From contig NC_013501.1 of assembly GCF_000024845.1 (NCBI RefSeq), positions 1 through 64,000 of the forward strand: a stretch of 64,000 nt of DNA, written 5' to 3'. The translations under genes and the position numbers were made by a program. The DNA comes from Rhodothermus marinus DSM 4252 (GTDB lineage: Bacteria > Bacteroidota > Rhodothermia > Rhodothermales > Rhodothermaceae). The notes under the pieces were generated by a model that had not been told where the DNA came from, did no database searches, and was given only the letters and a program-made list of their open reading frames with translations. The stretch's first letter is position 1. Each line of letters opens with the position of its first letter. This document shows positions 1 to 64,000 of this stretch, piece after piece.

Positions 1-7
1 AAACACT

Positions 8-35
8 TTGTGGATAACCTGTGGAAAACTATAGA
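8..35 (+). promoter_or_regulatory. dnaA promoter region with two DnaA boxes
   Basis: A perfect DnaA box, TGTGGATAA, lies at 9-17 and a near match, TGTGGAAAA, at 20-28. They overlap a sigma-70-like arrangement: TTGTGG (8-13), a 16-nt spacer and TATAGA (30-35). This would let DnaA repress its own transcription, as in many bacteria. The boxes are seen directly; the promoter and the autoregulation are inferred. Confidence 0.5.
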
Positions 36-164
36 ATTTCCGAACTGAACCCTGTTGTCTGACCAGACGTGAAATGCACAGGATGTGCATAACGTGTGCA
101 TAATTCCGGGGTGTCGCCTGCAGACGCCCGCTCACCCGGCCACCGAAACGCCGCACAACCCGTT

Positions 165-1676
165 ATGGAGCGAACACCGGAGGCGATCTGGCATGCCTGT
201 CTGGAGATCATCCGGGATAACGTCAACCGGCAGAGCTTCAAGACCTGGTTTGAGCCGATCAAGCCGGTCAGCCTGACCGAAGAGGACGACCAGATCAAGC
301 TGACGGTCGAGCTGCCGAGCCGCTTCTATTACGAGTGGCTGGAGGAGCACTACTACAGCCTGCTACGAAAGACTATTACTAAAGTACTGGGCCCCAAAGG
401 GCGTCTGTTTTACAAGATCGTTATTGAGAAAGAGGACCCGCAGAGCGGCTTCGAGGGCATTTCGGTCAACATGCCGGCCCATCCTCCGGAAACGACGCCC
501 CCCCCTCCGCCGCCCCGAACGCGTCCGGTTTCGCCGACCGCCCCGCCCATTACCCCTGAATCGCCGGTGGAAGTTGCTGAGCAGGAACCGCCCGTTCCCA
601 CCAACCCGTTTGCGATTCCCGGGATCATCCGCAAGATTCAGGTCGACAGCCAGTTAGATCCGAAGTACACCTTCGAACGCTTCATCGAAGGGGATTGCAA
701 CCGGCTGGCCCGTAGCGCCGCGCTGGCCATTGCGCAGCAGCCGGGCGCGACCAGCTTCAACCCGTTCCTGGTATACGGCGGGGTGGGACTCGGCAAGACG
801 CACCTGATCCAGGCGATCGGCAACTATGCCCGTCAGCACCACACGGCCGAAACGATCCGCTACGTCTCCAGCGAGCAGTTCACCAACGAGTTTGTGCAGG
901 CCATCCAGCACAACCGGATCAACGAGTTTTCGCTGTTCTACCGGCACATCGACCTGCTGATCGTCGACGACATTCAGTTTTTCGGCGGCAAGGAGAAAAC
1001 GCAGGAAGAGTTCTTTCACATTTTCAATGCGCTGCACCAGACGGGCAAGCAGATCGTCCTGTCGGCCGACCGGCCGCCCAAAGACATTCCCGGCATCGAA
1101 GAGCGGTTGCTGTCGCGCTTCCAGTGGGGGCTGATGGCCGACGTGCAGCCGCCGGATCTGGAAACGCGCATTGCCATTCTGCGCCGCAAAGCCGAGGACG
1201 AAGGCATCGAGCTGGGCGACGACGTGATCGAGTTCATCGCGCATCACGTCAAGAGCAACTTCCGGGAGCTCGAAGGGGCGCTGCTCCGGCTGGTGGCACA
1301 CGCGGCCTATCAGCGCCGGGACATCGACCTGGCACTGGCCCGCGAAGCCCTGCGCGACCTGATCAAGGAAAGCCGTGTTACGCTGACCATCGACCAGATT
1401 CAGCAGCTCGTCTGTGAGTATTTCGACATCGAGCCCGACCTGATCCGCTCCAAGACGCGCAAGCGCGAGATCGTCCAGGCCCGCCAGGTGGCTATGTACT
1501 TCTGCAAGCAGTTCACCCAGCACTCGCTGAAGTCGATCGGCCTCCACTTCGGCGGCCGCGATCACTCGACGGTGATTCACGCCTGCCAGAGCGTGGAAAA
1601 CCTCATGGAAACCGATCCCAAGTTTCGGGAAATAATCGAAGAGCTGCGGCACAAAATCTCGCTCTACAGCCGCTGA
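165..1676 (+). CDS. dnaA: Chromosomal replication initiator protein DnaA
   Basis: DnaA binds DnaA boxes at the origin, melts the DNA and loads DnaB. The 503 residues show the DnaB-interacting domain I (about 1-90), a proline-rich linker (about 100-150), an AAA+ domain with Walker A GGVGLGKT at 205-212 and Walker B LLIVDDIQ at 264-271, and the C-terminal DNA-binding domain with signature GGRDHSTVIHAC at 463-474. I chose ATG 165 because the conserved N-terminus (MERTPEAIWHACLEII) starts there; an in-frame GTG at 96 would add 23 unconserved residues. It is followed by dnaN, the usual order. The likely origin lies 32 kb away, not beside this gene. Confidence 0.97.
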   Translation: MERTPEAIWHACLEIIRDNVNRQSFKTWFEPIKPVSLTEEDDQIKLTVELPSRFYYEWLEEHYYSLLRKTITKVLGPKGRLFYKIVIEKEDPQSGFEGISVNMPAHPPETTPPPPPPRTRPVSPTAPPITPESPVEVAEQEPPVPTNPFAIPGIIRKIQVDSQLDPKYTFERFIEGDCNRLARSAALAIAQQPGATSFNPFLVYGGVGLGKTHLIQAIGNYARQHHTAETIRYVSSEQFTNEFVQAIQHNRINEFSLFYRHIDLLIVDDIQFFGGKEKTQEEFFHIFNALHQTGKQIVLSADRPPKDIPGIEERLLSRFQWGLMADVQPPDLETRIAILRRKAEDEGIELGDDVIEFIAHHVKSNFRELEGALLRLVAHAAYQRRDIDLALAREALRDLIKESRVTLTIDQIQQLVCEYFDIEPDLIRSKTRKREIVQARQVAMYFCKQFTQHSLKSIGLHFGGRDHSTVIHACQSVENLMETDPKFREIIEELRHKISLYSR

Positions 1677-1733
1677 CATCCCGCGATTTTTCCCTATATT
1701 CCAGCATCCCCTGGCCAGCTTTTTAAGGAAACC

Positions 1734-2873
1734 ATGCGTTTTACCGTATCCAGCAACGACCTGCTGAAGGCCCTGACGGCGGTGGCCGGTGTGGTCCCTT
1801 CGAAGGCCACCATGCCCATTCTGGAGTGCATTCTGTTCGAGGCGGAAGACGGTGCGCTCCGGCTGAGCGCGACGGATCTGGAGATTTCGATCGTGGAGCG
1901 GCTCCCGATTCAACTGGAGCTGCAGAACGGCAAGGAAGGGGCGCGCCGCGTGGCCGTGCCGGCCCGTCGGCTGCTGGAGACGCTCCGGGCATTGCCCGAT
2001 CTGCCGGTGCAGTTCAGCGCCGACGAGTCGTTCAACGTGACGCTGACCACCGACCAGGGGCACTACAAGATGGTGGGCTTCGACGGGGCCGACTATCCGG
2101 CGTTGCCCGAGCTGGACGAGGCCCACAGCCTGACCGTCGATGCCGCGCTGTTGCGCCGGGCCATCCAGAAGACGGCTTTCGCCGTCAGCAAAGACACGCT
2201 GCGCCCGGCCATGATGGGCATCTTCTTCCAGGTGCAGCCCGAAGAGGGGCGCGTGGTGGCCACCGACGGCCACCGGCTGGTACGTCTCCGCCTGCGCGAG
2301 CTGGTCAGCGAGACGCCCCTGGAATTTATCGTCCCGGAAAAGGCCACGTCGCTGGTGGCCAAACTGGCCGCCCAGCTCGACGGCACCTGCACGATCCGCG
2401 TGGACGAGCGCCACGTGGCCTTCGAGATGGGGCCGGTGCGCATCATCAGCCGCCTGATCGATGAGGTCTATCCCAACTACGAGGCGGTGATTCCCGTCGA
2501 AAACGACCGGCGGCTGGTGGTGGACCGGGACGCCTTCCTGTCGGCCGTCAAGCGCGTGGGCCTGTATGCCTCCAGCACGACCAACCAGGTGCGACTGACG
2601 CTCGAGCCGGACCATGTGGAGATTGCGGCCGAGGATATCGAGCGGGCCAGCGAAGCCTACGAGCGCGTGCCCTGCGCCTACGACGGCGAGCCCATGGTGA
2701 TCGGATTCAATGCGGGCTATCTGACCGAAGTGCTGGGCAATGTGGATTCCGACGAGGTCGTGCTGGAATTCAGCTCACCCAACCGGGCCGGCGTGGTCAT
2801 GCCGCACGAGCAGGCCGAAGGCGAGGACCTGCTCATGCTCATCATGCCGGTTATGCTGAACACCTACGCCTGA
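1734..2873 (+). CDS. dnaN: DNA polymerase III beta subunit (sliding clamp)
   Basis: This protein forms the ring-shaped clamp that holds polymerase III on DNA and binds many repair proteins. At 379 residues it has the usual length for three repeated clamp domains. The start MRFTVSSNDLLKAL and the end LIMPVML are typical of the family; the C-terminal stretch forms part of the partner-binding pocket. It lies 57 bp after dnaA on the same strand, so co-transcription is likely. Its stop codon is only one base away from the stop of the convergent next gene, leaving no room for a terminator between them. Confidence 0.97.
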   Translation: MRFTVSSNDLLKALTAVAGVVPSKATMPILECILFEAEDGALRLSATDLEISIVERLPIQLELQNGKEGARRVAVPARRLLETLRALPDLPVQFSADESFNVTLTTDQGHYKMVGFDGADYPALPELDEAHSLTVDAALLRRAIQKTAFAVSKDTLRPAMMGIFFQVQPEEGRVVATDGHRLVRLRLRELVSETPLEFIVPEKATSLVAKLAAQLDGTCTIRVDERHVAFEMGPVRIISRLIDEVYPNYEAVIPVENDRRLVVDRDAFLSAVKRVGLYASSTTNQVRLTLEPDHVEIAAEDIERASEAYERVPCAYDGEPMVIGFNAGYLTEVLGNVDSDEVVLEFSSPNRAGVVMPHEQAEGEDLLMLIMPVMLNTYA

Positions 2874-2874
2874 T

Positions 2875-3924
2875 TCAGCACAGCTCCGGCGTCTCCAGGC
2901 ACCGAAGCTGCGTCAGGAGCTGTCGGGCCGCTTCGGTGTAGGGGCCTTCCCGCGCGGCCACTTCCTGAAGGACCTGGCGCGCGCCGTCCACGTCGTGGCG
3001 CAGCAGCCGGACCTTGCCCAGCAACCACTGCGCCTCCTGCCGGAGCAGGGACGACTCGGGCGCAGCCGTCACCACGGCCACCAGAAGCGACTCGGCCCGG
3101 GCCAGACGTTCCGCGTCGTAGTGCGGGAAGAGCCCCAGAAACGACCGATGGGCCGCGCGGATCTCTCGAAGCGCCTCCTGATAGGTGCGTTCGGCCTCGG
3201 AGGCGCCCGGCGCCGCTTCGCCCCGGTACTGCTCGACTTCAAGCTGCGCCGGCGCGATAAAGCCCAGCCGCTCCAGCTCGGACTGCGAGGCCCGACTCCA
3301 CCAGAACAGTCCTCCGTAAATCACCGACAGGACCACCACGACAAAGGCGCCGCGCTCCACCCAGCGCCAGGCGGACCTGCGGGCAAGACGCTGTGCTGGC
3401 CGGTCCGGCGCACCGGCCAGTTCGGGTCGCTGGGTCAGCCGGTTCGGGGCATCGACAACGGCCCGGCCGCCCTCGGGCGCGGCAAAGGACGCGGACTCCT
3501 CGGCCACGATAAGGGCTGGCTCGGTCTCGCGCTCCAGGCTGCGTCCCGTAAGGCGCTCGAAATGCGCCGGGGCATCGAACTTCCGGACCAGCTCGTCCAG
3601 TTGCCGGGCCATTTCCTCGCAGCGACTACGCAGCGTCGGATCGGCCTCCAGTTGCGCTTCCAGACGGGCAAAGAGCGCAGCCAGCGACGGCGGAAGCGGA
3701 CGATCGGACAGGCGCCGGGTAACCAGATAGAAGGCCAGCATTTCTTCGGACATGGGACCCTCCGGCGTCAGGGGTAGCGATTGCAGCAGGGGCATGATCG
3801 ACTGAACGGCCTCCAGCAACTCCCGCCAGGCGGGATCACGAAGGGCTTCCTGTTCAATTTCCCGCTGCGTTTCCCGGCTAAGCCAGGGATAACGCAGAAT
3901 TTTATCGCCTAAGGTCTCTTTCAT
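2875..3924 (-). CDS. Single-pass membrane protein with TPR-like C-terminus, probable partner of the ECF sigma factor
   Basis: I do not recognise a named family. The 349-residue protein has a charged cytoplasmic-looking N-terminal part rich in helices, one hydrophobic segment at about 192-210 (AFVVVVLSVIYGGLFWW), and a helical C-terminal part (about 235-345) with the alanine/leucine/arginine spacing of TPR repeats. It follows an ECF sigma factor gene by about 100 bp on the same strand, the usual place for an anti-sigma or stress-sensing membrane protein. No zinc-binding HxxxCxxC anti-sigma motif is visible. The membrane topology is seen; the anti-sigma role is inferred from context only. Confidence 0.6.
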   Translation of the reverse strand: MKETLGDKILRYPWLSRETQREIEQEALRDPAWRELLEAVQSIMPLLQSLPLTPEGPMSEEMLAFYLVTRRLSDRPLPPSLAALFARLEAQLEADPTLRSRCEEMARQLDELVRKFDAPAHFERLTGRSLERETEPALIVAEESASFAAPEGGRAVVDAPNRLTQRPELAGAPDRPAQRLARRSAWRWVERGAFVVVVLSVIYGGLFWWSRASQSELERLGFIAPAQLEVEQYRGEAAPGASEAERTYQEALREIRAAHRSFLGLFPHYDAERLARAESLLVAVVTAAPESSLLRQEAQWLLGKVRLLRHDVDGARQVLQEVAAREGPYTEAARQLLTQLRCLETPELC

Positions 3925-4028
3925 TATGCATTTCTACGGTCGTATCTGATAAATAAGAACCCGAAAAGTTCTTTCTGTTACCTCTATCGTCAAAATACCA
4001 GACCTTACGTATCCCGGATCAATTCTAT

Positions 4029-4661
4029 CTAAAGAAATTCCTGCAACGCCGGGTCCTGACGCAGGCGACGAAAGGCCCGGCTCAGGTAGACGCGCACCGT
4101 ACCCGGCGGTCTTTTCAGCCGCCGGCTGATTTCGTGATAGGTAAGTCCTTCCAGCAGAGCCAGTCGGGCCACCTCGCGGAGAAAGTCCGGAAGGCGCTCG
4201 ACGGCGGCGGCAAGGACCGGAAGCAGCCGGGTAAGATCGTCCCGCACCAGATGCGCTTCGGCCTCCGGCGCTTCGAAAGGCGGGTCGTCCGGCTCAGGAA
4301 TGGGTCGCCGTCGCAGGTTGCGCAGATAGTTCAGAAAGGCGTTGCGACAGGCCGTGCCCACCCAGCTCACAAAGCGTTCCGGCTCACGCACCGAATCGAG
4401 CTGGCGGCGCAGCCGGAGAAACGTGTCGCCGATGAGCTGCTCCAGCTCCACTTCCGACAGATGGGGCTCCCGGAGCATCCGGATCATGAAATACCGCCCC
4501 ACAAAGCAGTAAAGCCAGAGCTCCAGCAGTCTAAAATCTTTCGGATGCCGGGAGGTGCACCAGCGTTCGTAAAGGGCCACCACCGCAGCCTGATCGTCCG
4601 GGTGGAACGGCAAGCGCGCCGCCAGGGCCTCCAGCCCGCCCAGTTCGTCGTGAACGGCCAT
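4029..4661 (-). CDS. ECF-type RNA polymerase sigma factor
   Basis: The protein redirects RNA polymerase to a special promoter set. In its 210 residues the sigma-2 region runs about 45-115 (LEQLIGDTFLRLRRQL, then a W-V-x-x-A-x-N-x-x-x-x-x-L pattern). The sigma-4 helix-turn-helix is at about 165-205 (LEGLTYHEISRRLKRPPGTVRVYLSRAFRRLR). It is a little longer than a minimal ECF factor because of a 40-residue N-terminal extension. It is divergent from rplM and precedes the membrane protein at 2875-3924, which may control it. The stimulus is unknown. Confidence 0.88.
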   Translation of the reverse strand: MAVHDELGGLEALAARLPFHPDDQAAVVALYERWCTSRHPKDFRLLELWLYCFVGRYFMIRMLREPHLSEVELEQLIGDTFLRLRRQLDSVREPERFVSWVGTACRNAFLNYLRNLRRRPIPEPDDPPFEAPEAEAHLVRDDLTRLLPVLAAAVERLPDFLREVARLALLEGLTYHEISRRLKRPPGTVRVYLSRAFRRLRQDPALQEFL

Positions 4662-4792
4662 CTTTTCTTCAGACCCGCTTTGCTAAAAGCTAAGCATTGT
4701 TGCGTCAAGAATAAAGGAAGAATCGCGCCCCCGGAAAACCATTTGCCTGAAACGGCGTGAGATGGCCTGCTTTTGCCTGGAGCGTGTGCATC

Positions 4793-4823
4793 TTGACACG
4801 CACGCACGGAAACCCTAAATTTG
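4793..4823 (+). promoter_or_regulatory. Promoter of rplM-rpsI, Bacteroidota-type
   Basis: TTGACA at 4793-4798 is followed after 17 nt by TAAATTTG at 4816-4823. The second box matches the TAnnTTTG -7 element of Bacteroidota exactly, and the TTG lies 20 nt before it. A start of transcription near 4830 would give a leader of about 60 nt before rplM. It is the cleanest promoter in the window. Confidence 0.72.
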
Positions 4824-4840
4824 GCGGCTACGTTTCCTGA

Positions 4841-4873
4841 AAACGACGTCCGGCCAGACCGGACGTTTTTATT
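4841..4873 (+). terminator. Terminator-like hairpin in the rplM leader (possible attenuator)
   Basis: ACGTCCGG (4846-4853) pairs perfectly with CCGGACGT (4859-4866) around a 5-nt loop and runs into TTTTTATT. It has the form of an intrinsic terminator on the plus strand, yet lies between the rplM promoter and the rplM start. No plus-strand gene lies upstream for it to terminate. A small upstream hairpin (CGTTT 4831-4835 with AAACG 4841-4845) uses bases next to the terminator stem. Attenuation is an inference. Confidence 0.55.
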
Positions 4874-4891
4874 GGCTTTCGACGAAGCGCC

Positions 4892-5335
4892 ATGGATGTC
4901 AACAGCTACAAGACCTACAGCGCCAAGCCCGGAGAGGTTACGCGCAACTGGTACGTGATCGACGCCGAGGGTCAGGTGCTGGGCCGGCTGGCCTCGCGGA
5001 TTGCCACGATCCTGCGGGGCAAGCACAAGCCCACCTACACGCCCCATGTGGACATGGGCGACTTTGTGATCGTGATCAACGCGGACAAGGTGCGCCTGAC
5101 CGGCAAGAAAGAACTGCAGAAGCAGTACTTCCAGCACTCCGGGTATCCGGGAGGTGAGCGGCTGCGCACCCCGGCCTACATGCGCAAGCACCGTCCGGAG
5201 TTTTTGATCGAGCACGCGGTCAAGGGCATGCTGCCCAAGGGACCGCTCGGGCGGCGCATGCTGCGCAAGCTGAAGGTGTACGCGGGTCCCTCGCATCCGC
5301 ACGGGGCCCAGAAACCCATTGAACTCACGTTGTAA
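4892..5335 (+). CDS. rplM: 50S ribosomal protein L13 (uL13)
   Basis: L13 is an early-assembling large-subunit protein. The 147 residues show the family pattern: [17 protein letters not shown] near 22-38, the [14 protein letters not shown] block, and [12 protein letters not shown] near the C-terminus. It is followed 20 bp later by rpsI, the nearly universal L13-S9 pair, so the two are one transcription unit. The leader contains a terminator-like hairpin that could let the product or another signal control expression. Confidence 0.97.
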
Positions 5336-5355
5336 CGAAGGCCTGCAGGCACGTT

Positions 5356-5757
5356 ATGGCTACAGCAACCCTGACCCAGTGGATTGCGGTTGGTCGCCGG
5401 AAGACGGCCACGGCGCGCGTTTACCTGCGGCCGGGCAACGGTCAGATCACGGTGAACCGCCGTCCTTTTGAAGAATACTTCCCGCTGGAATGGCGGCGCA
5501 AAGTGATTCTGGCGCCCTTCGAAGTGACGGGCACGACGGGCCAGTTCGACGTGCTCGTCAACGTCCAGGGCGGCGGTCTGACCGGCCAGGCCGAGGCCAT
5601 CCGCCACGGCATTGCCCGGGCGCTGGTCGCCTACAACCCGGAATTCCGCAAGCCACTGCGCGACGCCGGCTTCCTGACGCGCGACCCGCGCATGGTCGAG
5701 CGCAAGAAGTACGGCCAGCCCAAGGCACGCAAACGGTTCCAGTTCTCGAAGCGGTAA
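5356..5757 (+). CDS. rpsI: 30S ribosomal protein S9 (uS9)
   Basis: S9 lies in the small-subunit head, and its C-terminal tail reaches the P-site tRNA. The 133-residue protein has the expected [16 protein letters not shown] start of the fold, [19 protein letters not shown] in the middle and the basic tail ending [17 protein letters not shown]. The final Lys-Arg residues that contact tRNA are intact. It is co-transcribed with rplM. About 100 bp separate it from rpsB, and that gap holds a folded RNA element. Confidence 0.97.
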
Positions 5758-5772
5758 TTTTTCCATCACCCA

Positions 5773-5836
5773 TACCTCCCGATGTCCGGTCGGGTGGCCG
5801 CCTACGGGCGGCTGAGCCGGACAGATGACGGAGGTA
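5773..5836 (+). ncRNA. Candidate structured leader of rpsB (uS2 leader)
   Basis: The 64 nt fold into three stacked helices. TACCTCC (5773-5779) pairs with GGAGGTA (5830-5836), 7 bp. GTCCGG (5784-5789) pairs with CCGGAC (5817-5822), plus a G-U pair. GCCGCC (5797-5802) pairs with GGCGGC (5807-5812), closed by a UACG tetraloop of the stable UNCG class. Internal loops lie between the helices. No U-run follows, so it is not a terminator. It ends 21 nt before the rpsB start. Autogenous control by S2 is inferred; S2 leaders are known in other bacteria. Confidence 0.65.
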
Positions 5837-5857
5837 GCGGCCTAACCCGAAACAGCC

Positions 5858-6757
5858 ATGAGCGAACACGAAACGCAACCCGTTCCCGAAACGGAAGCTT
5901 CGGCTTCCGAAGAGGCGACGGCCGAAGTGGCCGAAGCCGCGGCCGAAACGTCGGCTCCTGAAAGCCAGCCCACGCATCGCGTCTCCATCGAGGAGCTGCT
6001 CAAAGCGGGCGCCCACTTCGGGCACCTGACCAGCCGGTGGAATCCCAAAATGCGCCCCTTCATCTTCATGGAGCGCAACGGGATCCACATCATCGACCTG
6101 GTGCAGACGCAGCAGCTCCTCGATCGCGCGGCCGAAGCGGCCGCCCGCTTTGCCCGTCAGGGCAAGAAGATCCTGTTCGTCGGCACCAAGAAGCAGGCCC
6201 GCGACATCGTCCGCAAGTACGCGGAAGCCTGCGGCCAGCCCTACGTCGTCGAACGCTGGCTGGGCGGCACGCTGACCAACTTCCAGACGATCCGCCAGAG
6301 CATCCGCCGTATGGAAGAGCTGGCCCGGATGGAAGAAGAGGGCATCCTGGACCAGCTCAAGAAAAAAGAGCGGCTGATGAAGCGCCGCGAGCGCGAAAAG
6401 CTCGAGCGGACGCTCGGCGGCATCGCCCAGATGGCCAAACTCCCGGGCGCGCTGTTCATCGTCGACGTGGTGCGCGAGCACATCGCCGTCAGCGAAGCGC
6501 GCAAGCTCGGCATCCCCATCATCGCCATCGTCGACACGAACGCCGACCCGGAGCTGATCGACTACCCGATCCCGGCCAACGACGACGCCGTCCGCTCCAT
6601 CGAATTGATCACCTCGGTGATCGCCAACGCGATCACTGAAGGAGCCAAGCAGCGCGAGCAGGAAGAAGCCTCGCGTAAAGCGGAGCGGGAAAAGCGCGCG
6701 GCCGATGCCGAAGCCGCCAAGGAGACGCGCGCCAGGCGTCGCAAGAAAGGCTCCTGA
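5858..6757 (+). CDS. rpsB: 30S ribosomal protein S2 (uS2), extended at both ends
   Basis: S2 is needed for 30S assembly and binds near S1. The core is clear: [43 protein letters not shown] and [23 protein letters not shown]. At 299 residues it exceeds the usual length of about 240. There is an acidic, alanine-rich N-terminal extension of about 40 residues and a basic C-terminal tail ending RARRRKKGS. The ATG at 5858 is supported by the leader position; a start inside the acidic stretch is not excluded. tsf follows by 32 bp, the classical rpsB-tsf operon. Confidence 0.96.
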
Positions 6758-6789
6758 TTTCTCCAGAACATAAACGACGGACATAAACA

Positions 6790-7620
6790 ATGGGCATTTC
6801 TGCTCAGGACGTAAAGCGACTCCGGGAGATGACCGGAGTCGGCATGATGGACTGTAAACGGGCGCTGGAAGAAGCGGGCGGCGACTTTGAGGCCGCCGTC
6901 GAGATCCTGCGCAAAAAAGGTCAGAAAGTCGCGGCCAAGCGGGCCGACCGCGAGGCCAAGGAAGGCCTGGTCGTTACGGCCGTGAGCGAAGACGGTCGGG
7001 CCGGCGCCATCGTCGAAGTCAACTGCGAGACCGACTTCGTGGCCCGCAACGAGGAGTTTGCCTCGTTTGCGCAGCAGGTGGCGCAGCTGATCCTCGAGCA
7101 GCGCCCGGCCGACCTGGATGCACTGCTGAAGCTCCAGCTCCCCGACGGCCGCACCGTCGAAGAGGCGCTGATCGACCTGACCGGCAAGATCGGCGAAAAG
7201 ATCGCCATCCGGCGCTTCGACGTGCTGACCACCGACAGCGGCCGGATCATCTCCTACGTGCATCCCGGCTCGCGCCTGGCCGTGCTGGTCGAAGTCGTCG
7301 GCGACGGCCAGCTCGAAGAGGCCGGACGCGACGTGGCCATGCAGGTGGCCGCCATGAATCCCGTGGCGGTGCGCCGTGAAGAGGTGCCGGAGGAGGTGCG
7401 CCAGAAGGAGCTGGAGATCGCCCGCGAGGCTGCCCGCAACGAGGGCAAGCCCGAGCACATTATCGATCGCATCGCGCAGGGCAAACTGGAGCGCTTCTAC
7501 AAGGACCACGTGCTGCTGGAGCAGGCCTTCATCAAGGACGCCGCCATCACGGTCCAGGAGCGACTCCAGCAGGCCGGCATCGACGTGCGCCGGTTCGTTC
7601 GCTACGCCCTGGGCGAGTAA
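6790..7620 (+). CDS. tsf: Translation elongation factor Ts
   Basis: EF-Ts exchanges GDP for GTP on EF-Tu. The N-terminal UBA-like domain is plain ([21 protein letters not shown], about 7-27), followed by [16 protein letters not shown], the segment that contacts EF-Tu. The length of 276 residues is normal. It is the second gene of the rpsB operon and is followed by an intrinsic terminator at 7639-7666, so the unit ends here. Confidence 0.97.
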
Positions 7621-7638
7621 CCCGCAAGACGCCCACAA

Positions 7639-7666
7639 GCCCGAGCCGAACGGTTCGGGCTTTTTT
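7639..7666 (+). terminator. Intrinsic terminator of rpsB-tsf
   Basis: GCCCGAGCC (7639-7647) pairs with GGTTCGGGC (7652-7660), 9 bp with one G-U pair and a 4-nt loop, followed by six T. Confidence 0.9.
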
Positions 7667-7751
7667 GTAGCCGCTCGGCTCCTGACCCCGGCTGGGGCGT
7701 TGAATCCCTGCCCGAAAGGGCCTACTTTTCGGAAGCAAGATCCTCCGAGTC

Positions 7752-8537
7752 ATGGCTGGCGAATCGGACACGTCGAACAACCGACCGCGCCCCCGCTACC
7801 GCCGCATCCTGCTCAAACTGAGCGGCGAGGCCCTCATGGGCCGGAAGCCCTACGGCATCGACTGGCACGTACTGGAAACCTACGCCCGGGAGATCCGCCA
7901 GGTGGTCGAACTGGGCGTGGCCGTGGGCATCGTCATCGGCGGCGGCAACATCTTTCGGGGCGTGCAGAACGCCTCGCGTGGCATGAAGCGGGCCCATGCC
8001 GACTACATGGGCATGCTGGCCACCATGATCAACGCGATGGCGCTGCAGGACGCGCTCGAACAGGCCGGACTCGACACGCGCCTGCAGTCGAGTATCAAAA
8101 TGGAACAGATTGCCGAGCCGTTCATCCGTCGCCGGGCCATCCGCCATCTGGAAAAAGGGCGGGTGGTGATCTTCGGCGCCGGCACCGGCAATCCGTACTT
8201 CACCACCGATACGGCCGCCGCCTTGCGCGCGCTGGAGATCGAGGCCGAGGTGCTGCTCAAGGGCACGCGCGTCGATGGCGTCTATTCGGCCGATCCGGAG
8301 CGCGATCCCAACGCCCGCCTGTTCACCACCATCCACGGGCGGGAGGTGATCCAGCGGGATCTGCGTGTGATGGACATGACGGCCTTCACGCTGTGCCGGG
8401 AAGCCGGCCTGCCCATCATTGTCTTCAACATGAACAAACCCGGCAACCTGTTGCGCGTGGTCTGCGGCGAGCCGGTCGGGACGCTGGTCTACTGGACCGA
8501 AACGCCGCCTTCGTTTGCCGAAACCGCTCAGGCCTGA
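7752..8537 (+). CDS. pyrH: Uridylate kinase (UMP kinase)
   Basis: PyrH phosphorylates UMP to UDP in pyrimidine synthesis; bacterial forms are hexamers of the amino-acid kinase fold. Recognition rests on [15 protein letters not shown] (about 16-30), [10 protein letters not shown], the central [17 protein letters not shown] nucleotide site and [14 protein letters not shown]. The 261 residues include a short polar N-terminal extension before the kinase core. It lies just after the tsf terminator and 25 bp before frr, the frequent pyrH-frr pairing. Confidence 0.96.
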
Positions 8538-8562
8538 TCACGAACCCAACCCGAACGGGACC

Positions 8563-9141
8563 ATGGTGGCCATACCGAACGAACACCTGCAGCTGATTCT
8601 GGACGACGCGCGCGAGCACATGGAAAAGTCGCTTGCGCACCTGCGCACCGAGCTGGCCGCGCTCCGGGCCGGACGCGCCACGCCGGCCATGCTCGAAGAC
8701 GTGCGCGTCGAATATTACGGCACGATGACGCCGCTCATGCAGCTGGCCAGCATCACGGCACCCCAGCCGGACCTGCTTATCGTGCAACCCTGGGATCGCT
8801 CGGCCCTGGGTGCCATCGAACGGGCCATCATCAACGCCAACCTGGGACTCAACCCCTCCAACGACGGCAACATCATCCGCATTCCGATTCCGCCGCTTTC
8901 CGAAGAGCGACGCAAGGAGCTGGTGCGGGCCGCCCGCATCCGGGCCGAGGAAGCCCGCGTGGCCATCCGCAACATCCGGCGACATGCCAAAGACCATATC
9001 AAAAAAGCCAAGGAGGAAGAGCACCTGCCGGAAGACCTGTGCCACGCCGCCGAGGAAGAGCTGCAGAAGCTGACCGACACTTACATCGAAAAGGTCAACC
9101 AGCTCCTGGAGCGCAAGGAGGCCGAAATCATGGAAGTCTGA
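8563..9141 (+). CDS. frr: Ribosome recycling factor
   Basis: RRF works with EF-G to split the post-termination ribosome. From ATG 8563 the protein has 192 residues, close to the usual 185; the frame is open upstream to 8515, but that stretch overlaps pyrH and is not conserved. Family hallmarks are SLAHLRTELAALRAGRATPAMLEDVRVEYYG, LIVQPWDRSALGAIERAI and NDGNIIRIPIPPLSEERRKELV. The gene is followed by tRNA-Ser and a terminator. Confidence 0.96.
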   Translation: MVAIPNEHLQLILDDAREHMEKSLAHLRTELAALRAGRATPAMLEDVRVEYYGTMTPLMQLASITAPQPDLLIVQPWDRSALGAIERAIINANLGLNPSNDGNIIRIPIPPLSEERRKELVRAARIRAEEARVAIRNIRRHAKDHIKKAKEEEHLPEDLCHAAEEELQKLTDTYIEKVNQLLERKEAEIMEV

Positions 9142-9192
9142 CGGGAGGCCCGGAACTCCCGGCCGACCGATGCCATAAAGTAAGGCGCTTGC

Positions 9193-9284
<92 letters not shown>

Positions 9285-9321
9285 GCCGGGTTGCCGTAAA
9301 CCGACGGGCAACCCGGCTTTT
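9285..9321 (+). terminator. Intrinsic terminator after tRNA-Ser
   Basis: GCCGGGTTGCC (9285-9295) pairs perfectly with GGCAACCCGGC (9307-9317) around an 11-nt loop, followed by four T. It begins two bases after the CCA end. Confidence 0.85.
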
Positions 9322-9349
9322 CGTTTGGACCAACCCGACGTTGCGGCCC

Positions 9350-10228
9350 ATGATCGCCAGCATGACCGGCTTCGGGCGCGGCCAGGCCGAACGCGACGGC
9401 TTTACGGCCACCGTCGAGCTGCGCTCGGTCAACAATCGCTACCTGGACGTCTCGGTGCGGCTGCCCCGCATCGCGTCGCTCTACGAACCGGACGTTCTGG
9501 CGGCCATCCGCCAGGCCTTCAGCCGCGGCCGCATCACCGCCCAGATCGACCTGAAACTGCCACCGGAAGCAGGGCTCCTGCCACGCCTTAACCTTGACGT
9601 GGCCCGCCAGTATCTGGCCCAGCTCGAAGCGCTGCGTGCGGCAACCGGCCTGTCCGACCCGATCCGGCTCGAGCACCTGCTGACGCTGCCCGACCTCTTC
9701 GAGCGTCCGGAAGTGCCGGAAGAGGACGACCGCATCCGTCAGGTGTTGATGGAGGCGCTCAGCCGGGCCATCGAGGCCCTGCAGGCCACCCGCCGCCAGG
9801 AAGGCGCCCTGCTGCAGGCCGACCTGGAAGCCCGCCTGGAGGCCATCGCCCGCCGCGTCGAAGCCATCGAAGCCCGCGCGCCCGAACGCCTCGTTGAAGC
9901 TCGCGAAAAACTGCGGGCCCGCGTGCAGGAACTGCTGCGGGACGATCAGATCGACCCGGATCGGCTCGAACTCGAAATCGTGCTGCTGGCCGATCGGCTC
10001 GACATCACCGAGGAATGCGTCCGGCTACGCGCCCACCTGCAACATTTCCGCGAGGCGCTGCAGGCCGAGGAACCCAGCGGCCGCCGCCTGAACTTCCTGA
10101 CCCAGGAGCTGCACCGCGAGGCCAACACGATCGGCGCCAAAGCCAACGACGCCACGATCGCCCTGCTGGCCGTCGAGATCAAAGAAGAAGTCGAAAAGAT
10201 CCGCGAGCAGATCCAGAACATCGAGTAG
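9350..10228 (+). CDS. YicC-family endoribonuclease
   Basis: YicC proteins are widely conserved RNases or RNase adaptors; in Escherichia coli YicC affects small-RNA turnover. The 292-residue protein starts with the highly typical MIASMTGFGRGQAE and SVNNRYLDVSVRLP. It ends with the family block RLNFLTQELHREANTIGAKAND followed by EIKEEVEKIREQIQNIE. ATG 9350 is fixed by this N-terminal match; the frame is open further upstream into the tRNA, which is not coding. gmk begins 3 bp after its stop, a usual neighbour. Confidence 0.92.
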   Translation: MIASMTGFGRGQAERDGFTATVELRSVNNRYLDVSVRLPRIASLYEPDVLAAIRQAFSRGRITAQIDLKLPPEAGLLPRLNLDVARQYLAQLEALRAATGLSDPIRLEHLLTLPDLFERPEVPEEDDRIRQVLMEALSRAIEALQATRRQEGALLQADLEARLEAIARRVEAIEARAPERLVEAREKLRARVQELLRDDQIDPDRLELEIVLLADRLDITEECVRLRAHLQHFREALQAEEPSGRRLNFLTQELHREANTIGAKANDATIALLAVEIKEEVEKIREQIQNIE

Positions 10229-10231
10229 CCC

Positions 10232-10801
10232 ATGCCGGAGCCCCGGATCGTCATCCTGACCGCTCCCAGCGGAGCCGGCAAAACCACGCTGGCCCGTCGC
10301 CTGCAGGAGGCGCTGCCCCAGCTTCGCTTCTCGGTATCGGCCACCACGCGTCCGCCCCGTCCCGGCGAGCGCCATGGCGTGGATTACTACTTCCTGTCCG
10401 AAGACGAATTCCGGCGGCTCATCGAGCAGGGCGAACTGATCGAATACGAGGAGGTCTATCCCGGCCGCTTCTACGGGACGCTGCGCCGGGAAATCGAGCA
10501 GGCCAGCCGCGACCACCCCGTGCTGCTCGACATCGACGTCAAGGGCGCACTGCGCGTCAAGGAGCTCTTCGGGGACGAAGCTTTCGCCATTTTCGTGCAG
10601 CCGCCCTCGCTGGAAGCTCTGGCCGAGCGCCTGCGCAACCGGGGCACCGAGGACGACGCAACGTTGCGTCAGCGCTTAGAGCGCGCCCGCATGGAACTGG
10701 CTCTGGCCGATCGCTTTGACGCCGTGGTGGTCAACGACGATCTGGAGCGGGCCGCGGCCGAAACCCTTCGTCTGGTGCGCTCGTTTCTGGAGCGGCCCTG
10801 A
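10232..10801 (+). CDS. gmk: Guanylate kinase
   Basis: It converts GMP to GDP. The 189 residues show the P-loop APSGAGKTTL (about 11-20), the GMP-binding SATTRPPRPGERHGVDYYF, YPGRFYGT and the adenylate-side DIDVKGAL. The length is normal. It is tightly packed between the YicC gene and coaBC, so it probably shares their transcript. The omega subunit gene rpoZ that often follows gmk is not present here. Confidence 0.96.
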   Translation: MPEPRIVILTAPSGAGKTTLARRLQEALPQLRFSVSATTRPPRPGERHGVDYYFLSEDEFRRLIEQGELIEYEEVYPGRFYGTLRREIEQASRDHPVLLDIDVKGALRVKELFGDEAFAIFVQPPSLEALAERLRNRGTEDDATLRQRLERARMELALADRFDAVVVNDDLERAAAETLRLVRSFLERP

Positions 10802-10812
10802 CCCCGATCTCT

Positions 10813-12039
10813 ATGGTCCCGGAATCCCTCGCTTCGCTTGAAGGTCGCCATCTGCTCCTGGGCGTTACCGGAAGCATTGCGGCCTACAAGGCGGCCGAGC
10901 TGGTCCGGCTGTTCAAAAAGGCCGGTGCCGAGGTGCAGGTCGTCATGACGCCCGACGCCACGCGCTTCATCACGCCGCTGACGCTCGGCACGCTTTCCGA
11001 ACGCGAAGTGCTCGTCGATCTCTTTCCGGAAAACGAACCCGGCTCCTGGACGAAGCACGTCCATCTCGGACGCTGGGCCGATCTGGCCGTCGTGGCGCCC
11101 GCCACGGCGCAGACGCTGGCCCGTCTGGCACATGGCTTCTGCGACACCATGCTGGCCGCCACGCTCCTTTCGGCCCGCTGTCCGGTGCTGCTCTGCCCGG
11201 CCATGGATCACGACATGTACCACCACCCGGCCACGCAGCGAAATCTGGAGCTGCTGCGCCGGTACGGCTATGAAATCCTGCCGCCCGAATTCGGTGAGCT
11301 GGCCAGCGGTCTGAAGGGCGACGGCCGCCTGCCCGACCCGGAGCGCATTGCGGCGCACGTGGCCGCCCTGCTCGCACGACGGCATTCCCTGGCCGGCAAG
11401 CACGTGCTGGTGACGGCTGGCCCCACGCGGGAGATGATCGATCCGGTCCGGTGCCTGACAAACCCCTCCACCGGCACCATGGGCTTTGCCCTGGCCCGCG
11501 CGGCCGCCCGACGCGGTGCCCGCGTGACGCTCGTTACCGGCCCGACCCTGCTTCCCACCCCGCCCGGCGTCACCCGCATCGACGTCACCTCGGCGCAGGA
11601 GATGTACGAGGTCGTGCTCCAGCACGCCGACACGGCCGACTTCGTCTTCATGGCGGCCGCCGTGGCCGATTATACACCCGTCGAAACCGCCCCGTCCAAG
11701 CTCAAAAAAGAAGCGGACGAACTGGTGCTTCGCCTGCGGCGCACCCCCGACATTCTGGCCGAACTGGGTCGGCGCCGTCGTCCCGATCAGGTGCTCGTGG
11801 GCTTTGCCATGGAAACCGACAATGCGCTCGAAAACGCCCGCGAAAAGCTCCGCCGCAAAAATCTCGACTGGATCGCACTCAACCGCCTGAACGAACCGGG
11901 CGCCGGCTTCGGCACCGGGACCAACCGCCTGACGCTGCTGCACCGAAGCGGCCACCTGGAAGAACTGCCCCTCCTGCCCAAAGACGAAGCGGCCGAAGCG
12001 CTTCTCGACCGCGTGCTGCGGGAAATCCCTTCCGGCTGA
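10813..12039 (+). CDS. coaBC: Bifunctional phosphopantothenoylcysteine decarboxylase / phosphopantothenate-cysteine ligase
   Basis: CoaBC makes 4-phosphopantetheine for coenzyme A. The N-terminal flavin decarboxylase (about 10-190) has LLGVTGSIAAYKAAEL and the probable catalytic His84 (KHVHLGRWAD). The C-terminal ligase (about 196-408) begins HVLVTAGPTREMIDPVR. Several motifs differ from the textbook enzyme: PASANT is PATAQT (96-101), PxMNxxMW is PAMDHDMY (129-136, Asn to Asp132), and the redox cysteine of the flexible flap appears as Ser165 (ELASGLKGDGRL). Similar changes occur, from memory, in other Bacteroidota, so the enzyme is probably active. Confidence 0.93.
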   Translation: MVPESLASLEGRHLLLGVTGSIAAYKAAELVRLFKKAGAEVQVVMTPDATRFITPLTLGTLSEREVLVDLFPENEPGSWTKHVHLGRWADLAVVAPATAQTLARLAHGFCDTMLAATLLSARCPVLLCPAMDHDMYHHPATQRNLELLRRYGYEILPPEFGELASGLKGDGRLPDPERIAAHVAALLARRHSLAGKHVLVTAGPTREMIDPVRCLTNPSTGTMGFALARAAARRGARVTLVTGPTLLPTPPGVTRIDVTSAQEMYEVVLQHADTADFVFMAAAVADYTPVETAPSKLKKEADELVLRLRRTPDILAELGRRRRPDQVLVGFAMETDNALENAREKLRRKNLDWIALNRLNEPGAGFGTGTNRLTLLHRSGHLEELPLLPKDEAAEALLDRVLREIPSG

Positions 12040-12116
12040 AATCTTCTCTTGTGTAACACGGAAAAACCCCGTAGCTTTTCGGGGTGTCGTCTTCATGTAC
12101 TGCCCCGGGAGGGTCC

Positions 12117-12908
12117 ATGCAGGAACTGCTGCACGCCGTCCGTGACGCTCTGCTGCAGGAGTACGCGCTGCTGGGCCCGCTGGGCTTCTGGAAAACCCCG
12201 GTCGCCATGTCCACCCCGGAACACGCCCCGAGCAACCAGGACCTGTTCGGCCAGCCGCAGCCCCCACCGGAATCGGCTCCGGCGGATCCCTATGCCCGCA
12301 TCGAGGCGCTGATTCCGCCCGAGTCGCCGCTGCGGGCCATGCGCACGCTCGACGAAGTGGCCCGCTACGTGGCCGAAACGGTCCTGATCCCGATCGACGC
12401 CCGACGCACGAACCCGGTCTTCGGTGTCGGTAACCCCGAGGCGGATCTCATGGTGATCGGCGAAGCGCCCGGGGCCGAAGAAGATCGCCAGGGCGAGCCG
12501 TTCGTGGGTCCGGCCGGCCAGTTGCTCAACAAAATGCTTAAAGCCATCGGCTTCGAGCGCGAAGAAGTCTACATCACGAACGTGCTGAAAAGCCGCCCGC
12601 CCCACAACCGGGATCCCCAGCCGGACGAGATCGAAGCGCACCTGCCCATTCTGTACAAACAGATCGCGCTGGTGAAGCCCCGGATCATCCTGTGTGTGGG
12701 GCGCATTGCCGGCAATGCGTTGCTGGGCCGGAACGGTTCGCTGCGTGCCCTTCGGGGCAAGGTGCACGACTTTCACGGGCTGCCGGTCGTCGTCACCTTC
12801 CACCCGGCCGCCCTGCTGCGCAACCCCCAGTGGAAGCGGCTGGCCTGGGAAGATCTCCAGCTGCTGCGCGCCCACTACGATCGCCTGATGGGCACGGCAA
12901 CGCGCTGA
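12117..12908 (+). CDS. Uracil-DNA glycosylase, family-4-like, without Fe-S cysteines
   Basis: The fold is plain: motif [16 protein letters not shown] (115-129), [16 protein letters not shown] (154-169), [14 protein letters not shown] (191-204) and the HPAALLRNP motif (229-237). These match family 4 enzymes that remove uracil from DNA. Those normally bind a 4Fe-4S cluster through four cysteines. Here the first CxxC is absent ([15 protein letters not shown]), the LKCRPP cysteine is Ser159, and the next is at EIEAHLP. Cys193 is the only cysteine in 263 residues. I chose ATG 12117 because GGGAGGG precedes it; ATG 12084 is possible. The first 75 residues are proline-rich and unconserved. Confidence 0.88.
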
Positions 12909-12924
12909 AACCTGCAGGAAAACC

Positions 12925-15762
12925 ATGGCCGAGTTTGAGGAGCGTCCCCGGTTGAGCATTGGCGAAGAGGAAGCGCCGCCCTACCCGCTGGAGAAGCTGA
13001 CCGGCGGGCGACGCCGCACGCGTGCCCAGATTCATGCGCTGCACCAGCAGGCCGGACGCGTGCCGCCCCAGGCCGTCGAGCTGGAGCAGGCCGTGCTCGG
13101 CGCCATGCTCATCGAGCCGGAGGCGATCCCCCGGGCACTGGAGATCCTGACGCCCGAGGCCTTCTACGACGGCCGCCACCAGCGCATCTTTCGGGCCATC
13201 GTCCGGCTGTTCGAGCAGAACCGGGGCGTCGATCTGCTGACGGTTACCGAGGAGCTGCGGCGCACGGGCGAGCTGGAGCAGGCCGGCGACACGATCTACC
13301 TGAGCGAACTGACCACCCGCGTGGCCTCGGCGGCCAACGTCGAATACCACGCCCGGATCATCGCCGAGAAGGCGCTCCTGCGCCGCATGATCGAGGTGAT
13401 GACGCTCCTGGTGGGCCGTGCCTACGATCCGGCCGCCGACGCCTTCGAGCTGCTCGACGAGGTGGAGGCCGAGATCTTCCGGCTCTCGGACGTGCACCTG
13501 CGCAAGGCGGCCCGTTCGATGAACGAGGTCGTCAAAGAGACGCTGGAGCGGCTGGAAGCCATTCACGGCCGGCCGGGTGGCATCACGGGCGTTCCCAGCG
13601 GCTTCCACCAGCTCGATGCGCTGACGGGCGGCTGGCAACGGGGCGATCTGATCATCATCGCGGCCCGTCCGTCGATGGGCAAGACCGCCTTCGCGCTGAG
13701 TTGTGCGCGCAACGCCGCGCTGCACCCGCACTACGGCACGGGCGTGGCCATCTTCTCCCTGGAGATGGGCGCCGAACAGCTGGCCCAGCGCCTGCTGACG
13801 GCCGAGGCCCGCGTCGATGCCCAGGCGGCCCGCACCGGACGGCTGCGCGACGAGGACTGGCGTAAGCTGGCCCGCGCGGCCGGCCGCCTCTCGGACGCGC
13901 CGATCTTCATCGACGACACCCCCTCGCTCGGCGTGCTCGAACTCCGCGCCAAATGCCGCCGCCTGAAGGCCGAGCACGACATCGGGCTGGTGATCGTCGA
14001 CTACCTGCAGCTCATGCAGGCTTCCCACATGCCGCGCAACGCCAATCGCGAGCAGGAAATCGCCCAGATCTCCCGCTCGCTCAAGGCACTGGCCAAGGAG
14101 CTGAACGTGCCGGTTGTGGCCCTCTCCCAGCTCAGCCGTGCCGTCGAAACCCGCGGCGGCGACAAACGCCCCCAGCTCTCCGATCTACGCGAAAGCGGAT
14201 GCCTTGCCGGAGACACCCTGATTACGTTGGCCGATGGACGACGTGTACCGATTCGCGAGCTGGTGAGCCAGCAGAATTTCTCGGTGTGGGCCCTGAATCC
14301 TCAGACGTATCGTCTGGAGCGCGCCCGGGTCAGCAGGGCATTCTGCACCGGGATCAAACCGGTCTATCGTCTGACCACCCGGCTGGGCCGAAGCATCCGG
14401 GCCACGGCCAATCACCGATTTCTGACTCCTCAGGGTTGGAAACGCGTGGACGAACTTCAGCCAGGCGACTACCTGGCGCTACCCCGCCGTATTCCCACAG
14501 CTTCTACCCCAACCCTCACCGAAGCAGAGCTGGCGCTACTGGGCCACCTCATCGGCGATGGCTGCACGCTTCCGCACCATGTAATTCAATACACAAGCCG
14601 AGACGCGGATCTGGCAACACTGGTTGCACACCTTGCCACCAAGGTTTTTGGATCAAAAGTGACACCCCAGATCCGAAAAGAACTTCGCTGGTATCAGGTA
14701 TACCTTCGAGCAGCCCGGCCTCTTGCTCCAGGAAAACGAAATCCTATCAGCGACTGGCTGAGGGATCTCGGAATTTTTGGCCTTCGCTCCTACGAAAAGA
14801 AAGTACCGGCTCTACTTTTCTGTCAAACATCTGAAGCCATAGCCACCTTTCTCCGCCACTTATGGGCAACTGACGGCTGCATTCAAATGCGTCGGGGTAA
14901 AAAGCCCTATCCCGCCGTGTACTATGCAACCAGCAGCTATCAGCTCGCCCGAGATGTACAGTCGCTGCTTCTGCGCCTTGGCATTAATGCCCGCCTCAAA
15001 ACAGTTGCCCAGGGAGAAAAAGGGCGAGTTCAGTATCATGTCAAAGTGAGCGGCCGGGAAGATCTTTTGCGCTTTGTAGAAAAAATCGGTGCAGTAGGAG
15101 CTCGTCAGCGGGCTGCTCTTGCATCTGTATATGATTATCTGTCTGTGAGAACAGGGAATCCCAATCGGGACATTATTCCCGTTGCACTCTGGTATGAACT
15201 GGTGCGTGAAGCCATGTATCAGCGCGGCATCAGCCACCGTCAGTTACACGCCAACCTGGGAATGGCTTACGGTGGAATGACTCTTTTCCGTCAGAACCTG
15301 AGTCGCGCACGCGCCCTGCGTCTTGCCGAAGCTGCTGCCTGTCCAGAACTTCGCCAGCTGGCTCAGAGCGATGTCTACTGGGATCCTATCGTTTCGATCG
15401 AGCCGGACGGCGTCGAGGAGGTATTCGATCTGACCGTTCCCGGACCGCACAACTTCGTGGCCAACGACATTATCGCTCATAACAGCATCGAGCAGGATGC
15501 CGACGTCGTGCTGTTTATCTACCGACCCGAGCGCTACGGCATTACGGTGGACGAAAACGGCAACCCTACCGAGGGTATCGCCGAGATCATTATCGGCAAG
15601 CAGCGCAACGGTCCGACCGGCACCGTGCGGCTGGCTTTCATCAACCAGTATGCCCGCTTCGAGAACCTGACGATGTACCAGCCGGAGCCCGGAACGCCCC
15701 TGCCCGAGACGCCGGATGAGACCATCCTGCCTTCCGGGCCTCCCGACGAAGCGCCTTTCTGA
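12925..15762 (+). CDS. dnaB: Replicative DNA helicase DnaB with in-frame intein
   Basis: DnaB is the hexameric 5'-3' helicase of the replication fork. The open frame of 945 residues contains 517 residues of helicase interrupted by a 428-residue intein (residues 426-853). The N-terminal domain ([22 protein letters not shown]), Walker [10 protein letters not shown] (247-255), [19 protein letters not shown] and VIVDYLQLM are typical. The intein splits the conserved sequence [26 protein letters not shown]. A Shine-Dalgarno-like AGGAAA precedes ATG 12925. After splicing the helicase would be of normal length. Confidence 0.97.
   Translation: [945 protein letters not shown]
14200..15483 (+). mobile_element. 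DnaB intein with LAGLIDADG homing endonuclease
   Basis: The element starts with Cys1 ([20 protein letters not shown]) and ends with [10 protein letters not shown] before Ser+1, the residues needed for protein splicing. Block B is ATANHRFLT, with His72. The endonuclease domain carries both LAGLIDADG-type helices, LLGHLIGDG (113-121) and [10 protein letters not shown] (217-226), with the two acidic metal-binding residues present. Its 428 residues and insertion point match the known R. marinus DnaB intein as I remember it. The middle part (about 14.6-15.3 kb) is visibly richer in A and T than the helicase code, fitting horizontal entry. Confidence 0.96.
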
Positions 15763-15766
15763 ACGG

Positions 15767-15804
15767 AAAAAGCCCCGACGCATTGGGCGCCGGGGCTTCT
15801 TTTT
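15767..15804. terminator. Bidirectional terminator between dnaB and tRNA-Cys
   Basis: AGCCCCG (15771-15777) pairs with CGGGGCT (15791-15797). A-run 15767-15771 and T-run 15800-15804 flank it, so it can stop dnaB on the plus strand and tRNA-Cys on the minus strand. Confidence 0.85.
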
Positions 15805-15805
15805 G

Positions 15806-15876
15806 AGGTGACGGGCGGATTCGAACCGCCGTACGGGGCTTTGCAGGCCCCTGCCTAGCCACTCGGCCACGTCACC
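15806..15876 (-). tRNA. tRNA-Cys (anticodon GCA)
   Basis: Read on the minus strand, GGTGACG pairs with CGTCACC and the discriminator is U, as expected for cysteine. The anticodon loop CTGCAAA gives GCA and the T-loop TTCGAAT is intact. CCA is not encoded. Length 71 nt. Confidence 0.95.
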
Positions 15877-15963
15877 GTTTCCGCTCCGTCTTACGACAGA
15901 ACGGACCTGCCGGATCCATCGGGGGCACGGCTAACGAGGATTTCGCCGACGGGTTCCGGCCGC

Positions 15964-17640
15964 TCAGCGAACGCTTACCCAGCGCCGACGGGCCACCAGA
16001 TTCCCGGCCCGCACCTGGACCAGATAGACGCCGGGCGCCAGCGCCAGCTCGAATGCCCGCCGCCAGAGGCCGGCCGGCTGCATGCCCGCCTGATACTGGA
16101 AGACCCGCTGGCCCAGCAGGTTGAACACCTCCACGACCACCGGCGCGGCCACGGGCAATCCGACTTCCACGTGCAACCGGCCGGCACCCGGGTTGGGATA
16201 CACGGCCAGCGCCAGATCGCCCGCGGGCTGCACGGTCGTCGCATGCAGCACGTAGCTGCGCCAGTCGGGCAATTCGTCCCGCGTCAGCACGCGCTCGCTG
16301 TGATAGACGCGCGTCAGGCGATCCGGATCGACATCGCGCAGAAACGGATCGGTCCAGATCGAAAACCAGCTCCACCAGATGCCATAGTCGGTGATGACTT
16401 CTACATCCGGCAAGGTGCCCGTTTCGGTCAGCGCCACCAGTTTACGCCCGCCGAAGAGCGTCTGCAGCTCGTTCCAGTCGCTGCGCATGAGCGCGTCGGG
16501 GTCGTCGGCGTACACGTCCCGCCCCACGATGTCCACGTAGGCATCGCCCGGATACCACTCGGCCGCACCCGGCTCGTGCGTGTACACCCAGATCAGGTTG
16601 TGCAGCCCGTGATGGTGCACCAGACGCTCGTAGAGCAGGCGCCAGAGCTGTTTGAAGGGCTCGGGACCCTTCGCGCCCCACCAGAACCAGCCGCCAGCGG
16701 CCTCGTGCAACGGCCGCCAGAGCACGGGAATATCGGCCTGCTGGAATTTCTGAAGCTGGGCGGCAATCACGTCGATGTCTCGAAGCAGCAGCCGGTAGCG
16801 CTCCGAACTCGTGTCGGCCAGCGCCGCGGCCACGTCGAACGTTGTGCATCGGGTGTAGAAGCCGTACCACCAGTAGCAGTCCTGCGAGGGATCCTCGATC
16901 AGGTCGGTGGGGGCGTTCCAGTGCCACATGAGCGAAACGATGCCGTCCCGGCCTGCCCAGGCAATCCAGTCTTCCGGCGTCTGGTAGTGCACGACCCCGT
17001 GTGCTTCCCGCGTGGGCGAGTAGTCGATCAGGTCGAACGACACCAGGGCGGGCTCTTTGCCGGTTACATTACGAACGTAGTTGATCGCGTCGAAGTCGCG
17101 TCGGTAGGGATTCTGTTGCTGCCCGGCCAGGATGTGCCGGCCGTACTCCGAAAGCAGAAAGGCAAAGAGCGCCTGCGCCGAGGCGGTCGCCTGCGAATCG
17201 CTGAGCTGCGCCGGGGGCCGCGCAGGCGGCCCGTACGAGACCGGCTCCAGGCGTACGTAGTCCAGGGCTCCGTTCATGAGCTGAAACGCCATCGTGTGTG
17301 CCCCCTCGTCCAGCCAGATCTCGCCGATGGAGGCCTCAAAAAAGCCCCCGCCCCGCTTGATCAGTGAACCGGTCTGGTGCCAGTCGTCCACCCGCAACGC
17401 ATAGGAAGCAAAGCGTGAGGAGAAGGACACCCCGAAAACCACGCGATAGACCCCGCGGGGCGCCTCGAAGGAAAAACGCACGCTGTCTTCGGGGGCGTCG
17501 AAACCGGTGACGTAACCACGTCCTGAATAGCCCGTCAGGGTCGAGTCGACCGCAACGCCCAGCAATTCCCCGTCTTCGGCTTCGAGCCGGATCTCTCCGG
17601 CCACGCCGGTGAAAATCAGCCAGACCAGCAGCAGCGTCAT
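15964..17640 (-). CDS. Exported GH26 beta-mannanase with CBM35-like domain and T9SS tail
   Basis: The enzyme likely cuts beta-1,4-mannan outside the cell. From ATG at 17640 it has 558 residues. A signal peptide (about 1-15) is followed by a CBM35-like sugar-binding domain (about 16-135, [12 protein letters not shown]). The GH26 barrel (about 150-460) has the acid/base in [15 protein letters not shown] (Glu313) and the nucleophile in ALTETG (Glu406). The last ~85 residues, from [15 protein letters not shown] to RWVSVR, form a type-A sorting domain of the type IX secretion system. Upstream is a perfect palindrome that may be an operator. It is much shorter than the ManA mannanase I recall from R. 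marinus, so it may be a second enzyme. Confidence 0.9.
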
Positions 17641-17705
17641 GCGTCTTTTCGTTTTTTCTAATTGATTGACAAAATATAACACCGGCGCATCTTTATCGGG
17701 AAAGC

Positions 17706-17723
17706 GTCTCAAGCTTTTGAGAC
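17706..17723. promoter_or_regulatory. Palindrome upstream of the mannanase, candidate operator
   Basis: GTCTCAA (17706-17712) and TTGAGAC (17717-17723) form a perfect inverted repeat with a 4-nt spacer. It sits between the divergent mannanase and NfeD genes, about 66 bp before the mannanase start. A minus-strand sequence TTATATTTTG near 17676 looks like a -7 element of that gene. The palindrome is seen; its role is inferred. Confidence 0.4.
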
Positions 17724-17778
17724 AGGCCGTAGGCTTCCGGCGCCGTTTTTCATATTTTCCTAAAAAAGCCTGATTGCC

Positions 17779-19092
17779 ATGTGGCCTCTGCTGCTGTGGC
17801 TGATGCTGCTGCCGATGCCGGCTCAGACGCCCGCGCCGGTGGTTTACCGACTGGCGCTGGAGGACGAGCCGATCACGCCGGCGACCTTCCGGTTCATCCG
17901 GCGCGGGTTGCGCGAGGCCACGGAAAACGGAGCGGTCTGCCTCGTCGTCGAAATGGACACGCCGGGCGGGCTCGTCGAGGCCACGCGCGACATCGTACAG
18001 CTTTTCCTGCGGAGTCCGATCCCGGTCGTCGTCTACGTGACGCCGCCGGGCGCACGGGCGGCCTCGGCCGGGGTGTTCATCACGCTGGCCGCGCATGTGG
18101 CGGCCATGGCCCCGGGCACGCACATCGGCGCAGCCCATCCCGTGCAGCTCGGAGGGGGACCGGCGGCACCGCCCGACACGGCACGGGTCGATCCCATGTC
18201 GGAAAAGATTCTGAACGATGCGGTGGCCTGGGCACGGGCGCTGGCCCAGTACCGGGGACGCAACGCCGACTGGGCGGCGCGGGCCGTCTCGGAAAGCCAG
18301 ACGCTGACGGCCCGGGAGGCCGTGGCCCAGAACGTGGTCGATCTGCTGGCGCCCTCGCTGGACTCGCTGCTGGTGCTGCTGGACGGCCGGAACGTGGCGC
18401 TCGACGGCCAGACCGTGACGCTGCAGACGGCCGGGGCCACCGTGCACATGATCGAGCGCTGGTGGGGCGAACGCATTCTGGCGGCGCTTTCCAATCCGAA
18501 CATCGCCTTCCTGCTGCTGATGCTGGGCTTCTACGGGCTGCTGTTCGAGCTCTACACGCCCGGCTGGGGCATTCCCGGCACGCTGGGCGCCATCTTTCTG
18601 ATGCTGGGCTTCTACGGGCTCTCCATCCTGCCGGTCAACTACGTTGGACTGGCCCTGCTGGTGCTGGGCCTGGGCATGCTCGTGGCCGAGGCCTTCGTGC
18701 CCAGTTTTGGCCTGCTGACCGTGGGGGGCGTCGTGTGCCTGATCCTGGGTGGATTGATGCTCGTGGAAAGTCCGATGGGCTTTCCGAAGGTTTCGGCCGC
18801 CCTGGTGGTGCCGGTGGCGCTGGCCACGGCACTGATCGCGCTGTTTCTGCTGGGTAATGCGCTGCGCATTCAGCGCCGGCCGGCCCGTGTGGGCGATGAG
18901 ACGCTGATCGGCCAGCAGGCCGTGGCCCGCGAAGACTTCACCCCGGAAGGCGACCATTTCCAGGGCTACGTGTTCGTCCACGGCGAATGGTGGCGGGCCT
19001 GCAGCACGGCTCCGGTGCGGGCCGGCCAGCCCGTCCGTATCGAACGCCGGGAGGGACTCCGCCTCTGGGTTTCACCGATTGTGTCCACCTGA
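17779..19092 (+). CDS. NfeD-family membrane serine protease
   Basis: Long NfeD proteins join a ClpP-like protease to a membrane domain and an OB fold and act on slipin partners. The 437-residue protein has a short signal sequence, a protease part with [14 protein letters not shown], the catalytic serine in [14 protein letters not shown] (Ser96) and a candidate lysine (Lys143, [10 protein letters not shown]). Four or five hydrophobic helices follow (about 225-360), then a C-terminal beta domain ending with [15 protein letters not shown]. The slipin gene starts 26 bp later. In Pyrococcus the equivalent protease cleaves stomatin, so the pair probably works in membrane quality control. Confidence 0.9.
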
Positions 19093-19117
19093 AAACCAAC
19101 CAGCCGGAGGTGCGGCC

Positions 19118-19873
19118 ATGCTTTCGTCGACAGGCATCGTCATCGGACTGATTGTGCTGTATTTCATCAGCTGCATTCGCATTCTGTACGAGTATCAGCG
19201 CGGGGTCATCTTTCGGATGGGCCGGGCCCTCCCCGAGCCGAAGGGTCCGGGCATCGTGCTGGTGTTCTGGCCGATCGACCGCATGGTGCGCGTCAGTCTG
19301 CGCACGTTCGTGCACGACGTGCCCGAGCAGGACGTGATCACGCGCGACAACGTGTCGGTGCGCGTGAATGCCGTGGTCTATTTCCGCGTGGTCGATCCCA
19401 TGAAGGCCGTGCTGGAGGTGGAAGATTACCGCTATGCCACTACCCAGCTTTCCCAGACTTCGCTCCGGAGCATTGTGGGCCAGGTGGAACTGGACGAACT
19501 GCTGGCCGAGCGTGAAAAGATCAACCGCCGGTTGCAGGAAGTCATCGACCAGCAGACGGATCCCTGGGGCATCAAAGTGTCGCTGGTGGAAGTCAAGCAC
19601 GTGGATCTGCCCGAGCACATGAAGCGGGCCATGGCCAAGCAGGCCGAAAGCGAGCGGGAACGCCGCGCCAAGGTGATTCACGCGCAGGGCGAGCTGCAGG
19701 CGGCCGAGCAACTGGCTCAGGCGGCCGCCATGCTCGAGGCGCACCCCATGGCCATGCAGATGCGCTTTCTGCAGACGCTCGTGGAAGTCGGCTCCGAAAA
19801 CAATACGACGATCGTCTTCCCGATCCCGCTGGAGTTGATACGTCCGTTGCTGGAGCCAAAGAAGCAGCGCTGA
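19118..19873 (+). CDS. Slipin / stomatin-like SPFH-domain protein
   Basis: Slipins are membrane scaffold proteins of the SPFH family. The 251 residues begin with one membrane helix ([16 protein letters not shown]), then the slipin start [13 protein letters not shown] and the SPFH core [24 protein letters not shown] helical tail rich in Glu, Ala and Arg ([18 protein letters not shown]) drives oligomer formation. ATG 19118 is preceded by CCGGAGG at good spacing, which fixes the start. It is paired with the NfeD protease gene, its usual partner. Confidence 0.93.
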
Positions 19874-19877
19874 ACAC

Positions 19878-19902
19878 AAAAAAGCCCGGACCGAAGCCGG
19901 GC
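19878..19902 (-). terminator. Terminator of the tRNA-Pro / tRNA-Arg transcript
   Basis: Read on the minus strand, GCCCGG and CCGGGC pair around a 7-nt loop and run into six T (plus-strand A 19878-19883). It may also stop the slipin transcript weakly. Confidence 0.75.
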
Positions 19903-19905
19903 CGG

Positions 19906-19979
19906 CGCCCCGGGCAGGACTCGAACCTGCAACCGGCGGCTTAGAAGGCCGCTGCTCTGTCCGGTTGAGCTACCGGGGC
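19906..19979 (-). tRNA. tRNA-Arg (anticodon TCT)
   Basis: On the minus strand GCCCCGG pairs with CCGGGGC, with discriminator G. The anticodon loop CTTCTAA gives TCT and the T-loop TTCGAGT is intact. Length 74 nt without CCA. It lies 8 bp downstream of tRNA-Pro on the same strand. Confidence 0.95.
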
Positions 19980-19987
19980 TTATCCGA

Positions 19988-20065
19988 TGGTCGGGGCGGC
20001 CGGATTTGAACCGGCGACCTTCTGCTCCCAAAGCAGACGCGCTAACCGGGCTGCGCTACGCCCCG
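19988..20065 (-). tRNA. tRNA-Pro (anticodon TGG)
   Basis: On the minus strand CGGGGCG pairs with CGCCCCG, discriminator A, and CCA is encoded (19988-19990). The anticodon loop TTTGGGA gives TGG with the G37 typical of proline tRNAs. Length 78 nt with CCA. Confidence 0.95.
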
Positions 20066-20137
20066 AGTCGTTCCATAGAACACGACAGCGCCCCGAGTGG
20101 ATTCCCGGGGCGCGCCTACCAAACTCCCAGCAACCGA

Positions 20138-20302
20138 TCAACCGGCCTGAACCGCCTGGTTGACCGCCTCGAGCGGCACGATCCGCTCGCGAAACCGATA
20201 CTGGCCGTTCGGCTTCTTCTCGGCCACCACAATCTTGGCCATCTTGACCTGCTGGCGGTTCTTGACGCGGTCCGTCCGCTGGTTCTTGCTGACCTTGGCC
20301 AT
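20138..20302 (-). CDS. DUF4295 small protein
   Basis: This 54-residue basic protein (MAKVSKNQRTDRVKNRQQ, then MAKIVVAEKKPNGQYRFRER) matches the DUF4295 family as I remember it. The family is found in Bacteroidota right next to rpmG and rpmB. Its size, charge and constant placement suggest a ribosome-associated protein, but no function is established to my knowledge. It starts three bases after the stop of rpmG, so it is the last gene of the rpmB-rpmG unit. Confidence 0.82.
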   Translation of the reverse strand: MAKVSKNQRTDRVKNRQQVKMAKIVVAEKKPNGQYRFRERIVPLEAVNQAVQAG

Positions 20303-20305
20303 GGC

Positions 20306-20479
20306 TTATTTCACCTCCCGATGCAAAGTGTGGCGACGAAGAACCGGATTGTACTTTCTTAACTCCAGTCGGCCCGGGGTGTTGCGCCGGTTCTTGGTGG
20401 TCACGTAGCGCGAGGTGCCCGGCGCTTCCGTGCACTCCAGAATGACCTGCACCCGGGCTTCTTTCCCCTTTTTAGCCAT
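20306..20479 (-). CDS. rpmG: 50S ribosomal protein L33 (bL33)
   Basis: The 57-residue protein reads [19 protein letters not shown], then [23 protein letters not shown], the standard L33 pattern. It is the zinc-free form: only one cysteine is present, not the two CxxC pairs. It sits 17 bp after rpmB and just before the DUF4295 gene. If zinc control exists in this organism, another L33 copy would lie elsewhere. Confidence 0.95.
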
Positions 20480-20496
20480 CGCTCACCCTCACGGTT

Positions 20497-20733
20497 TTAG
20501 ATTTTGATACCCTGACGGCGCGCCTCGTCCAGCACCGCCTTGAGCCCTTTCTTGTTGATCGTCTTCATCGTCTTGGCCGAGACGCGGAGCGTGATCCAGC
20601 GCTTCTCCTCCGGAATGTAGAACCGCTTCTTCTGCAGGTTGGGGAGAAAACGCCGTTTCGTCTTGTTGTTGGCGTGTGAGACGTTATGCCCCGATACCGG
20701 CCCTTTACCCGTCAGCTGATCTCTACGTGCCAT
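20497..20733 (-). CDS. rpmB: 50S ribosomal protein L28 (bL28)
   Basis: From ATG at 20733 the protein has 78 residues: [34 protein letters not shown] is a clear L28 start. The frame is open upstream to 20841, but the extra 36 residues are unconserved and cover the promoter. It is the first gene of an rpmB-rpmG-DUF4295 unit. It has the Bacteroidota form without zinc cysteines. Confidence 0.95.
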
Positions 20734-20762
20734 GACAACGCGCGGCTGAATTTCCGAGTTTG

Positions 20763-20794
20763 GTAATTTAGCAAAAGGATTCCCGCGAGCGCAA
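20763..20794 (-). promoter_or_regulatory. Likely promoter of rpmB-rpmG-DUF4295
   Basis: On the minus strand TTGCGC (20794-20789) is followed after 18 nt by TAAATTAC (20770-20763), close to the TAnnTTTG box. It lies 30 bp before the rpmB start. Confidence 0.5.
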
Positions 20795-20861
20795 TGCGCC
20801 CTGCTGGCGAAAGCCTTCCTTCTAAGCACAGGCTTCCGCAAAGGTTTCGCAAAAACGAGCG

Positions 20862-21638
20862 TCAGGAGGCCGAGGAAGCCTGCCGGTAGCCGTCCAGCAG
20901 CGTATCGGCCCGAAGCCCCCGCCGCAACGTTTCCAGCGGGAGCACCTCTTCGGGTGCGATGTTGCCCAGGTTCACATTGGGTCCCAGGTGACGAATGAAC
21001 CAGACCTGTTGCACCTTGCGGGGCGCTTCGAAGATGAGCTGCGCCGGTGGAACCATCGCAACGATTTCATCGACCAGTCCGGCCCGCACCTCACCGCTGG
21101 GGCGATAGAGTCCCACCGTGCCGCTTTCCCGGGCTTCGCAGATCACCTTCCAGCTGCCCGCTTCCAGTTCGGCCTGAATCTGCTGCACCCACCGGTAGGG
21201 AGGGAGAATGCGTTCGGCATCCTTGGAGCCTACCTCGCTCAGCACCACGAAGTGCGCGGCCAGTCGCCGGATGACGCGCAGCTTTTCTTCCAGCGGAATG
21301 GTCAGGACGCCGTCGGATACCTCCACGTGCGTGAGCCCGAGCCGCTCGACCAGTCGACAGTAGGCATCCAGTTCACCACGCAGGTAGAACGCTTCGAACA
21401 GCGTCCCGCCCAGATAGACGGGAAGCCCGGCCGCCCGGTAGCAGGCCAGCTTGCGTTCCAGACAGGGCGTGAGCAGCGCCGTGCCCCACCCCAGCTTGAC
21501 CAGATCAATGTAAGGGCCGGCCACCTCCAGCACGTCTTCCACCTGTCGGACCGAGAGCCCTTTGTCGAGCATGAGCGTCAGGCCGAAGGTCCGGGGACGC
21601 TCCGGCCGCTCGGGCATGGAGGGAAGTTTCTGCAGCAT
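20862..21638 (-). CDS. Phosphosulfolactate synthase (ComA-like)
   Basis: ComA adds sulfite to phosphoenolpyruvate, giving (2R)-3-phosphosulfolactate. The 258 residues form the expected TIM barrel: [67 protein letters not shown] and [27 protein letters not shown]. The family was defined in the coenzyme M pathway of methanogens, but bacterial homologues exist where the product may lead to sulfolactate or sulfonolipids. No comB or comC neighbour is seen, so the physiological product is open. Known relatives such as Salinibacter make sulfonolipids. Confidence 0.88.
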
Positions 21639-21647
21639 GGCGTTCGG

Positions 21648-22904
21648 TCAGATGTCCAGATGAACGGCCTGGGCCGGCTCGATGGCGGCCGCGCGGGCCG
21701 CCGGGTAGAGCGCCGCCAGCACGCAGAGCACCAGCGCCGCCAGCGTGATGCCCAGCAGGTCCGTGATTTCGATGGCCACCGGATAGGCGTGGATCAAGAA
21801 GGCCTCGGCGCCCGGCAACGGAACCAGCTGGAAGTGCTGCTGCAGCAGGGCCAGTCCGACTCCCAGCAACAGCCCCAGACCGGCGCCGGCCACGCCGATC
21901 AGCAGACCCGCCAGCAGGAACACCTGACGCACCCGCTTCCGGGAAAGTCCCATCGCCTGAAGCACGCCGATGTCTCTTCGTTTTTCGATGACCACCATGG
22001 TAAGCGCGCCCACAATGCTGAAGGCGGCCACCACCACGATCAGCGCCAGAATCAGCGAGGCGCCCCACTTTTCCAGCCGCATTACGTCGTAGAGCCCCCG
22101 CTGCAGGTCGTACCAGGTCTGCACGCGGTAACGGGTCGTGTCGAGCCGCTGCTCCAGGAGCGCTTTGAGAGCGGCCGCGTGGGCCACGTCGTCCAGTCGC
22201 AGCGCGATGCCATCGACCCGATCGCCCATGCGGAACAGCCGCCGGGCTTCTTCGAGCGCCACGAACACGTGGCTTTCGTCATAACCCGACGTCAGCTGGT
22301 AAAGGCCGCGCACCTCAAAGCGGATCAGGGGCGGTGGCGCCAGCGGTTGGGTGAGCAGCTGCTCGAGCGCGGGTGCCGAGAGCAACCCCACCTGACTGGC
22401 CGGTTCGGTCGAGCTGGCCGGAAGCAGTCCCAGCCGGCGGGCCAGCGGCATGCCCACCAGAATGCCCGGTCGGCCCTCGCGCCGCTGCAGGTCCACGCTC
22501 CCGAAAACCCGCGCCGCGCCCATCGCCTCCAGCGCCTCGGGCTCGACGCCCCGCACGATCACCACCTTGTTCACCTCGCCCTCGCCTTCGTAGAGCAGCA
22601 GCGCTTTGCCCTCCACGTAGGCCGTCACCTCCGTCACGTGGGGCAACCGCCGCAGGTATTGCTCCAGCGAATCGTCCACGGCCAGCCCGCCCGGCGCAAC
22701 GCTCACGATGCGCACGTGCGGATCGACCGACACCAGCAGATCGCGCACCACCCGGTAGAAGCCATTCATCACGGAAAGCACCACGATCAGGGCGGCCACG
22801 CCCACCGCCACGCCCAGCACCGAAATGCCGGTAATGACGGCAATCAGCGTCACCTGATGCCGCGCCATCAGGTAGCGGCGGGCCAGCAGCAAGCGAACGT
22901 CCAT
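21648..22904 (-). CDS. LolC/LolE-like lipoprotein-releasing ABC transporter permease
   Basis: Permeases of this type lift lipoproteins from the inner membrane. The 418-residue protein has one N-terminal membrane helix (about 18-45, ITGISVLGVAVGVAALIVVLSVMNGF) and a large periplasmic domain. Three C-terminal helices include SIVGALTMVVIEKRRDIGVLQAMG, the coupling segment seen throughout the MacB/LolE family. It ends AIEPAQAVHLDI. The ATPase (LolD) is not adjacent. The comA-like gene starts 9 bp downstream, and a lipoprotein gene lies just upstream on the same strand. Confidence 0.9.
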   Translation of the reverse strand: MDVRLLLARRYLMARHQVTLIAVITGISVLGVAVGVAALIVVLSVMNGFYRVVRDLLVSVDPHVRIVSVAPGGLAVDDSLEQYLRRLPHVTEVTAYVEGKALLLYEGEGEVNKVVIVRGVEPEALEAMGAARVFGSVDLQRREGRPGILVGMPLARRLGLLPASSTEPASQVGLLSAPALEQLLTQPLAPPPLIRFEVRGLYQLTSGYDESHVFVALEEARRLFRMGDRVDGIALRLDDVAHAAALKALLEQRLDTTRYRVQTWYDLQRGLYDVMRLEKWGASLILALIVVVAAFSIVGALTMVVIEKRRDIGVLQAMGLSRKRVRQVFLLAGLLIGVAGAGLGLLLGVGLALLQQHFQLVPLPGAEAFLIHAYPVAIEITDLLGITLAALVLCVLAALYPAARAAAIEPAQAVHLDI

Positions 22905-22908
22905 CGTG

Positions 22909-23739
22909 TCAGCGCTCCGAAGTCGGCGTCAGCGGTTGGCCCAGGCGGGGCAACGGATCCGTAAACAGCGCCTCCGGCAATGCGTCCGGAAAGGCCAGGT
23001 TGTCCGTAAAGATGATCAACGGCGCATAGCGATACACCTTGCGCGTTGCCAGACGCACCGGCCCGAAAGGAGTTTCCCACGTCTCGTATCCTTCCCACCG
23101 GTAGCGGGCCGGCAACGCCTCGGGATTGTCGTGGGCCGGATAGGCCAGCTCGGCGATCAGCCCATCCTGGCGGTCCACGTAGAGCCAGAAGCGCCGGGCC
23201 GGAAGCCACCGGGCGCGGGTCAGCTCCAGGCGCAGCACCTCGTGTGTGGCCGTCGCCGAGTCGGCTTCATAGAAGCGCTGCACCTCCGGCTCGAAAAGCC
23301 GCACGGGCAACAGCAGCCAGAACGTATCGTTGGCAAAGCGACGGTAGGCCTCCTCCAGCAGCCGTCGGTTGGCCGCCTCGGCCAGCGGCCGTCCGTTGCG
23401 GTAGACCTGGCCGCGACGCGTGCGCACGTTGAACAGCGCCACGTAGAGCGAGTCGTCCTCCCGCACCCACTCCAGCCGGTACCGACCGCTGGGTCTATGC
23501 CAGAGGTGGTGCGCCAGCAACCGCCGGGGGCCGTCGTGCGCCACCGCGTAGTCGAACCGGACGTAAGGCAACGCCTGCCAGACCTCCGGCCCACCGCAGG
23601 CCCGGTAGACACGCAGCGCCAGCGAATCGGCCCGCGTATGCACGGGAATCATCACGGAATCGACCGCTTCAGGCCTTTCTGCCGGACGCGTGCGACAGCC
23701 CGCCAGCAGCATCAAAAGCAGCACAGCGTAAAACCGCAT
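22909..23739 (-). CDS. Predicted lipoprotein of unknown function
   Basis: The 276-residue protein starts with a lipoprotein signal, MRFYAVLLLMLLAGC (lipid-bearing Cys15). The mature part is rich in aromatic and beta-strand-like segments (FDYAVAHDGPRRLLAHHLWHR, RFWLYVDRQDGLIAELAYP). This resembles outer-membrane lipoprotein sorting or LolA-like folds that hold lipids, but I cannot name a family. Its stop lies 4 bp before the LolC/E-like gene on the same strand, so the two are probably co-transcribed and may share a lipoprotein-trafficking role. That role is inference only. Confidence 0.75.
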   Translation of the reverse strand: MRFYAVLLLMLLAGCRTRPAERPEAVDSVMIPVHTRADSLALRVYRACGGPEVWQALPYVRFDYAVAHDGPRRLLAHHLWHRPSGRYRLEWVREDDSLYVALFNVRTRRGQVYRNGRPLAEAANRRLLEEAYRRFANDTFWLLLPVRLFEPEVQRFYEADSATATHEVLRLELTRARWLPARRFWLYVDRQDGLIAELAYPAHDNPEALPARYRWEGYETWETPFGPVRLATRKVYRYAPLIIFTDNLAFPDALPEALFTDPLPRLGQPLTPTSER

Positions 23740-23812
23740 GCCTTCGACGATTTGATTTTTCGGGGAAAAGTAACAACACCGCGCGGCACACGCACCCCTC
23801 GAACGGCTTTCG

Positions 23813-23834
23813 TTTTACCTTTGTTAAGGTAAAA
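23813..23834. promoter_or_regulatory. Inverted repeat upstream of the GH5 gene, candidate operator
   Basis: TTTTACCTT (23813-23821) and AAGGTAAAA (23826-23834) form a perfect 9-bp inverted repeat with a TGTT spacer. It lies 27 bp before the GH5 start and is shared with the divergent lipoprotein gene. A T-rich box ATCTTTTG follows at once. It could be a repressor site or part of the promoter. Confidence 0.45.
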
Positions 23835-23860
23835 TCTTTTGACAAAATACCCTGTGTGCC

Positions 23861-24937
23861 ATGCGTGTTCTGGCGCTGCTGCTTCTGCTGCTGGCGATTT
23901 CGGCCACGGCTCAGCCGCAGAAAGACAACTTCTACGACGACCGGATCGACACCACGGCCAAGGCGCCCCCGAAGGAAACGCCCCGGACCTATTCGCTTCC
24001 GTTCATTCGCGTGGAAGGCAACCGTTTCGTGGATGAGCAGGGCCGCACCGTCGTGTTTCGGGGCGTGTCGATTGCCGACCCCGACCGGCTTGAGCGGCTC
24101 GGCCGCTGGGACAGGCGTATCTTCGAAGTGCTCAAAAACGACTGGAACGCCAACATCGTACGCATTCCGGTGCACCCCCGGGCCTGGCGTGCGCGCGGCG
24201 AAGAAGCCTACCTGAAACTGCTGGATCAGGCCGTCGAGTGGGCCAACGAACTCGGACTCTATCTGATCATCGACTGGCACTCGATCGGCAACCTGCGCAC
24301 CGAGCTGTTCCAGCACCCCATGTACAACACGACGAAGACGGAAACCTTCCGCTTCTGGAAAACGATTGCCGAACACTTCCGCCACAATCCGATCGTGGCT
24401 TTCTACGAGGTGTTCAACGAACCGACGCGCTACAACGGCACGCTCGGCCGCATGTCGTGGGAGGAGTACAAACAGATCGTCGAGGACATCATCTACATCA
24501 TCTACGCGCACGACCGCACGGTCATCCCGCTGGTGGGCGGCTTCGACTGGGCCTACGACCTGACCTACGTGCGCGAAAGCCCGATCGCCTTCCCGGGCAT
24601 CGCCTACACGGCCCATCCGTACCCGCAGAAACGGCAACCCCCGTGGGAGGAAAAATGGGAGCACGACTGGGGCTTCGTGGCCGACACCTATCCGGTCTTC
24701 GTGACCGAGCTGGGCTTTATGAGCGCGGACGAGCCCGGCGCGCACGTGCCGGTCATCGGCGACGAGACCTACGGGGAAGCCATCGTCAACTACATGGAAA
24801 AGAAGGGGATTTCCTGGACGGCCTGGGTGTTCGATCCGGTCTGGTCACCCCAGCTCATCAAAAACTGGGACTTCGAGCCCACCACGCAGGGCCGCTTTTT
24901 CCGGGAGAAAATGCGCCAGCTCAACCCGCGAAACTAA
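23861..24937 (+). CDS. Exported GH5 glycoside hydrolase (cellulase-type)
   Basis: A 17-residue signal peptide (MRVLALLLLLLAISATA) is followed by a single GH5 barrel of about 310 residues. The acid/base lies in FYEVFNEPT (Glu187) and the nucleophile in VFVTELGF (Glu283); LYLIIDWHS and AYTAHPYP are also standard. Substrate choice within GH5 (cellulose, mannan, mixed glucan) cannot be settled by eye. No carbohydrate-binding module and no type IX sorting tail are present, so the protein probably stays periplasmic or is released differently from the GH26 enzyme. A perfect inverted repeat precedes the gene. Confidence 0.9.
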   Translation: MRVLALLLLLLAISATAQPQKDNFYDDRIDTTAKAPPKETPRTYSLPFIRVEGNRFVDEQGRTVVFRGVSIADPDRLERLGRWDRRIFEVLKNDWNANIVRIPVHPRAWRARGEEAYLKLLDQAVEWANELGLYLIIDWHSIGNLRTELFQHPMYNTTKTETFRFWKTIAEHFRHNPIVAFYEVFNEPTRYNGTLGRMSWEEYKQIVEDIIYIIYAHDRTVIPLVGGFDWAYDLTYVRESPIAFPGIAYTAHPYPQKRQPPWEEKWEHDWGFVADTYPVFVTELGFMSADEPGAHVPVIGDETYGEAIVNYMEKKGISWTAWVFDPVWSPQLIKNWDFEPTTQGRFFREKMRQLNPRN

Positions 24938-24955
24938 CGGATTGCTGAAACATAT

Positions 24956-25090
24956 CCCCTGCAGACCTTCCCCGCTGCAGGGGCCGAGGTGCCGGATGGG
25001 CGGGGCTGGCCCGTCGGCTGGCTGGAAAACGGAGGCGCGGGTTTTCCTCGTCGGCCCGGATTCCGTCGCGGTCCTGGGGGCTCGGGCCGA
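24956..25090 (+). other. Gene-free gap with two long hairpins
   Basis: The 240-bp gap between the GH5 gene and the next gene holds CCCCTGCAG/CTGCAGGGG (24956-24964 / 24975-24983) and GTCGGCCCG/CGGGCCGAC (25049-25057 / 25082-25090), both perfect 9-bp stems. Neither has a T-run. They could form a folded leader of the downstream gene or mark transcript processing. I see no known riboswitch core. Confidence 0.35.
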
Positions 25091-25177
25091 CGCCGCCCCT
25101 TCTGGCTCAGGGGAAGGGCGCTGTCGTTCTGCTACGAGGTGGCCCGCCGAGAGGTCTCCTGGTCCGTTTCAAACCGC

Positions 25178-25891
25178 ATGGAAGCCATGCGTGCCGTCTG
25201 GATGTGCGGGTTGTTGTTCCTGCTTTCGGGCTGGACGGCCCGGGCACAGCTCCCGGCCGACACCGGCCGCACGGACCCCTATGGCACGGGCGCCGGCTTT
25301 CAGATCCTGCTCACCAACAGCGGTTTCGGGCTGGGCGGCTACTACCACCGGTCCGTGGGGCGTGACCTGAGGCTGCTGTTCGACTTCAGCCTGGGGTCGG
25401 GCAAGGACGAGCGCGAGCAGAAGTTCTACAACGCGCTCACGGGCGCCAGCTACATCCAGAACAAGGCCAACTACCTGCTGCTTGTCCCGATCCAGTTCGG
25501 CCTGCAGCAGCGGCTCTGGCGCGAGCAGATCGCCGACAACTTCCGGCCTTACCTGCAGATCTCGGCGGGACCGACGCTGGGCTGGGTTTATCCGTATTTT
25601 CGGGACCGCAACGGCAACCGCCGCTACGATCCGGAAATCGGCGAGCGTATCTACGACGTGTTTCAGGGGCTTCCGAAGGGGCACCTCCGGGCGGGCGTCG
25701 GCGGGATGATCGTGCTGGGTGCCTACTTCGGCCAGAGCCTGCGCACCACGCAGGGACTCCGCTTCGGCTACGCGCTCCACTACTTCCCACACCCCATCCA
25801 GCTCCTGGAGGGCGACGCACCGCCCCGGCGGTTCTTCGGCACGCCGGTCATCAGCCTGACGTTTGGCCGCCTCTACGGCGTCAGACGTTGA
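25178..25891 (+). CDS. Predicted outer-membrane beta-barrel protein
   Basis: The 237-residue protein has a signal peptide (about 1-24, ending WTARAQ) and then alternating strands typical of a small barrel: [62 protein letters not shown] and a final strand [15 protein letters not shown] do not recognise a named family. ATG 25178 and ATG 25187 both give good signal peptides. The gene converges on ychF and overlaps its end by 11 bp. Confidence 0.7.
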
Positions 25892-26981
25892 AACGAAACA
25901 GGATCACGTCGCCGTCCTGCACGACGTAGTCGCGCCCCTCCGAGCGCATGGCACCGGCCTCGCGGGCGGCCGCTTCCGAGCCGTAGCGGATGTAATCCTC
26001 GTAGGAGATCGTCTCGGCCCGGATGAAGCCGCGCTCGAAGTCGCTGTGAATGATTCCGGCGGCCTGCTGGGCCCGCGTGCCCCGCCGGATCGTCCAGGCG
26101 CGCGCCTCTTTGGGTCCCACCGTGAAGAACGTGATCAATCCCAGCAGCTCATAGGCGGCCCGCACCAGCCGTTCCAGTCCGGGGCGCTCCAGTCCCAGTT
26201 CTTTCAGGAAGGCCCGCCGTTCTTCTTCGTCCAGTTCAGCCAGCTGGGCCTCCAGCTCCGCACAGATCACCACGACCTGTGCGCCCTCCTTCTCGGCAAT
26301 TTCCCGGACCGTGGCCACATGCGGATTGCCCTCGCCTTCGGGCAGATCCGACTCGGCCACATTGGCCACGTACAGCACCGGCTTTACGGTGAGCAGAAAG
26401 AGCGAGCGCAGCCAGGGCGCTTCCAGATCGCTCACCGTGAACAGACGCGCCGGAGCCCCGCTGCTCAGGTGGTCACGCAGACGCTCGTAGAAGGCCAGCT
26501 CCTCACGCAGCTTCTTGTCGCCGCTTTTGGCGGCGCGGGCCGTCCGTTCGATCCGGCGCTCGACGGTCTCCAGATCCTTCAGCAGCAGTTCGGTCTGGAT
26601 GATTTCGATGTCGCGGGCCGGATCGACCGAGCCGCTCACGTGCACGATGTTCGGATCCTCGAAACACCGCACCACGTGCAGGATGGCGTCCACCTCGCGG
26701 ATGTGCGCCAGGAACTGGTTGCCCAGCCCTTCGCCCTTCGACGCGCCGGCCACCAGGCCCGCAATGTCCACAAACTCGATGGTGGTGGGCGTTACCTTTG
26801 CCGAACCCGCCAGTTCGGCCAGCCGCTCCAACCGCTCGTCCGGCACCGGCACCACGCCCACGTTCGGCTCGATGGTGCAGAACGGGTAGTTGGCCGACTC
26901 GGCACCGGCCCGGCTGAGCGCGTTGAATAGCGTCGATTTTCCGACGTTCGGTAGCCCGACAATTCCACAGCGCAGTGGCAT
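25881..26981 (-). CDS. ychF: Ribosome-binding ATPase YchF/OLA1
   Basis: YchF is a universally conserved Obg-like ATPase that binds ribosomes. The 366 residues show the P-loop GLPNVGKST (about 9-17), [32 protein letters not shown] and HVVRCFED. The C-terminal TGS domain includes [18 protein letters not shown]. Length and order are standard. The gene is convergent with the barrel protein and is divergent from the small exported protein at 27092. Confidence 0.97.
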
Positions 26982-27091
26982 TGTATCCTTTTCGTTTCAG
27001 GGATGGTACAACTTTCGCGGAAGCTTTCCGGTAAAAGCCAGCCGGCCCAAATCGGACAACGCCTGAATTGTTCCGCAACCGCTCGGCAAAC

Positions 27092-27598
27092 ATGCACCGC
27101 GCACGTGCCACGCTGATCGCACTGCTGCTGGCCTTTTCCTGCTCGGCGGTGGCCCAGCCTGTCCCACCCGATCGCGGGCGCGTGCTGCAGGCCGGTCTGG
27201 CCGCCGCGCCCGGACTAGGCGTGCAGCTCGGTTACATCTCACCCCGGAGCATCTACACGCTGGAAGGCATTTTTTACCTGGACACCGCCCCGTCTTTTGC
27301 CGGAGGCGAGGGCAACACGCAGCTCTCGCTGGCCTTCGGTTCGGCCTTTCGCATTACGGGGCTGATTCGCACGATGGGTAACGCACCGATCCTCTACGAC
27401 CTCGATGTGGGCCTGCGGCTGGGACCGGGCCTGCTCTTCACGCCAGGCGAAACCCGCGCCCAGAAAAACCAGCAGTTCGGTCTGTTTCTGGAGCCCTTCT
27501 TCCGGTTCGTGTCGGCCTTCGGCACCCGTCGGTTTTTCTTCGGCGAGGCCGGCCTGCACCGGCCGTTCTTCCGGGCCGGGCTGTGGTTCGTTTTCTGA
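27092..27598 (+). CDS. Small predicted outer-membrane protein
   Basis: A signal peptide (MHRARATLIALLLAFSCSAVAQ) is followed by about 145 residues of beta-strand-like sequence (GVQLGYISPRSIYTLEGIFYLD, NTQLSLAFGSAFRI, GLRLGPGLLFTPG) ending FFRAGLWFVF, a typical barrel end with terminal Phe. I know no family name. ATG 27092 was chosen because it starts the signal peptide; an upstream ATG at 27068 adds eight polar residues. It converges on the phosphatase gene with no spacer. Confidence 0.62.
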   Translation: MHRARATLIALLLAFSCSAVAQPVPPDRGRVLQAGLAAAPGLGVQLGYISPRSIYTLEGIFYLDTAPSFAGGEGNTQLSLAFGSAFRITGLIRTMGNAPILYDLDVGLRLGPGLLFTPGETRAQKNQQFGLFLEPFFRFVSAFGTRRFFFGEAGLHRPFFRAGLWFVF

Positions 27599-28255
27599 TC
27601 AGATCAGATCCTGGCGCGGGATCGAGATGAACGTGCGCTCCGGGAGCCGGACGGCCGTCAGGCGGCCCAGCCCCGGATGGGGATAGACGCAGCCGGTGTC
27701 GATGGCGATGAGTTTCTCCCGGTTGATGGGTTCGGGCACGGGCGTGTGGCCGCATACGACGGGCTTCTCCCAGGCGAAGCGGGGGGCGTTCAGGTGCTCC
27801 CGCTCCCAGAGAAACAGATCGGTGTGGGCAAAGCGACGCAGGTTTTCGGCGATGGTCAGATCGGGCTTCAGCCCACCGTGGACGAAGAAGAAATCCGGCG
27901 TGTCGTAATAGAGGAGCGTCTCGCGGATGAACGCCTCGTGCTCCTCAGGAATGCGAATCCCGTCGTTTCGATAGCTGTTGAGCGTGGTCAGCCCGCCGTT
28001 GATGAACCAGAGATCGGCCTCGCCCCGGTCCAGGTAGTTGAGCATCAGGGCCTCGTGGTTGCCCCGCAGAAAGACGCAGGAGATCTCTTCGCGAAGCCGG
28101 AGCAGCCGTTCGATGACGCCCCGGGCGTCGGGTCCACGGTCGATGTAATCGCCGATAAAGACGAGCTGATCGTCGCGCGTGGGCGCCAGCCGGTCGAGCA
28201 GGGCATCCAGCGTGCGGGCGCAGCCGTGAATATCGCCGATGGCTATCAGGGCCAT
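27599..28255 (-). CDS. Serine/threonine-type metallophosphatase
   Basis: The calcineurin-like fold is plain in 218 residues: GDIHG (8-12), FIGDYIDRGP, FLRGNHEAL, FFVHGGLKP and VVCGHTP. These supply the two-metal site. Such bacterial PrpA/ApaH-like enzymes remove phosphate from proteins or hydrolyse Ap4A; the sequence does not decide between these. It follows nusB on the minus strand with a 6-bp gap and so is likely co-transcribed with it. Confidence 0.9.
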   Translation of the reverse strand: MALIAIGDIHGCARTLDALLDRLAPTRDDQLVFIGDYIDRGPDARGVIERLLRLREEISCVFLRGNHEALMLNYLDRGEADLWFINGGLTTLNSYRNDGIRIPEEHEAFIRETLLYYDTPDFFFVHGGLKPDLTIAENLRRFAHTDLFLWEREHLNAPRFAWEKPVVCGHTPVPEPINREKLIAIDTGCVYPHPGLGRLTAVRLPERTFISIPRQDLI

Positions 28256-28261
28256 GATGGG

Positions 28262-28759
28262 CTACGACTTCGACGATTGCTGTTCGGCCAGGCGTTGTAG
28301 CAGCGTCTCCATGCCGATCAGCCCGCGTCCCGACTTCTTCAAGCGCCCCTGCCGCTGCAGGTCCAGCACCACAGCATCGAGCACGCCGTTGACGAACTGG
28401 CCGCTTTTCTCGGTGCTGTACTTCTTGGCCAGCTCGATGGCTTCGTTGATGGAAACCTTCGGGGGAATATCTTCAAACGCGAGCAATTCGCAAATGGCCA
28501 TGCGCAGCAGCAGCCGGTCGATCAGCGCAATGCGCGTCAGGTCCCAGTTTTTTACATGATCGGCGATCAGGCGATCGGCTTCCTCGCTGTAGTTGATCGT
28601 CCGGAGAAAAAGCTGGGTGGCAAACCGGAGCGCCTCCCGGTCGTCCTTCAGCGCGGGCCGCAGCACGGTGTCGATCACGTGCTCGGCCGTGTCGTGCCCC
28701 ACCTCGTAGGCGTACAGTGCCTGCAGTACCCGTTCCCGAACTTCCCTTCGGCTGTGCAT
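28262..28759 (-). CDS. nusB: Transcription antitermination protein NusB
   Basis: NusB binds boxA RNA with S10 and supports rRNA transcription. The 165 residues are all helical with the family signatures RREVRERVLQALYAYEVG at the start and the block IPPKVSINEAIELAKKYSTEKSGQFVNGVLDAV near the C-terminus. I chose ATG 28759; a TTG five codons earlier (28774) is possible. It is divergent from and partly overlaps the upstream open frame of comEC, supporting the later comEC start. Confidence 0.93.
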   Translation of the reverse strand: MHSRREVRERVLQALYAYEVGHDTAEHVIDTVLRPALKDDREALRFATQLFLRTINYSEEADRLIADHVKNWDLTRIALIDRLLLRMAICELLAFEDIPPKVSINEAIELAKKYSTEKSGQFVNGVLDAVVLDLQRQGRLKKSGRGLIGMETLLQRLAEQQSSKS

Positions 28760-28914
28760 CTTCCCGCGTGTCAAAGGACTGCTTCTTCCTCATCGAGCGC
28801 TGGTCCAATTCGCAAGGCGCCGGAAGGTTCTGCACCGGACCGGGATTCACGCAGGCTTGCCGGTTGCAGCTTCTGGAATCCGGTGTCTTTCCGGTCAGGA
28901 AGCCACTCGGTCTC

Positions 28915-31308
28915 ATGCCGTCGCTTCGCACCGCACCGCTTTTCTGGACGGCGCTCGGCCTGGTCCTCGGGATTCTGGTGGCCGACGCCCGGCCGATACC
29001 GGCCGGCTGGTGGCTGCTCGGCGCCGCTTGCACGGGGACGCTGGCGCTTGTTGCCCTGGTGGTGGATCAAAAACGCCGGCGCGCTATCCCGTCGTGGCCG
29101 ATCCCGCTGCTGCTGTGCGTGCTGTTTGTGGGGGCCGCCCGCCACCGGCTTCAGATGGCACCACCGCCCCCTTTCCCGCTCGACACGACAGCGGTCGTGC
29201 GGGCCGAAGTTCAGAAGACGCCCGAAGCGACCGCGTACGGCCTGCGCTTTCCGGCCCGCACGCGCCTGCTGCTGATCGGCCACGACACGCTGGCCGACCG
29301 GGTGCTGCTGGACGTGCGCCTGGTGGCCGACAGCCTGCCCGCGCTTGCGTGCGGTCAGCGCGTGCTGCTGGGCGGACGACTGGAGCCGCTTCGCGTCCCC
29401 CGCAATCCCGGGCTTCCGGACCGCACCGCACAGTGGCGGCGACAGGGCGTAGTCGCGCGCCTGGTGGTGGACGATCCCCGGCTCGTGCAGGTGCTCGACG
29501 CCCGCCGCTGCTTCACAGACCGGCTGGTTTCGCTCCGGGATTCGATCACCTCCGTGCTGCAGCGATACATGCCCCGGCCTGAAGCCCGGCACGTGGTGCA
29601 GGCCCTGCTGCTGGGCGATCGATCGGGGCTTTCCCCGGACGTTCGCAACCGGCTCGGCCGCGCCGGACTGGCCCACCTGCTGGCCATTTCGGGGCTGCAC
29701 GTGCTGCTGGTGGGGCTGGTGCTCTACGGCCTGCTCCGTCCGCTGCTGCTACGCCTGGGGCTGAGCTGGTGGAGCATGGAATGGACGCGCACCGTGCTGA
29801 CGCTACTCGTGCTGAGCGGCTACGTGCTGCTGGCCGGCGCTCCGGCCTCGGCCGTCCGCGCCCTGGTGATGACCGCGCTGTTTCTGGGAGCGACGCTGTT
29901 TCAGACGCCGCCGCATCCGCTGAATGCGCTGGGCGCTGCGGCCGTCGTGCTGCTGCTGGCCGATCCTGCCCAGCTCTTCGAGCCGGGCTTTCAACTTTCG
30001 TTTGCCGCCGTGATCGGCCTGCTGCTGGGCTGGCTGCCCCTGCAGCAACGCCTTCCGGCCGTCATTTTTCGCCGGCCCGCATTACGCTATCTGACTGGTA
30101 CGCTGCTGGTGACGCTGACGGCCACGCTGGCCACGGCGCCCTTCGTGCTCTACCATTTCGGCTACGTGTCACTGGCCGGGCTGCCGCTGAACCTTCTGGG
30201 TATCCCGCTGGCCGCGGGCGCCTTGGCGGGCGGCCTGCTCTCCGTGTTGAGCGCGCCGTTCAGTCCGGCGCTGGCCGAACTTTTCGGCCAGGCCGCCACG
30301 CTGTGTGCTTACCTGCTCCTGCAACTCGGCGAACTGGGCCTTCGCCTGCTTCGCCCTCTGGTGCTGCACGTGCCCGAACCGCCCTGGTGGATGCTGATAG
30401 CACCGCCGGTACTGTTGGGACTGTGGAGCAGATCTCCCGGCATCCGTCGCCGGTCCGGACTGGTGCTGCTCGGCGTGCTGAGCCTCGGTCTCTGGACGAC
30501 ACCACCCGCCGCGCCCCATCTGGACGTGCTGTTTTTCGACGTCGGCCATGGTGATGCCGTGCTGATCCGCGCACCCGGCGGCCGGCACCTGCTGATCGAT
30601 ACGGGCGGCCGCTATGGCGGACGCGTGGCGGCCGAATGGAGTCTACTGCCTTTCTTCCGACGATACGGGATCGATCGGCTCAATGCCGTGCTGATCACAC
30701 ACCCCGACGCCGATCACGCCGGCGGTCTCCCGCTACTGCTTCGCCGACTTGAAGTCGGCCGTGTGCTCGACAGCGGCACAGTTGACTCTTCGGCCCTTTC
30801 GCTGGAAATCGCCCATCTGATCGACAGCCTCCGGCTTCCACGCCAATCGCTGCAGGCCGGCGATACCGTTCGTCTGGATCCCGCACTGGTGCTCCAGGTA
30901 CTGGCGCCCGCGCCGAATGCCAGGGACGTACCCGACAACGAACGCTCCGTGGTGCTTCGGATGGTTTTCGGCCGGACGCGCTGGCTGTTTCTGGGCGATG
31001 CGGAACGCGAACTGGAACGCCAGCTCACGCAGGCCTACGGCGACCTGCTGGCAAGCGATGTGGTCAAGGTGGCCCACCACGGCTCCCGCACCAGCTCCAC
31101 CCCCGAACTGGTCCAGCAAGTGATCCCGACACGCGCACACCCCGTCCGGGCCGTGATCAGCAGCGGCTGGCGGGGCGTCAGCGACTCGGTTCGCGTTCGG
31201 TGGGAGCGTCAGGGCGCCCGGCTGTGGATCACGGCCGATTCCGGCGCGCTCTGGCTTCGCAGCGATGGCTGGCGGATCTGGCCGGTCGCCTGGCGCAGGG
31301 CTCAGTGA
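28915..31308 (+). CDS. comEC: ComEC/Rec2 DNA-uptake channel protein
   Basis: ComEC forms the inner-membrane channel that imports single-stranded DNA in natural transformation. From ATG 28915 it has 797 residues: an N-terminal DUF4131 region with helices, an OB-like soluble part, and the competence core of many helices with GLAHLLAISGLHVLLVGLVLYG and FQLSFAAVIGLLLG. A C-terminal metallo-beta-lactamase domain (about 540-797) has DVGHGDAVLIRAP, THPDADHAGG and VKVAHHGSRTSSTPE. The metal ligands are intact. The open frame reaches further upstream into nusB, but ATG 28915 follows AGGAAG and fits the family start. Confidence 0.94.
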   Translation: MPSLRTAPLFWTALGLVLGILVADARPIPAGWWLLGAACTGTLALVALVVDQKRRRAIPSWPIPLLLCVLFVGAARHRLQMAPPPPFPLDTTAVVRAEVQKTPEATAYGLRFPARTRLLLIGHDTLADRVLLDVRLVADSLPALACGQRVLLGGRLEPLRVPRNPGLPDRTAQWRRQGVVARLVVDDPRLVQVLDARRCFTDRLVSLRDSITSVLQRYMPRPEARHVVQALLLGDRSGLSPDVRNRLGRAGLAHLLAISGLHVLLVGLVLYGLLRPLLLRLGLSWWSMEWTRTVLTLLVLSGYVLLAGAPASAVRALVMTALFLGATLFQTPPHPLNALGAAAVVLLLADPAQLFEPGFQLSFAAVIGLLLGWLPLQQRLPAVIFRRPALRYLTGTLLVTLTATLATAPFVLYHFGYVSLAGLPLNLLGIPLAAGALAGGLLSVLSAPFSPALAELFGQAATLCAYLLLQLGELGLRLLRPLVLHVPEPPWWMLIAPPVLLGLWSRSPGIRRRSGLVLLGVLSLGLWTTPPAAPHLDVLFFDVGHGDAVLIRAPGGRHLLIDTGGRYGGRVAAEWSLLPFFRRYGIDRLNAVLITHPDADHAGGLPLLLRRLEVGRVLDSGTVDSSALSLEIAHLIDSLRLPRQSLQAGDTVRLDPALVLQVLAPAPNARDVPDNERSVVLRMVFGRTRWLFLGDAERELERQLTQAYGDLLASDVVKVAHHGSRTSSTPELVQQVIPTRAHPVRAVISSGWRGVSDSVRVRWERQGARLWITADSGALWLRSDGWRIWPVAWRRAQ

Positions 31309-32141
31309 TACAGGAACAGCGGCACCGTCGTCTTTTCGATCAGCGCCGAAGTCGAAGACCCGAACAGCAATTTCTTCAGCCCGGTGGTTGCATAGGCGCC
31401 GGCGACGATCAGGTCGGCCTGAATCTCCTGTGCAAACGCCACGATCGCCTCTTCCGGACGGTCGCCCTTCCGGGCCGTCGTGGTTACCTTGAAGCCATGC
31501 TCCTGCAGGTATTCCTGCACGAGCGAGAGCATCAGTCGGGTTTCGGCCTCTTCATCGTCGTAGACGGTCAGCACTTCCACGCTTACTTCGGTACCGAAAG
31601 GCCTGAGCTGGGCGAAGCGCTGCATCGTACGGGCGGCCGTATCGCTGCCGTCATAGGCGATCAGGACCCGTTGGATGGGTCGGTATTCGGTGCCTACGAT
31701 GAACGAAGGGCCGACGCTTTCCCGAACCACCCGCACCAGCGTCCTGGTTTTTTCCTCCGGATGGCTGTAGAAGAAGTGCGGCTCCTTTCCCACGACGAGC
31801 AGATCGTGCACTTTCATATCCTCCAGGATGCGGCGGAAAGGCACGCCCTCGGCCACTGTATTGCGATGCCGGAGCCCTTCTTTTTCGGCCACGTCGTCGA
31901 ATTCCTCGATCAGCCGACGGGCCACGGCCCGGGCTTCTTCCGTCATCTGCTCACGCAGCTTTTCGGCGTAGTACATGCTGCCGATGCCGCCGCCTCGCGC
32001 ACTGGCTTCGATATGGCCGGTGTCCACGACGGCCAGGCCAGTGACGCTGGCATCGTGCTGACGGGCAAGCTCGGCGGCATACCGGACGGCAATGCCGGTG
32101 TCCGTATCGGGATCGAGAGCGACAAGAATACGCCGGATCAT
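31302..32141 (-). CDS. Tandem-domain universal stress protein
   Basis: The protein has two UspA domains in 279 residues: MIRRILVALDPDTDTGIAVRYAAELA at the start and VLIAYDGSDTAARTMQRFAQL in the middle. The second domain ends with an ATP-binding GAYATTGLKKLLFGSSTSALIEKTTVPLFLY (G-2x-G-9x-G-S/T pattern). The first domain lacks a clear ATP motif. Its last seven bases overlap the end of comEC. A -33/-7 type promoter lies 34 bp upstream, at the edge of the oriC candidate. Confidence 0.93.
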   Translation of the reverse strand: MIRRILVALDPDTDTGIAVRYAAELARQHDASVTGLAVVDTGHIEASARGGGIGSMYYAEKLREQMTEEARAVARRLIEEFDDVAEKEGLRHRNTVAEGVPFRRILEDMKVHDLLVVGKEPHFFYSHPEEKTRTLVRVVRESVGPSFIVGTEYRPIQRVLIAYDGSDTAARTMQRFAQLRPFGTEVSVEVLTVYDDEEAETRLMLSLVQEYLQEHGFKVTTTARKGDRPEEAIVAFAQEIQADLIVAGAYATTGLKKLLFGSSTSALIEKTTVPLFLYH

Positions 32142-32174
32142 GGAGTCTGAACAGCTTGGTTCCGGTTGTGTGGC

Positions 32175-32205
32175 TAAAAGTACGAGTTTTCCCGGTTCCG
32201 GACAA
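32175..32205 (-). promoter_or_regulatory. Likely promoter of the universal stress protein gene
   Basis: On the minus strand TTG (32205-32203) is followed after 20 nt by TACTTTTA (32182-32175), one base from TAnnTTTG. The spacing equals that of the rplM promoter. Confidence 0.5.
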
Positions 32206-32230
32206 ACAGGAAGGGGCGCCGGTGTTTCAT

Positions 32231-32626
32231 TCATCCACAATGGATTTGTTTAAAAAATGTCGTCGTGTTGGTTTGTAGAAGGCTGTGGAAATGTGGATTT
32301 CGAAGTTGTGCACCGTGAAAAAAGTTGTTGTGGATAAAAACCGGGGGTATTCCACAACGTTATGCACAGCGGCCGAGTAACCAAATCGTCACATCTGGGG
32401 AATCCAGGCCGGTTTCGGAGAAACAATCCACGTTTCCACAGCAATCCACAGCTAACGACTCTGGTTCAGCGTCTCGTTATCCACCGTTGTCCACATTGTG
32501 GAAGGATGGGGAAAACCCGGGGAAAGCGGGGGTGGTTATCCACGGCTGTCCACACGGTGGAATTTTTCCCCGAATTATCCCCCGGGTTATCCCCGGCAAT
32601 CCACAGGTAATCCACAGCGTGGATAA
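32231..32626. other. Candidate chromosomal replication origin (oriC)
   Basis: This gene-free stretch of about 490 bp is crowded with DnaA-box 9-mers in both orientations. One perfect box: TGTGGATAA 32329-32337. One-mismatch boxes: TCATCCACA 32231, TTATGCACA 32360, TTATCCACC 32477, TTGTCCACA 32487, TTATCCACG 32536, TAATCCACA 32608 and CGTGGATAA 32618. Weaker copies CAATCCACA occur at 32442 and 32597, and CTGTCCACA at 32546. An A/T-rich segment (about 32246-32260) near the left end could be the unwinding site. No other place in the window has such a density. Confidence 0.82.
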
Positions 32627-32630
32627 AAAC

Positions 32631-33926
32631 TCATGGTTTGCCGAGCAGGCGGTACATTTCGCGCTTGTAGGCCTCGACGCCGGGCTGGTCGAAGGGATTG
32701 ACCTCGAGCAGGTAGCCGCTGATGGCCACGGCATGCATGAAGAAGTAAAGACAGGCGCCGAGTGGTCCGGGTGCCAGGCGTTCGAGCCAGACGGTCGAGA
32801 CGGGCGCGCCGCCGTCGGCGTGGGCTTTGCGCGTGCCTTCGTAGGCTTTGCGGTTGACTTCCTGCACCGTACGGCCGGCCAGGTAGGCCAGGCCGTCGCG
32901 ATCGTCGCCGGTATCCGGGATGGTCAGCGGTTCGGGTTCGCGTTCCACCATGAGGAACGTTTCGATCAGGTGCCGGCGGCCTTCCTGCACGTACTGGCCC
33001 AGCGAATGCAGGTCGGTGGAGTACTGGATGGCATCGGGGTAGAGCCCTTTGCCCGCTTTGCCCTCGCTTTCGCCGAAGAGTTGTTGCCACCAGGCGCCGA
33101 TGCCGCTCAGCCGTGGCTCGAAGACGGCCAGCAGTTCGATGGCGTAGCCGCGTTCGTGAAAGAGGTAGCGCAGGGCGGCATAGTCGAGAGCCGGGTTGTC
33201 GGAAGCGTCGGTCAGGCGCTCGCACATCTCGACGGCGCCGTAGAACAGCGAGCGGATGTCGATGCCGGCCACCGCGATGGGGAGCAGTCCGACGGGCGTC
33301 AGCACCGAGAAGCGGCCGCCGACGCCGGGTGGGATGGCGTAGCGTCGGTAGCCGAAGGTTTCGGCCATGTCGTGCAGGCGGCCGCGGGCCGGATCGGTGG
33401 TAACGATGATGCGGCGGGCGGCGTCCGGAAAGCGGGCTTCCAGCCAGGGACGCAGCACGCGAAAGGCCAGCATGGTCTCCAGCGTGGTGCCGCTTTTGGA
33501 GATGACGTTGACATAGACCGACTTGCCTTCCAGATAGGCCAGCAGTTCTTTCAGATAGCGGCCGCTCAGGTGGTGGCCGGCGAACAGTACCTCAGGAAGG
33601 CGTGGGCGCTCGGTCTCGGCCTCGACGGGTGACCGAAATTGCGGGGCGAGCGCTTCGATGACGGCCCGGGCGCCCAGATAGGAACCACCGATGCCCAGGC
33701 ACAGAAAGACGTCGGCCTGCTCGCGGATCTCGGCGGCCGTAGTGTCGATGTCTTCCAGCAGGGCATCGTCCGGCTGCAGCAGCAGGTCGCGCCAGCCGAG
33801 CATCTCGTGGCCGGGACCGGTACGCTCCAGCAGCATGCGATGAGCGGCTTCCGCGCGTGGGCGGACGGCCTCCAGATCGTGCGCTTCGAGAAAAGACAGG
33901 GCGGTGGAGAGATCGTAGCGAATCAT
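32631..33926 (-). CDS. pgi: Glucose-6-phosphate isomerase
   Basis: Pgi interconverts glucose-6-phosphate and fructose-6-phosphate. The 431-residue protein matches the shorter bacterial form: LCLGIGGSYLGARAVIEAL, VNVISKSGTTLETMLAFRVL, GGRFSVLTPVGLLPIAVAGID, and KGLYPDAIQYSTDLHSLGQYVQEG, with ISGYLLEVNPFDQPGVEAYK near the end. The minus-strand frame is open much further upstream, but ATG at 33926 begins the conserved part. The gene ends within a few bases of the oriC candidate. Confidence 0.95.
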   Translation of the reverse strand: MIRYDLSTALSFLEAHDLEAVRPRAEAAHRMLLERTGPGHEMLGWRDLLLQPDDALLEDIDTTAAEIREQADVFLCLGIGGSYLGARAVIEALAPQFRSPVEAETERPRLPEVLFAGHHLSGRYLKELLAYLEGKSVYVNVISKSGTTLETMLAFRVLRPWLEARFPDAARRIIVTTDPARGRLHDMAETFGYRRYAIPPGVGGRFSVLTPVGLLPIAVAGIDIRSLFYGAVEMCERLTDASDNPALDYAALRYLFHERGYAIELLAVFEPRLSGIGAWWQQLFGESEGKAGKGLYPDAIQYSTDLHSLGQYVQEGRRHLIETFLMVEREPEPLTIPDTGDDRDGLAYLAGRTVQEVNRKAYEGTRKAHADGGAPVSTVWLERLAPGPLGACLYFFMHAVAISGYLLEVNPFDQPGVEAYKREMYRLLGKP

Positions 33927-34004
33927 GGTAGCGTAAACACTGGCTGTGGGTTGTAACTTTATCTTCCGTAAGATCGAATTTTTCTGCATAGTCCACCGAA
34001 AATC

Positions 34005-35228
34005 ATGCGCGAATTTATTTCGGTCGAAGAAGCTCGAAACATCGTTCTGGAGCAGGTCACACCGCTTCCGGTCGAACGGGTGCCGCTGGCCGAGGCGCTG
34101 GGGCGGCGGCTGGCCGAGGCCGTGGTCAGCCGCGACGACATTCCGCCGTTTCCGAATGCGGCCATGGACGGCTATGCGGTGCGGCTGGCCGATGTGCAGC
34201 AGGTGCCTGCAACGCTTCGGGTCGTGGCCGACGTGGGGGCCGGACAGCTTCCGCCCGAGTCGATTCCGCCGGGCGCCTGCATCCGGATCATGACGGGCGC
34301 GCCGGTGCCGGCCTGGGCCGAGGCGGTCGTGCCCGTCGAGTGGACCGAAGCCGGGGCGAACGGCACCGTGCGCATTCTGCAGGCGCCGGCCGCCAATGAG
34401 AACATCCGTCCGGCCGGACAGGACGTGCGCGCTGGCGAGCGGTTCTTTGAGGTGGGCCAGCGCATCACGCCGCCGGCGGTGGCCATGCTGGCCACACTGG
34501 GCGTGGCCGAGGTGCCGGTTTTTCGGCGGCCCCGCGTGGCGATCGTCGCCACCGGCGACGAACTCATCGACGCGGGCCAGCCGCTCACGCCGGGACACAT
34601 CCGCGATTCGGCCGGACCCGGACTGGCCGCGCAGGCCCGATGGCTCGGGGCCGAGGTGATAGGGCCACAGCGGGTGCCCGACGATCGCGCCGCGCTGGAG
34701 CAGGCCGTCGAACAGGCGCTCGAAGCCGACGTGCTCGTGTTTTCCGGGGGCGTCTCGGTCGGGCTGTACGATCTGGTCCGACAGGTGCTCGACGGCCGCG
34801 GCACGCGGTGGCTTTTCTGGAAGATCCGCCAGCGGCCCGGCAAGCCGATGGCCTTCGGGCTGCTGGCGGGCAAACCGGTCTTCGGCCTGCCGGGCAATCC
34901 GGTTTCGTCGGCGCTGTGCTTCGATCAGTACGTGGCCCCGGCGCTCCGCCGCATGCAGGGACAGCAGGAGGTGTTGCGTCCGCGGTTTTCGGCCGTGCTG
35001 GAAGCGCCCACGCCGAAGAAGGCCGGCCTGCACTTCTACACGCGCGGCGTGGCCCGTCCGGGAAGCGATGGCCGCCTTCTGGTGCGCGACACCGGACCCC
35101 AGGGCTCCAACCTGTACCATTCGATGGTGCGGGCCAACTGCCTGATTCACCTGCCCGAGGCGCTCGAAGAAGCACCGGCCGGCCTCGAAGTGGAGATCGA
35201 ATGGCTCCCCTGGACACTGGAGCCGTGA
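34005..35228 (+). CDS. moeA: Molybdopterin molybdenumtransferase
   Basis: MoeA inserts molybdenum into adenylylated molybdopterin. In 407 residues I see the N-terminal block DDIPPFPNAAMDGYAVR, the central MoCF domain with VAIVATGDELIDAGQPLTPGHIRDSAG, SGGVSVGLYDLV and GKPVFGLPGNPVSSALCF, and a C-terminal beta-barrel domain. It starts 79 bp from the divergent pgi gene. The molybdate transporter genes modABC lie in the same window at 55-58 kb, so molybdenum cofactor use is expected. Confidence 0.96.
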   Translation: MREFISVEEARNIVLEQVTPLPVERVPLAEALGRRLAEAVVSRDDIPPFPNAAMDGYAVRLADVQQVPATLRVVADVGAGQLPPESIPPGACIRIMTGAPVPAWAEAVVPVEWTEAGANGTVRILQAPAANENIRPAGQDVRAGERFFEVGQRITPPAVAMLATLGVAEVPVFRRPRVAIVATGDELIDAGQPLTPGHIRDSAGPGLAAQARWLGAEVIGPQRVPDDRAALEQAVEQALEADVLVFSGGVSVGLYDLVRQVLDGRGTRWLFWKIRQRPGKPMAFGLLAGKPVFGLPGNPVSSALCFDQYVAPALRRMQGQQEVLRPRFSAVLEAPTPKKAGLHFYTRGVARPGSDGRLLVRDTGPQGSNLYHSMVRANCLIHLPEALEEAPAGLEVEIEWLPWTLEP

Positions 35229-35282
35229 ATTGTGTTATCTTAAAGACATCTGTAAACCCATTCATCAAACCCTCTGCCTGCC

Positions 35283-35897
35283 ATGATGCGCCTGCACACA
35301 CGGTTATGGCTGGTCGGTCTGCTCGGACTGGCCTTTATGCTGCCCGGACCTGAGAAGGAGCTGGAGATCGGTGCCAAAGCCCCGCTGGTCGATCTGAAGA
35401 TGCGCGACGTCTCGGGGAAGATGCTTTCCCTGAAAGACGTGGCCGGAGAGAACGGATTGCTGGTGATCTTTTCGTGCAACACCTGTCCCTGGGTGGCCGC
35501 CTGGGAAGATCGCTATCTGATCGTCGCACAGAAGGCAAAAGAACTGGGAATCGGCATGATCGCCGTGAATCCTAACGAAGCCTATCGGGATCGCGGCGAC
35601 GGCTTCGAGGACATGCAGCGACGGGCAAAGGAAAAAGGCTACACCTTCCCTTACGTGCTGGATGAAGGCTCAAAGCTGGCCGACGCCTTCGGGGCGACAC
35701 GCACGCCGCACGTGTTTCTGTTCAACAAAGACCTGGTGCTGGTCTATCGCGGCGCCATCGACGACAATGCGCGCAACCCTGAGGCCGTGAAGCATCATTA
35801 TCTGCTGGACGCCATGGAGGCGCTGGCGGCCGGCAAACCCATTCCGGTGGCCACCACGCGCTCGATCGGTTGCACCATCAAGCGCGTGGAAAGCTGA
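35283..35897 (+). CDS. Exported thioredoxin-fold protein
   Basis: A signal peptide (about 1-20) leads into a peroxiredoxin/TlpA-like thioredoxin fold. ELEIGAKAPLVDLKMRDVSGKMLSLKDV is the usual opening strand, FSCNTCPWVAAWEDRY holds the CxxC redox pair, and FGATRTPHVFLFNKDLVLVYRGAIDD has the cis-proline. The CNTCPW form resembles the AhpC/TSA-type redoxins found in exported Bacteroidota proteins. Its 204 residues carry only a single redox motif. It stands alone downstream of moeA and may guard periplasmic thiols. Confidence 0.85.
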   Translation: MMRLHTRLWLVGLLGLAFMLPGPEKELEIGAKAPLVDLKMRDVSGKMLSLKDVAGENGLLVIFSCNTCPWVAAWEDRYLIVAQKAKELGIGMIAVNPNEAYRDRGDGFEDMQRRAKEKGYTFPYVLDEGSKLADAFGATRTPHVFLFNKDLVLVYRGAIDDNARNPEAVKHHYLLDAMEALAAGKPIPVATTRSIGCTIKRVES

Positions 35898-35925
35898 GAT
35901 TGGTGCCTTAGAAAATCCGACCTGT

Positions 35926-36534
35926 ATGCGGCCGACTTTGCTGACAGCCATTCTGGGATGGCTGCTGCCCGGATGTATTTCGCTGGGCGCCTTTCAGGGG
36001 CCGGACGTGTTGCCGGAGGGAAAGACCGAAGTGGGGGTGGGAATTGTAGGAGGCGGATCGCTGGAGGAAGGGGGAGGCGGTGTGGGTATGTTTGAACTCT
36101 ACGGCCGCAGGGGGATGACTCCCCGGCTGGAACTGGGCGCGCGCACCACAGGCTTTCTGGCCACTGAGGGGATAGCTACGGGGGCCATTATGGTGGAAGG
36201 AAAATACCAGCTGGTCACCACCCGGCCCTTGGTGTCGGCAGGCATGGGCGTTTCTTTCTATGCGCTGGAAGTTGACGATGATAGCTTTTACACCATCGGG
36301 CTTTATCCAGCGCTCTGGATCGGCTCGCCCAATCTGTTTGCAGGCGTCCGGATGATTGTCGTGACGATGGGCGCCGAGAATTCAGACGAGGTGGGTACCG
36401 GTTCGCTGGTGGGATTGACCATTGGTGGACGACTGGGTGATCGGGTGCCTTTCCGGCCGGAACTCACGCTCTTTGCACCGCTAGGCGGCCCGCCGCTCCT
36501 GGTGGGCGGGCTGGGCATAGCTGTTCGTCTTTGA
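35926..36534 (+). CDS. Predicted lipoprotein with beta-barrel-like body
   Basis: The 202-residue protein begins MRPTLLTAILGWLLPGC, a lipoprotein signal with Cys17. The rest is glycine-rich alternating strands (KTEVGVGIVGGGSLEEGGGGVGMFELYG, LELGARTTGFLAT, VSAGMGVSFYALEV, LVGGLGIAVRL), fitting a small outer-membrane barrel or adhesin-like fold. I cannot assign a family. It lies 3 bp before a Nudix gene on the same strand. Confidence 0.65.
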   Translation: MRPTLLTAILGWLLPGCISLGAFQGPDVLPEGKTEVGVGIVGGGSLEEGGGGVGMFELYGRRGMTPRLELGARTTGFLATEGIATGAIMVEGKYQLVTTRPLVSAGMGVSFYALEVDDDSFYTIGLYPALWIGSPNLFAGVRMIVVTMGAENSDEVGTGSLVGLTIGGRLGDRVPFRPELTLFAPLGGPPLLVGGLGIAVRL

Positions 36535-36537
36535 AAA

Positions 36538-37227
36538 ATGCGCATACAGACGGTGTCGCCTTTACTGCTGCCCCGCGAAGCGGCTCAGGTTTTTGTAGCC
36601 TGCGCTTCGGAAGAAGATCTGGAGCTGCCTGAGGGCACCCTGCTCTGGGAGACGCCGGAGCAGGCTGCCGCGACATGCCCGGAAGGAAAACTATGGGTAG
36701 TGGCGGTGCCGCCCGGCGGAGCCGTGCGCAATGGCGAAAGCTGGCAGCTGCAGCGCTCGTTGCCGGTCTCGGCCGTTCGTAACCGATCGCCCTACCGTCC
36801 CCCGATCACCGTACCGGCCGCGGGCGGCGTCGTGGTGCGGAGCGCGGAGGCTCCCGAGGTGTTGCTCATCCACCGGCGGGGGCACTGGGATCTACCCAAG
36901 GGCAAGTGTGATCCGGGCGAGTCGCCGGAGGCCTGCGCCCGTCGGGAGGTGAGCGAGGAGCTGGGCATATCTCCCGAGGCTCTGCGTCTCCGAAAGCCGC
37001 TGGGACGCACGATCCACGCCTACCCGCTCGACGGCCACTATGCCGTCAAGCCTACCTGGTGGTTTCTGATGGAGACCACAGCCACGACGTTTACCCCCCA
37101 GGCCGCCGAGGACATCCGGGAGGTGTGCTGGTTTCCGCTCGAGGAAGCCTGTCGCCGCGTGCGCTATCCAACCCTGCAGGCGCTGCTGCAGCACCTGGCC
37201 GAGCTCGCCGGTTCAGGGCTGCTGTGA
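36538..37227 (+). CDS. Nudix hydrolase
   Basis: The Nudix box is complete: GKCDPGESPEACARREVSEELGI, with the REVSEE core that binds Mg2+. The 229 residues include a 90-residue N-terminal part without known features, then the Nudix domain (about 95-225) with VLLIHRRGHWDLPKGK and TWWFLMETTATTF. This resembles diadenosine polyphosphate or 8-oxo-dGTP-type enzymes, but the substrate cannot be told. It follows the lipoprotein gene immediately. Confidence 0.88.
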   Translation: MRIQTVSPLLLPREAAQVFVACASEEDLELPEGTLLWETPEQAAATCPEGKLWVVAVPPGGAVRNGESWQLQRSLPVSAVRNRSPYRPPITVPAAGGVVVRSAEAPEVLLIHRRGHWDLPKGKCDPGESPEACARREVSEELGISPEALRLRKPLGRTIHAYPLDGHYAVKPTWWFLMETTATTFTPQAAEDIREVCWFPLEEACRRVRYPTLQALLQHLAELAGSGLL

Positions 37228-37269
37228 GGTTGCGGCTTCTTCCATCATGGATAATAATTCACGCAAATC

Positions 37270-38448
37270 ATGCAGCTTCCCGAGACAATCCTGGGTGGCC
37301 TGGCGCCTGAAGAATTCCTGGCGAACTACTGGCAGAAGCGACCGCTTTTGATCCGGCAGGCGCTGCCGGGCTTTCGGTCGCCCATCACGCCCGAGGAGCT
37401 GGCCGGGCTGGCCTGTGAGGAAGGGGTGACGGCCCGGCTGATTCTGGAAAAAGGCGGGGCCTATCCCTGGGAGGTGCGCTACGGGCCCTTCGAGCCTGAG
37501 GATTTTGTCGCGCTGCCGCCCACGCACTGGACGCTGCTGGTGCAGGAGGTCGATCGGCTGGTGCCGGAGGTGGCCGCGCTGCTCGAAACGGTACGCTTCG
37601 TTCCCAACTGGCGTCTGGACGACATCATGGTCAGCTACGCGCCCGAGGGCGGAACGGTCGGGGCGCATATCGACAACTACGACGTGTTTCTGGTGCAGGC
37701 CTGGGGGCGTCGTCGCTGGCAGATCAACCATCGGCCTGTCGAGCGTGAGGAACTGGTGCCGGGACTGGAGGTGCGTCTGCTGGCCCACTTCGAGCCTGAT
37801 GCCGAATGGATTCTGGAGCCCGGCGACGTGCTCTACCTGCCGCCCCGCATCCCGCACTACGGCGTGGCGCTGGAGGACTGCATGACGTTCTCGATCGGCT
37901 TTCGGGCGCCCGATCAGGCCGAACTGGCCGAAGCCATGCCCCGCATGGCTGCCTGGCTGGACGGCGGACGGCGTTATGCCGATCCCGATCTGACGCCCGC
38001 CGATGAACCCGGCGAGATCACACCGGAAGCGCTCGATCAGATTCAGGCGTTGCTCCGGGCGCTGATCGACGACCGGGAACGGCTGGCCCGCTGGTTCGGC
38101 TGCATCATCACCGAGCCGCGGCGGGGGCTGCCGCCGGAGCCGCCCGGGCGGCCGCTTTCCGCAAAGCAGCTCCATCGACGCCTGCAGCAGGGAGCGACGC
38201 TTCGGCGCAACGCGATCCCGGAGCTGGCCTACGTGCGCCACGCGGACGGATCGGCCACGTTGTTCGCTTCGGGCGAGGCCTACGAACTGTCGCCCGAACT
38301 GGCCGACGTGGCTCCGCTGCTGACCGGTCGCCGACCGCTGACGGCCGAGACGCTCCGCCCCTGGCTCGAGCGGGACGACTTTCTGGAACTCCTGCAGACG
38401 CTCATCCATTCCGGCATCCTGTCGCTGATACCAGCCCGCAAACGCTGA
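37270..38448 (+). CDS. roxA: Ribosomal oxygenase RoxA/YcfD (uL16 arginine hydroxylase)
   Basis: JmjC-fold 2-oxoglutarate and Fe(II) oxygenases of this group hydroxylate an arginine of ribosomal protein L16. The 392 residues show the family N-terminus FLANYWQKRPLLIRQALPGF and the iron site His133-Asp135 (GAHIDNYDVFLVQAWGRRRWQI) with His196 (LPPRIPHYGV). A C-terminal dimerisation and winged-helix part follows, ending SLIPARKR. An R. marinus member of this family has been characterised as a thermostable uL16 hydroxylase, from memory. The next gene begins 2 bp later. Confidence 0.92.
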   Translation: MQLPETILGGLAPEEFLANYWQKRPLLIRQALPGFRSPITPEELAGLACEEGVTARLILEKGGAYPWEVRYGPFEPEDFVALPPTHWTLLVQEVDRLVPEVAALLETVRFVPNWRLDDIMVSYAPEGGTVGAHIDNYDVFLVQAWGRRRWQINHRPVEREELVPGLEVRLLAHFEPDAEWILEPGDVLYLPPRIPHYGVALEDCMTFSIGFRAPDQAELAEAMPRMAAWLDGGRRYADPDLTPADEPGEITPEALDQIQALLRALIDDRERLARWFGCIITEPRRGLPPEPPGRPLSAKQLHRRLQQGATLRRNAIPELAYVRHADGSATLFASGEAYELSPELADVAPLLTGRRPLTAETLRPWLERDDFLELLQTLIHSGILSLIPARKR

Positions 38449-38449
38449 C

Positions 38450-39001
38450 ATGCCCGGTCCCTGGAAGTGTCTGCACCGCGAGGTGCTGGCCGATTACAAG
38501 GTGTTTCGCATCTGGCGCGAACAGGTGCAGCCGCCTCGCGCGCCGCGTCCGTACGACTTCTACCTGCTGGAGGCCATCGACTGGGTCAACGTGATTCCGA
38601 TCACGCCGGACGGTAAAGTGGTGTTCGTGCGCCAGTACCGCTACGGCACCCGGGAGGTCTCGCTGGAGATTCCGGGCGGGGCGGTGGATCCGGACGATCC
38701 ATCGCCGCTGGAAGCTGCCCGGCGCGAGTTGCGCGAAGAGACCGGCTACGAGGCCGAACGCCTTGTCTATCTGGGCGCGGTGGCCCCCAACCCGGCCATT
38801 CTGACGAACCGCTGCCACACGTTTCTGGCCGAAAACGTCCGGCCGGTCGGTCCCCAGCAGCTCGACGACGCCGAGGAGATCGAGGTCGTGCTGCTCGATC
38901 CGGCCGAAATTCCGGAGCGCATTCGCCGGGGCGAGATCAACCACGCGCTGGTGGTGGCCGCCTTCTACCTGTATGAACACCGGGACGAGGGGCAGCCATG
39001 A
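38450..39001 (+). CDS. ADP-ribose pyrophosphatase-type Nudix hydrolase
   Basis: The 183 residues match ADP-ribose diphosphatases: [25 protein letters not shown], then the Nudix box with [15 protein letters not shown] and the late [23 protein letters not shown]. The E-rich REETG box that binds metal is complete. It starts 2 bp after roxA and its stop overlaps the next start (ATGA), so roxA, this gene and the channel gene form one unit. Confidence 0.9.
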
Positions 39002-39816
39002 ATCGGTCGATACGGCGACGGCACCCGCTACGCGATCGACTGCACGAAATCATCTTCGAGTCGGATACGCCGGCCGGCAAGGCGTTCGACGTGGCGCTCA
39101 TTGCGGTCATCCTGCTGAGCGTGGTGGCCGTGATGCTGGAGAGCGTCGAGCCGATCCGCGCACGGTGGGGCGCGGCCCTGAGGATTGCCGAATGGGTCTT
39201 CACCGTGCTGTTCAGCATTGAGTACGTGCTGCGCCTTTACTGTGTGGATCGGCCGCTTCGCTACGCACGTAGCTTCTTTGGCATGGTGGATCTGCTGGCC
39301 GTGCTGCCCACCTACCTGAGCGTTCTGCTGCCCGGCGCGCAATACCTGCTGGTGATTCGGCTGCTCCGTGTGCTTCGCGTATTTCGTGTGTTGAAGCTGG
39401 TCACCTATCTGAACGAGGCAGCGCAGCTCATGGAAGCACTGCGGGCCAGTCGCCGCAAGATTACCGTGTTCGTGTTTACCGTGCTGACGCTGGTGGTCAT
39501 TCTGGGCTCGCTCATGTACCTGATCGAAGGGCCTGCAAACGGTTTTACCAGCATTCCGCGCAGTGTGTACTGGGCCATCGTCACGCTCACCACTGTCGGC
39601 TACGGCGACATTGCCCCGAAGACAACACTGGGACAGGCGCTGGCCGCGATCATCATGGTGATCGGCTACGGCATCATTGCCGTACCGACCGGCATCGTGA
39701 CGGTCGAACTGTCGCGTGTGGAGCGGCGCGTGTCCGGACAGGCCTGTCCGGGGTGTGGCGCCGAAGGGCACGATCCGGATGCCCGGTTCTGCAAGTACTG
39801 TGGGAGCGCGCTATGA
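38998..39816 (+). CDS. Voltage-gated potassium channel with C-terminal zinc ribbon
   Basis: A six-helix channel subunit of 272 residues. S1-S3 lie at about 29-110, and S4 carries regularly spaced arginines ([13 protein letters not shown], 121-133). The pore has the potassium filter TVGYGD (199-204), and S6 is [21 protein letters not shown]. After S6 comes a short soluble tail with a zinc ribbon, CPGCG (250-254) and CKYCG (265-269). The zinc ribbon is a small addition on many archaeal and bacterial channels of this type. Start and stop overlap the neighbours by ATGA. Confidence 0.93.
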
Positions 39817-40469
39817 GTCAGGTGTTGATCGAACCGTTTCGCAAGGTCTGGGCGGCATTCGAGCGTCGGCTGTTTCCGGTCCCTTCGAGCGATCGGTTGT
39901 TCAATCTGTACCGCGATCGGCATCCCGAGCTGGATCGGCCCGAAGCACCGGCCATCCGGCGGCGCAACCTGTGGCGCTATCTGGCCGCCTACGAGACGCC
40001 GCCGACCGTTTTTCTGCTGGCCGAGGCGCCGGGACCCTGGGGCTGTCGGTTCTCCGGCGTGCCGCTCACGAGCGAGGCGCAGCTGCTGGATCCCGATTTT
40101 CCGCTTGCGGGCGAGGCGTCCGGACGGGCCGAGCGCCCGCACCGCGAGTACAGCGCCCGCATCTACTGGCGCGTCATGCGGCCGTACTTCCCGCGCTTTT
40201 TCACCTGGAGTACCGTGCCGCTGCATCCCCACCGGCCCGGGGTGCCGCTGTCGATTCGCACGCCCACGCAGCGCGAGGTGCGCGACTGGCTGCCGCTGGT
40301 GGCCGATCTGATCGAAGCGCTGAAGCCCGCGCAGGTAATCGCCATCGGTCGAAAAGCCGAGTTTGCGCTGCAGTCGCTGGGCATTCCCTGCACGTACGTC
40401 CGCCATCCGTCGCAGGGCGGCGCCCGCCTGTTCGAAGCCGGCGTGCGGGCCCTGCTGGGCGATCCGTGA
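39813..40469 (+). CDS. Uracil-DNA glycosylase-superfamily protein
   Basis: The 218-residue protein has the glycosylase-fold signatures [18 protein letters not shown] (68-85, motif I like GEAPG...GxPF), [18 protein letters not shown] (135-152), [16 protein letters not shown] and the late HPSQGG (198-203). It resembles a group of small UDG-like proteins seen in Bacteroidota and some Proteobacteria. Activity on uracil is not proven for that group to my knowledge. The start ATG at 39813 overlaps the channel stop. It is unlike the family-4-like enzyme at 12.1 kb. Confidence 0.8.
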
Positions 40470-40553
40470 AGTCTTCGCCGGATCGTGGCAATTTGTCGGG
40501 TCGGATTTGTAGTTTGTCTTCCATCCTGAAAACTATCAAACTGGAATTTTCCC

Positions 40554-42062
40554 ATGCAGAAGCATATTGTTCGCGTCTATTCCTCGAAGGAGCATCTGCC
40601 GCGCGAGGAGCAACTGGCCTGGAAGCTGGCCCGGGTGGCCACCGACGAGGCGCCCATCGACGAAGAGGCCGCCGCAATGGTGATCAACCGGATCATCGAC
40701 AACGCGGCGGTGGCCGTGGCTGCGTTGAACCGGCGGCCGGTCGCCAACGCCCGCACGCAGGCGCTGGCGCATCCCAATCCCGAAGGCGCCACGCTCTTCG
40801 GGCTGCCTTCGACGCAGCGTTTCAGTTGCGAGTGGGCCGCCTGGGCCAACGGTGTGGCCGTGCGCGAGCTGGACTTCCACGATACGTTCCTGGCCGCCGA
40901 CTACTCCCATCCGGCCGACAACATCCCGCCCATTCTGGCCGTGGCGCAGCAGACCGGACGCAGCGGGGCCGACGTGCTCCGAGGCATCCTGGCGGCCTAC
41001 GAAGTGCACATCAGCCTGGTGAAGTCCATCTGCCTGCACAAACACAAGAAAGACCACATCGCGCACCTGGCGCCGGCGGCCACCGTGGGCATCGGTGCGC
41101 TGCTCGGGCTTCCCACCGAGATCATCTACCAGGCGGTGCAGCAGGCCGTGCACGTGTCGTTCCAGACCCGCCAGTCGCGTAAAGGGGAAATCTCGAGCTG
41201 GAAGGCCTACGCACCGGCCTTTGCGGGCAAGCAGGCCGTGGAAGCGATCGACCGGGCCATGCGTGGCGAGACGTCGCCTTCGCCGATCTACGAGGGCGAA
41301 GACAGCGTGATCGCCTGGATGCTCGACGGCCCCGACGCCGTCTATGAGGTCTGGCTGCCCGAGCCGGGCGAGCCGCGCCGCCAGATTCTGGAATCCTACA
41401 CGAAGGAGCACTCCGCCGAGTACCAGGCGCAGGCGCTGATCGACCTGGCCTTCCGCATGCGGGAGAAAATCGACGACTTCGAGAAGATCAAGGAAATCGT
41501 CATCTACACGAGCCACCACACGCACTACGTGATCGGCTCCGGCTCGGGCGATCCGCAGAAGTACGATCCGAACGCCAGCCGCGAGACGCTCGACCACAGC
41601 ATCATGTACATCTTCGCCGTGGCGCTGCAGGACGGCACCTGGCACCATGAGCGCAGCTACGCGCCCGAGCGGGCCCGGCGACCCGACACGGTGCGGCTCT
41701 GGCGGAAGATCCGGACCGTCGAGGATCCGGAATGGACGGCCCGCTATCACCACCCGGATCCGTCGAAAAAAGCCTTTGGCGGGCGTGTGGAAATCACTTT
41801 CGAAGACGGGAGCAAGCTGGTCGACGAGATCGACGTGGCCAATGCGCACCCGAACGGCGCGCGGCCGTTCCGTCGTCCGGACTACATCCGCAAGTTCGAC
41901 ACGCTCACCGAAGAGATCATCGACCGCGCCGAGCGCGACCGCTTCCTGGGACTGGTCGAGCGCCTGCCCGAGCTGACGCCTGAAGAAGTGCTGGAGCTGA
42001 ACGTCGTCGTACCCCGCGACTGGCTCACGCACGCCGAACGCGACCGCCGGGGCATTTTCTGA
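40554..42062 (+). CDS. MmgE/PrpD family protein (2-methylcitrate dehydratase-like)
   Basis: PrpD-type enzymes dehydrate 2-methylcitrate or act on related acids. The 502 residues contain the family core [61 protein letters not shown], and [31 protein letters not shown]. No prpB, prpC or other propionate genes are near, so the substrate is uncertain. The gene stands alone and ends with one of the strongest terminators of the window. Confidence 0.9.
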
Positions 42063-42086
42063 GCGTGGCGTTCTGAATCTATTTTG

Positions 42087-42124
42087 AACTCCGACCGTCT
42101 GAGGGGAGACGGTCGGAGTTTTTA
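42087..42124 (+). terminator. Intrinsic terminator after the PrpD-like gene
   Basis: AACTCCGACCGTCT (42087-42100) pairs perfectly over 14 bp with 42107-42120, loop GAGGGG, followed by TTTTATT. Confidence 0.93.
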
Positions 42125-42134
42125 TTGCAGCGCC

Positions 42135-42317
42135 ATGGACCCAAGCGACGAACGTCAGCGGCTGGCCGAGCAGGTGCGTCGGCTCTGTCTGGAAACGATG
42201 CAACGTGCCTACGAAGAGGCCCGCATGCAGGGACTCTGTGCCGAAGGTGCCTTCGAAGCGGCGGTTTCGGCCGTGGCCATGCTGGACCTGCAAACCCTGC
42301 TCGATCGCCCGGAATGA
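42135..42317 (+). CDS. Small helical protein of unknown function
   Basis: This 60-residue acidic protein (MDPSDERQRLAEQVRRLCL, then ETMQRAYEEARMQG and FEAAVSAVAMLDLQTLL) looks fully helical. It starts 11 bp after the terminator of the previous gene, and its stop overlaps the ATG of the FG-GAP gene (ATGA), so the two are probably translated together. I know no family. Codon use fits the surrounding genes, which supports it as real. Confidence 0.62.
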   Translation: MDPSDERQRLAEQVRRLCLETMQRAYEEARMQGLCAEGAFEAAVSAVAMLDLQTLLDRPE

Positions 42318-43504
42318 AACGCTGGCTGCTGTGGCTGGCCCTGCTGCTGGTGGCCTGCTCGGCGCGGGCCCAGTTGGTGCCGCTCTGGCCGCTGCCGGTG
42401 CCCGACACGTCGGCGGACAACGCCTTCGGCGAGGCGGTGGCGCTGGGACCGGACCGGGCGGTGGTGGGTGCCGGCGGTGTGTACGGGTGCGGCCCGGCTT
42501 CCGGGGCGGTGTACGTGTACGAACGCCGAAACGAGGCGTGGACGCTGGCGGCCGTGCTGCAGCCGGACGACTGTGCGCCCGGACGTCACTTCGGTCGCGC
42601 CGTAGCGCTCGACGGCGATCGGATCCTGGCCGTGGCGGCCGGACAGCCCTACCGCACCGAGGTGGCCGACGCCGCCTACGTGTTCGAGCGCGACGCCGAC
42701 GGACACTGGCGCCAGACGGTCCGTCTGACGCCGCCGGATGTCACCACGGGCGCCTTCGGCGCAGCCGTGACGCTCGACGGCCGGCGGGCCGTGGTCAGCA
42801 CCTGGGGCGATCCGGCCCGGCAACGACCGGGCGCCGCTTACGTGTTCACGCAGCAGCCGGACGGCTTCTGGAAACTGGAGGCCACGCTGACCGACACGCT
42901 CGCCCCGGGCGGACCCTGGCCCGGCGGGGCCGTGGCGCTCGATGGCGACGTAGTGGCGCTGGCCGCCCCGTCGTATCGCTACGACCGGTCGAGCGCCGTG
43001 CTGCTGTTCGTGCGCCAGCCCGACGGAAGCTGGCGGCGCGACACGACGCTTTCGGGCATCCGGGACTTCAACCCGGCGCTGGCGCTGACCGACGGCGAAC
43101 TGCTGGTGGGGGAGCGCCTGGGCGGACGCCACAGCGGCGGGCGCGTCCGCCACTACCGCCGCCGGGGTGGACGCTGGACGCTCGTGGCGACGCTCGATCC
43201 CCCGCAACCCTACCCGAACGGCGGCTTCGGGGCCGTGCTGGCCTTCGACGGCCGCCGGGCGCTCGTCTCGGGTTTCGACGAACAGCTCGGACTCGACTTC
43301 AACGTGGACCAGGTGGTGTACGTCTTCGTGCATACGGCCGACCGCTGGTGCTTCTGGCGGCGCATCGACCCCGGCGAAAAAGCCTTCGGCGCTGCGCTGA
43401 GCCTGCACGGAGACCTTGCGCTCATCGGTGTGCCGCGTGAAGGCGCCCCCGGCGCCGCCTACCTGATCCCGCTGGACGCCGCCCGGTGTAAGACTTCTTT
43501 CTGA
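42314..43504 (+). CDS. Exported FG-GAP repeat beta-propeller protein
   Basis: After a signal peptide (about 1-20, MKRWLLWLALLLVACSARAQ) the protein consists of about seven repeats of the integrin-alpha-like type. Each has FGxAVALDGDR or a variant followed by GAAYVFxRxxDGxW (for example FGRAVALDGDRILAVAAG, AYVFERDADGHWRQ). These repeats form a propeller that often binds Ca2+ or surfaces. Length is 396 residues, with no type IX sorting domain. Role unknown; it is co-translated with the 60-residue protein before it. An alternative lipoprotein reading (LLVAC) is possible. Confidence 0.82.
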   Translation: MKRWLLWLALLLVACSARAQLVPLWPLPVPDTSADNAFGEAVALGPDRAVVGAGGVYGCGPASGAVYVYERRNEAWTLAAVLQPDDCAPGRHFGRAVALDGDRILAVAAGQPYRTEVADAAYVFERDADGHWRQTVRLTPPDVTTGAFGAAVTLDGRRAVVSTWGDPARQRPGAAYVFTQQPDGFWKLEATLTDTLAPGGPWPGGAVALDGDVVALAAPSYRYDRSSAVLLFVRQPDGSWRRDTTLSGIRDFNPALALTDGELLVGERLGGRHSGGRVRHYRRRGGRWTLVATLDPPQPYPNGGFGAVLAFDGRRALVSGFDEQLGLDFNVDQVVYVFVHTADRWCFWRRIDPGEKAFGAALSLHGDLALIGVPREGAPGAAYLIPLDAARCKTSF

Positions 43505-45157
43505 CTATGCAAGCACTTGCTGCAGCCAGTGCTCCAGGTGTTCGGTGGCGCCGGGGAGAAGGGGGAGGGCGCCGACGCCGTCTTCGGCAAGGGCGCGGGC
43601 CAGACGGCTTTTGGCGAAGCAGCCGGCTTCGCCGTCGCGGTACGGGTAGAGGGCCAGCGCCTGGGCTACCGTGCCCTTGCCCTGGCGGGTGAAGTAACTC
43701 GAGAGCGCGTCGCGGTAGCGATGCAGGTCGTTCAGCGCGTCCGTCGGTGGGCCGGGCACCCCGTAGCGACGTACGTAAGCCGGCGAGGCGTCGAGCCGAT
43801 ACTTTGCGTCGAGCACGTAGTGGACGGGCGGGACGCCGGGCCGAAAGCGGGAGAGCAGCAGGTCGGGTTGCTGGGGGACAAGCAAAGCGCGGGCGCTCCA
43901 GCGCGGGTTGTACACAAGACGAAGGCGTCCGCCGTCCGAAAGAGGAAACGACAGCGGACGGCCGCGCACCGGGCGAAGCTGCAGCCCGTCGTCCGACAGC
44001 GTGAACAGCCGGTGCGGCGGAAGCGACCGGCCGGTCATCCGACTCAGCAACCGGACCAGCGTCAGGTAGCACCAGTACTCGTAGAGCGTGTGGATCTGTC
44101 CGACCTCGAACGAAAGCAGTCCGCCGAGCAGCGACAGGCGCCGGCGGAGCCACTGAAAGATCCGATAGGCCTGACGGTAGCCTTCGGCGCGAAGCAGGCG
44201 GGGCGTGGGGGACGGTGGAATCGGCGGGAGGGTCGTCGCAGGAAGCCGTTGTTGCAGGTTTTCCAGCCGGGTGGCCAGCTCCATGAGCGCCTGCCGGCGC
44301 GTCCGGGCGAAGGCGTCCGGGCGTGCCAACCGATCGGCCAACCGTTGCACCTGCCGGAGCGTGTGGTCGAGTTGCCAGGCCAGCCACCGGTGCTCCGGCG
44401 TGTCGGTGGTTAAGACGGCCCGGGGTGCCCGGTGCAGGCGGTGGGTGCGAACCCCCGCCAGATGCACCTCCGGTCCCTGACCGCCGCCGGTCTGCATCGC
44501 CCGTCGCAGCGCGGCATCCGGCCGCCGCACCGCCTCCAGGGGTTGCCAGCAGCGGGACATCCGCACCTCGGTCAACGGTCGGTGTGCGATGCGCCGGAAG
44601 GCGACCTCCAGCGCGTCGAGCACGGCCGCCAGGCGGGCGATCCAGCCCGGAAGTTCATCGGGCGGTCCGGCCAGCACCCGACCGGGTTGCCGGACACCGG
44701 ACCCGAAGCGCAGCGCCGGCTCGACGGTCCACGTCTCCAGATCGGCCAGCATGGCCTCATAGTCGGCCCGGTAGGCCAGGCGGGTGGGGAAGATCTCCAG
44801 CTCCAGCCGGAGGTGTGGGCGATCGTCGTGCCACACGATGAAGGCGGTGTGTCCCGCGTACGTGCCGAAGTGCAGCGATCCATGCCAGATTCGCCCCCCT
44901 TCGAGCGCGTGCAGGTCGCGAAGCAACGCCGGGTTGGCATGGCGCAGGGCGACAGGCCGACCGTCGCGGCTTTCCAGCAGCAGCCGGTAACGCGTCTGTT
45001 CGATCAGACCCGGGGCCTCGGCGGCGTAGTGCAGCGTCGGCTCCGCGCCTGTATCGAGTGCCCGGACTTCCACGGTCAGTGGAAAAGCGGAAGGTTGCCG
45101 GAGTGGGCCTTCCCAGGTGAGCCGCACGTGGTCGGTTTCGATCGTGAAGTAACGCAT
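43505..45157 (-). CDS. McrC-like restriction nuclease subunit (DUF2357 plus PD-(D/E)xK)
   Basis: The 550-residue protein has an N-terminal and central DUF2357-like region (about 1-360, helical with WLAWQLDHTLRQVQRLADRL) and a C-terminal nuclease domain. Its active-site pattern is PDLLLSRFRPGVPPVHYVLDAKYRLD (Asp432, Asp450, Lys452) followed by DLHRYRDALSSYF. This is the PD-(D/E)xK form seen in McrC partners. The gene directly follows the EVE-McrB gene with a 3-bp gap. Together they should form a type IV system that cuts modified DNA. It is convergent with the FG-GAP gene with no spacer. Confidence 0.86.
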   Translation of the reverse strand: MRYFTIETDHVRLTWEGPLRQPSAFPLTVEVRALDTGAEPTLHYAAEAPGLIEQTRYRLLLESRDGRPVALRHANPALLRDLHALEGGRIWHGSLHFGTYAGHTAFIVWHDDRPHLRLELEIFPTRLAYRADYEAMLADLETWTVEPALRFGSGVRQPGRVLAGPPDELPGWIARLAAVLDALEVAFRRIAHRPLTEVRMSRCWQPLEAVRRPDAALRRAMQTGGGQGPEVHLAGVRTHRLHRAPRAVLTTDTPEHRWLAWQLDHTLRQVQRLADRLARPDAFARTRRQALMELATRLENLQQRLPATTLPPIPPSPTPRLLRAEGYRQAYRIFQWLRRRLSLLGGLLSFEVGQIHTLYEYWCYLTLVRLLSRMTGRSLPPHRLFTLSDDGLQLRPVRGRPLSFPLSDGGRLRLVYNPRWSARALLVPQQPDLLLSRFRPGVPPVHYVLDAKYRLDASPAYVRRYGVPGPPTDALNDLHRYRDALSSYFTRQGKGTVAQALALYPYRDGEAGCFAKSRLARALAEDGVGALPLLPGATEHLEHWLQQVLA

Positions 45158-45160
45158 GGG

Positions 45161-46867
45161 TCACTCCCAGAACGAAGCGAAGCCTTCGCTTTCGAGCCGA
45201 AGCCACATGTGCGCCAGGCGGGCGGCCGTCATGGGAAAGGCGGCTTCCGGCCAGCGGTCCGGGTAGCCCGCCGCCGTCCAGGTGTCGAGCAGCGCGCGCA
45301 GTTCGTCGTCGCGTTCGGTCGGGGCGCCGGTGACGGCCCAGCCCAGCAGGGCCCGGAGGGCCCGGCGTAGCGGGGGCGAGCTGCCCTGCAGGCGGGGGAG
45401 CACCTTCATCCAGAACGCCAGGTCCAGCGGATCGACCGGTTCGCCGGTGCGCGTTCGGAACGCTTCGGGCATTTCGGCGGCGTGGAGCACGAACAGCGCC
45501 ACCTCGTCGCGCGTGCGGTAGGCCACCGGGAAGCCGGCGGGCTGCAGCCATCGGTTGAGCGTCTGGAGCGTTTCCAGCACGCGGTCCAGTTGCCGGCGCT
45601 CCGCGTCGGATGGCGTCGGTAGCTCGGCCAGGCGCAGCGCGCGGGGCCACCAGGCCGTCACCGGCCAGGGCTCGGGCTCGACCGCCGAGGAAGCGGGCGT
45701 GGCCGCCAGGTCGATCTCCGTCAGCTCCAGCGTGAAGGCGCGGTCGATCACCTTGCGACTGAAGCCGTGGGTGGTTTCGTCCACGTTCACCGTGCCCACC
45801 AGCGCGAAGTTGGCCGTCCAGGCCACGCGGGCCCAGCCCTGATCGGCCGGAGCGAGCGACAGTTGCAGCAGGGGTTCGGTGGTCCAGCCGCCTTCAGGAA
45901 GCGGGCGACGATCTTCAATGCGGCTGAGCGCTTCGGCCAGGTACTGCTCCGGTCGCGCCAGATTCATCTCGTCCAGCACACCCACAAAGAACCGATCGGG
46001 TTGCTGCTGTGCCTCGCGCATGAGGCGAAGCAGCGTGCCGGGACGGAAGCGGCCCTGCAGGTCCACGTAGCCCAGCAGTTCGGCGCTGTCGGCCCAGTCG
46101 GGGCGCACGGGGATGAGCTGGGCCGCGCTGCCGGTCGCCTCAGCCACCAGCAGCGGGAGCTTCGACTTGCCCGTGCCGGTAGGTCCCGCCAGGATGACCA
46201 GCGGTTTGGTGCGCACGGCCGCCACGTAGGCCGCCACGATCCAGGGCGCATAGACGAATCCCCGGCCTTCCAGGTAACCCAGGAGCGTTTCGAGCGCGGC
46301 GGCCCGGTCGAACGCTTCGGCGCGGTAGCGGACGCGCCGCTCGCGCACGACCGGTGCCGGTCGCTCGGCCCTGAGCCGGCGCAATTCTTCCAGGGCCGAC
46401 ATGGCCCGCTCCAGGTCGGCCGCCCGCGCCCGGATCAGAAACTCCAGCACTTTTTCGTCCACGCGCGGAAGCGGGTGCAGCACCTGTTGCACGACCGACC
46501 GAAAGTCGGGATAGTTGCGCACGACCTCCAGCTTGTCGGCGAACGCCTCGAACGGCACCCAGGCTTCTTCGGAGAGCACCACCAGCGGCCGCACGCGCAC
46601 GCGGTGCGGATAGGCCACGCCCGGCACCAGCGGCGTGTGGTCTTCGAAGGGCTCGCCCGTTACCTCGAACATTCCCACGAGCACCTTGGAGCCCGACAGG
46701 TAGGCGAAGATCCGATCGCCCGGACGCAGGCGATGGAGCGCGGCCCGGCCCACCCGGTGCACGGCAAAGGTGCCCGTCTGCAGAAAGGCCGGGTAGTGCT
46801 GGGGCGGGATGGCCCAGAGCCAGGCGCGTCCCTCGCGCGGGCGATATGTGGTGGGCGTTTCTGCCAT
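45161..46867 (-). CDS. McrB-like AAA+ NTPase with N-terminal EVE domain
   Basis: McrB-type motors assemble as rings, bind modified DNA through an N-terminal reader and drive McrC cleavage. The 568 residues begin with an EVE (PUA-like) reader (about 14-140: [41 protein letters not shown]). The AAA+ domain has Walker A GPTGTGKS (228-235), Walker B VGVLDEMN (295-302) and the McrB sensor stretch [20 protein letters not shown] (359-378). EVE domains read modified cytosines or similar bases. ATG at 46867 begins the EVE fold; the frame is open further upstream into uvrB. It is divergent from uvrB. Confidence 0.9.
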
Positions 46868-46883
46868 CGCGCGCAATATACGC

Positions 46884-46924
46884 CCGGAAGTTGTCGAAAA
46901 CGCAACTTCTGGCGGCACTTCCGG
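46884..46924. promoter_or_regulatory. Overlapping inverted repeats between the EVE-McrB gene and uvrB
   Basis: CCGGAAGT (46884-46891) is the exact inverse of ACTTCCGG (46917-46924), and GAAGTTG (46887-46893) the inverse of CAACTTC (46903-46909). The two pairings exclude each other. A further CCGGAAGTT lies just inside uvrB at about 46981. The 93-bp gap between divergent defence and repair genes thus holds several copies of one half-site, a plausible shared operator. Confidence 0.42.
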
Positions 46925-46960
46925 TTCTTGGAAAGGACCGGGGCAAAACGAAGGCACGAG

Positions 46961-49024
46961 ATGGAGGGAGCGGTTGAAAACCGGAAGTTCGAGCTGGTAG
47001 CGCCGTTCGAGCCGACCGGCGATCAGCCCCGCGCCATCGCGGAGCTGACCGAGGGTATCCTGCGCGGCGACAAATACCAGACCCTGCTGGGCGCGACCGG
47101 CACGGGGAAGACTTTTGTGCTGTCGCACGTCATTCAGAACGTGCAGCGGCCGACGCTGGTGATGAGTCCCAACAAGACGCTGGCCGCACAGCTCTACGGC
47201 GAGTTCAAGCAGTTTTTCCCCAACAACGCGGTCGAGTTTTTCATCTCCTACTACGACTACTACCAGCCCGAGGCCTACATCCCGGCCACCGATACCTACA
47301 TCGAAAAGGACCTGGCCATCAACGAGCGGATCGATCGGCTGCGCCTGCGGGCCACCAGTGCGCTCGTCTCGGGTCGGCGCGACGTGATCGTGGTGGCGTC
47401 GGTCTCCTGCATCTATGGCATCGGCTCACCGGACGAGTACCGCGAGCAGATCGTCCCGCTGCACGTCGGCCAGCAGATCGAGCGCAACGAACTGCTCCGG
47501 CGACTGGTCAACATCTACTACACGCGCAACGACGTGGAATTCAAGCCGGGCACGTTCCGCGTGCGGGGCGACGTGGTGGACATCTTCCCGGCCTACGCCG
47601 AGGAGAGCGCCTTTCGCATCGAGTTCTGGGGCGACGAGATCGACCGCATCGCCCGGCTGGATCCCACAACGGGTGAACTGGGCGCCGAGGAGACGGCCAT
47701 CACGATCTATCCGGCAAAGATTTTCGTCACGCCGCGCGACCGGCTGGAGCGGGCCATTGCTTCGATCGAGGAAGAGTTGCGCTGGCGGCTGGCCGTACTC
47801 CGGGCCGAGGGCAAACTGCTCGAAGCCCAGCGTCTGGAGCAGCGCACGCGCTTCGACATCGAAATGCTCCGCGAAGTCGGCTACTGCTCGGGCATCGAAA
47901 ACTACAGCCGCCATCTGTCGGGACGGGCGCCCGGCGAGCGGCCCTACTGCCTGTTCGATTACTTTCCGGACGACTACCTGCTCATCATCGACGAAAGCCA
48001 TGTCACGATCCCCCAGGTGCGGGCCATGTACAACGGCGACCGGGCCCGCAAGCTGACGCTGGTCGAGCACGGTTTCCGACTGCCCTCGGCGCTCGACAAC
48101 CGGCCGCTGACGTTCGAGGAGTTCGAGGCGCTGCACCATCAGGTGATCTTCGTGAGCGCCACGCCCGGCGATTATGAGCTGGAAAAGAGCGGCGGCGTGG
48201 TGGTCGAGCAGATCATCCGACCCACGGGCATTCCCGACCCCGAGGTCGAGGTGCGGCCCACCGAAGGCCAGATCGACGACCTGCTCGAAGAAATCCGTCA
48301 GGTGGTGGCGCGCGGCGAGCGGGCGCTGGTGACCACGCTCACCAAACGCATGGCCGAGGACCTGGCCGAGTATCTGGACCGCTTCGGCGTGCGCGTCCGC
48401 TACCTGCACTCCGAGATCGACGCGCTCGAACGCGTGGATCTGCTGCGTGGCCTGCGGCTGGGTGAGTTCGACGTGCTCGTGGGCGTCAACCTGCTGCGCG
48501 AAGGGCTCGACCTGCCCGAGGTGTCGCTGGTGGCCATCCTCGACGCCGACAAGGAGGGCTTCCTGCGCTCGGAACGCTCGCTGATCCAGACGGCGGGGCG
48601 GGCGGCCCGCAACGCGAACGGCAAGATTCTGCTCTACGCCGACCGGATCACCGAGGCCATGCAGCGCATGATCGACGAGACGAATCGCCGCCGCGCCATT
48701 CAGCTCGAATACAACCGCAAGCACGGCATCACGCCGCGCACCGTGTACAAGTCGCGCGAGGAGATTCTGAAAAGCACGATCGTGGCCGAAGAGAAGTACC
48801 GGCCGCTGGTCGATTCGCCCCGCTACGAGGAGCCCGAGGTGCCGCCGATCGTGGCCGATCCGGTCTTGAAGGAACTGACGCCCGAGCAGAAACGGGAGCT
48901 GATCGAACAGCTCCGGCGCGAAATGCTCGAAGCCGCCGAAAACCTGGAGTTCGAGCGGGCGGCCGAGCTGCGCGACACGATCCTGGCGCTCGAGCGCGAG
49001 CTGGACGCGCACGAGGCCGGGTAG
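46961..49024 (+). CDS. uvrB: Excinuclease ABC subunit B
   Basis: UvrB verifies DNA damage in nucleotide excision repair. From ATG 46961 the protein has 687 residues with the standard parts: Walker [10 protein letters not shown] (44-52), the damage-probing hairpin [23 protein letters not shown], helicase motifs [22 protein letters not shown] and [12 protein letters not shown], the second RecA-like domain with [32 protein letters not shown], and a C-terminal UVR domain that binds UvrC. The frame is open far upstream, but [23 protein letters not shown] is the typical start. Confidence 0.97.
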
Positions 49025-49084
49025 GCATAACGCATTGCTCGGGTACTGTAGCAGCAGAAAAGCCTGCGCGCTCGGAGGCCTTCG

Positions 49085-49639
49085 GTGACGGACGACCTGC
49101 AAACGCTCTGCCGGCGGTTGGTTGATTCGGACCGTGCGGCGCTGGAGGAGCTGTTTCGCCGCATGCGCGAGCCGCTCCTGCGCTACGTCTGTGCCATCGT
49201 GGCGGAGGCCACCGTGGCGCACGATCTGGTGCAGGACGTGTTTCTGGATCTGTGGCTGCGGCGGACCACGCTCGATCCGGAGCAACCGCTGCGGCCCTAT
49301 CTCTACCGCATGGCCCGCAACCGGGCACTCCGGCACCTGCGTGACGAGCGCCGGCGGGCCCGTAAGCGTGCCGAGCAATTGCCGAAGACGCCGCCGGTCG
49401 AGCCGCTGTCGCCGGACGATCATGTGGCGTCGCGCCAGCTCGAAACGCTGCTGGCGCGCTGGCTCGACGAACTCCCCGAGCGCCAGCGCGAGGTGCTGGT
49501 GCTCAGCCGCTGGCACGGGCTGAGCCATCGCGAGATCGCCCGCGTCATGGGCATCTCGCCCCGAACCGTCAACAACCACATGTTGCGGGCGCTGGAGACG
49601 CTGCGCCGTCGGATCCAGGCGCTCGCCCTTACGCCATGA
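49085..49639 (+). CDS. ECF sigma factor of the FecI type
   Basis: The 184-residue sigma factor has a sigma-2 region (about 10-85, LVQDVFLDLWLRRTTLDP and LRPYLYRMARNRALRHLRDERR) and a sigma-4 helix-turn-helix (about 128-178, LPERQREVLVLSRWHGLSHREIARVMGISPRTVNNHMLRALETLR). GTG at 49085 is the likely start. The stop overlaps the FecR-like gene by ATGA, and a TonB receptor follows. This is the cell-surface signalling layout, in which the receptor and anti-sigma release the sigma factor. Confidence 0.92.
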   Translation: MTDDLQTLCRRLVDSDRAALEELFRRMREPLLRYVCAIVAEATVAHDLVQDVFLDLWLRRTTLDPEQPLRPYLYRMARNRALRHLRDERRRARKRAEQLPKTPPVEPLSPDDHVASRQLETLLARWLDELPERQREVLVLSRWHGLSHREIARVMGISPRTVNNHMLRALETLRRRIQALALTP

Positions 49640-50586
49640 ACGGACGTCCGACCTCCAGACTGCCCCGGGAACTGGAAGAAGCGTTGCAGGAACGAAGCCC
49701 GGAGGAGCGCCGCCAGATGGCGGCGCTCTGGGAGCGCCTGGGTGCGCTGGAGCCGCCCGTCGGGGACGTGCCTTCCACCGAGGCGGCCTGGGCGGAGCTG
49801 TCGGCCCGGCTGGCTTCGACGCCCCGACCTGCGCGGCCGCCCCGCCGCGCGCTGCGCCGTCGCTGGCCGGTGGCGGTGGGCCTGCTGCTGGTGCTGGGCC
49901 TGATCGGGGCGTACGTGCTGCTCCGCCCGCGTGCGGTGATCGTGCCGCCGGGCACGATTCAGACCGTCACGCTGGCCGATGGCTCGACCATCACGCTGCG
50001 GGCGGGCTCCCGGCTGCGGTACGCGGCGACACTGCCCTGGCGACGGCCCCGGCGGGTGCACCTGACGGGCGAGGCGCTGTTCGAGGTGGTGCCCGGGCGC
50101 CCGCTGACCGTCGAGACCGCCCAGGCCCGTGTGGAGGTGCTGGGCACGCGCTTCACCGTGCGCGCCTGGCCCGAAGCGAGCGAAACCCGCGTTACACTGC
50201 TGGAGGGGCGCGTGCGGGTACGATCCGTCCGGACGCCCCGGCAACCGCTGGTGCTGGAAGCGCCGGGCCAGAGCGTGCGCGTCGGCGCGAAGGCCGAGCT
50301 TTTGCCGGAGCGGATGACGCCCGATCAGGTGCTGGCCTGGCGACGTGGCGGGTTCGTCGTGATCGACGAGCCGGTGGGTGTCGTGCTGCGTGAGCTGGAA
50401 CGCACCTTCGCGCTCCGCATCGAAGTAGCGGGACCGCTGCCGCTCGACCGGCGCGTGACCGTGCTGTATCAGCAACAGGCCCGCCCCGAAGCCATCCTGC
50501 AGGATCTCTGTCTGACGCTGCCATGTCACTACCGCCGCACCAGCCGCGGGTTTGTCGTCGAGGCCGAGCCATCGTCCGGGCGCTGA
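49636..50586 (+). CDS. FecR-type anti-sigma regulator
   Basis: The 316-residue protein has a cytoplasmic helical part (about 1-70) that would hold the sigma factor, one membrane helix (about 77-96, WPVAVGLLLVLGLIGAYVLL) and a periplasmic FecR domain (about 100-235, IQTVTLADGSTITLRAGSRLRY, LTGEALFEVVPG). It ends with a secretin-TonB-like DUF4974 region (FVVIDEPVGVVLRELERTF). It overlaps both neighbours, starting inside the sigma stop and covering 64 bp of the receptor start. This suggests tight co-translation. Confidence 0.92.
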   Translation: MNGRPTSRLPRELEEALQERSPEERRQMAALWERLGALEPPVGDVPSTEAAWAELSARLASTPRPARPPRRALRRRWPVAVGLLLVLGLIGAYVLLRPRAVIVPPGTIQTVTLADGSTITLRAGSRLRYAATLPWRRPRRVHLTGEALFEVVPGRPLTVETAQARVEVLGTRFTVRAWPEASETRVTLLEGRVRVRSVRTPRQPLVLEAPGQSVRVGAKAELLPERMTPDQVLAWRRGGFVVIDEPVGVVLRELERTFALRIEVAGPLPLDRRVTVLYQQQARPEAILQDLCLTLPCHYRRTSRGFVVEAEPSSGR

Positions 50587-53306
50587 TCGTCGCGGCGGTG
50601 CTGCTCGGGAGTGTGGGGACGGCCGCGGCCCAGGACGGCGGCCGCTTCACGCTGGTTGTGCGCGACGTGCCGCTGCAGGAAGCGCTCGAAGCGCTGGCCC
50701 GCACGGCCCGCATCAACCTGGTCTATCCCTCCGAGCTGGTACGTGGCCGAACGACCTCCTGCGCTCTCCGCAACGCTCCGGTCGAAGAGCTCCTGCGCTG
50801 TCTGCTGGCCGGTACGGGCCTCGATTTCGTCCGCTCATCCTCGGGCACCTACGTCATTCTGGAGGCGCGGGAGCTGCCGCCCCGGCTGGGGTTGCTGACA
50901 GGTCAGGTGATTGACGGGACGACGGGCGCGCCGCTGCCGTTCGCCCACGTGCTGCTGGCCGACGCGGTCACGGGCACCGTCACGAACGAAGCGGGAATGT
51001 TCACGATCAGCGGCCTGCTGGCCGGTCCGCACCGGCTGGTCGTTTCGTACGTGGGGTATCGCCCGCGCGTCGATAGCGTACGGGTGGATCCGGACCGCCC
51101 TGCCCATGTGCGCATTGCGCTGGAACCCACGCTGCTGGAAGCGCCGCCCATCGTGATCGACGGGCTGAGCCGGCGGCCGCTTTCGGCCGAACTGGGCCGT
51201 GCATACCTGACGGCCGAACAGCTCCAGCAGGCCGGCACGACCGGCGACCTGCTGCATGCCGTCGAGCGCCTGCCGGGCGTGCAGGTGCCTCATCCACTGG
51301 CCGAACTGCATCTGCAGGGCGGCGACAGCGGCGAGCACCTGACCCGGCTCGACGGCGTGCCCGTCCGCAATCCCGTCAGCCTGGGGCGTTACCTGAGCGC
51401 CTTCAGTCCGCTGGCGATCGGGCGCCTGACCGTCCATCGAGCCGGCTACGGGGTGGCGCTGGGGAGCCAGCTGGCGGGTGTGATCGAACTGGAGCACGAT
51501 CTGAACGTGCCGGGGCCGCTTGAGGCGGTAGCCCGCGTCGATCCGCTGGCCGCCAACGTCCGCCTGCGGGGACGCTACCGGAACGCGGCCGCGCTGGTGG
51601 CCTTCCGGCGCAGCGTCTGGGACCTGTATCAGGAACCGGGCCTGCGTACGCTACTGCGCCAGTGGAACACGATCGATCCGCTCATGGCCGCCCGCTGGCT
51701 GGGCGAACCCATCGCCCGGGAAGGACTGCAGGCCTACCACTGGACGCCCCGGGCGGCGTTTTCGGATCTGCACGTGGCCGGACGTGTCCAGCCGGATCCG
51801 TTCCAGACGCTGCACATCGCCGTCTATCGCGGGACGAACCGTCTGGAGGCCGGTCAGCAGACCCGCTATGCGGCGGCCGGGGCCGATTCGGCCCGGCTCA
51901 TCCTGACGGAGGACGCCTATCGCTGGCTCAACGAGGCGTTTCGGCTACGCTACGACCGGTTGCCGGGCGCGCGCGTGTTGCTGGGGTTGCAGCTCCGGGG
52001 AAGCTGGCACGCGTCCTCGTACCGGTATCGCGCCCGTGAAGGGACGGCCCCGCAGGGTGACCCGGCCGCCTGGGAGGCACTCGAAGCCCGGCTGCGTGAA
52101 GAACTGGCCCGGGCGCCGGGCACGTCCGAGCGCAACACCATCCGCGAGCTGGCGCTGGAAGTCTCGTTGCATTACAGCCCGTCGGCACGCTGGCAACTGG
52201 AGAGCGGCCTTGTGCTGGAGCAGGTGCAGGCCCGCTTTCGACTGGGCAACGTGTTCGTGGCACCGTTCCGCCATGCGATCACCGCCTGGCAACCCGCCAC
52301 CTATCTGACGGCCACGTGGACTCCCGCGGAAGGGTTGAGCGTGGAGCCGGGCGTGCGGCTGACGTGGCTGCCCGTGCGGGTGACGGTCTATGCCGAGCCG
52401 CGACTGGCCGTGCGTCGGGATCTGCAGCTCGGACCGTTTGCGCTGGCGGTGCGGCTGGCCGGCGGGGTCTATCGCCAGTTCGTCAATCAGTTCGAGCTGA
52501 CGAGCGTCGGGGCCACGGCCATCGTGCCGTCGGTGCTCTTCTGGCTGCCGCCTGACGCCACGGTGGCCCCGCCCTGGAGTTACCACCTGACGGGCGAGCT
52601 GCTGCTGGCCCGGGGCGATACCTGGACCCTGGAAACCACGCTGTATCAGAAAGGACAGCCGCACCTGCTGTTTGTCGACTATCCGCGCCTGCTGGCCCGG
52701 CTGCCGGCCCGTCGGCCTGTTCCGGAAGCCACACCGCTCGTGCAGCGCGACTTTCTGCGGCACAGCCGGGGTGTGGCCCGGGGACTGAACCTGCGGATCC
52801 GACATCGAGGCCCGCATCATCGGGCGACGCTGGCCTACAGTTACGATCACACCCTTCGGGCCTACCCGGACAGCCGGGGAACGCTTCGGCTGGTGCCGGC
52901 CCCCTGGAACGAACCGCACCGCATCCGGCTGGACCTTTCCCGAGAGCTCCCGGCCGGCCTGATGCTTCTCGGTAGCGGACAGGTGCAGTGGGGACGACGA
53001 TGGGCCTTCCGCCGCCTGTACTACGACTACCTGCGATACAGCGGAACGCCGACGATCGGCGGCTACGACCTGGACCGGCCGGAGAGGCACCGGCTGCCCG
53101 GCCGCTACCGGCTGGATCTTGGGCTGTCGTGGCACGGACGCGTTCGCGCAGCGCATCTGCAACTACAATTGCTGGTCCGCAACGTGCTGAACCGCCGGGA
53201 TGTGTATGACCGGAGTCTGACGCTGACCGAACTGGTATCGCCGACTCCTGTCGACCGCCTGTTGCCCGGTCGCCAGTGGCTGCTGACCGTCCAGGTGGCG
53301 TACTGA
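50523..53306 (+). CDS. TonB-dependent receptor with STN signalling domain
   Basis: The 927-residue outer-membrane receptor has a signal peptide, an STN domain (about 38-115, FTLVVRDVPLQEALEALARTARINLVYPSEL) that passes signal to FecR, a carboxypeptidase-regulatory-like domain (about 125-205), and a plug (about 220-330, GDLLHAVERLPGVQVPHPLAELHLQGG). A beta-barrel follows, ending with a weak aromatic strand (QWLLTVQVAY). It belongs with the sigma/anti-sigma pair before it. The ligand is not known; iron complexes and glycans are the usual options. No neighbouring SusD gene is seen. Confidence 0.92.
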   Translation: MSLPPHQPRVCRRGRAIVRALIVAAVLLGSVGTAAAQDGGRFTLVVRDVPLQEALEALARTARINLVYPSELVRGRTTSCALRNAPVEELLRCLLAGTGLDFVRSSSGTYVILEARELPPRLGLLTGQVIDGTTGAPLPFAHVLLADAVTGTVTNEAGMFTISGLLAGPHRLVVSYVGYRPRVDSVRVDPDRPAHVRIALEPTLLEAPPIVIDGLSRRPLSAELGRAYLTAEQLQQAGTTGDLLHAVERLPGVQVPHPLAELHLQGGDSGEHLTRLDGVPVRNPVSLGRYLSAFSPLAIGRLTVHRAGYGVALGSQLAGVIELEHDLNVPGPLEAVARVDPLAANVRLRGRYRNAAALVAFRRSVWDLYQEPGLRTLLRQWNTIDPLMAARWLGEPIAREGLQAYHWTPRAAFSDLHVAGRVQPDPFQTLHIAVYRGTNRLEAGQQTRYAAAGADSARLILTEDAYRWLNEAFRLRYDRLPGARVLLGLQLRGSWHASSYRYRAREGTAPQGDPAAWEALEARLREELARAPGTSERNTIRELALEVSLHYSPSARWQLESGLVLEQVQARFRLGNVFVAPFRHAITAWQPATYLTATWTPAEGLSVEPGVRLTWLPVRVTVYAEPRLAVRRDLQLGPFALAVRLAGGVYRQFVNQFELTSVGATAIVPSVLFWLPPDATVAPPWSYHLTGELLLARGDTWTLETTLYQKGQPHLLFVDYPRLLARLPARRPVPEATPLVQRDFLRHSRGVARGLNLRIRHRGPHHRATLAYSYDHTLRAYPDSRGTLRLVPAPWNEPHRIRLDLSRELPAGLMLLGSGQVQWGRRWAFRRLYYDYLRYSGTPTIGGYDLDRPERHRLPGRYRLDLGLSWHGRVRAAHLQLQLLVRNVLNRRDVYDRSLTLTELVSPTPVDRLLPGRQWLLTVQVAY

Positions 53307-53380
53307 AAAGCGGAGGCGATAGGCATTCCAATGCGCTCAGGTGCTATTACAGAAGATGCGTGCACAAACGGTGGAGAGCC

Positions 53381-53860
53381 ATGAAGCTGGAAAAATCCTC
53401 GCGGCGAGAATTTCTGCGATGGGTCGGCGGATTGTCGATGGGGACCGTGGTCATTTCGCTGGTCGGGTGTGATACCAGTGGCATGGAAGGGACTGGTGAC
53501 CAGCCGCCCAACCCGCCGTCGCCCGGAGGAAACAGCGGCATCACGATCGAAGGCAATACGGTAACGCTGGATCTGACCGGAAGCGAAGCCAGAAAGGTAG
53601 CCGAACCGGGAGGTTTTCTGCACATCGATGAAGCCGATATGCTCGTGGTGAATGTGGATGGTACGATCCGGGCATTCTCGGCCATTTGCACCCATCAAGG
53701 ATGTGAAATCAGTTCATTTCAGAATAACCGGTTTACCTGTTGGTGCCACGGCTCCCAGTTTGACACCAGTGGACGGGTGGTACGGGGCCCGGCAACGCGC
53801 GCCCTCACAGAGTACTCCGTCGAGCGCAACGGCAACATCGTCCGCATCACGAAAGGCTGA
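53381..53860 (+). CDS. Rieske [2Fe-2S] protein, exported, Tat-lipoprotein-like
   Basis: The 159 residues start with a twin-arginine-like signal (SSRREFLRWVGG, 6-17) and a lipobox LVGC (Cys30), then a proline-glycine linker. The Rieske domain (about 55-159) has CTHQGC (103-108) and CWCHGS (120-125); Cys103, His105, Cys120 and His123 are the cluster ligands, and Cys108/Cys122 the stabilising disulfide. It is a high-potential electron carrier outside the inner membrane. No cytochrome bc1 b-subunit is adjacent; a four-helix membrane protein and YceI follow. Its AT content is a little higher than its neighbours. Confidence 0.92.
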   Translation: MKLEKSSRREFLRWVGGLSMGTVVISLVGCDTSGMEGTGDQPPNPPSPGGNSGITIEGNTVTLDLTGSEARKVAEPGGFLHIDEADMLVVNVDGTIRAFSAICTHQGCEISSFQNNRFTCWCHGSQFDTSGRVVRGPATRALTEYSVERNGNIVRITKG

Positions 53861-53872
53861 AAAGGAAGACGT

Positions 53873-54592
53873 ATGCGATACGCGCTTGTGGGAGCACTGC
53901 TGGGCGTTCTGACGGTGGCGCTGGTGCAGGCCCAACCGGCCCTGCAGGTGCGGCCCGGGCTGGCGCACCATCCGCCGGAGGCGCTGTTTTCACAGAAAGA
54001 GCCTCCGGCGCCTGTATCGGCCTATGCGCCGCCGGTGCTGGCCGCGCCCGACCCCACCGACAGCCTGCCCGACGGTATGCCGCTGAACACGCGGCTACTC
54101 TGGGGCCGCAAAGGACTGTTTCGGCTGCTGGGACTGGCCCCCGCCACGCGAAAGCGCGAACTGGAGATCCGCCGCACGATGCTCCAGTGGCACCAGCGGC
54201 TGGCGCTGGTTACCTTTGCCGCGCTGACCACCCAGGTAATTCTCGGTGAGGTGCTGGCCAGTAACCGGGCGCGCTACTACCAGGACCTGCAGCCCGTCCA
54301 CCGCACGCTGGGCTATGCCACGTTCGGGCTGTACCTGACCACGGCCAGTCTGTCGCTCGGAGCGCCGCCGGCCCGCCGTTACACGCCCGGCTTCAGTTCG
54401 ATCAAGCTGCACCGCTGGCTGGCGTTGATCCATTTTACCGGGATGATGCTGCAACCCTGGCTGGGACGTCATCTCCGGCTGGCACCGACACCCGACAGCT
54501 ACGAGCGCCGGTTGCGCACGCACCGCTGGGTCGGGCGCATCACGCTCGGGGCCTACACGGCCGCGTTTCTGGCCATCCTGCTTCCATACTGA
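53873..54592 (+). CDS. Four-helix membrane protein, cytochrome b561-like
   Basis: After a signal-like start and a proline-rich stretch (about 20-95), the 239-residue protein has four hydrophobic helices (about 107-130, 143-165, 180-200, 217-238). Each opens with the same pattern: HQRLALVTF (His107), HRTLGYATF (His143), HRWLALIHF (His180) and HRWVGRITL (His217). This placing of histidines at helix starts fits two b-type hemes as in b561-type proteins, but no named family is certain. It starts 12 bp after the Rieske gene and is followed by YceI, so electron flow between them is a reasonable guess. Confidence 0.68.
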   Translation: MRYALVGALLGVLTVALVQAQPALQVRPGLAHHPPEALFSQKEPPAPVSAYAPPVLAAPDPTDSLPDGMPLNTRLLWGRKGLFRLLGLAPATRKRELEIRRTMLQWHQRLALVTFAALTTQVILGEVLASNRARYYQDLQPVHRTLGYATFGLYLTTASLSLGAPPARRYTPGFSSIKLHRWLALIHFTGMMLQPWLGRHLRLAPTPDSYERRLRTHRWVGRITLGAYTAAFLAILLPY

Positions 54593-54603
54593 GAGGGGAC
54601 ACC

Positions 54604-55200
54604 ATGCCACGCTTTTTGATCCTCTGGCTTTTGCCGGGACTTCTGGTTGGCGGACTCAACGCACAGCCGATCACGGTGGCCGTCGACAGCACCGAGAGCG
54701 TCCTGCAGTACCACGGCCATCATCCGCTGCACGGGTGGACGGGCACGAGCCGCTCGGTCCACGGCACGCTCCGGCTTGACCTGGACGATCCCTCCCGGTC
54801 GTCCGTCACGATCCGCGTGCCGGTGGCCAGCTTCGACAGCGGCAACAGCAACCGCGACGCGAACATGCTCGACGCCGTCGAAGCCGACCGCTACCCGGAA
54901 GTGGTCTTTGAATCGTCGGCCATCTCCGTGCAGCGCTGGGAGCGCACGGCCTCCGGCTACGAAGGAAACTGGACGGTGGGTGGCAACCTGACCTTTCACG
55001 GCGAGACGCATCCGGTCACGATTCCGGTGACGGTACGCATCGAAGGCAACCGCTTCGAGGCCACAGGTGCTTTTTCCATCGCGCTGTCGCAGTTCAAGGT
55101 GCGGCGGCCCAAACTGCTGATTTGGTCCATCCGCGACACGATCGACCTGGAAGGGACAATCCGCGCCACGCTGCCCGACAGTGCCGCCAGTCGACGTTAA
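54604..55200 (+). CDS. YceI-family exported protein
   Basis: YceI proteins are periplasmic lipocalin-like barrels that bind long isoprenoid lipids. The 198 residues have a signal peptide (about 1-21, ending LNA), then the fold with HGWTGTSRSVHGTLRLDL, DSGNSNRDANMLDAVEADRYPEVVFESS, and LTFHGETHPVTIPVTVRIEGNRFEATG. In Escherichia coli yceI is co-transcribed with a cytochrome b561 gene, echoing the arrangement here. Its stop overlaps the end of the convergent modC by 4 bp. Confidence 0.9.
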   Translation: MPRFLILWLLPGLLVGGLNAQPITVAVDSTESVLQYHGHHPLHGWTGTSRSVHGTLRLDLDDPSRSSVTIRVPVASFDSGNSNRDANMLDAVEADRYPEVVFESSAISVQRWERTASGYEGNWTVGGNLTFHGETHPVTIPVTVRIEGNRFEATGAFSIALSQFKVRRPKLLIWSIRDTIDLEGTIRATLPDSAASRR

Positions 55201-56282
55201 CGTGGCACCAGGTGGACGGCCGGGGCTTTGATGAGCGCCCAGACCGAACGGCCGGGTTCGAGTTGCAGTTCTTCGCGGGATGGGCGCGTCACCAGCGCCA
55301 CCAGGGGAAAGCCGGCGTCCAGCTCCACACGCACGAGCGCCCCTTCGGGCTCGACGCGCACGACCCGTGCCAGCAGGCGGTTGCGGGCGCTGGTCGCCTC
55401 GGGCGGCGCCGGTACCAGCGTCACCTCTTCGGCCCGAATGCACACGTACACGCGGCCGTTCAGCTCCGTCGGTGCCATGGCGGTCAGCGTGGCCGATCCG
55501 ACGGCCACCCGGGCCAGCCCTTCTTCCACATGGAGCACCTCGCCGGGGATCACGGTTTCGACCCCCACGATGCCGGCTACGCGCGTAGAGGCCGGTCGCG
55601 AAAAGACCTCCGCAACGGGTCCCTGCTGCAATACCCGGCCGCCGTCGAGCACGAGCACCTGCTGGCCCAGCGTGCTGGCCTCCAGCCAGTCGTGCGTGAC
55701 GATCACGGCCGGGATGTTCAGCGTCTGCAACCAGCGTCGGAGCTTGCGCCGCAGCACGTCGCGCGTGGGGCCGTCGAGGGCCGAGAGCGGTTCGTCCAGC
55801 AGCAGCAGGCGGGGACGTGGCGCCAGCGCCCGTGCCAGTGCCACGCGCTGCTGCTGTCCGCCCGAAAGCTCGTGCGGGTAGCGGTCGGCCAGTTCTTCCA
55901 GTTCGAAGAGCGCCAGCAGTTCGGCCACCCGGCGGCGCCGCTCGGTGCGCGACAGGTGTGCCAGCCCGAAGGCGATGTTGCCGGCCACCGTCCGGTGCGG
56001 GAACAGCGCGTAGTCCTGAAAGAGAAAGCCAATGCGCCGTCGCTGAGGGGGCACATGCCGACCGGTGACCGCATCGAACCAGACCGTATCGCCGAGCCGA
56101 ATCCGGCCGTCGTCGGGCCGTTCCAGTCCGGCCAGGCACCGTAGCAGCGTCGTTTTGCCGCTTCCCGAAGGACCGAACAGCACGGTAATGCCCGCCGGAT
56201 CGATCGGCTGACGCCAGGCCGCCGCCACTTCGAAGCCGGACGGATACCGCCGCACGATCTGTACGTCCAGTTCCGTGCTCAT
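55197..56282 (-). CDS. modC: Molybdate ABC transporter ATP-binding protein ModC
   Basis: The 361-residue ATPase powers molybdate uptake. It has Walker A LFGPSGSGKTT (about 35-45), the Q-loop FLFQDYALFPH, the signature LSGGQQQRVALARAL and Walker B LLLLDEPLSALD. A C-terminal half with MOP-like sequence (ARNRLLARVVRVEPEGALVRVELDAGFPLVALVT) binds molybdate and may sense it. The ATG at 56282 overlaps the stop of modB. It is the last gene of a padR-modA-modB-modC run on the minus strand. Confidence 0.94.
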   Translation of the reverse strand: MSTELDVQIVRRYPSGFEVAAAWRQPIDPAGITVLFGPSGSGKTTLLRCLAGLERPDDGRIRLGDTVWFDAVTGRHVPPQRRRIGFLFQDYALFPHRTVAGNIAFGLAHLSRTERRRRVAELLALFELEELADRYPHELSGGQQQRVALARALAPRPRLLLLDEPLSALDGPTRDVLRRKLRRWLQTLNIPAVIVTHDWLEASTLGQQVLVLDGGRVLQQGPVAEVFSRPASTRVAGIVGVETVIPGEVLHVEEGLARVAVGSATLTAMAPTELNGRVYVCIRAEEVTLVPAPPEATSARNRLLARVVRVEPEGALVRVELDAGFPLVALVTRPSREELQLEPGRSVWALIKAPAVHLVPR

Positions 56283-56941
56283 CGCCGCAGGCCTTTGCGT
56301 TCGAGCAGATAGACCAGCGTCAGCACGCCCAGCGCAAAGCCCACGAGCGCCAGCGCCATGCGGTCGGCCGCCGCATAGTTGAGCGCCTGCACCTCGTCGT
56401 AGATGGCGATCGAGAGCGTGCGCGTCACGCCGGGGATGTTGCCGCCCACCATGAGCACGACGCCGAACTCGCCCAGGCTGTGCGCAAAGCTGAGCACGAG
56501 CCCCGTCAGAATGCCGGGCCAGGCCAGCGGCAGCACCACGCCCGTAAAGGCGCGCCAGCGCGAGACGCCCAGGCACCAGGCGGCCTCCACCAGTCGCCGC
56601 TCGACGCTCTGGAAGGCGGCCGTGAAGGGCCGCACGGCAAACGGCAGATTGAACAGCACCGAGCCCAGCACGATGCCGGGAAAGGTGAAGGCCAGACGGT
56701 CGATGCCCACGGCCGCCAGCATCCGGCCGATCGGGCTATCGGGCGCGGTCGCCACCAGCAGGTAGAAGCCGACCACCGTGGGTGGTAGCACGAGCGGTAG
56801 CGTGACAAGTGCTTCGATCACGCCGCGCCCCGGAAAGCGTGTGGTCGCCAGCCAGTAGGCCAGCGGCAGGCCCAGCACGCAGAGCACGCCGGTGGTCCAC
56901 AGGGCCAGGCGCAACGTTACCCAGGCGGCGGTCCAGTCCAT
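56279..56941 (-). CDS. modB: Molybdate ABC transporter permease ModB
   Basis: A permease of 220 residues with about five helices. The conserved parts are LRLALWTTGVLCVLGLPLAYWLA, TLPLVLPPTVVGFYLLV and the coupling loop EAAWCLGVSRWRAFTGVVLPLAWPGILTGLVLSFAHSLGEFG. It starts inside modA (25-bp overlap) and its stop overlaps modC, so the three genes are tightly coupled. Confidence 0.95.
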   Translation of the reverse strand: MDWTAAWVTLRLALWTTGVLCVLGLPLAYWLATTRFPGRGVIEALVTLPLVLPPTVVGFYLLVATAPDSPIGRMLAAVGIDRLAFTFPGIVLGSVLFNLPFAVRPFTAAFQSVERRLVEAAWCLGVSRWRAFTGVVLPLAWPGILTGLVLSFAHSLGEFGVVLMVGGNIPGVTRTLSIAIYDEVQALNYAAADRMALALVGFALGVLTLVYLLERKGLRR

Positions 56942-57753
56942 GGCCTTTCGGTCGGTTGCGCGGTGGAATCCGGGATAAAAAAGCCGTAGCGACGCAGTAC
57001 GGCCCGGCCTTCCGGCTGCTGCACGAAGCGCCAGAGCGCCCACACCTCGGGACGGGCGGCCGTCCGGCGCAGCACGACGGCCCCCTGCTCGATGGGCGGG
57101 TAGACGTCCGGCGGCAGGAGCCGGTGGCGGCCGCGCCGCTGCATGTCGGGTGCCAGGGCCAGCGACAGCGCAATGATGCCGGCGTCGGCCGCACCACTGG
57201 CGGCAAACTGGGCAGCCTGCACGACGTTTTCGCCCAGCACGAGTCGGTCCTGCACGCGCTCGTAGAGTCCCAGTGCCCGCAGGGCCGCGACGGCCGCCCG
57301 TCCATAGGGCGCATGCCGGGGATTGGCAAGGGCCAGTCGGCGTACGGCCGGCCCCGCCAGTTCGTCCCAGGAGGCCAGCTCCAATGGTGAATCCGCCGGG
57401 ACCCACACGACCAGTTGCCCGACGGCATACAGGAAAAACGACGAATCCACGGCCAGCCCCTCTGCAATCAGCCGACGCGGATAGTCGGCATCGGCCGAGA
57501 AATAGAGATCGAAGGGCGCGCCGTTGCGCAGCTGGGTGAAGAACTGGCCCGAAGAGCCGTAGCTGATCTTCAGGCGAATGTTCGGGTGCGTTGCTTCGAA
57601 GCGCGCGCGCAGCGTCTCGAACGCGTAGCGCAGATCGGCGGCCGCCGCCACCTGCACTTCGAGGGGCCGCACCGGAGGCGTTTCCTCTCTGTAGCAACCC
57701 ACGAGCACCAGCAACAGCCCGATCAGCACTTCAGGCCAGCGTCGCTTCCACAT
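56917..57753 (-). CDS. modA: Molybdate-binding lipoprotein ModA
   Basis: The substrate-binding component has a lipobox (LVLVGC, Cys20) and the ModA fold in 278 residues: VQVAAAADLRYAFETLRARFEATHP, SYGSSGQFFTQLRNGAPFDLYFSAD, LALANPRHAPYGRAAVAAL and RLVLGENVVQAAQFAASGAADAGII. These supply the oxyanion-binding residues. Being a lipoprotein and not a free periplasmic protein is unusual for Gram-negatives but seen in this phylum. It overlaps padR by 23 bp at its start and modB at its end. Confidence 0.93.
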   Translation of the reverse strand: MWKRRWPEVLIGLLLVLVGCYREETPPVRPLEVQVAAAADLRYAFETLRARFEATHPNIRLKISYGSSGQFFTQLRNGAPFDLYFSADADYPRRLIAEGLAVDSSFFLYAVGQLVVWVPADSPLELASWDELAGPAVRRLALANPRHAPYGRAAVAALRALGLYERVQDRLVLGENVVQAAQFAASGAADAGIIALSLALAPDMQRRGRHRLLPPDVYPPIEQGAVVLRRTAARPEVWALWRFVQQPEGRAVLRRYGFFIPDSTAQPTERPWTGPPPG

Positions 57754-58237
57754 CGTCCAGCCAGGTCAGGATCGTTTCGACATGCCGCACCCGGTAGCGC
57801 CACACGGCCCGGGCAAAATCGTCTGCGGGCGGTCCGGTCGTCCGCAGTTCGTTCAGCCATTGCCGGCACAGGTCGCGCTGGTGCTGCAGGAGCGTACGGG
57901 CGACCTCCGGTCCGTCGCGGCGGGCCAGGTAAAGCTTGGCCAGGAACAACTGTCGGACGTCGCGGCCGCGTCGGACGGGCTCGATGCGCCATTGTCGGTA
58001 GCGGGCTTCGCCGTCGGGAGTCAATCGGAAGACCCGACGCGCCGGACGTCGGGGCTGAGGCACCGTCTCCGAGCGGATCAGCCCGGCCCGTTCCAGCCGG
58101 TCCAGGATGGCGTAGAGCCGGGGCAGCTTCAGGCGCCAGACCAGCCACAGGCCATCGGGCCGCCGCAGCTCCCGGTAGAGCGCGTAGGCGTGTCGGGGAC
58201 CCGGGGCCAGCAGGCCCAGCAGTACGTAATCGATCAT
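57731..58237 (-). CDS. PadR-family transcriptional regulator, first gene of the mod operon
   Basis: The 168-residue protein has the PadR winged helix (about 1-90: DYVLLGLLAPGPRHAYALYRELRR, KLPRLYAILDRLERAGLIRSETV, RRVFRLTPDGEARYRQW) and a helical C-terminal dimerisation domain (about 95-168). PadR proteins usually repress their own operon until a ligand binds. Here it leads modABC with overlapping genes. A perfect palindrome lies 13 bp upstream of its start. Control by molybdate, in place of ModE, is an inference. Confidence 0.9.
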   Translation of the reverse strand: MIDYVLLGLLAPGPRHAYALYRELRRPDGLWLVWRLKLPRLYAILDRLERAGLIRSETVPQPRRPARRVFRLTPDGEARYRQWRIEPVRRGRDVRQLFLAKLYLARRDGPEVARTLLQHQRDLCRQWLNELRTTGPPADDFARAVWRYRVRHVETILTWLDDVEATLA

Positions 58238-58249
58238 TTCATCGAGCGA

Positions 58250-58268
58250 ATATTCAGAGCTTGAATAT
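58250..58268. promoter_or_regulatory. Palindrome before padR-modABC, candidate operator
   Basis: ATATTCA (58250-58256) and TGAATAT (58262-58268) form a perfect inverted repeat with a 5-nt spacer, starting 13 bp upstream of the padR start and lying in the gap shared with thrC. The A/T-rich arms stand out in a GC-rich region. Binding by the PadR protein is inferred. Confidence 0.55.
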
Positions 58269-58335
58269 AACCAACACGTTCCCGAAAAAGAAATGGACAG
58301 CGTATTTTGTCGCCGGTTAACGCGATCTCAAAAAA

Positions 58336-59550
58336 ATGCAACCTGTGACCGAACACGTCGACCGGTTGGTCTGCAGTGCCTGTGGGGCGACGTTTGCGCC
58401 CGAGCCGTTGCACACGGTCTGTACGCATTGCGGCAGGCCGCTGCTGGTGTCCTATCGACTGGAAGCGCTTTGTGATCGATTCCGGCCCGAAGTGCTGGCC
58501 GGACGCGTGCGCAGCCTCTGGCGTTATGCTGAGGTGCTTCCGGTGCCGTTCGACGCGGTGCGCAGTCTGGGTGAAGGCTGGACGCCCCTACTCCCGCAGC
58601 CCCGGCTGGGCCGCCAGTTGGGCCTGCCGAACCTGTACGTGAAGGATGAGAGCCTGAACCCGGGCGGGAGCTTCAAGGCGCGGGGGCTGGCCATGGCGGT
58701 GGCGGCCGCAGCGCTCCGGGGCGTGCGGCAGGTGGGACTGGCTTCGGCGGGCAACGCAGCCGGTGCGCTGGCACTGTATGCGGCCCGGATGGGGTTGTCG
58801 GCCCTCGTCTTCATGCCGGAGGAGACGCCGGAGCCGGCCGTGTGGGAGTGCCGGCTGGCCGGAGCACAGGTGTATCAGGTGCCCGGCACCATCGCCGAGG
58901 CGGGGGCGGCTTTCGAGGCGTATCGCCGGGAGCACCCCGAGGTGTTCAGCGTGGCGACGCTTCGTGAGCCCTATCGCGTGGAAGGCAAAAAGACGATGGG
59001 CTACGAGCTGTTCGAGCAACTGGGCGGGCGACTTCCGGATGTGATTCTCTATCCCACCGGTGGCGGTACCGGCCTGATCGGCATGTGGAAGGCTTTCGAC
59101 GAGATGGAGGCGCTGGGATGGATCGGGCCGGAGCGGCCGCGCATGGTGGCCGTGCAGGCGGCCGGTTGTGCGCCGATCGTGCGGGCCTTTCAGGAAGGGC
59201 ATGAAACGGCGGAATTCTGGGAAAATGCCCGGACGCTGGCGGCCGGACTCCGCGTGCCGAAGGCACTGGGCGACTTTCTCATCCTTCGGGCGCTTCGCGA
59301 AAGCAACGGCACGGCCGTAGCCGTGGAAGATGACGAGATCCTGGAAGCCATGGCGCGCTGGGCACAGGCCGAAGGCATGCTGGCCGCGCCGGAAGGGGCC
59401 GCCACGCTGGCCGCACTGCTTCGGCTCCGGGAAGCCGGGTGGGTGCAGCCCGAAGAGACCGTCGTGCTGTTCAACACGGCCTCGGCGCACAAGTACCCGG
59501 CCGTGGTGCACCGAGTGCTGTCGCGCGTTGAAGCCACCGAGATTCGCTGA
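58336..59550 (+). CDS. thrC: Threonine synthase (zinc-ribbon form)
   Basis: It converts O-phosphohomoserine to threonine with PLP. The 404 residues start with a zinc ribbon (Cys13, Cys16, Cys29, Cys32), then RSLGEGWTPLLPQPRLG and the PLP lysine in PGGSFKARG (Lys114). SAGNAAGALALYAARMG and YPTGGGTGLIGMWKAFDEME are typical of the fold. The form with a short N-terminal zinc ribbon is common in thermophiles and archaea. No other threonine genes are adjacent. It is divergent from padR across a 98-bp gap. Confidence 0.9.
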   Translation: MQPVTEHVDRLVCSACGATFAPEPLHTVCTHCGRPLLVSYRLEALCDRFRPEVLAGRVRSLWRYAEVLPVPFDAVRSLGEGWTPLLPQPRLGRQLGLPNLYVKDESLNPGGSFKARGLAMAVAAAALRGVRQVGLASAGNAAGALALYAARMGLSALVFMPEETPEPAVWECRLAGAQVYQVPGTIAEAGAAFEAYRREHPEVFSVATLREPYRVEGKKTMGYELFEQLGGRLPDVILYPTGGGTGLIGMWKAFDEMEALGWIGPERPRMVAVQAAGCAPIVRAFQEGHETAEFWENARTLAAGLRVPKALGDFLILRALRESNGTAVAVEDDEILEAMARWAQAEGMLAAPEGAATLAALLRLREAGWVQPEETVVLFNTASAHKYPAVVHRVLSRVEATEIR

Positions 59551-59568
59551 AGGTATTCAATCTCGCCA

Positions 59569-60228
59569 ATGCCTCGAACGACCATCTTCGATCAGCACGT
59601 CGAGCGTTACGATGCCTGGTTTGAGCAGCATCCGGCGGTTTATGCCTCGGAGCTGGCGGCCGTTCGCACACTCTGGCCGCCGGTGCGGGAGGCGCTGGAG
59701 GTAGGCGTCGGGACGGGGCGGTTTGCCGTACCGCTCGGGATCCGCTACGGCGTGGAACCGTCGGCCGCCATGCGGCAGAAGGCAGCCGCCCGCGGCGTGC
59801 AGGTGGTGGCGGGCGTGGCCGAGGCGTTGCCGTTTCCGGATCGGCGTTTCGAAGCCGTGCTCCTCGTGACGACACTCTGCTTCGTGGATGATCCTCGACA
59901 GGCACTACGGGAAGCGTATCGTGTGCTCCGGCCCGGTGGATTTCTGGTGATCGGCTTTGTCGACCGGGACAGTCCGCCGGGCCGTCGCTACCTGGAGCGC
60001 CACCGCGAAAGTCCCTTTTATCGGGAAGCCCGCTTCTTCTCGGCATCGGAGATAGCCGCATTGATGCAGGAAGTCGGCTTTGGAGAACTGGTCTGGCGGC
60101 AGACGCTCTTTTCCGATCCCGACACGATGACCCGTCCGGATCCGGTACGGGAAGGCTATGGCGCGGGTGCTTTCGTGGTGGTGCGCGGGCAACGCCCGCC
60201 CGGATCCCGCATTTTTGCAGGGCGTTAG
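59569..60228 (+). CDS. SAM-dependent methyltransferase, class I
   Basis: The 219 residues form a Methyltransf_11-type Rossmann domain. Motif I is EVGVGTGRFAVPLG (44-57), then YGVEPSAAM, VAEALPFPDRRFEAVLLVTTLCFVDDP and EAYRVLRPGGFLVIGFVDRD. The substrate cannot be told. It lies 18 bp after thrC and may be co-transcribed. It is the last gene before tRNA-Ser(UGA) and the foreign region to the right. Confidence 0.87.
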   Translation: MPRTTIFDQHVERYDAWFEQHPAVYASELAAVRTLWPPVREALEVGVGTGRFAVPLGIRYGVEPSAAMRQKAAARGVQVVAGVAEALPFPDRRFEAVLLVTTLCFVDDPRQALREAYRVLRPGGFLVIGFVDRDSPPGRRYLERHRESPFYREARFFSASEIAALMQEVGFGELVWRQTLFSDPDTMTRPDPVREGYGAGAFVVVRGQRPPGSRIFAGR

Positions 60229-60243
60229 TCTGAGCGCTTCTTT

Positions 60244-60330
60244 GGAGGGGTGGCAGAGTGGTTTAATGCACCGGTCTTGAAAACCGGCGTGCCCTCACGG
60301 GCACCGTGGGTTCGAATCCCACCCCCTCCG
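60244..60330 (+). tRNA. tRNA-Ser (anticodon TGA), likely integration site
   Basis: Acceptor GGAGGGG (60244-60250) pairs with CCCCTCC (60323-60329), discriminator G; the anticodon loop CTTGAAA gives TGA. A long variable arm and the T-loop TTCGAAT are present; CCA is not encoded. Directly 3' of it the gene content becomes element-like, and tRNA 3' ends are common attachment sites. Confidence 0.95.
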
Positions 60331-60492
60331 CAACGTTTTCCGCATAAGTGCCGCCTTTTAAAAGACTTGCAGGCAAGGGTGAAGGGGCGGTGCGGAAACA
60401 ATGCGGAAGCTTTCCCGGCTTCCGCACAGGGGTTCTGTTTGCACACAAAGCGCATCCCCGGCATGCAGAACCCCGGTGCGCGCACAGGCGCA

Positions 60493-60652
60493 CGCACGCA
60501 TCCGGGGTGCCCCGCATTGCATCCAGGCCTTACACCTGTGTCCAACTTGCGCGCATGCGGTATGCGCACATACGCACGCGTCCGGGGCGCCCGCACCGCA
60601 TCCAGGCCTTTACCCTTGTGTCTACTTTGCGCGCATGTGCATATTTTGCACA
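60493..60652. repeat. Two imperfect ~80-bp tandem direct repeats
   Basis: Unit 1 (60493-60572) and unit 2 (60573-60652) share CGCACGC(A/G)TCCGGGG at the start, GCATCCAGGCCTT in the middle and TTGCGCGCATG near the end, with small indels. A partial third copy follows. The tract is part of a 737-bp stretch without a convincing gene and is rich in alternating purine-pyrimidine runs. It could be an iteron-type origin, att arm sites or a regulator array of the element. Confidence 0.7.
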
Positions 60653-60664
60653 CATGTGCGCGCA
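60628..60664. repeat. Imperfect inverted repeat in an alternating purine-pyrimidine tract
   Basis: TGCGCGCATGTGCA (60628-60641) is mirrored by the sequence at 60647-60664 (TGCACACATGTGCGCGCA) with two 2-nt bulges, around an A/T-rich centre. Nearly the whole tract alternates purine and pyrimidine, so it could form a cruciform or Z-DNA. Confidence 0.5.
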
Positions 60665-60739
60665 CACCGGGGCACGGCGTGGGTGTAGAGGCGCGCGAAG
60701 GCAGGCCGGGCCCGGTGGAACGATCCGGGACCCCGGGGT

Positions 60740-60965
60740 CCCCCTTTGCCCCGGGGGAGGTGGGGCGGCCGGGCCTCACAGGCACCGCACCGCCCCGGGC
60801 CGCGCGCACGCGCAACCGCCAGCCGTAGGGCGGGCTTTCGCCGTCGGCCTCGGCCGCGGCGGCCGTGCGGAAGACTTCGACGACCAGGCCGCGGCGTCCG
60901 AAGAGTTGTACCTGCTGGCCTACGTCCGGAAGGCACAGGGGCGGCCGGCCCGAGCTACGCACCAC
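60740..60965 (-). pseudogene. Possible 3'-truncated coding remnant
   Basis: On the minus strand, in the same frame as the primase gene and after its stop, the code reads like protein: GRPPLCLPDVGQQVQLFGRRGLVVEVFRTA, then YGWRLRVRAARGG. No ATG is present; GTG at 60965 is the best start. The frame then stays open through the repeats and the tRNA without a natural end. It may be the head of a gene cut off at the integration site, a gene with an unusual start, or chance in GC-rich DNA. Confidence 0.28.
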
Positions 60966-61067
60966 GAGACGGCCGCGGGCCGCTTCCAGGGCCGGCGGGC
61001 CGAAGAGCCGAAGAGCCGCTCCCAGCCTTCCCAGAAGGCGCAGTAGGCTTCGGCCCGGGCATTCCTT

Positions 61068-63755
61068 TCAGAACGGTGCGCCATCTCGCTGCAAATTTTC
61101 GAGCATTTCCAGGGCCTCCTTCAGCTGCTCCGGCCCGAGGCGTTCGACGGCCGCCTGCCACATCTTCGGAAGGCCGTGCGTGGCGCCGAAGCCGGGTAGC
61201 CAGAGTGCCGGATAGTCGGCAGCCTCGGCCAGCGCGAGCACGCAGGCGCGCAAAGTTTCCAGGTCGCCGTCGGGCGGCGCTGAATTTCCGTTATGTGGCG
61301 CGACGGGCTCGGGTAGCAGGGTAGGCTTCACGTCGATTGCCGGCTCGGGCTCATCTTCGAAGGGATCGAACCAGCCGTCGTCGTCAGCGCACTTTCGTTC
61401 TTCCGAAGTGCGGATTTCGGTTTCTTCGGTTTCTTCGGTTTCTTCGGTTTGTGGTGTACCGTTTCCGAAGTTTCCGAAGAAACCGAAATAACCGAAACCG
61501 GTCATCTTTCGGTAAGTCCCGCGTGCCTCTCTCTGGATGGCGCCGGACTCCAGGAGTTCGCGCAACCACATCTCAGCCGCGCGGCGCGTCACGCCCTTTA
61601 CCTCTGTCGCGCGCGCCACCCATTCGGCCGTCGAGAAGACCTCCGGCATGGCTGCCAACACCTGCAGCTTCGGATCGGCGCGCATTTCGGCCTCCAGCTT
61701 TCGGGCCAGCGCCCGGCTCGCGATCGAAAGACTTGCCCTGCAGAACGCCACCGCCAGCATGAGCGCGGCTTCGAAAGCGCGGGCATCGGCTTCCAGCACG
61801 GCGGCGCGTTCCAGTACGTCCGGCTCGCGGTGGAGGATTGTCAGAATGCAGGCGATGCGCACGGCCGCCAGCGCCGCACGCTTGACGACGGCCGCCAGCG
61901 CGTCGGGCGCCGTACCGGCTTCCACATGCTGCACCACCTGGTCGAAGATTGCCTCGAACGTGGCGTCGAGCCGGTCCCATTGTTCGTCTGTCAGTTCGAA
62001 GGTGAGCGGCCGTTCGCGCCCGCGCAGCGTCTCCCAGCGGGCGTAAACTTCGCGCTGTCCGGTCTCGACCGCTTCCTGCAGCCGCCGGTCGCGCGCCGTC
62101 GGCCGCTGCGAGACCCACCGGTTGTCGCCGCGAAGGCGCGTGATCAGAAAGCGACTGAACAGCCCGTCCTCAACGCCCCCTTCCATGAGGCGCCAGAGCT
62201 GGGCGGGCGTGCCGGTGAGCGCCACCGCCAGCACCGGGCGCTCCACTACGAGCAGCCCCTCGGCTTTCGTCTCACGGCGAACGGCCTCATGATGGAAAGC
62301 TTTGCGTAAAAGATGGCTCCACCGGCCCCAGTCCTGCCCGAGCACGGTCGAAAGCGCGTCCGCCTCGCTGGAGAAAAGCACGAGCCCGTCCGGGTTTTCT
62401 TCCAGGCGGCGCGTGATCGCCAGCTCCGACGCGCTTTCGGCCACGATCAGGAAGCGCTCAGGCGGCCGTGGCGGCGGCTCCGCTTTCTGCTCGCGGGCAA
62501 TGGCGGCGGCGCGCTCCCATACCTCGAGCGCGTGGCGCGTCTCCTGGCGCAGTCGCTCGTCGATCAGGTCCACCAGGCGGCGGGCATGCACGGCGGCGCC
62601 TTTGCCGGCGCCAGCGGTGCCGATGGCCAGTGTGTAGAGTGCTGGCGTGTGCCAGCGTCCGCCGTAGAGCAGCTGGACGTTCGGCAACGCGCCACTCAGC
62701 ACGCCCAGCGCGGCGGCCAAGAAGGCATCGCGTTCGGCCTGCGTCCGAAGCGAAGCGAGGATTTCAGAAAGCCACGCTGGAAGCTGCGCGCCTACGTCCG
62801 GAAGGTCGGCGCCGGGCCAGGTCTCCGCCGGCTGTGGTGGCGTGGCGGTCGTCTCGGGGCCGGCCGCCTGCTTCGCCTGCACGTCCTGAGCCCACGTCTC
62901 GAAGGGTTGAGCGACCGCCACCAGCTCGCGGAGCTTCTCACGTGCACGGTCGCCGTAGTGTTCAACGAAATCGGCCGCATCGCCGTGCTCCGGGGCGTCG
63001 CACCACTCGAGCACGCGCACATCTTTAGCCCCCAGGCGCCGGAGCCGATCGCCAACGCGGAGCATGTGATCGCGGCCCGGGCCGTCGTTGTCTGGCCACA
63101 GGTAAATGCGCTCGAAGCCGAGTAGTGCGCGCAAAGCCTCGTCTCCGGGCGTACTGCTGGCACCGGTCACGGTGCCGACGGCGTTCCGAACGATCGTTCC
63201 GAGCGCTTCCGCCGCTTTCTCGCCCTCAACCACCACGACGCCGGGATAAGACGGATCGAGCCGATCGACGCCGTAAAGCGGCAGATCGGCGGGCGAAAGC
63301 CCGCCCAACCCCGGCCGAAGGCGCCCGTCCGGCCCCGGCGTGAGCCATGAGAGGCGCTTCGATCCGTCGGAGTAGTCGCGCCGCCGGTGAACGGCGATCA
63401 GGCGACCGCTGGCGTCGCGGACTTCGTAATCAACCTGATGGAGCAGTACCGGCGGAGCCTTTGATGCCGCGCCGTCGCCAGAGGCATCCGGCGCCAGATC
63501 ACGCCAGTTCAGGCCAGCGGACGCGAGCACACGATCGGCGGGGCATCCCGCGAAACAGTGAATGAGCACCCGCCCGTCGGCGGTCAGTGCGATGCCGAGC
63601 GACGGGTCGTGGTCGTCGTGGCCGGGGCATCGCGCCATCCACCTGGCCACGATCCCGCGCTGGCGATCTTCCTGTGTTAGAGCGGCCTCACGGACGTGCT
63701 CGAGGCGACCGAGCAGGAGCTGAACCTTTTCAGCTGAACGTGCGTTCAGGCTCAT
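61068..63755 (-). CDS. Primase-like protein with zinc finger, TOPRIM and DUF3987 ATPase domains
   Basis: The 895-residue protein joins a DnaG-type zinc finger (Cys43, His46, Cys67, Cys71; CPGHDDHDPSLGIAL and HCFAGC), a TOPRIM domain with EGEK (177-180) and WPDND (220-224), and a DUF3987 ATPase domain (about 325-690) with P-loop GTAGAGKG (379-386). A winged-helix-like part (about 695-740) is followed by a low-complexity linker (FGYFGFFGNFGNG, then TEETEETEETE) and a helical tail. Such proteins start replication of plasmids and mobile elements. The start overlaps the micro-ORF stop (ATGA). Confidence 0.88.
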   Translation of the reverse strand: MSLNARSAEKVQLLLGRLEHVREAALTQEDRQRGIVARWMARCPGHDDHDPSLGIALTADGRVLIHCFAGCPADRVLASAGLNWRDLAPDASGDGAASKAPPVLLHQVDYEVRDASGRLIAVHRRRDYSDGSKRLSWLTPGPDGRLRPGLGGLSPADLPLYGVDRLDPSYPGVVVVEGEKAAEALGTIVRNAVGTVTGASSTPGDEALRALLGFERIYLWPDNDGPGRDHMLRVGDRLRRLGAKDVRVLEWCDAPEHGDAADFVEHYGDRAREKLRELVAVAQPFETWAQDVQAKQAAGPETTATPPQPAETWPGADLPDVGAQLPAWLSEILASLRTQAERDAFLAAALGVLSGALPNVQLLYGGRWHTPALYTLAIGTAGAGKGAAVHARRLVDLIDERLRQETRHALEVWERAAAIAREQKAEPPPRPPERFLIVAESASELAITRRLEENPDGLVLFSSEADALSTVLGQDWGRWSHLLRKAFHHEAVRRETKAEGLLVVERPVLAVALTGTPAQLWRLMEGGVEDGLFSRFLITRLRGDNRWVSQRPTARDRRLQEAVETGQREVYARWETLRGRERPLTFELTDEQWDRLDATFEAIFDQVVQHVEAGTAPDALAAVVKRAALAAVRIACILTILHREPDVLERAAVLEADARAFEAALMLAVAFCRASLSIASRALARKLEAEMRADPKLQVLAAMPEVFSTAEWVARATEVKGVTRRAAEMWLRELLESGAIQREARGTYRKMTGFGYFGFFGNFGNGTPQTEETEETEETEIRTSEERKCADDDGWFDPFEDEPEPAIDVKPTLLPEPVAPHNGNSAPPDGDLETLRACVLALAEAADYPALWLPGFGATHGLPKMWQAAVERLGPEQLKEALEMLENLQRDGAPF
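61413..61499. repeat. Long imperfect palindrome inside the primase gene
   Basis: The plus strand has a 9-bp tandem repeat (TTCTTCGGT, about four copies, 61413-61454). It is mirrored at 61459-61499 by CCGAAGTTT and CCGAAGAAACCGAAATAACC. The arms of about 40 bp could form a hairpin with a very short loop. They encode the FG-rich and TEE-repeat linker of the primase. Confidence 0.7.
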
Positions 63756-63814
63756 AGCATAGCCTCCAGCCGCCAGCCGCCGAGCAGCGCCCAGCAGCCG
63801 GCGGCTTTCTTCAT
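63752..63814 (-). CDS. 20-codon micro-ORF coupling the HTH and primase genes
   Basis: The frame MKKAAGCWALLGGWRLEAML starts in an ATGA that is also the stop of the HTH gene and ends in an ATGA that is also the start of the primase gene. The ribosome could pass from one gene to the next without release. Whether the peptide itself matters is unknown; it is hydrophobic with one Cys and two Trp. Confidence 0.45.
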   Translation of the reverse strand: MKKAAGCWALLGGWRLEAML

Positions 63815-64000
63815 TCTATTGGGCTTTTGACGGCGAGCCGCTCGACGAGCTGTTCCACGTCTTCGCGTCGGAAGCGCGGTGAACGCCCGACGTAGACCGC
63901 CCGGAGCAGGCCGCGGCGGCGAAGCTCCCAAAGCGTGGTGCGCCCGATTCGAAGCAACGCGCAAACTTCGCGCGGCGTGAGCAGAAGCGGATCGAGGCGC
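63811..64000 (-). CDS. Excisionase/MerR-like helix-turn-helix protein (cut by the window edge)
   Basis: The visible 62 C-terminal residues read LLTPREVCALLRIGRTTLWELRRRGLL, then VYVGRSPRFRREDVEQLVERL, a complete HTH_17 winged helix as in excisionases and MerR-like element regulators. The start lies beyond position 64000. It is the first visible gene of the chain HTH, micro-ORF, primase, all linked by 4-bp overlaps. It may control excision or copy number of the element. Confidence 0.85.
   Translation of the reverse strand, partial: RLDPLLLTPREVCALLRIGRTTLWELRRRGLLRAVYVGRSPRFRREDVEQLVERLAVKSPIE

Follow-up and report, generated by a model that had tools for sequence, protein, structure and literature searches.

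An EVE-McrB/McrC-like gene pair with an NxD-type motor, vertically inherited in the Rhodothermales

Two adjoining genes that lie back to back with uvrB in the chromosome of Rhodothermus marinus raise the question of what kind of machine they encode, and whether that machine is a mobile weapon or a component of the cell. The sequence examined here, referred to as the window, is the whole stretch of 64,000 nucleotides spanning positions 1 to 64,000 of contig NC_013501.1 of Rhodothermus marinus DSM 4252 (GCF_000024845.1). An earlier note on this DNA had interpreted the two genes as a compact type IV restriction machine, in which an EVE reader fused to an McrB-type AAA+ motor is followed after 3 bp by an McrC-like nuclease.

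The gene pair and its surroundings

The layout proposed in the earlier note agrees with both the open reading frame (ORF) coordinates and the Pfam matches. Both ORFs are intact, the gap between the stop of EVE-McrB and the McrC-like gene consists of bases 45158-45160 (3 bp), and uvrB indeed diverges from the pair across 93 bp. We regard uvrB as context rather than as part of the machine. The features of the locus are as follows.

45161..46867, minus strand: EVE-McrB (NxD-type) gene, 568 aa, ATG start (ORF; Pfam AAA_5 and EVE; PADLOC PDC-M26A, E 5.9e-39)
43505..45157, minus strand: McrC-like nuclease gene, 550 aa (ORF; Pfam DUF2357 and PDDEXK_7)
46868..46960, no strand: divergent intergenic region of 93 bp, common to mcrB and uvrB (comparison across the genus)
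46961..49024, plus strand: uvrB, conserved divergent neighbour (Pfam UvrB domains; synteny)

The two genes are not chance ORFs, as indicated by dN/dS within Rhodothermus (0.08-0.15 for McrB and 0.10-0.25 for McrC; 0.02-0.04 for UvrB) and by the retention of the pair in 23 genomes. Both McrB and McrC genes are under purifying selection.

In the genus-wide comparison of the intergenic region, CAATATACGC was conserved beside the mcrB start and could be a minus-strand -7 box, with a putative promoter role. A repeated CTTCYG element (AACTTCTG...CTTCCGGTTCTT) was also kept across the genus within 46868-46960, as was CAATATAC, which adjoins the mcrB start; the repeats and CAATATAC may together form a shared operator and promoter. 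An inverted repeat, GAAGTTG...CAACTTC, upstream of the window's mcrB was dropped from consideration, its left arm being missing in other species.

Pfam annotation of the surroundings revealed no defence genes among the neighbours of the window's pair, and neither neighbour annotation nor synteny showed a DNA methyltransferase adjoining it. Gene calls of the compared loci were used for synteny only. A gene of the uracil-DNA-glycosylase superfamily is located at window positions 39822-40469, 3 kb from the pair, and two or more other Rhodothermus genomes also have such a gene near the pair.

Motor, reader and nuclease

The motor and the reader occupy the EVE-McrB gene as listed below (residue numbers refer to the 568 aa protein).

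46424..46828, minus strand: EVE (PUA-like) reader domain, about residues 14-148 (Pfam EVE; alignment to PH1033; invariant residues)
45698..46300, minus strand: AAA+ motor core, about residues 190-390 (Pfam AAA_5, E 1e-8; model match to E. coli McrB)
46163..46186, minus strand: Walker A GPTGTGKS, residues 228-235 (orthologue alignment)
45962..45979, minus strand: Walker B VLDEMN, residues 297-302, with DEMN at 299-302 (orthologue alignment)
45776..45787, minus strand: signature motif NVDE, N361-E364, an NxD variant instead of NxxD (orthologue alignment; comparison with relatives)

The canonical McrB signature is NxxD (MNTADR in E. coli). In the window's motor, the corresponding motif N361-V-D363-E364 is one residue shorter and therefore does not conform to the signature of the canonical GTPase. 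Walker A (GxTGxGK), Walker B (DExN) and N361-x-D363-E364 did not vary in 23 orthologous motors, and the window's own Walker motifs are intact. Distant NxD relatives have N-x-D-E-[ST] and KV[LI]DR in common, together with a single arginine at the place where canonical McrB has an arginine run; the window's motor likewise has the single R376 where canonical McrB has adjacent arginines. A major branch of McrBC systems, designated NxD, shows the same deletion, with E or D as the usual next residue, and no motor of this branch had been characterised as of that report (Bell et al. 2024, eLife, PMC11090510). Our literature search, limited to open papers, found no later experimental work on NxD McrB motors. 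Judging from these motifs, we assign the motor to the NxD branch. A pair of neighbouring trans arginines acts on the nucleotide in TgMcrB (PMC7680126). Given the NxD motif and the single arginine, what is known of E. coli McrBC, namely that it uses GTP and how it is activated, should not be transferred untested. The predicted motor model, whose pLDDT is mostly good from residue 190 onward, had E. coli McrB (6ut6_D) as its closest match (Z 17.3, rmsd 2.8 Å over 179 residues).

The Pfam EVE (PF01878) match covers residues 31-95 and is weak when taken alone (E 5.1e-5, 23.7 bits versus a cut-off of 23); a match was found in 21 of 23 orthologues at E <= 0.1, and the orthologue alignment contains a set of invariant residues in this domain (W18, T33, A35, G40, R41, G50, D51, Y56, E68, F74, D76 and T78). 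By sequence, the nearest solved EVE protein is PH1033, for which we know of no ligand. When the two were aligned, F34 (Phe in 21 of 23 orthologues) stood opposite a Trp and the invariant W18 opposite a Cys, which suggests that the reader pocket may differ from that of PH1033. Sequence chaining through PH1033 within the PDB did not reach VcaM4I. In the predicted structure, for which the input included three EVE-bearing sequences, the EVE part had pLDDT below 50. The EVE domain of VcaM4I, a reader with solved modified-base complexes, flips and binds 5mC/5hmC (PMC7897488), and EVE-McrB is the commonest defence architecture containing EVE (PMC7641849). The reader domain of the Rhodothermus motor would probably sense modified bases.

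The nuclease subunit comprises three regions and a complete set of catalytic residues.

44780..45157, minus strand: N-terminal beta-sandwich (IG/filamin-like), residues 1-126 (predicted strands; structural matches to filamin IG)
44156..44881, minus strand: DUF2357 (McrC activator/finger) region, residues 93-334 (Pfam E 1.4e-27; model match to TgMcrC)
43637..44089, minus strand: PD-(D/E)xK nuclease domain (PDDEXK_7), residues 357-507 (Pfam E 2.7e-31)
43862..43864, minus strand: catalytic D432 of P431-D432 (no change in 24 orthologues or in four relatives from viral contigs)
43802..43810, minus strand: catalytic D450-A451-K452 (no change in 24 orthologues or in four relatives from viral contigs)

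The residues named in the earlier note as intact (Asp432, Asp450 and Lys452) are thus present at those positions, and the PD...DxK motif was preserved in all 24 nuclease orthologues. The nuclease model (mean pLDDT 69) best matched T. gammatolerans McrC in the McrBC complex, with Z 10.0 but an rmsd of 15.6 Å over 316 residues, followed by YdjA-YdiS (Z 8.0) and E. coli McrC (Z 7.8, 3.7 Å over 133 residues). Foldseek alone yielded no match for this subunit at E 0.001 or better, and the VIA comparison put McrC on top. Since the Z values of the nuclease model are modest, the weight of the assignment lies with the profile matches. Residues 8-126 also showed modest similarity to filamin IG-like domains (Z 5.6-7.3); an IG-like domain has been reported in the McrC proteins of CoCoNuTs (Bell et al. 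2024, PMC11090510).

Distribution, inheritance and separation of the genes

The pair is present in all seven Rhodothermus species (7/7). Analysis of 114 Rhodothermales genomes identified both genes in 23, the motor alone in none, the nuclease alone in one (a genome 77% complete) and neither gene in 90. Partial low-score motor matches in two further genomes (G165 and G298) look NxxD-type and were left out of the carrier count. Carriers include all listed members of families f1, f3, f5, f8, f9 and f53 and seven of the nine in f10; among the matches listed, there were none in f2, f4, f6, f7 and f51. The canonical McrC (PF10117) was scattered, occurring in 18 of the 114 genomes and in no Rhodothermus.

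The McrB and McrC trees agreed closely with each other (Mantel r 0.946, a value reached in 0 of 2000 permutations; 16 of 19 splits in common), and largely with UvrB (Mantel r 0.905 and 0.917, respectively; 11-12 of 19 splits in common). The pair is a vertically inherited chromosomal element across several families, not a mobile defence island. The core-chromosome location claimed earlier was therefore an understatement, the pair being fixed in the genus and passed on vertically well beyond it. Restriction systems usually move between genomes. For such systems it is unusual to be fixed throughout a genus, to be inherited vertically and to have their genes apart, and these traits could reflect a household role.

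Separation of the two genes was observed in several families. They are adjacent in f1 and in genomes G229 and G318, and in the rest of f10 and in f53 a single GNAT gene mostly lies between them. In six genomes of f3, f5, f8 and f9, mcrB and mcrC are apart, with the active-site residues kept. The distance is 425 kb in G031 and 11.5 kb in G177, each a single-contig genome, and in G307, G217, G095 and G308 the genes are on different contigs, where the available flanks do not contain the partner. Separate contigs in G321 were rejected as a sign of gene separation, as its genes run up to the contig ends. The flanks of separated mcrB or mcrC showed no replacement partner, and the neighbours are ordinary genes (ECF sigma factor, D-Ala-D-Ala ligase, MarC, glyoxalase and ABC transporter). 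A gene of the Siphovirus Gp157 family adjoins the separated mcrB of G217 (L101:8597-9118).

The old neighbourhood is still visible on both sides of the break: mcrB lies near uvrB (0.1-9 kb) in f1, f8, f10, f53, G031 and G308, and mcrC adjoins a GDPD gene in most of f10 and in G307, G308 and G315. Because separated mcrB genes are found near uvrB and separated mcrC genes near GDPD, the ancestral order was probably uvrB - mcrB - mcrC - GDPD, broken between mcrB and mcrC, each gene often having stayed with its old neighbour.

Some of these uvrB genes show a feature of their own. UvrB at L093:10756-14487 (G031) and at L104:1881-5618 (G319) carries a large in-frame insert near Walker A with intein-splicing and LAGLIDADG domains, and the UvrB of G308 (C311) looks alike in carrying an insert, judging from split matches only. 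No intein insert is present in the window's own uvrB.

Relatives, competing readings and known systems

Outside the Rhodothermales, the nearest motors are encoded on Mycobacteroides abscessus plasmids. They show 42% identity over residues 192-567, do not possess EVE, and lie beside an N6/N4 methyltransferase (N6_N4_Mtase) and a DUF2357 nuclease. A C5 methyltransferase lies beside the related motors of a Caballeronia plasmid and of two viral contigs, whose genes were named by eye from sequence. A pattern search for McrC relatives in viral contigs found none; some nonetheless lie beside McrB matches. In the motor tree, the Rhodothermales group with these Mycobacteroides and C5-methyltransferase systems of plasmids and viruses (support 1.0), a placement among other NxD motors. 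A Chloroflexota plasmid also encodes EVE with an NxD motor and is placed elsewhere in that tree, and thus EVE may have been fused to an NxD motor on more than one occasion. We consider that the Rhodothermales pair probably derives from a methyltransferase-associated NxD system that lost its methyltransferase, took up the EVE reader and was then inherited vertically in the chromosome. On the Mycobacteroides abscessus plasmid (L109), the Caballeronia plasmid (L112) and the viral contigs (L114 and L115), mobile cassettes combine an NxD McrB and a DUF2357 gene with an N4/N6 or C5 methyltransferase; these are apparently restriction-modification (R-M) systems with an McrBC-type engine.

The reading that we favour, and consider likely, is that the pair, as a member of the NxD branch of the McrBC superfamily, forms a restriction endonuclease of two components that is driven by NTP and depends on DNA modification (type IV-like). 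In foreign DNA, the N-terminal EVE domain would bind a modified base. The AAA+ part, of McrB type, would form a ring and, once stimulated by the nuclease subunit through its DUF2357 domain, hydrolyse NTP, possibly GTP; it may also translocate, and the PD-(D/E)xK domain would then cut the DNA, which would give protection against phages or plasmids. A protective methyltransferase would be unneeded because the host presumably does not carry the modification that is read, in the recognised context. The type IV interpretation of the earlier note therefore stands as the best reading, although its term McrB-type needs qualifying, the motor belonging to the NxD branch and not being a canonical NxxD GTPase.

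Several other readings were weighed against this one. A sequence-specific R-M system of the LlaJI/BsuMI kind, in which the motor reads an unmodified site and an unlinked cognate methyltransferase protects the host, would accord with the methyltransferases carried by the nearest relatives and with the position of the Rhodothermales among them in the motor tree; moreover, as mcrB and mcrC come apart, a methyltransferase could do likewise. However, the place of the specificity module is taken by the EVE reader, and the methyltransferase families detected among the 23 carriers were PF00145 in 8 (none of the 7 in Rhodothermus), PF01555 in 14, PF02384 in 16 and PF02086 in 7, such that none of the four occurs in all carriers and one Rhodothermus genome (G006, 99% complete) has none of them. 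With no consistent methyltransferase among these families, it is quite unlikely that the pair belongs to an R-M system whose protective enzyme is encoded elsewhere in the genome. We think still less of an RNA-targeting NxD system similar to CoCoNuTs, with the EVE domain reading modified RNA. An NxD motor and an IG-like N-terminal nuclease domain are both known from CoCoNuTs and RNA can be read by EVE/YTH domains, but the pair has no long coiled coils (judging from length and Pfam, only a short stretch separates EVE and motor), neighbour annotation showed no HEPN gene nearby, and the intact PD-(D/E)xK residues suggest a DNA nuclease, all of which makes this reading highly improbable.

Cooption for a household function, whereby the pair would act on RNA or on host DNA that is modified or damaged, in repair, chromosome maintenance or stress and hence be kept vertically beside uvrB, has more in its favour and is nevertheless unlikely. 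It would fit the genus-wide fixation, the co-retention even at 425 kb, the UvrB-congruent trees and the lack of defence genes nearby, and PcdA in S. aureus cell division is a precedent for a coopted EVE-McrB (PMC10602043). However, in PcdA the Walker A is degraded and McrC is missing, whereas the Rhodothermales motor still has its nuclease partner and no NTPase or nuclease residue has been lost. In addition, the nuclease evolves about four times as fast as UvrB, as in conflict systems; no carrier is listed in f2, f4, f6, f7 and f51, so the pair is not essential there; and the uvrB adjacency may reflect shared descent only. A broader proposal, that an NxD-motor/EVE McrBC machine became fixed and vertical in several families, retained as a working pair even where hundreds of kilobases separate its genes, and watches for modified or damaged bases in the host's DNA alongside or instead of phage restriction, is also unlikely, if slightly less so.

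The pair also has a wider significance. NxD is a major McrBC branch whose motors were unstudied as of 2024, and a small pair (568 + 550 aa) with few accessory parts from a thermophile genus is a practical candidate for studying how the shortened signature motif relates to nucleotide choice and activation. Vertical inheritance and separated but co-retained genes also provide a natural case of when a restriction system turns from mobile weapon into cell component.

Among known systems, the methyltransferase-associated NxD McrBC systems (Bell et al. 2024, PMC11090510) resemble the pair in the NxD(E) motor, the DUF2357-PD-(D/E)xK partner and the IG-like N-terminal domain. In contrast to them, the Rhodothermus pair has no adjoining methyltransferase or two-component genes, and the Rhodothermales pair has an EVE reader, vertical inheritance and genes that are sometimes apart. 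EVE-McrB type IV systems (Bell et al. 2020, PMC7641849) share the fusion of EVE to an McrB-like motor and the McrC partner; a possible difference is the NxD motor. LlaJI and BsuMI also have McrB-like and McrC-like restriction subunits, and YdjA-YdiS is a structural match, but these R-M systems possess their own methyltransferases and cut unmethylated sites. With regard to PADLOC PDC-M26, which is a candidate defence system only, the motor matches PDC-M26A (5.9e-39), and 4 of 24 nuclease orthologues, the window's own nuclease not being one of them, match one PDC-M26B model (best 4.1e-5). The McrBC systems of E. coli K-12 and T. gammatolerans, which gave the best structural matches, are alike in the two-subunit design, the Walker motifs and the activator with a PD-(D/E)xK nuclease, and differ in the NxxD signature and the paired trans arginines; the reader is DUF3578 in the former, YTH in the latter and EVE here. 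The pair is a known kind of McrBC-type machine; its mode of inheritance is unusual, and its motor is of an uncharacterised version.
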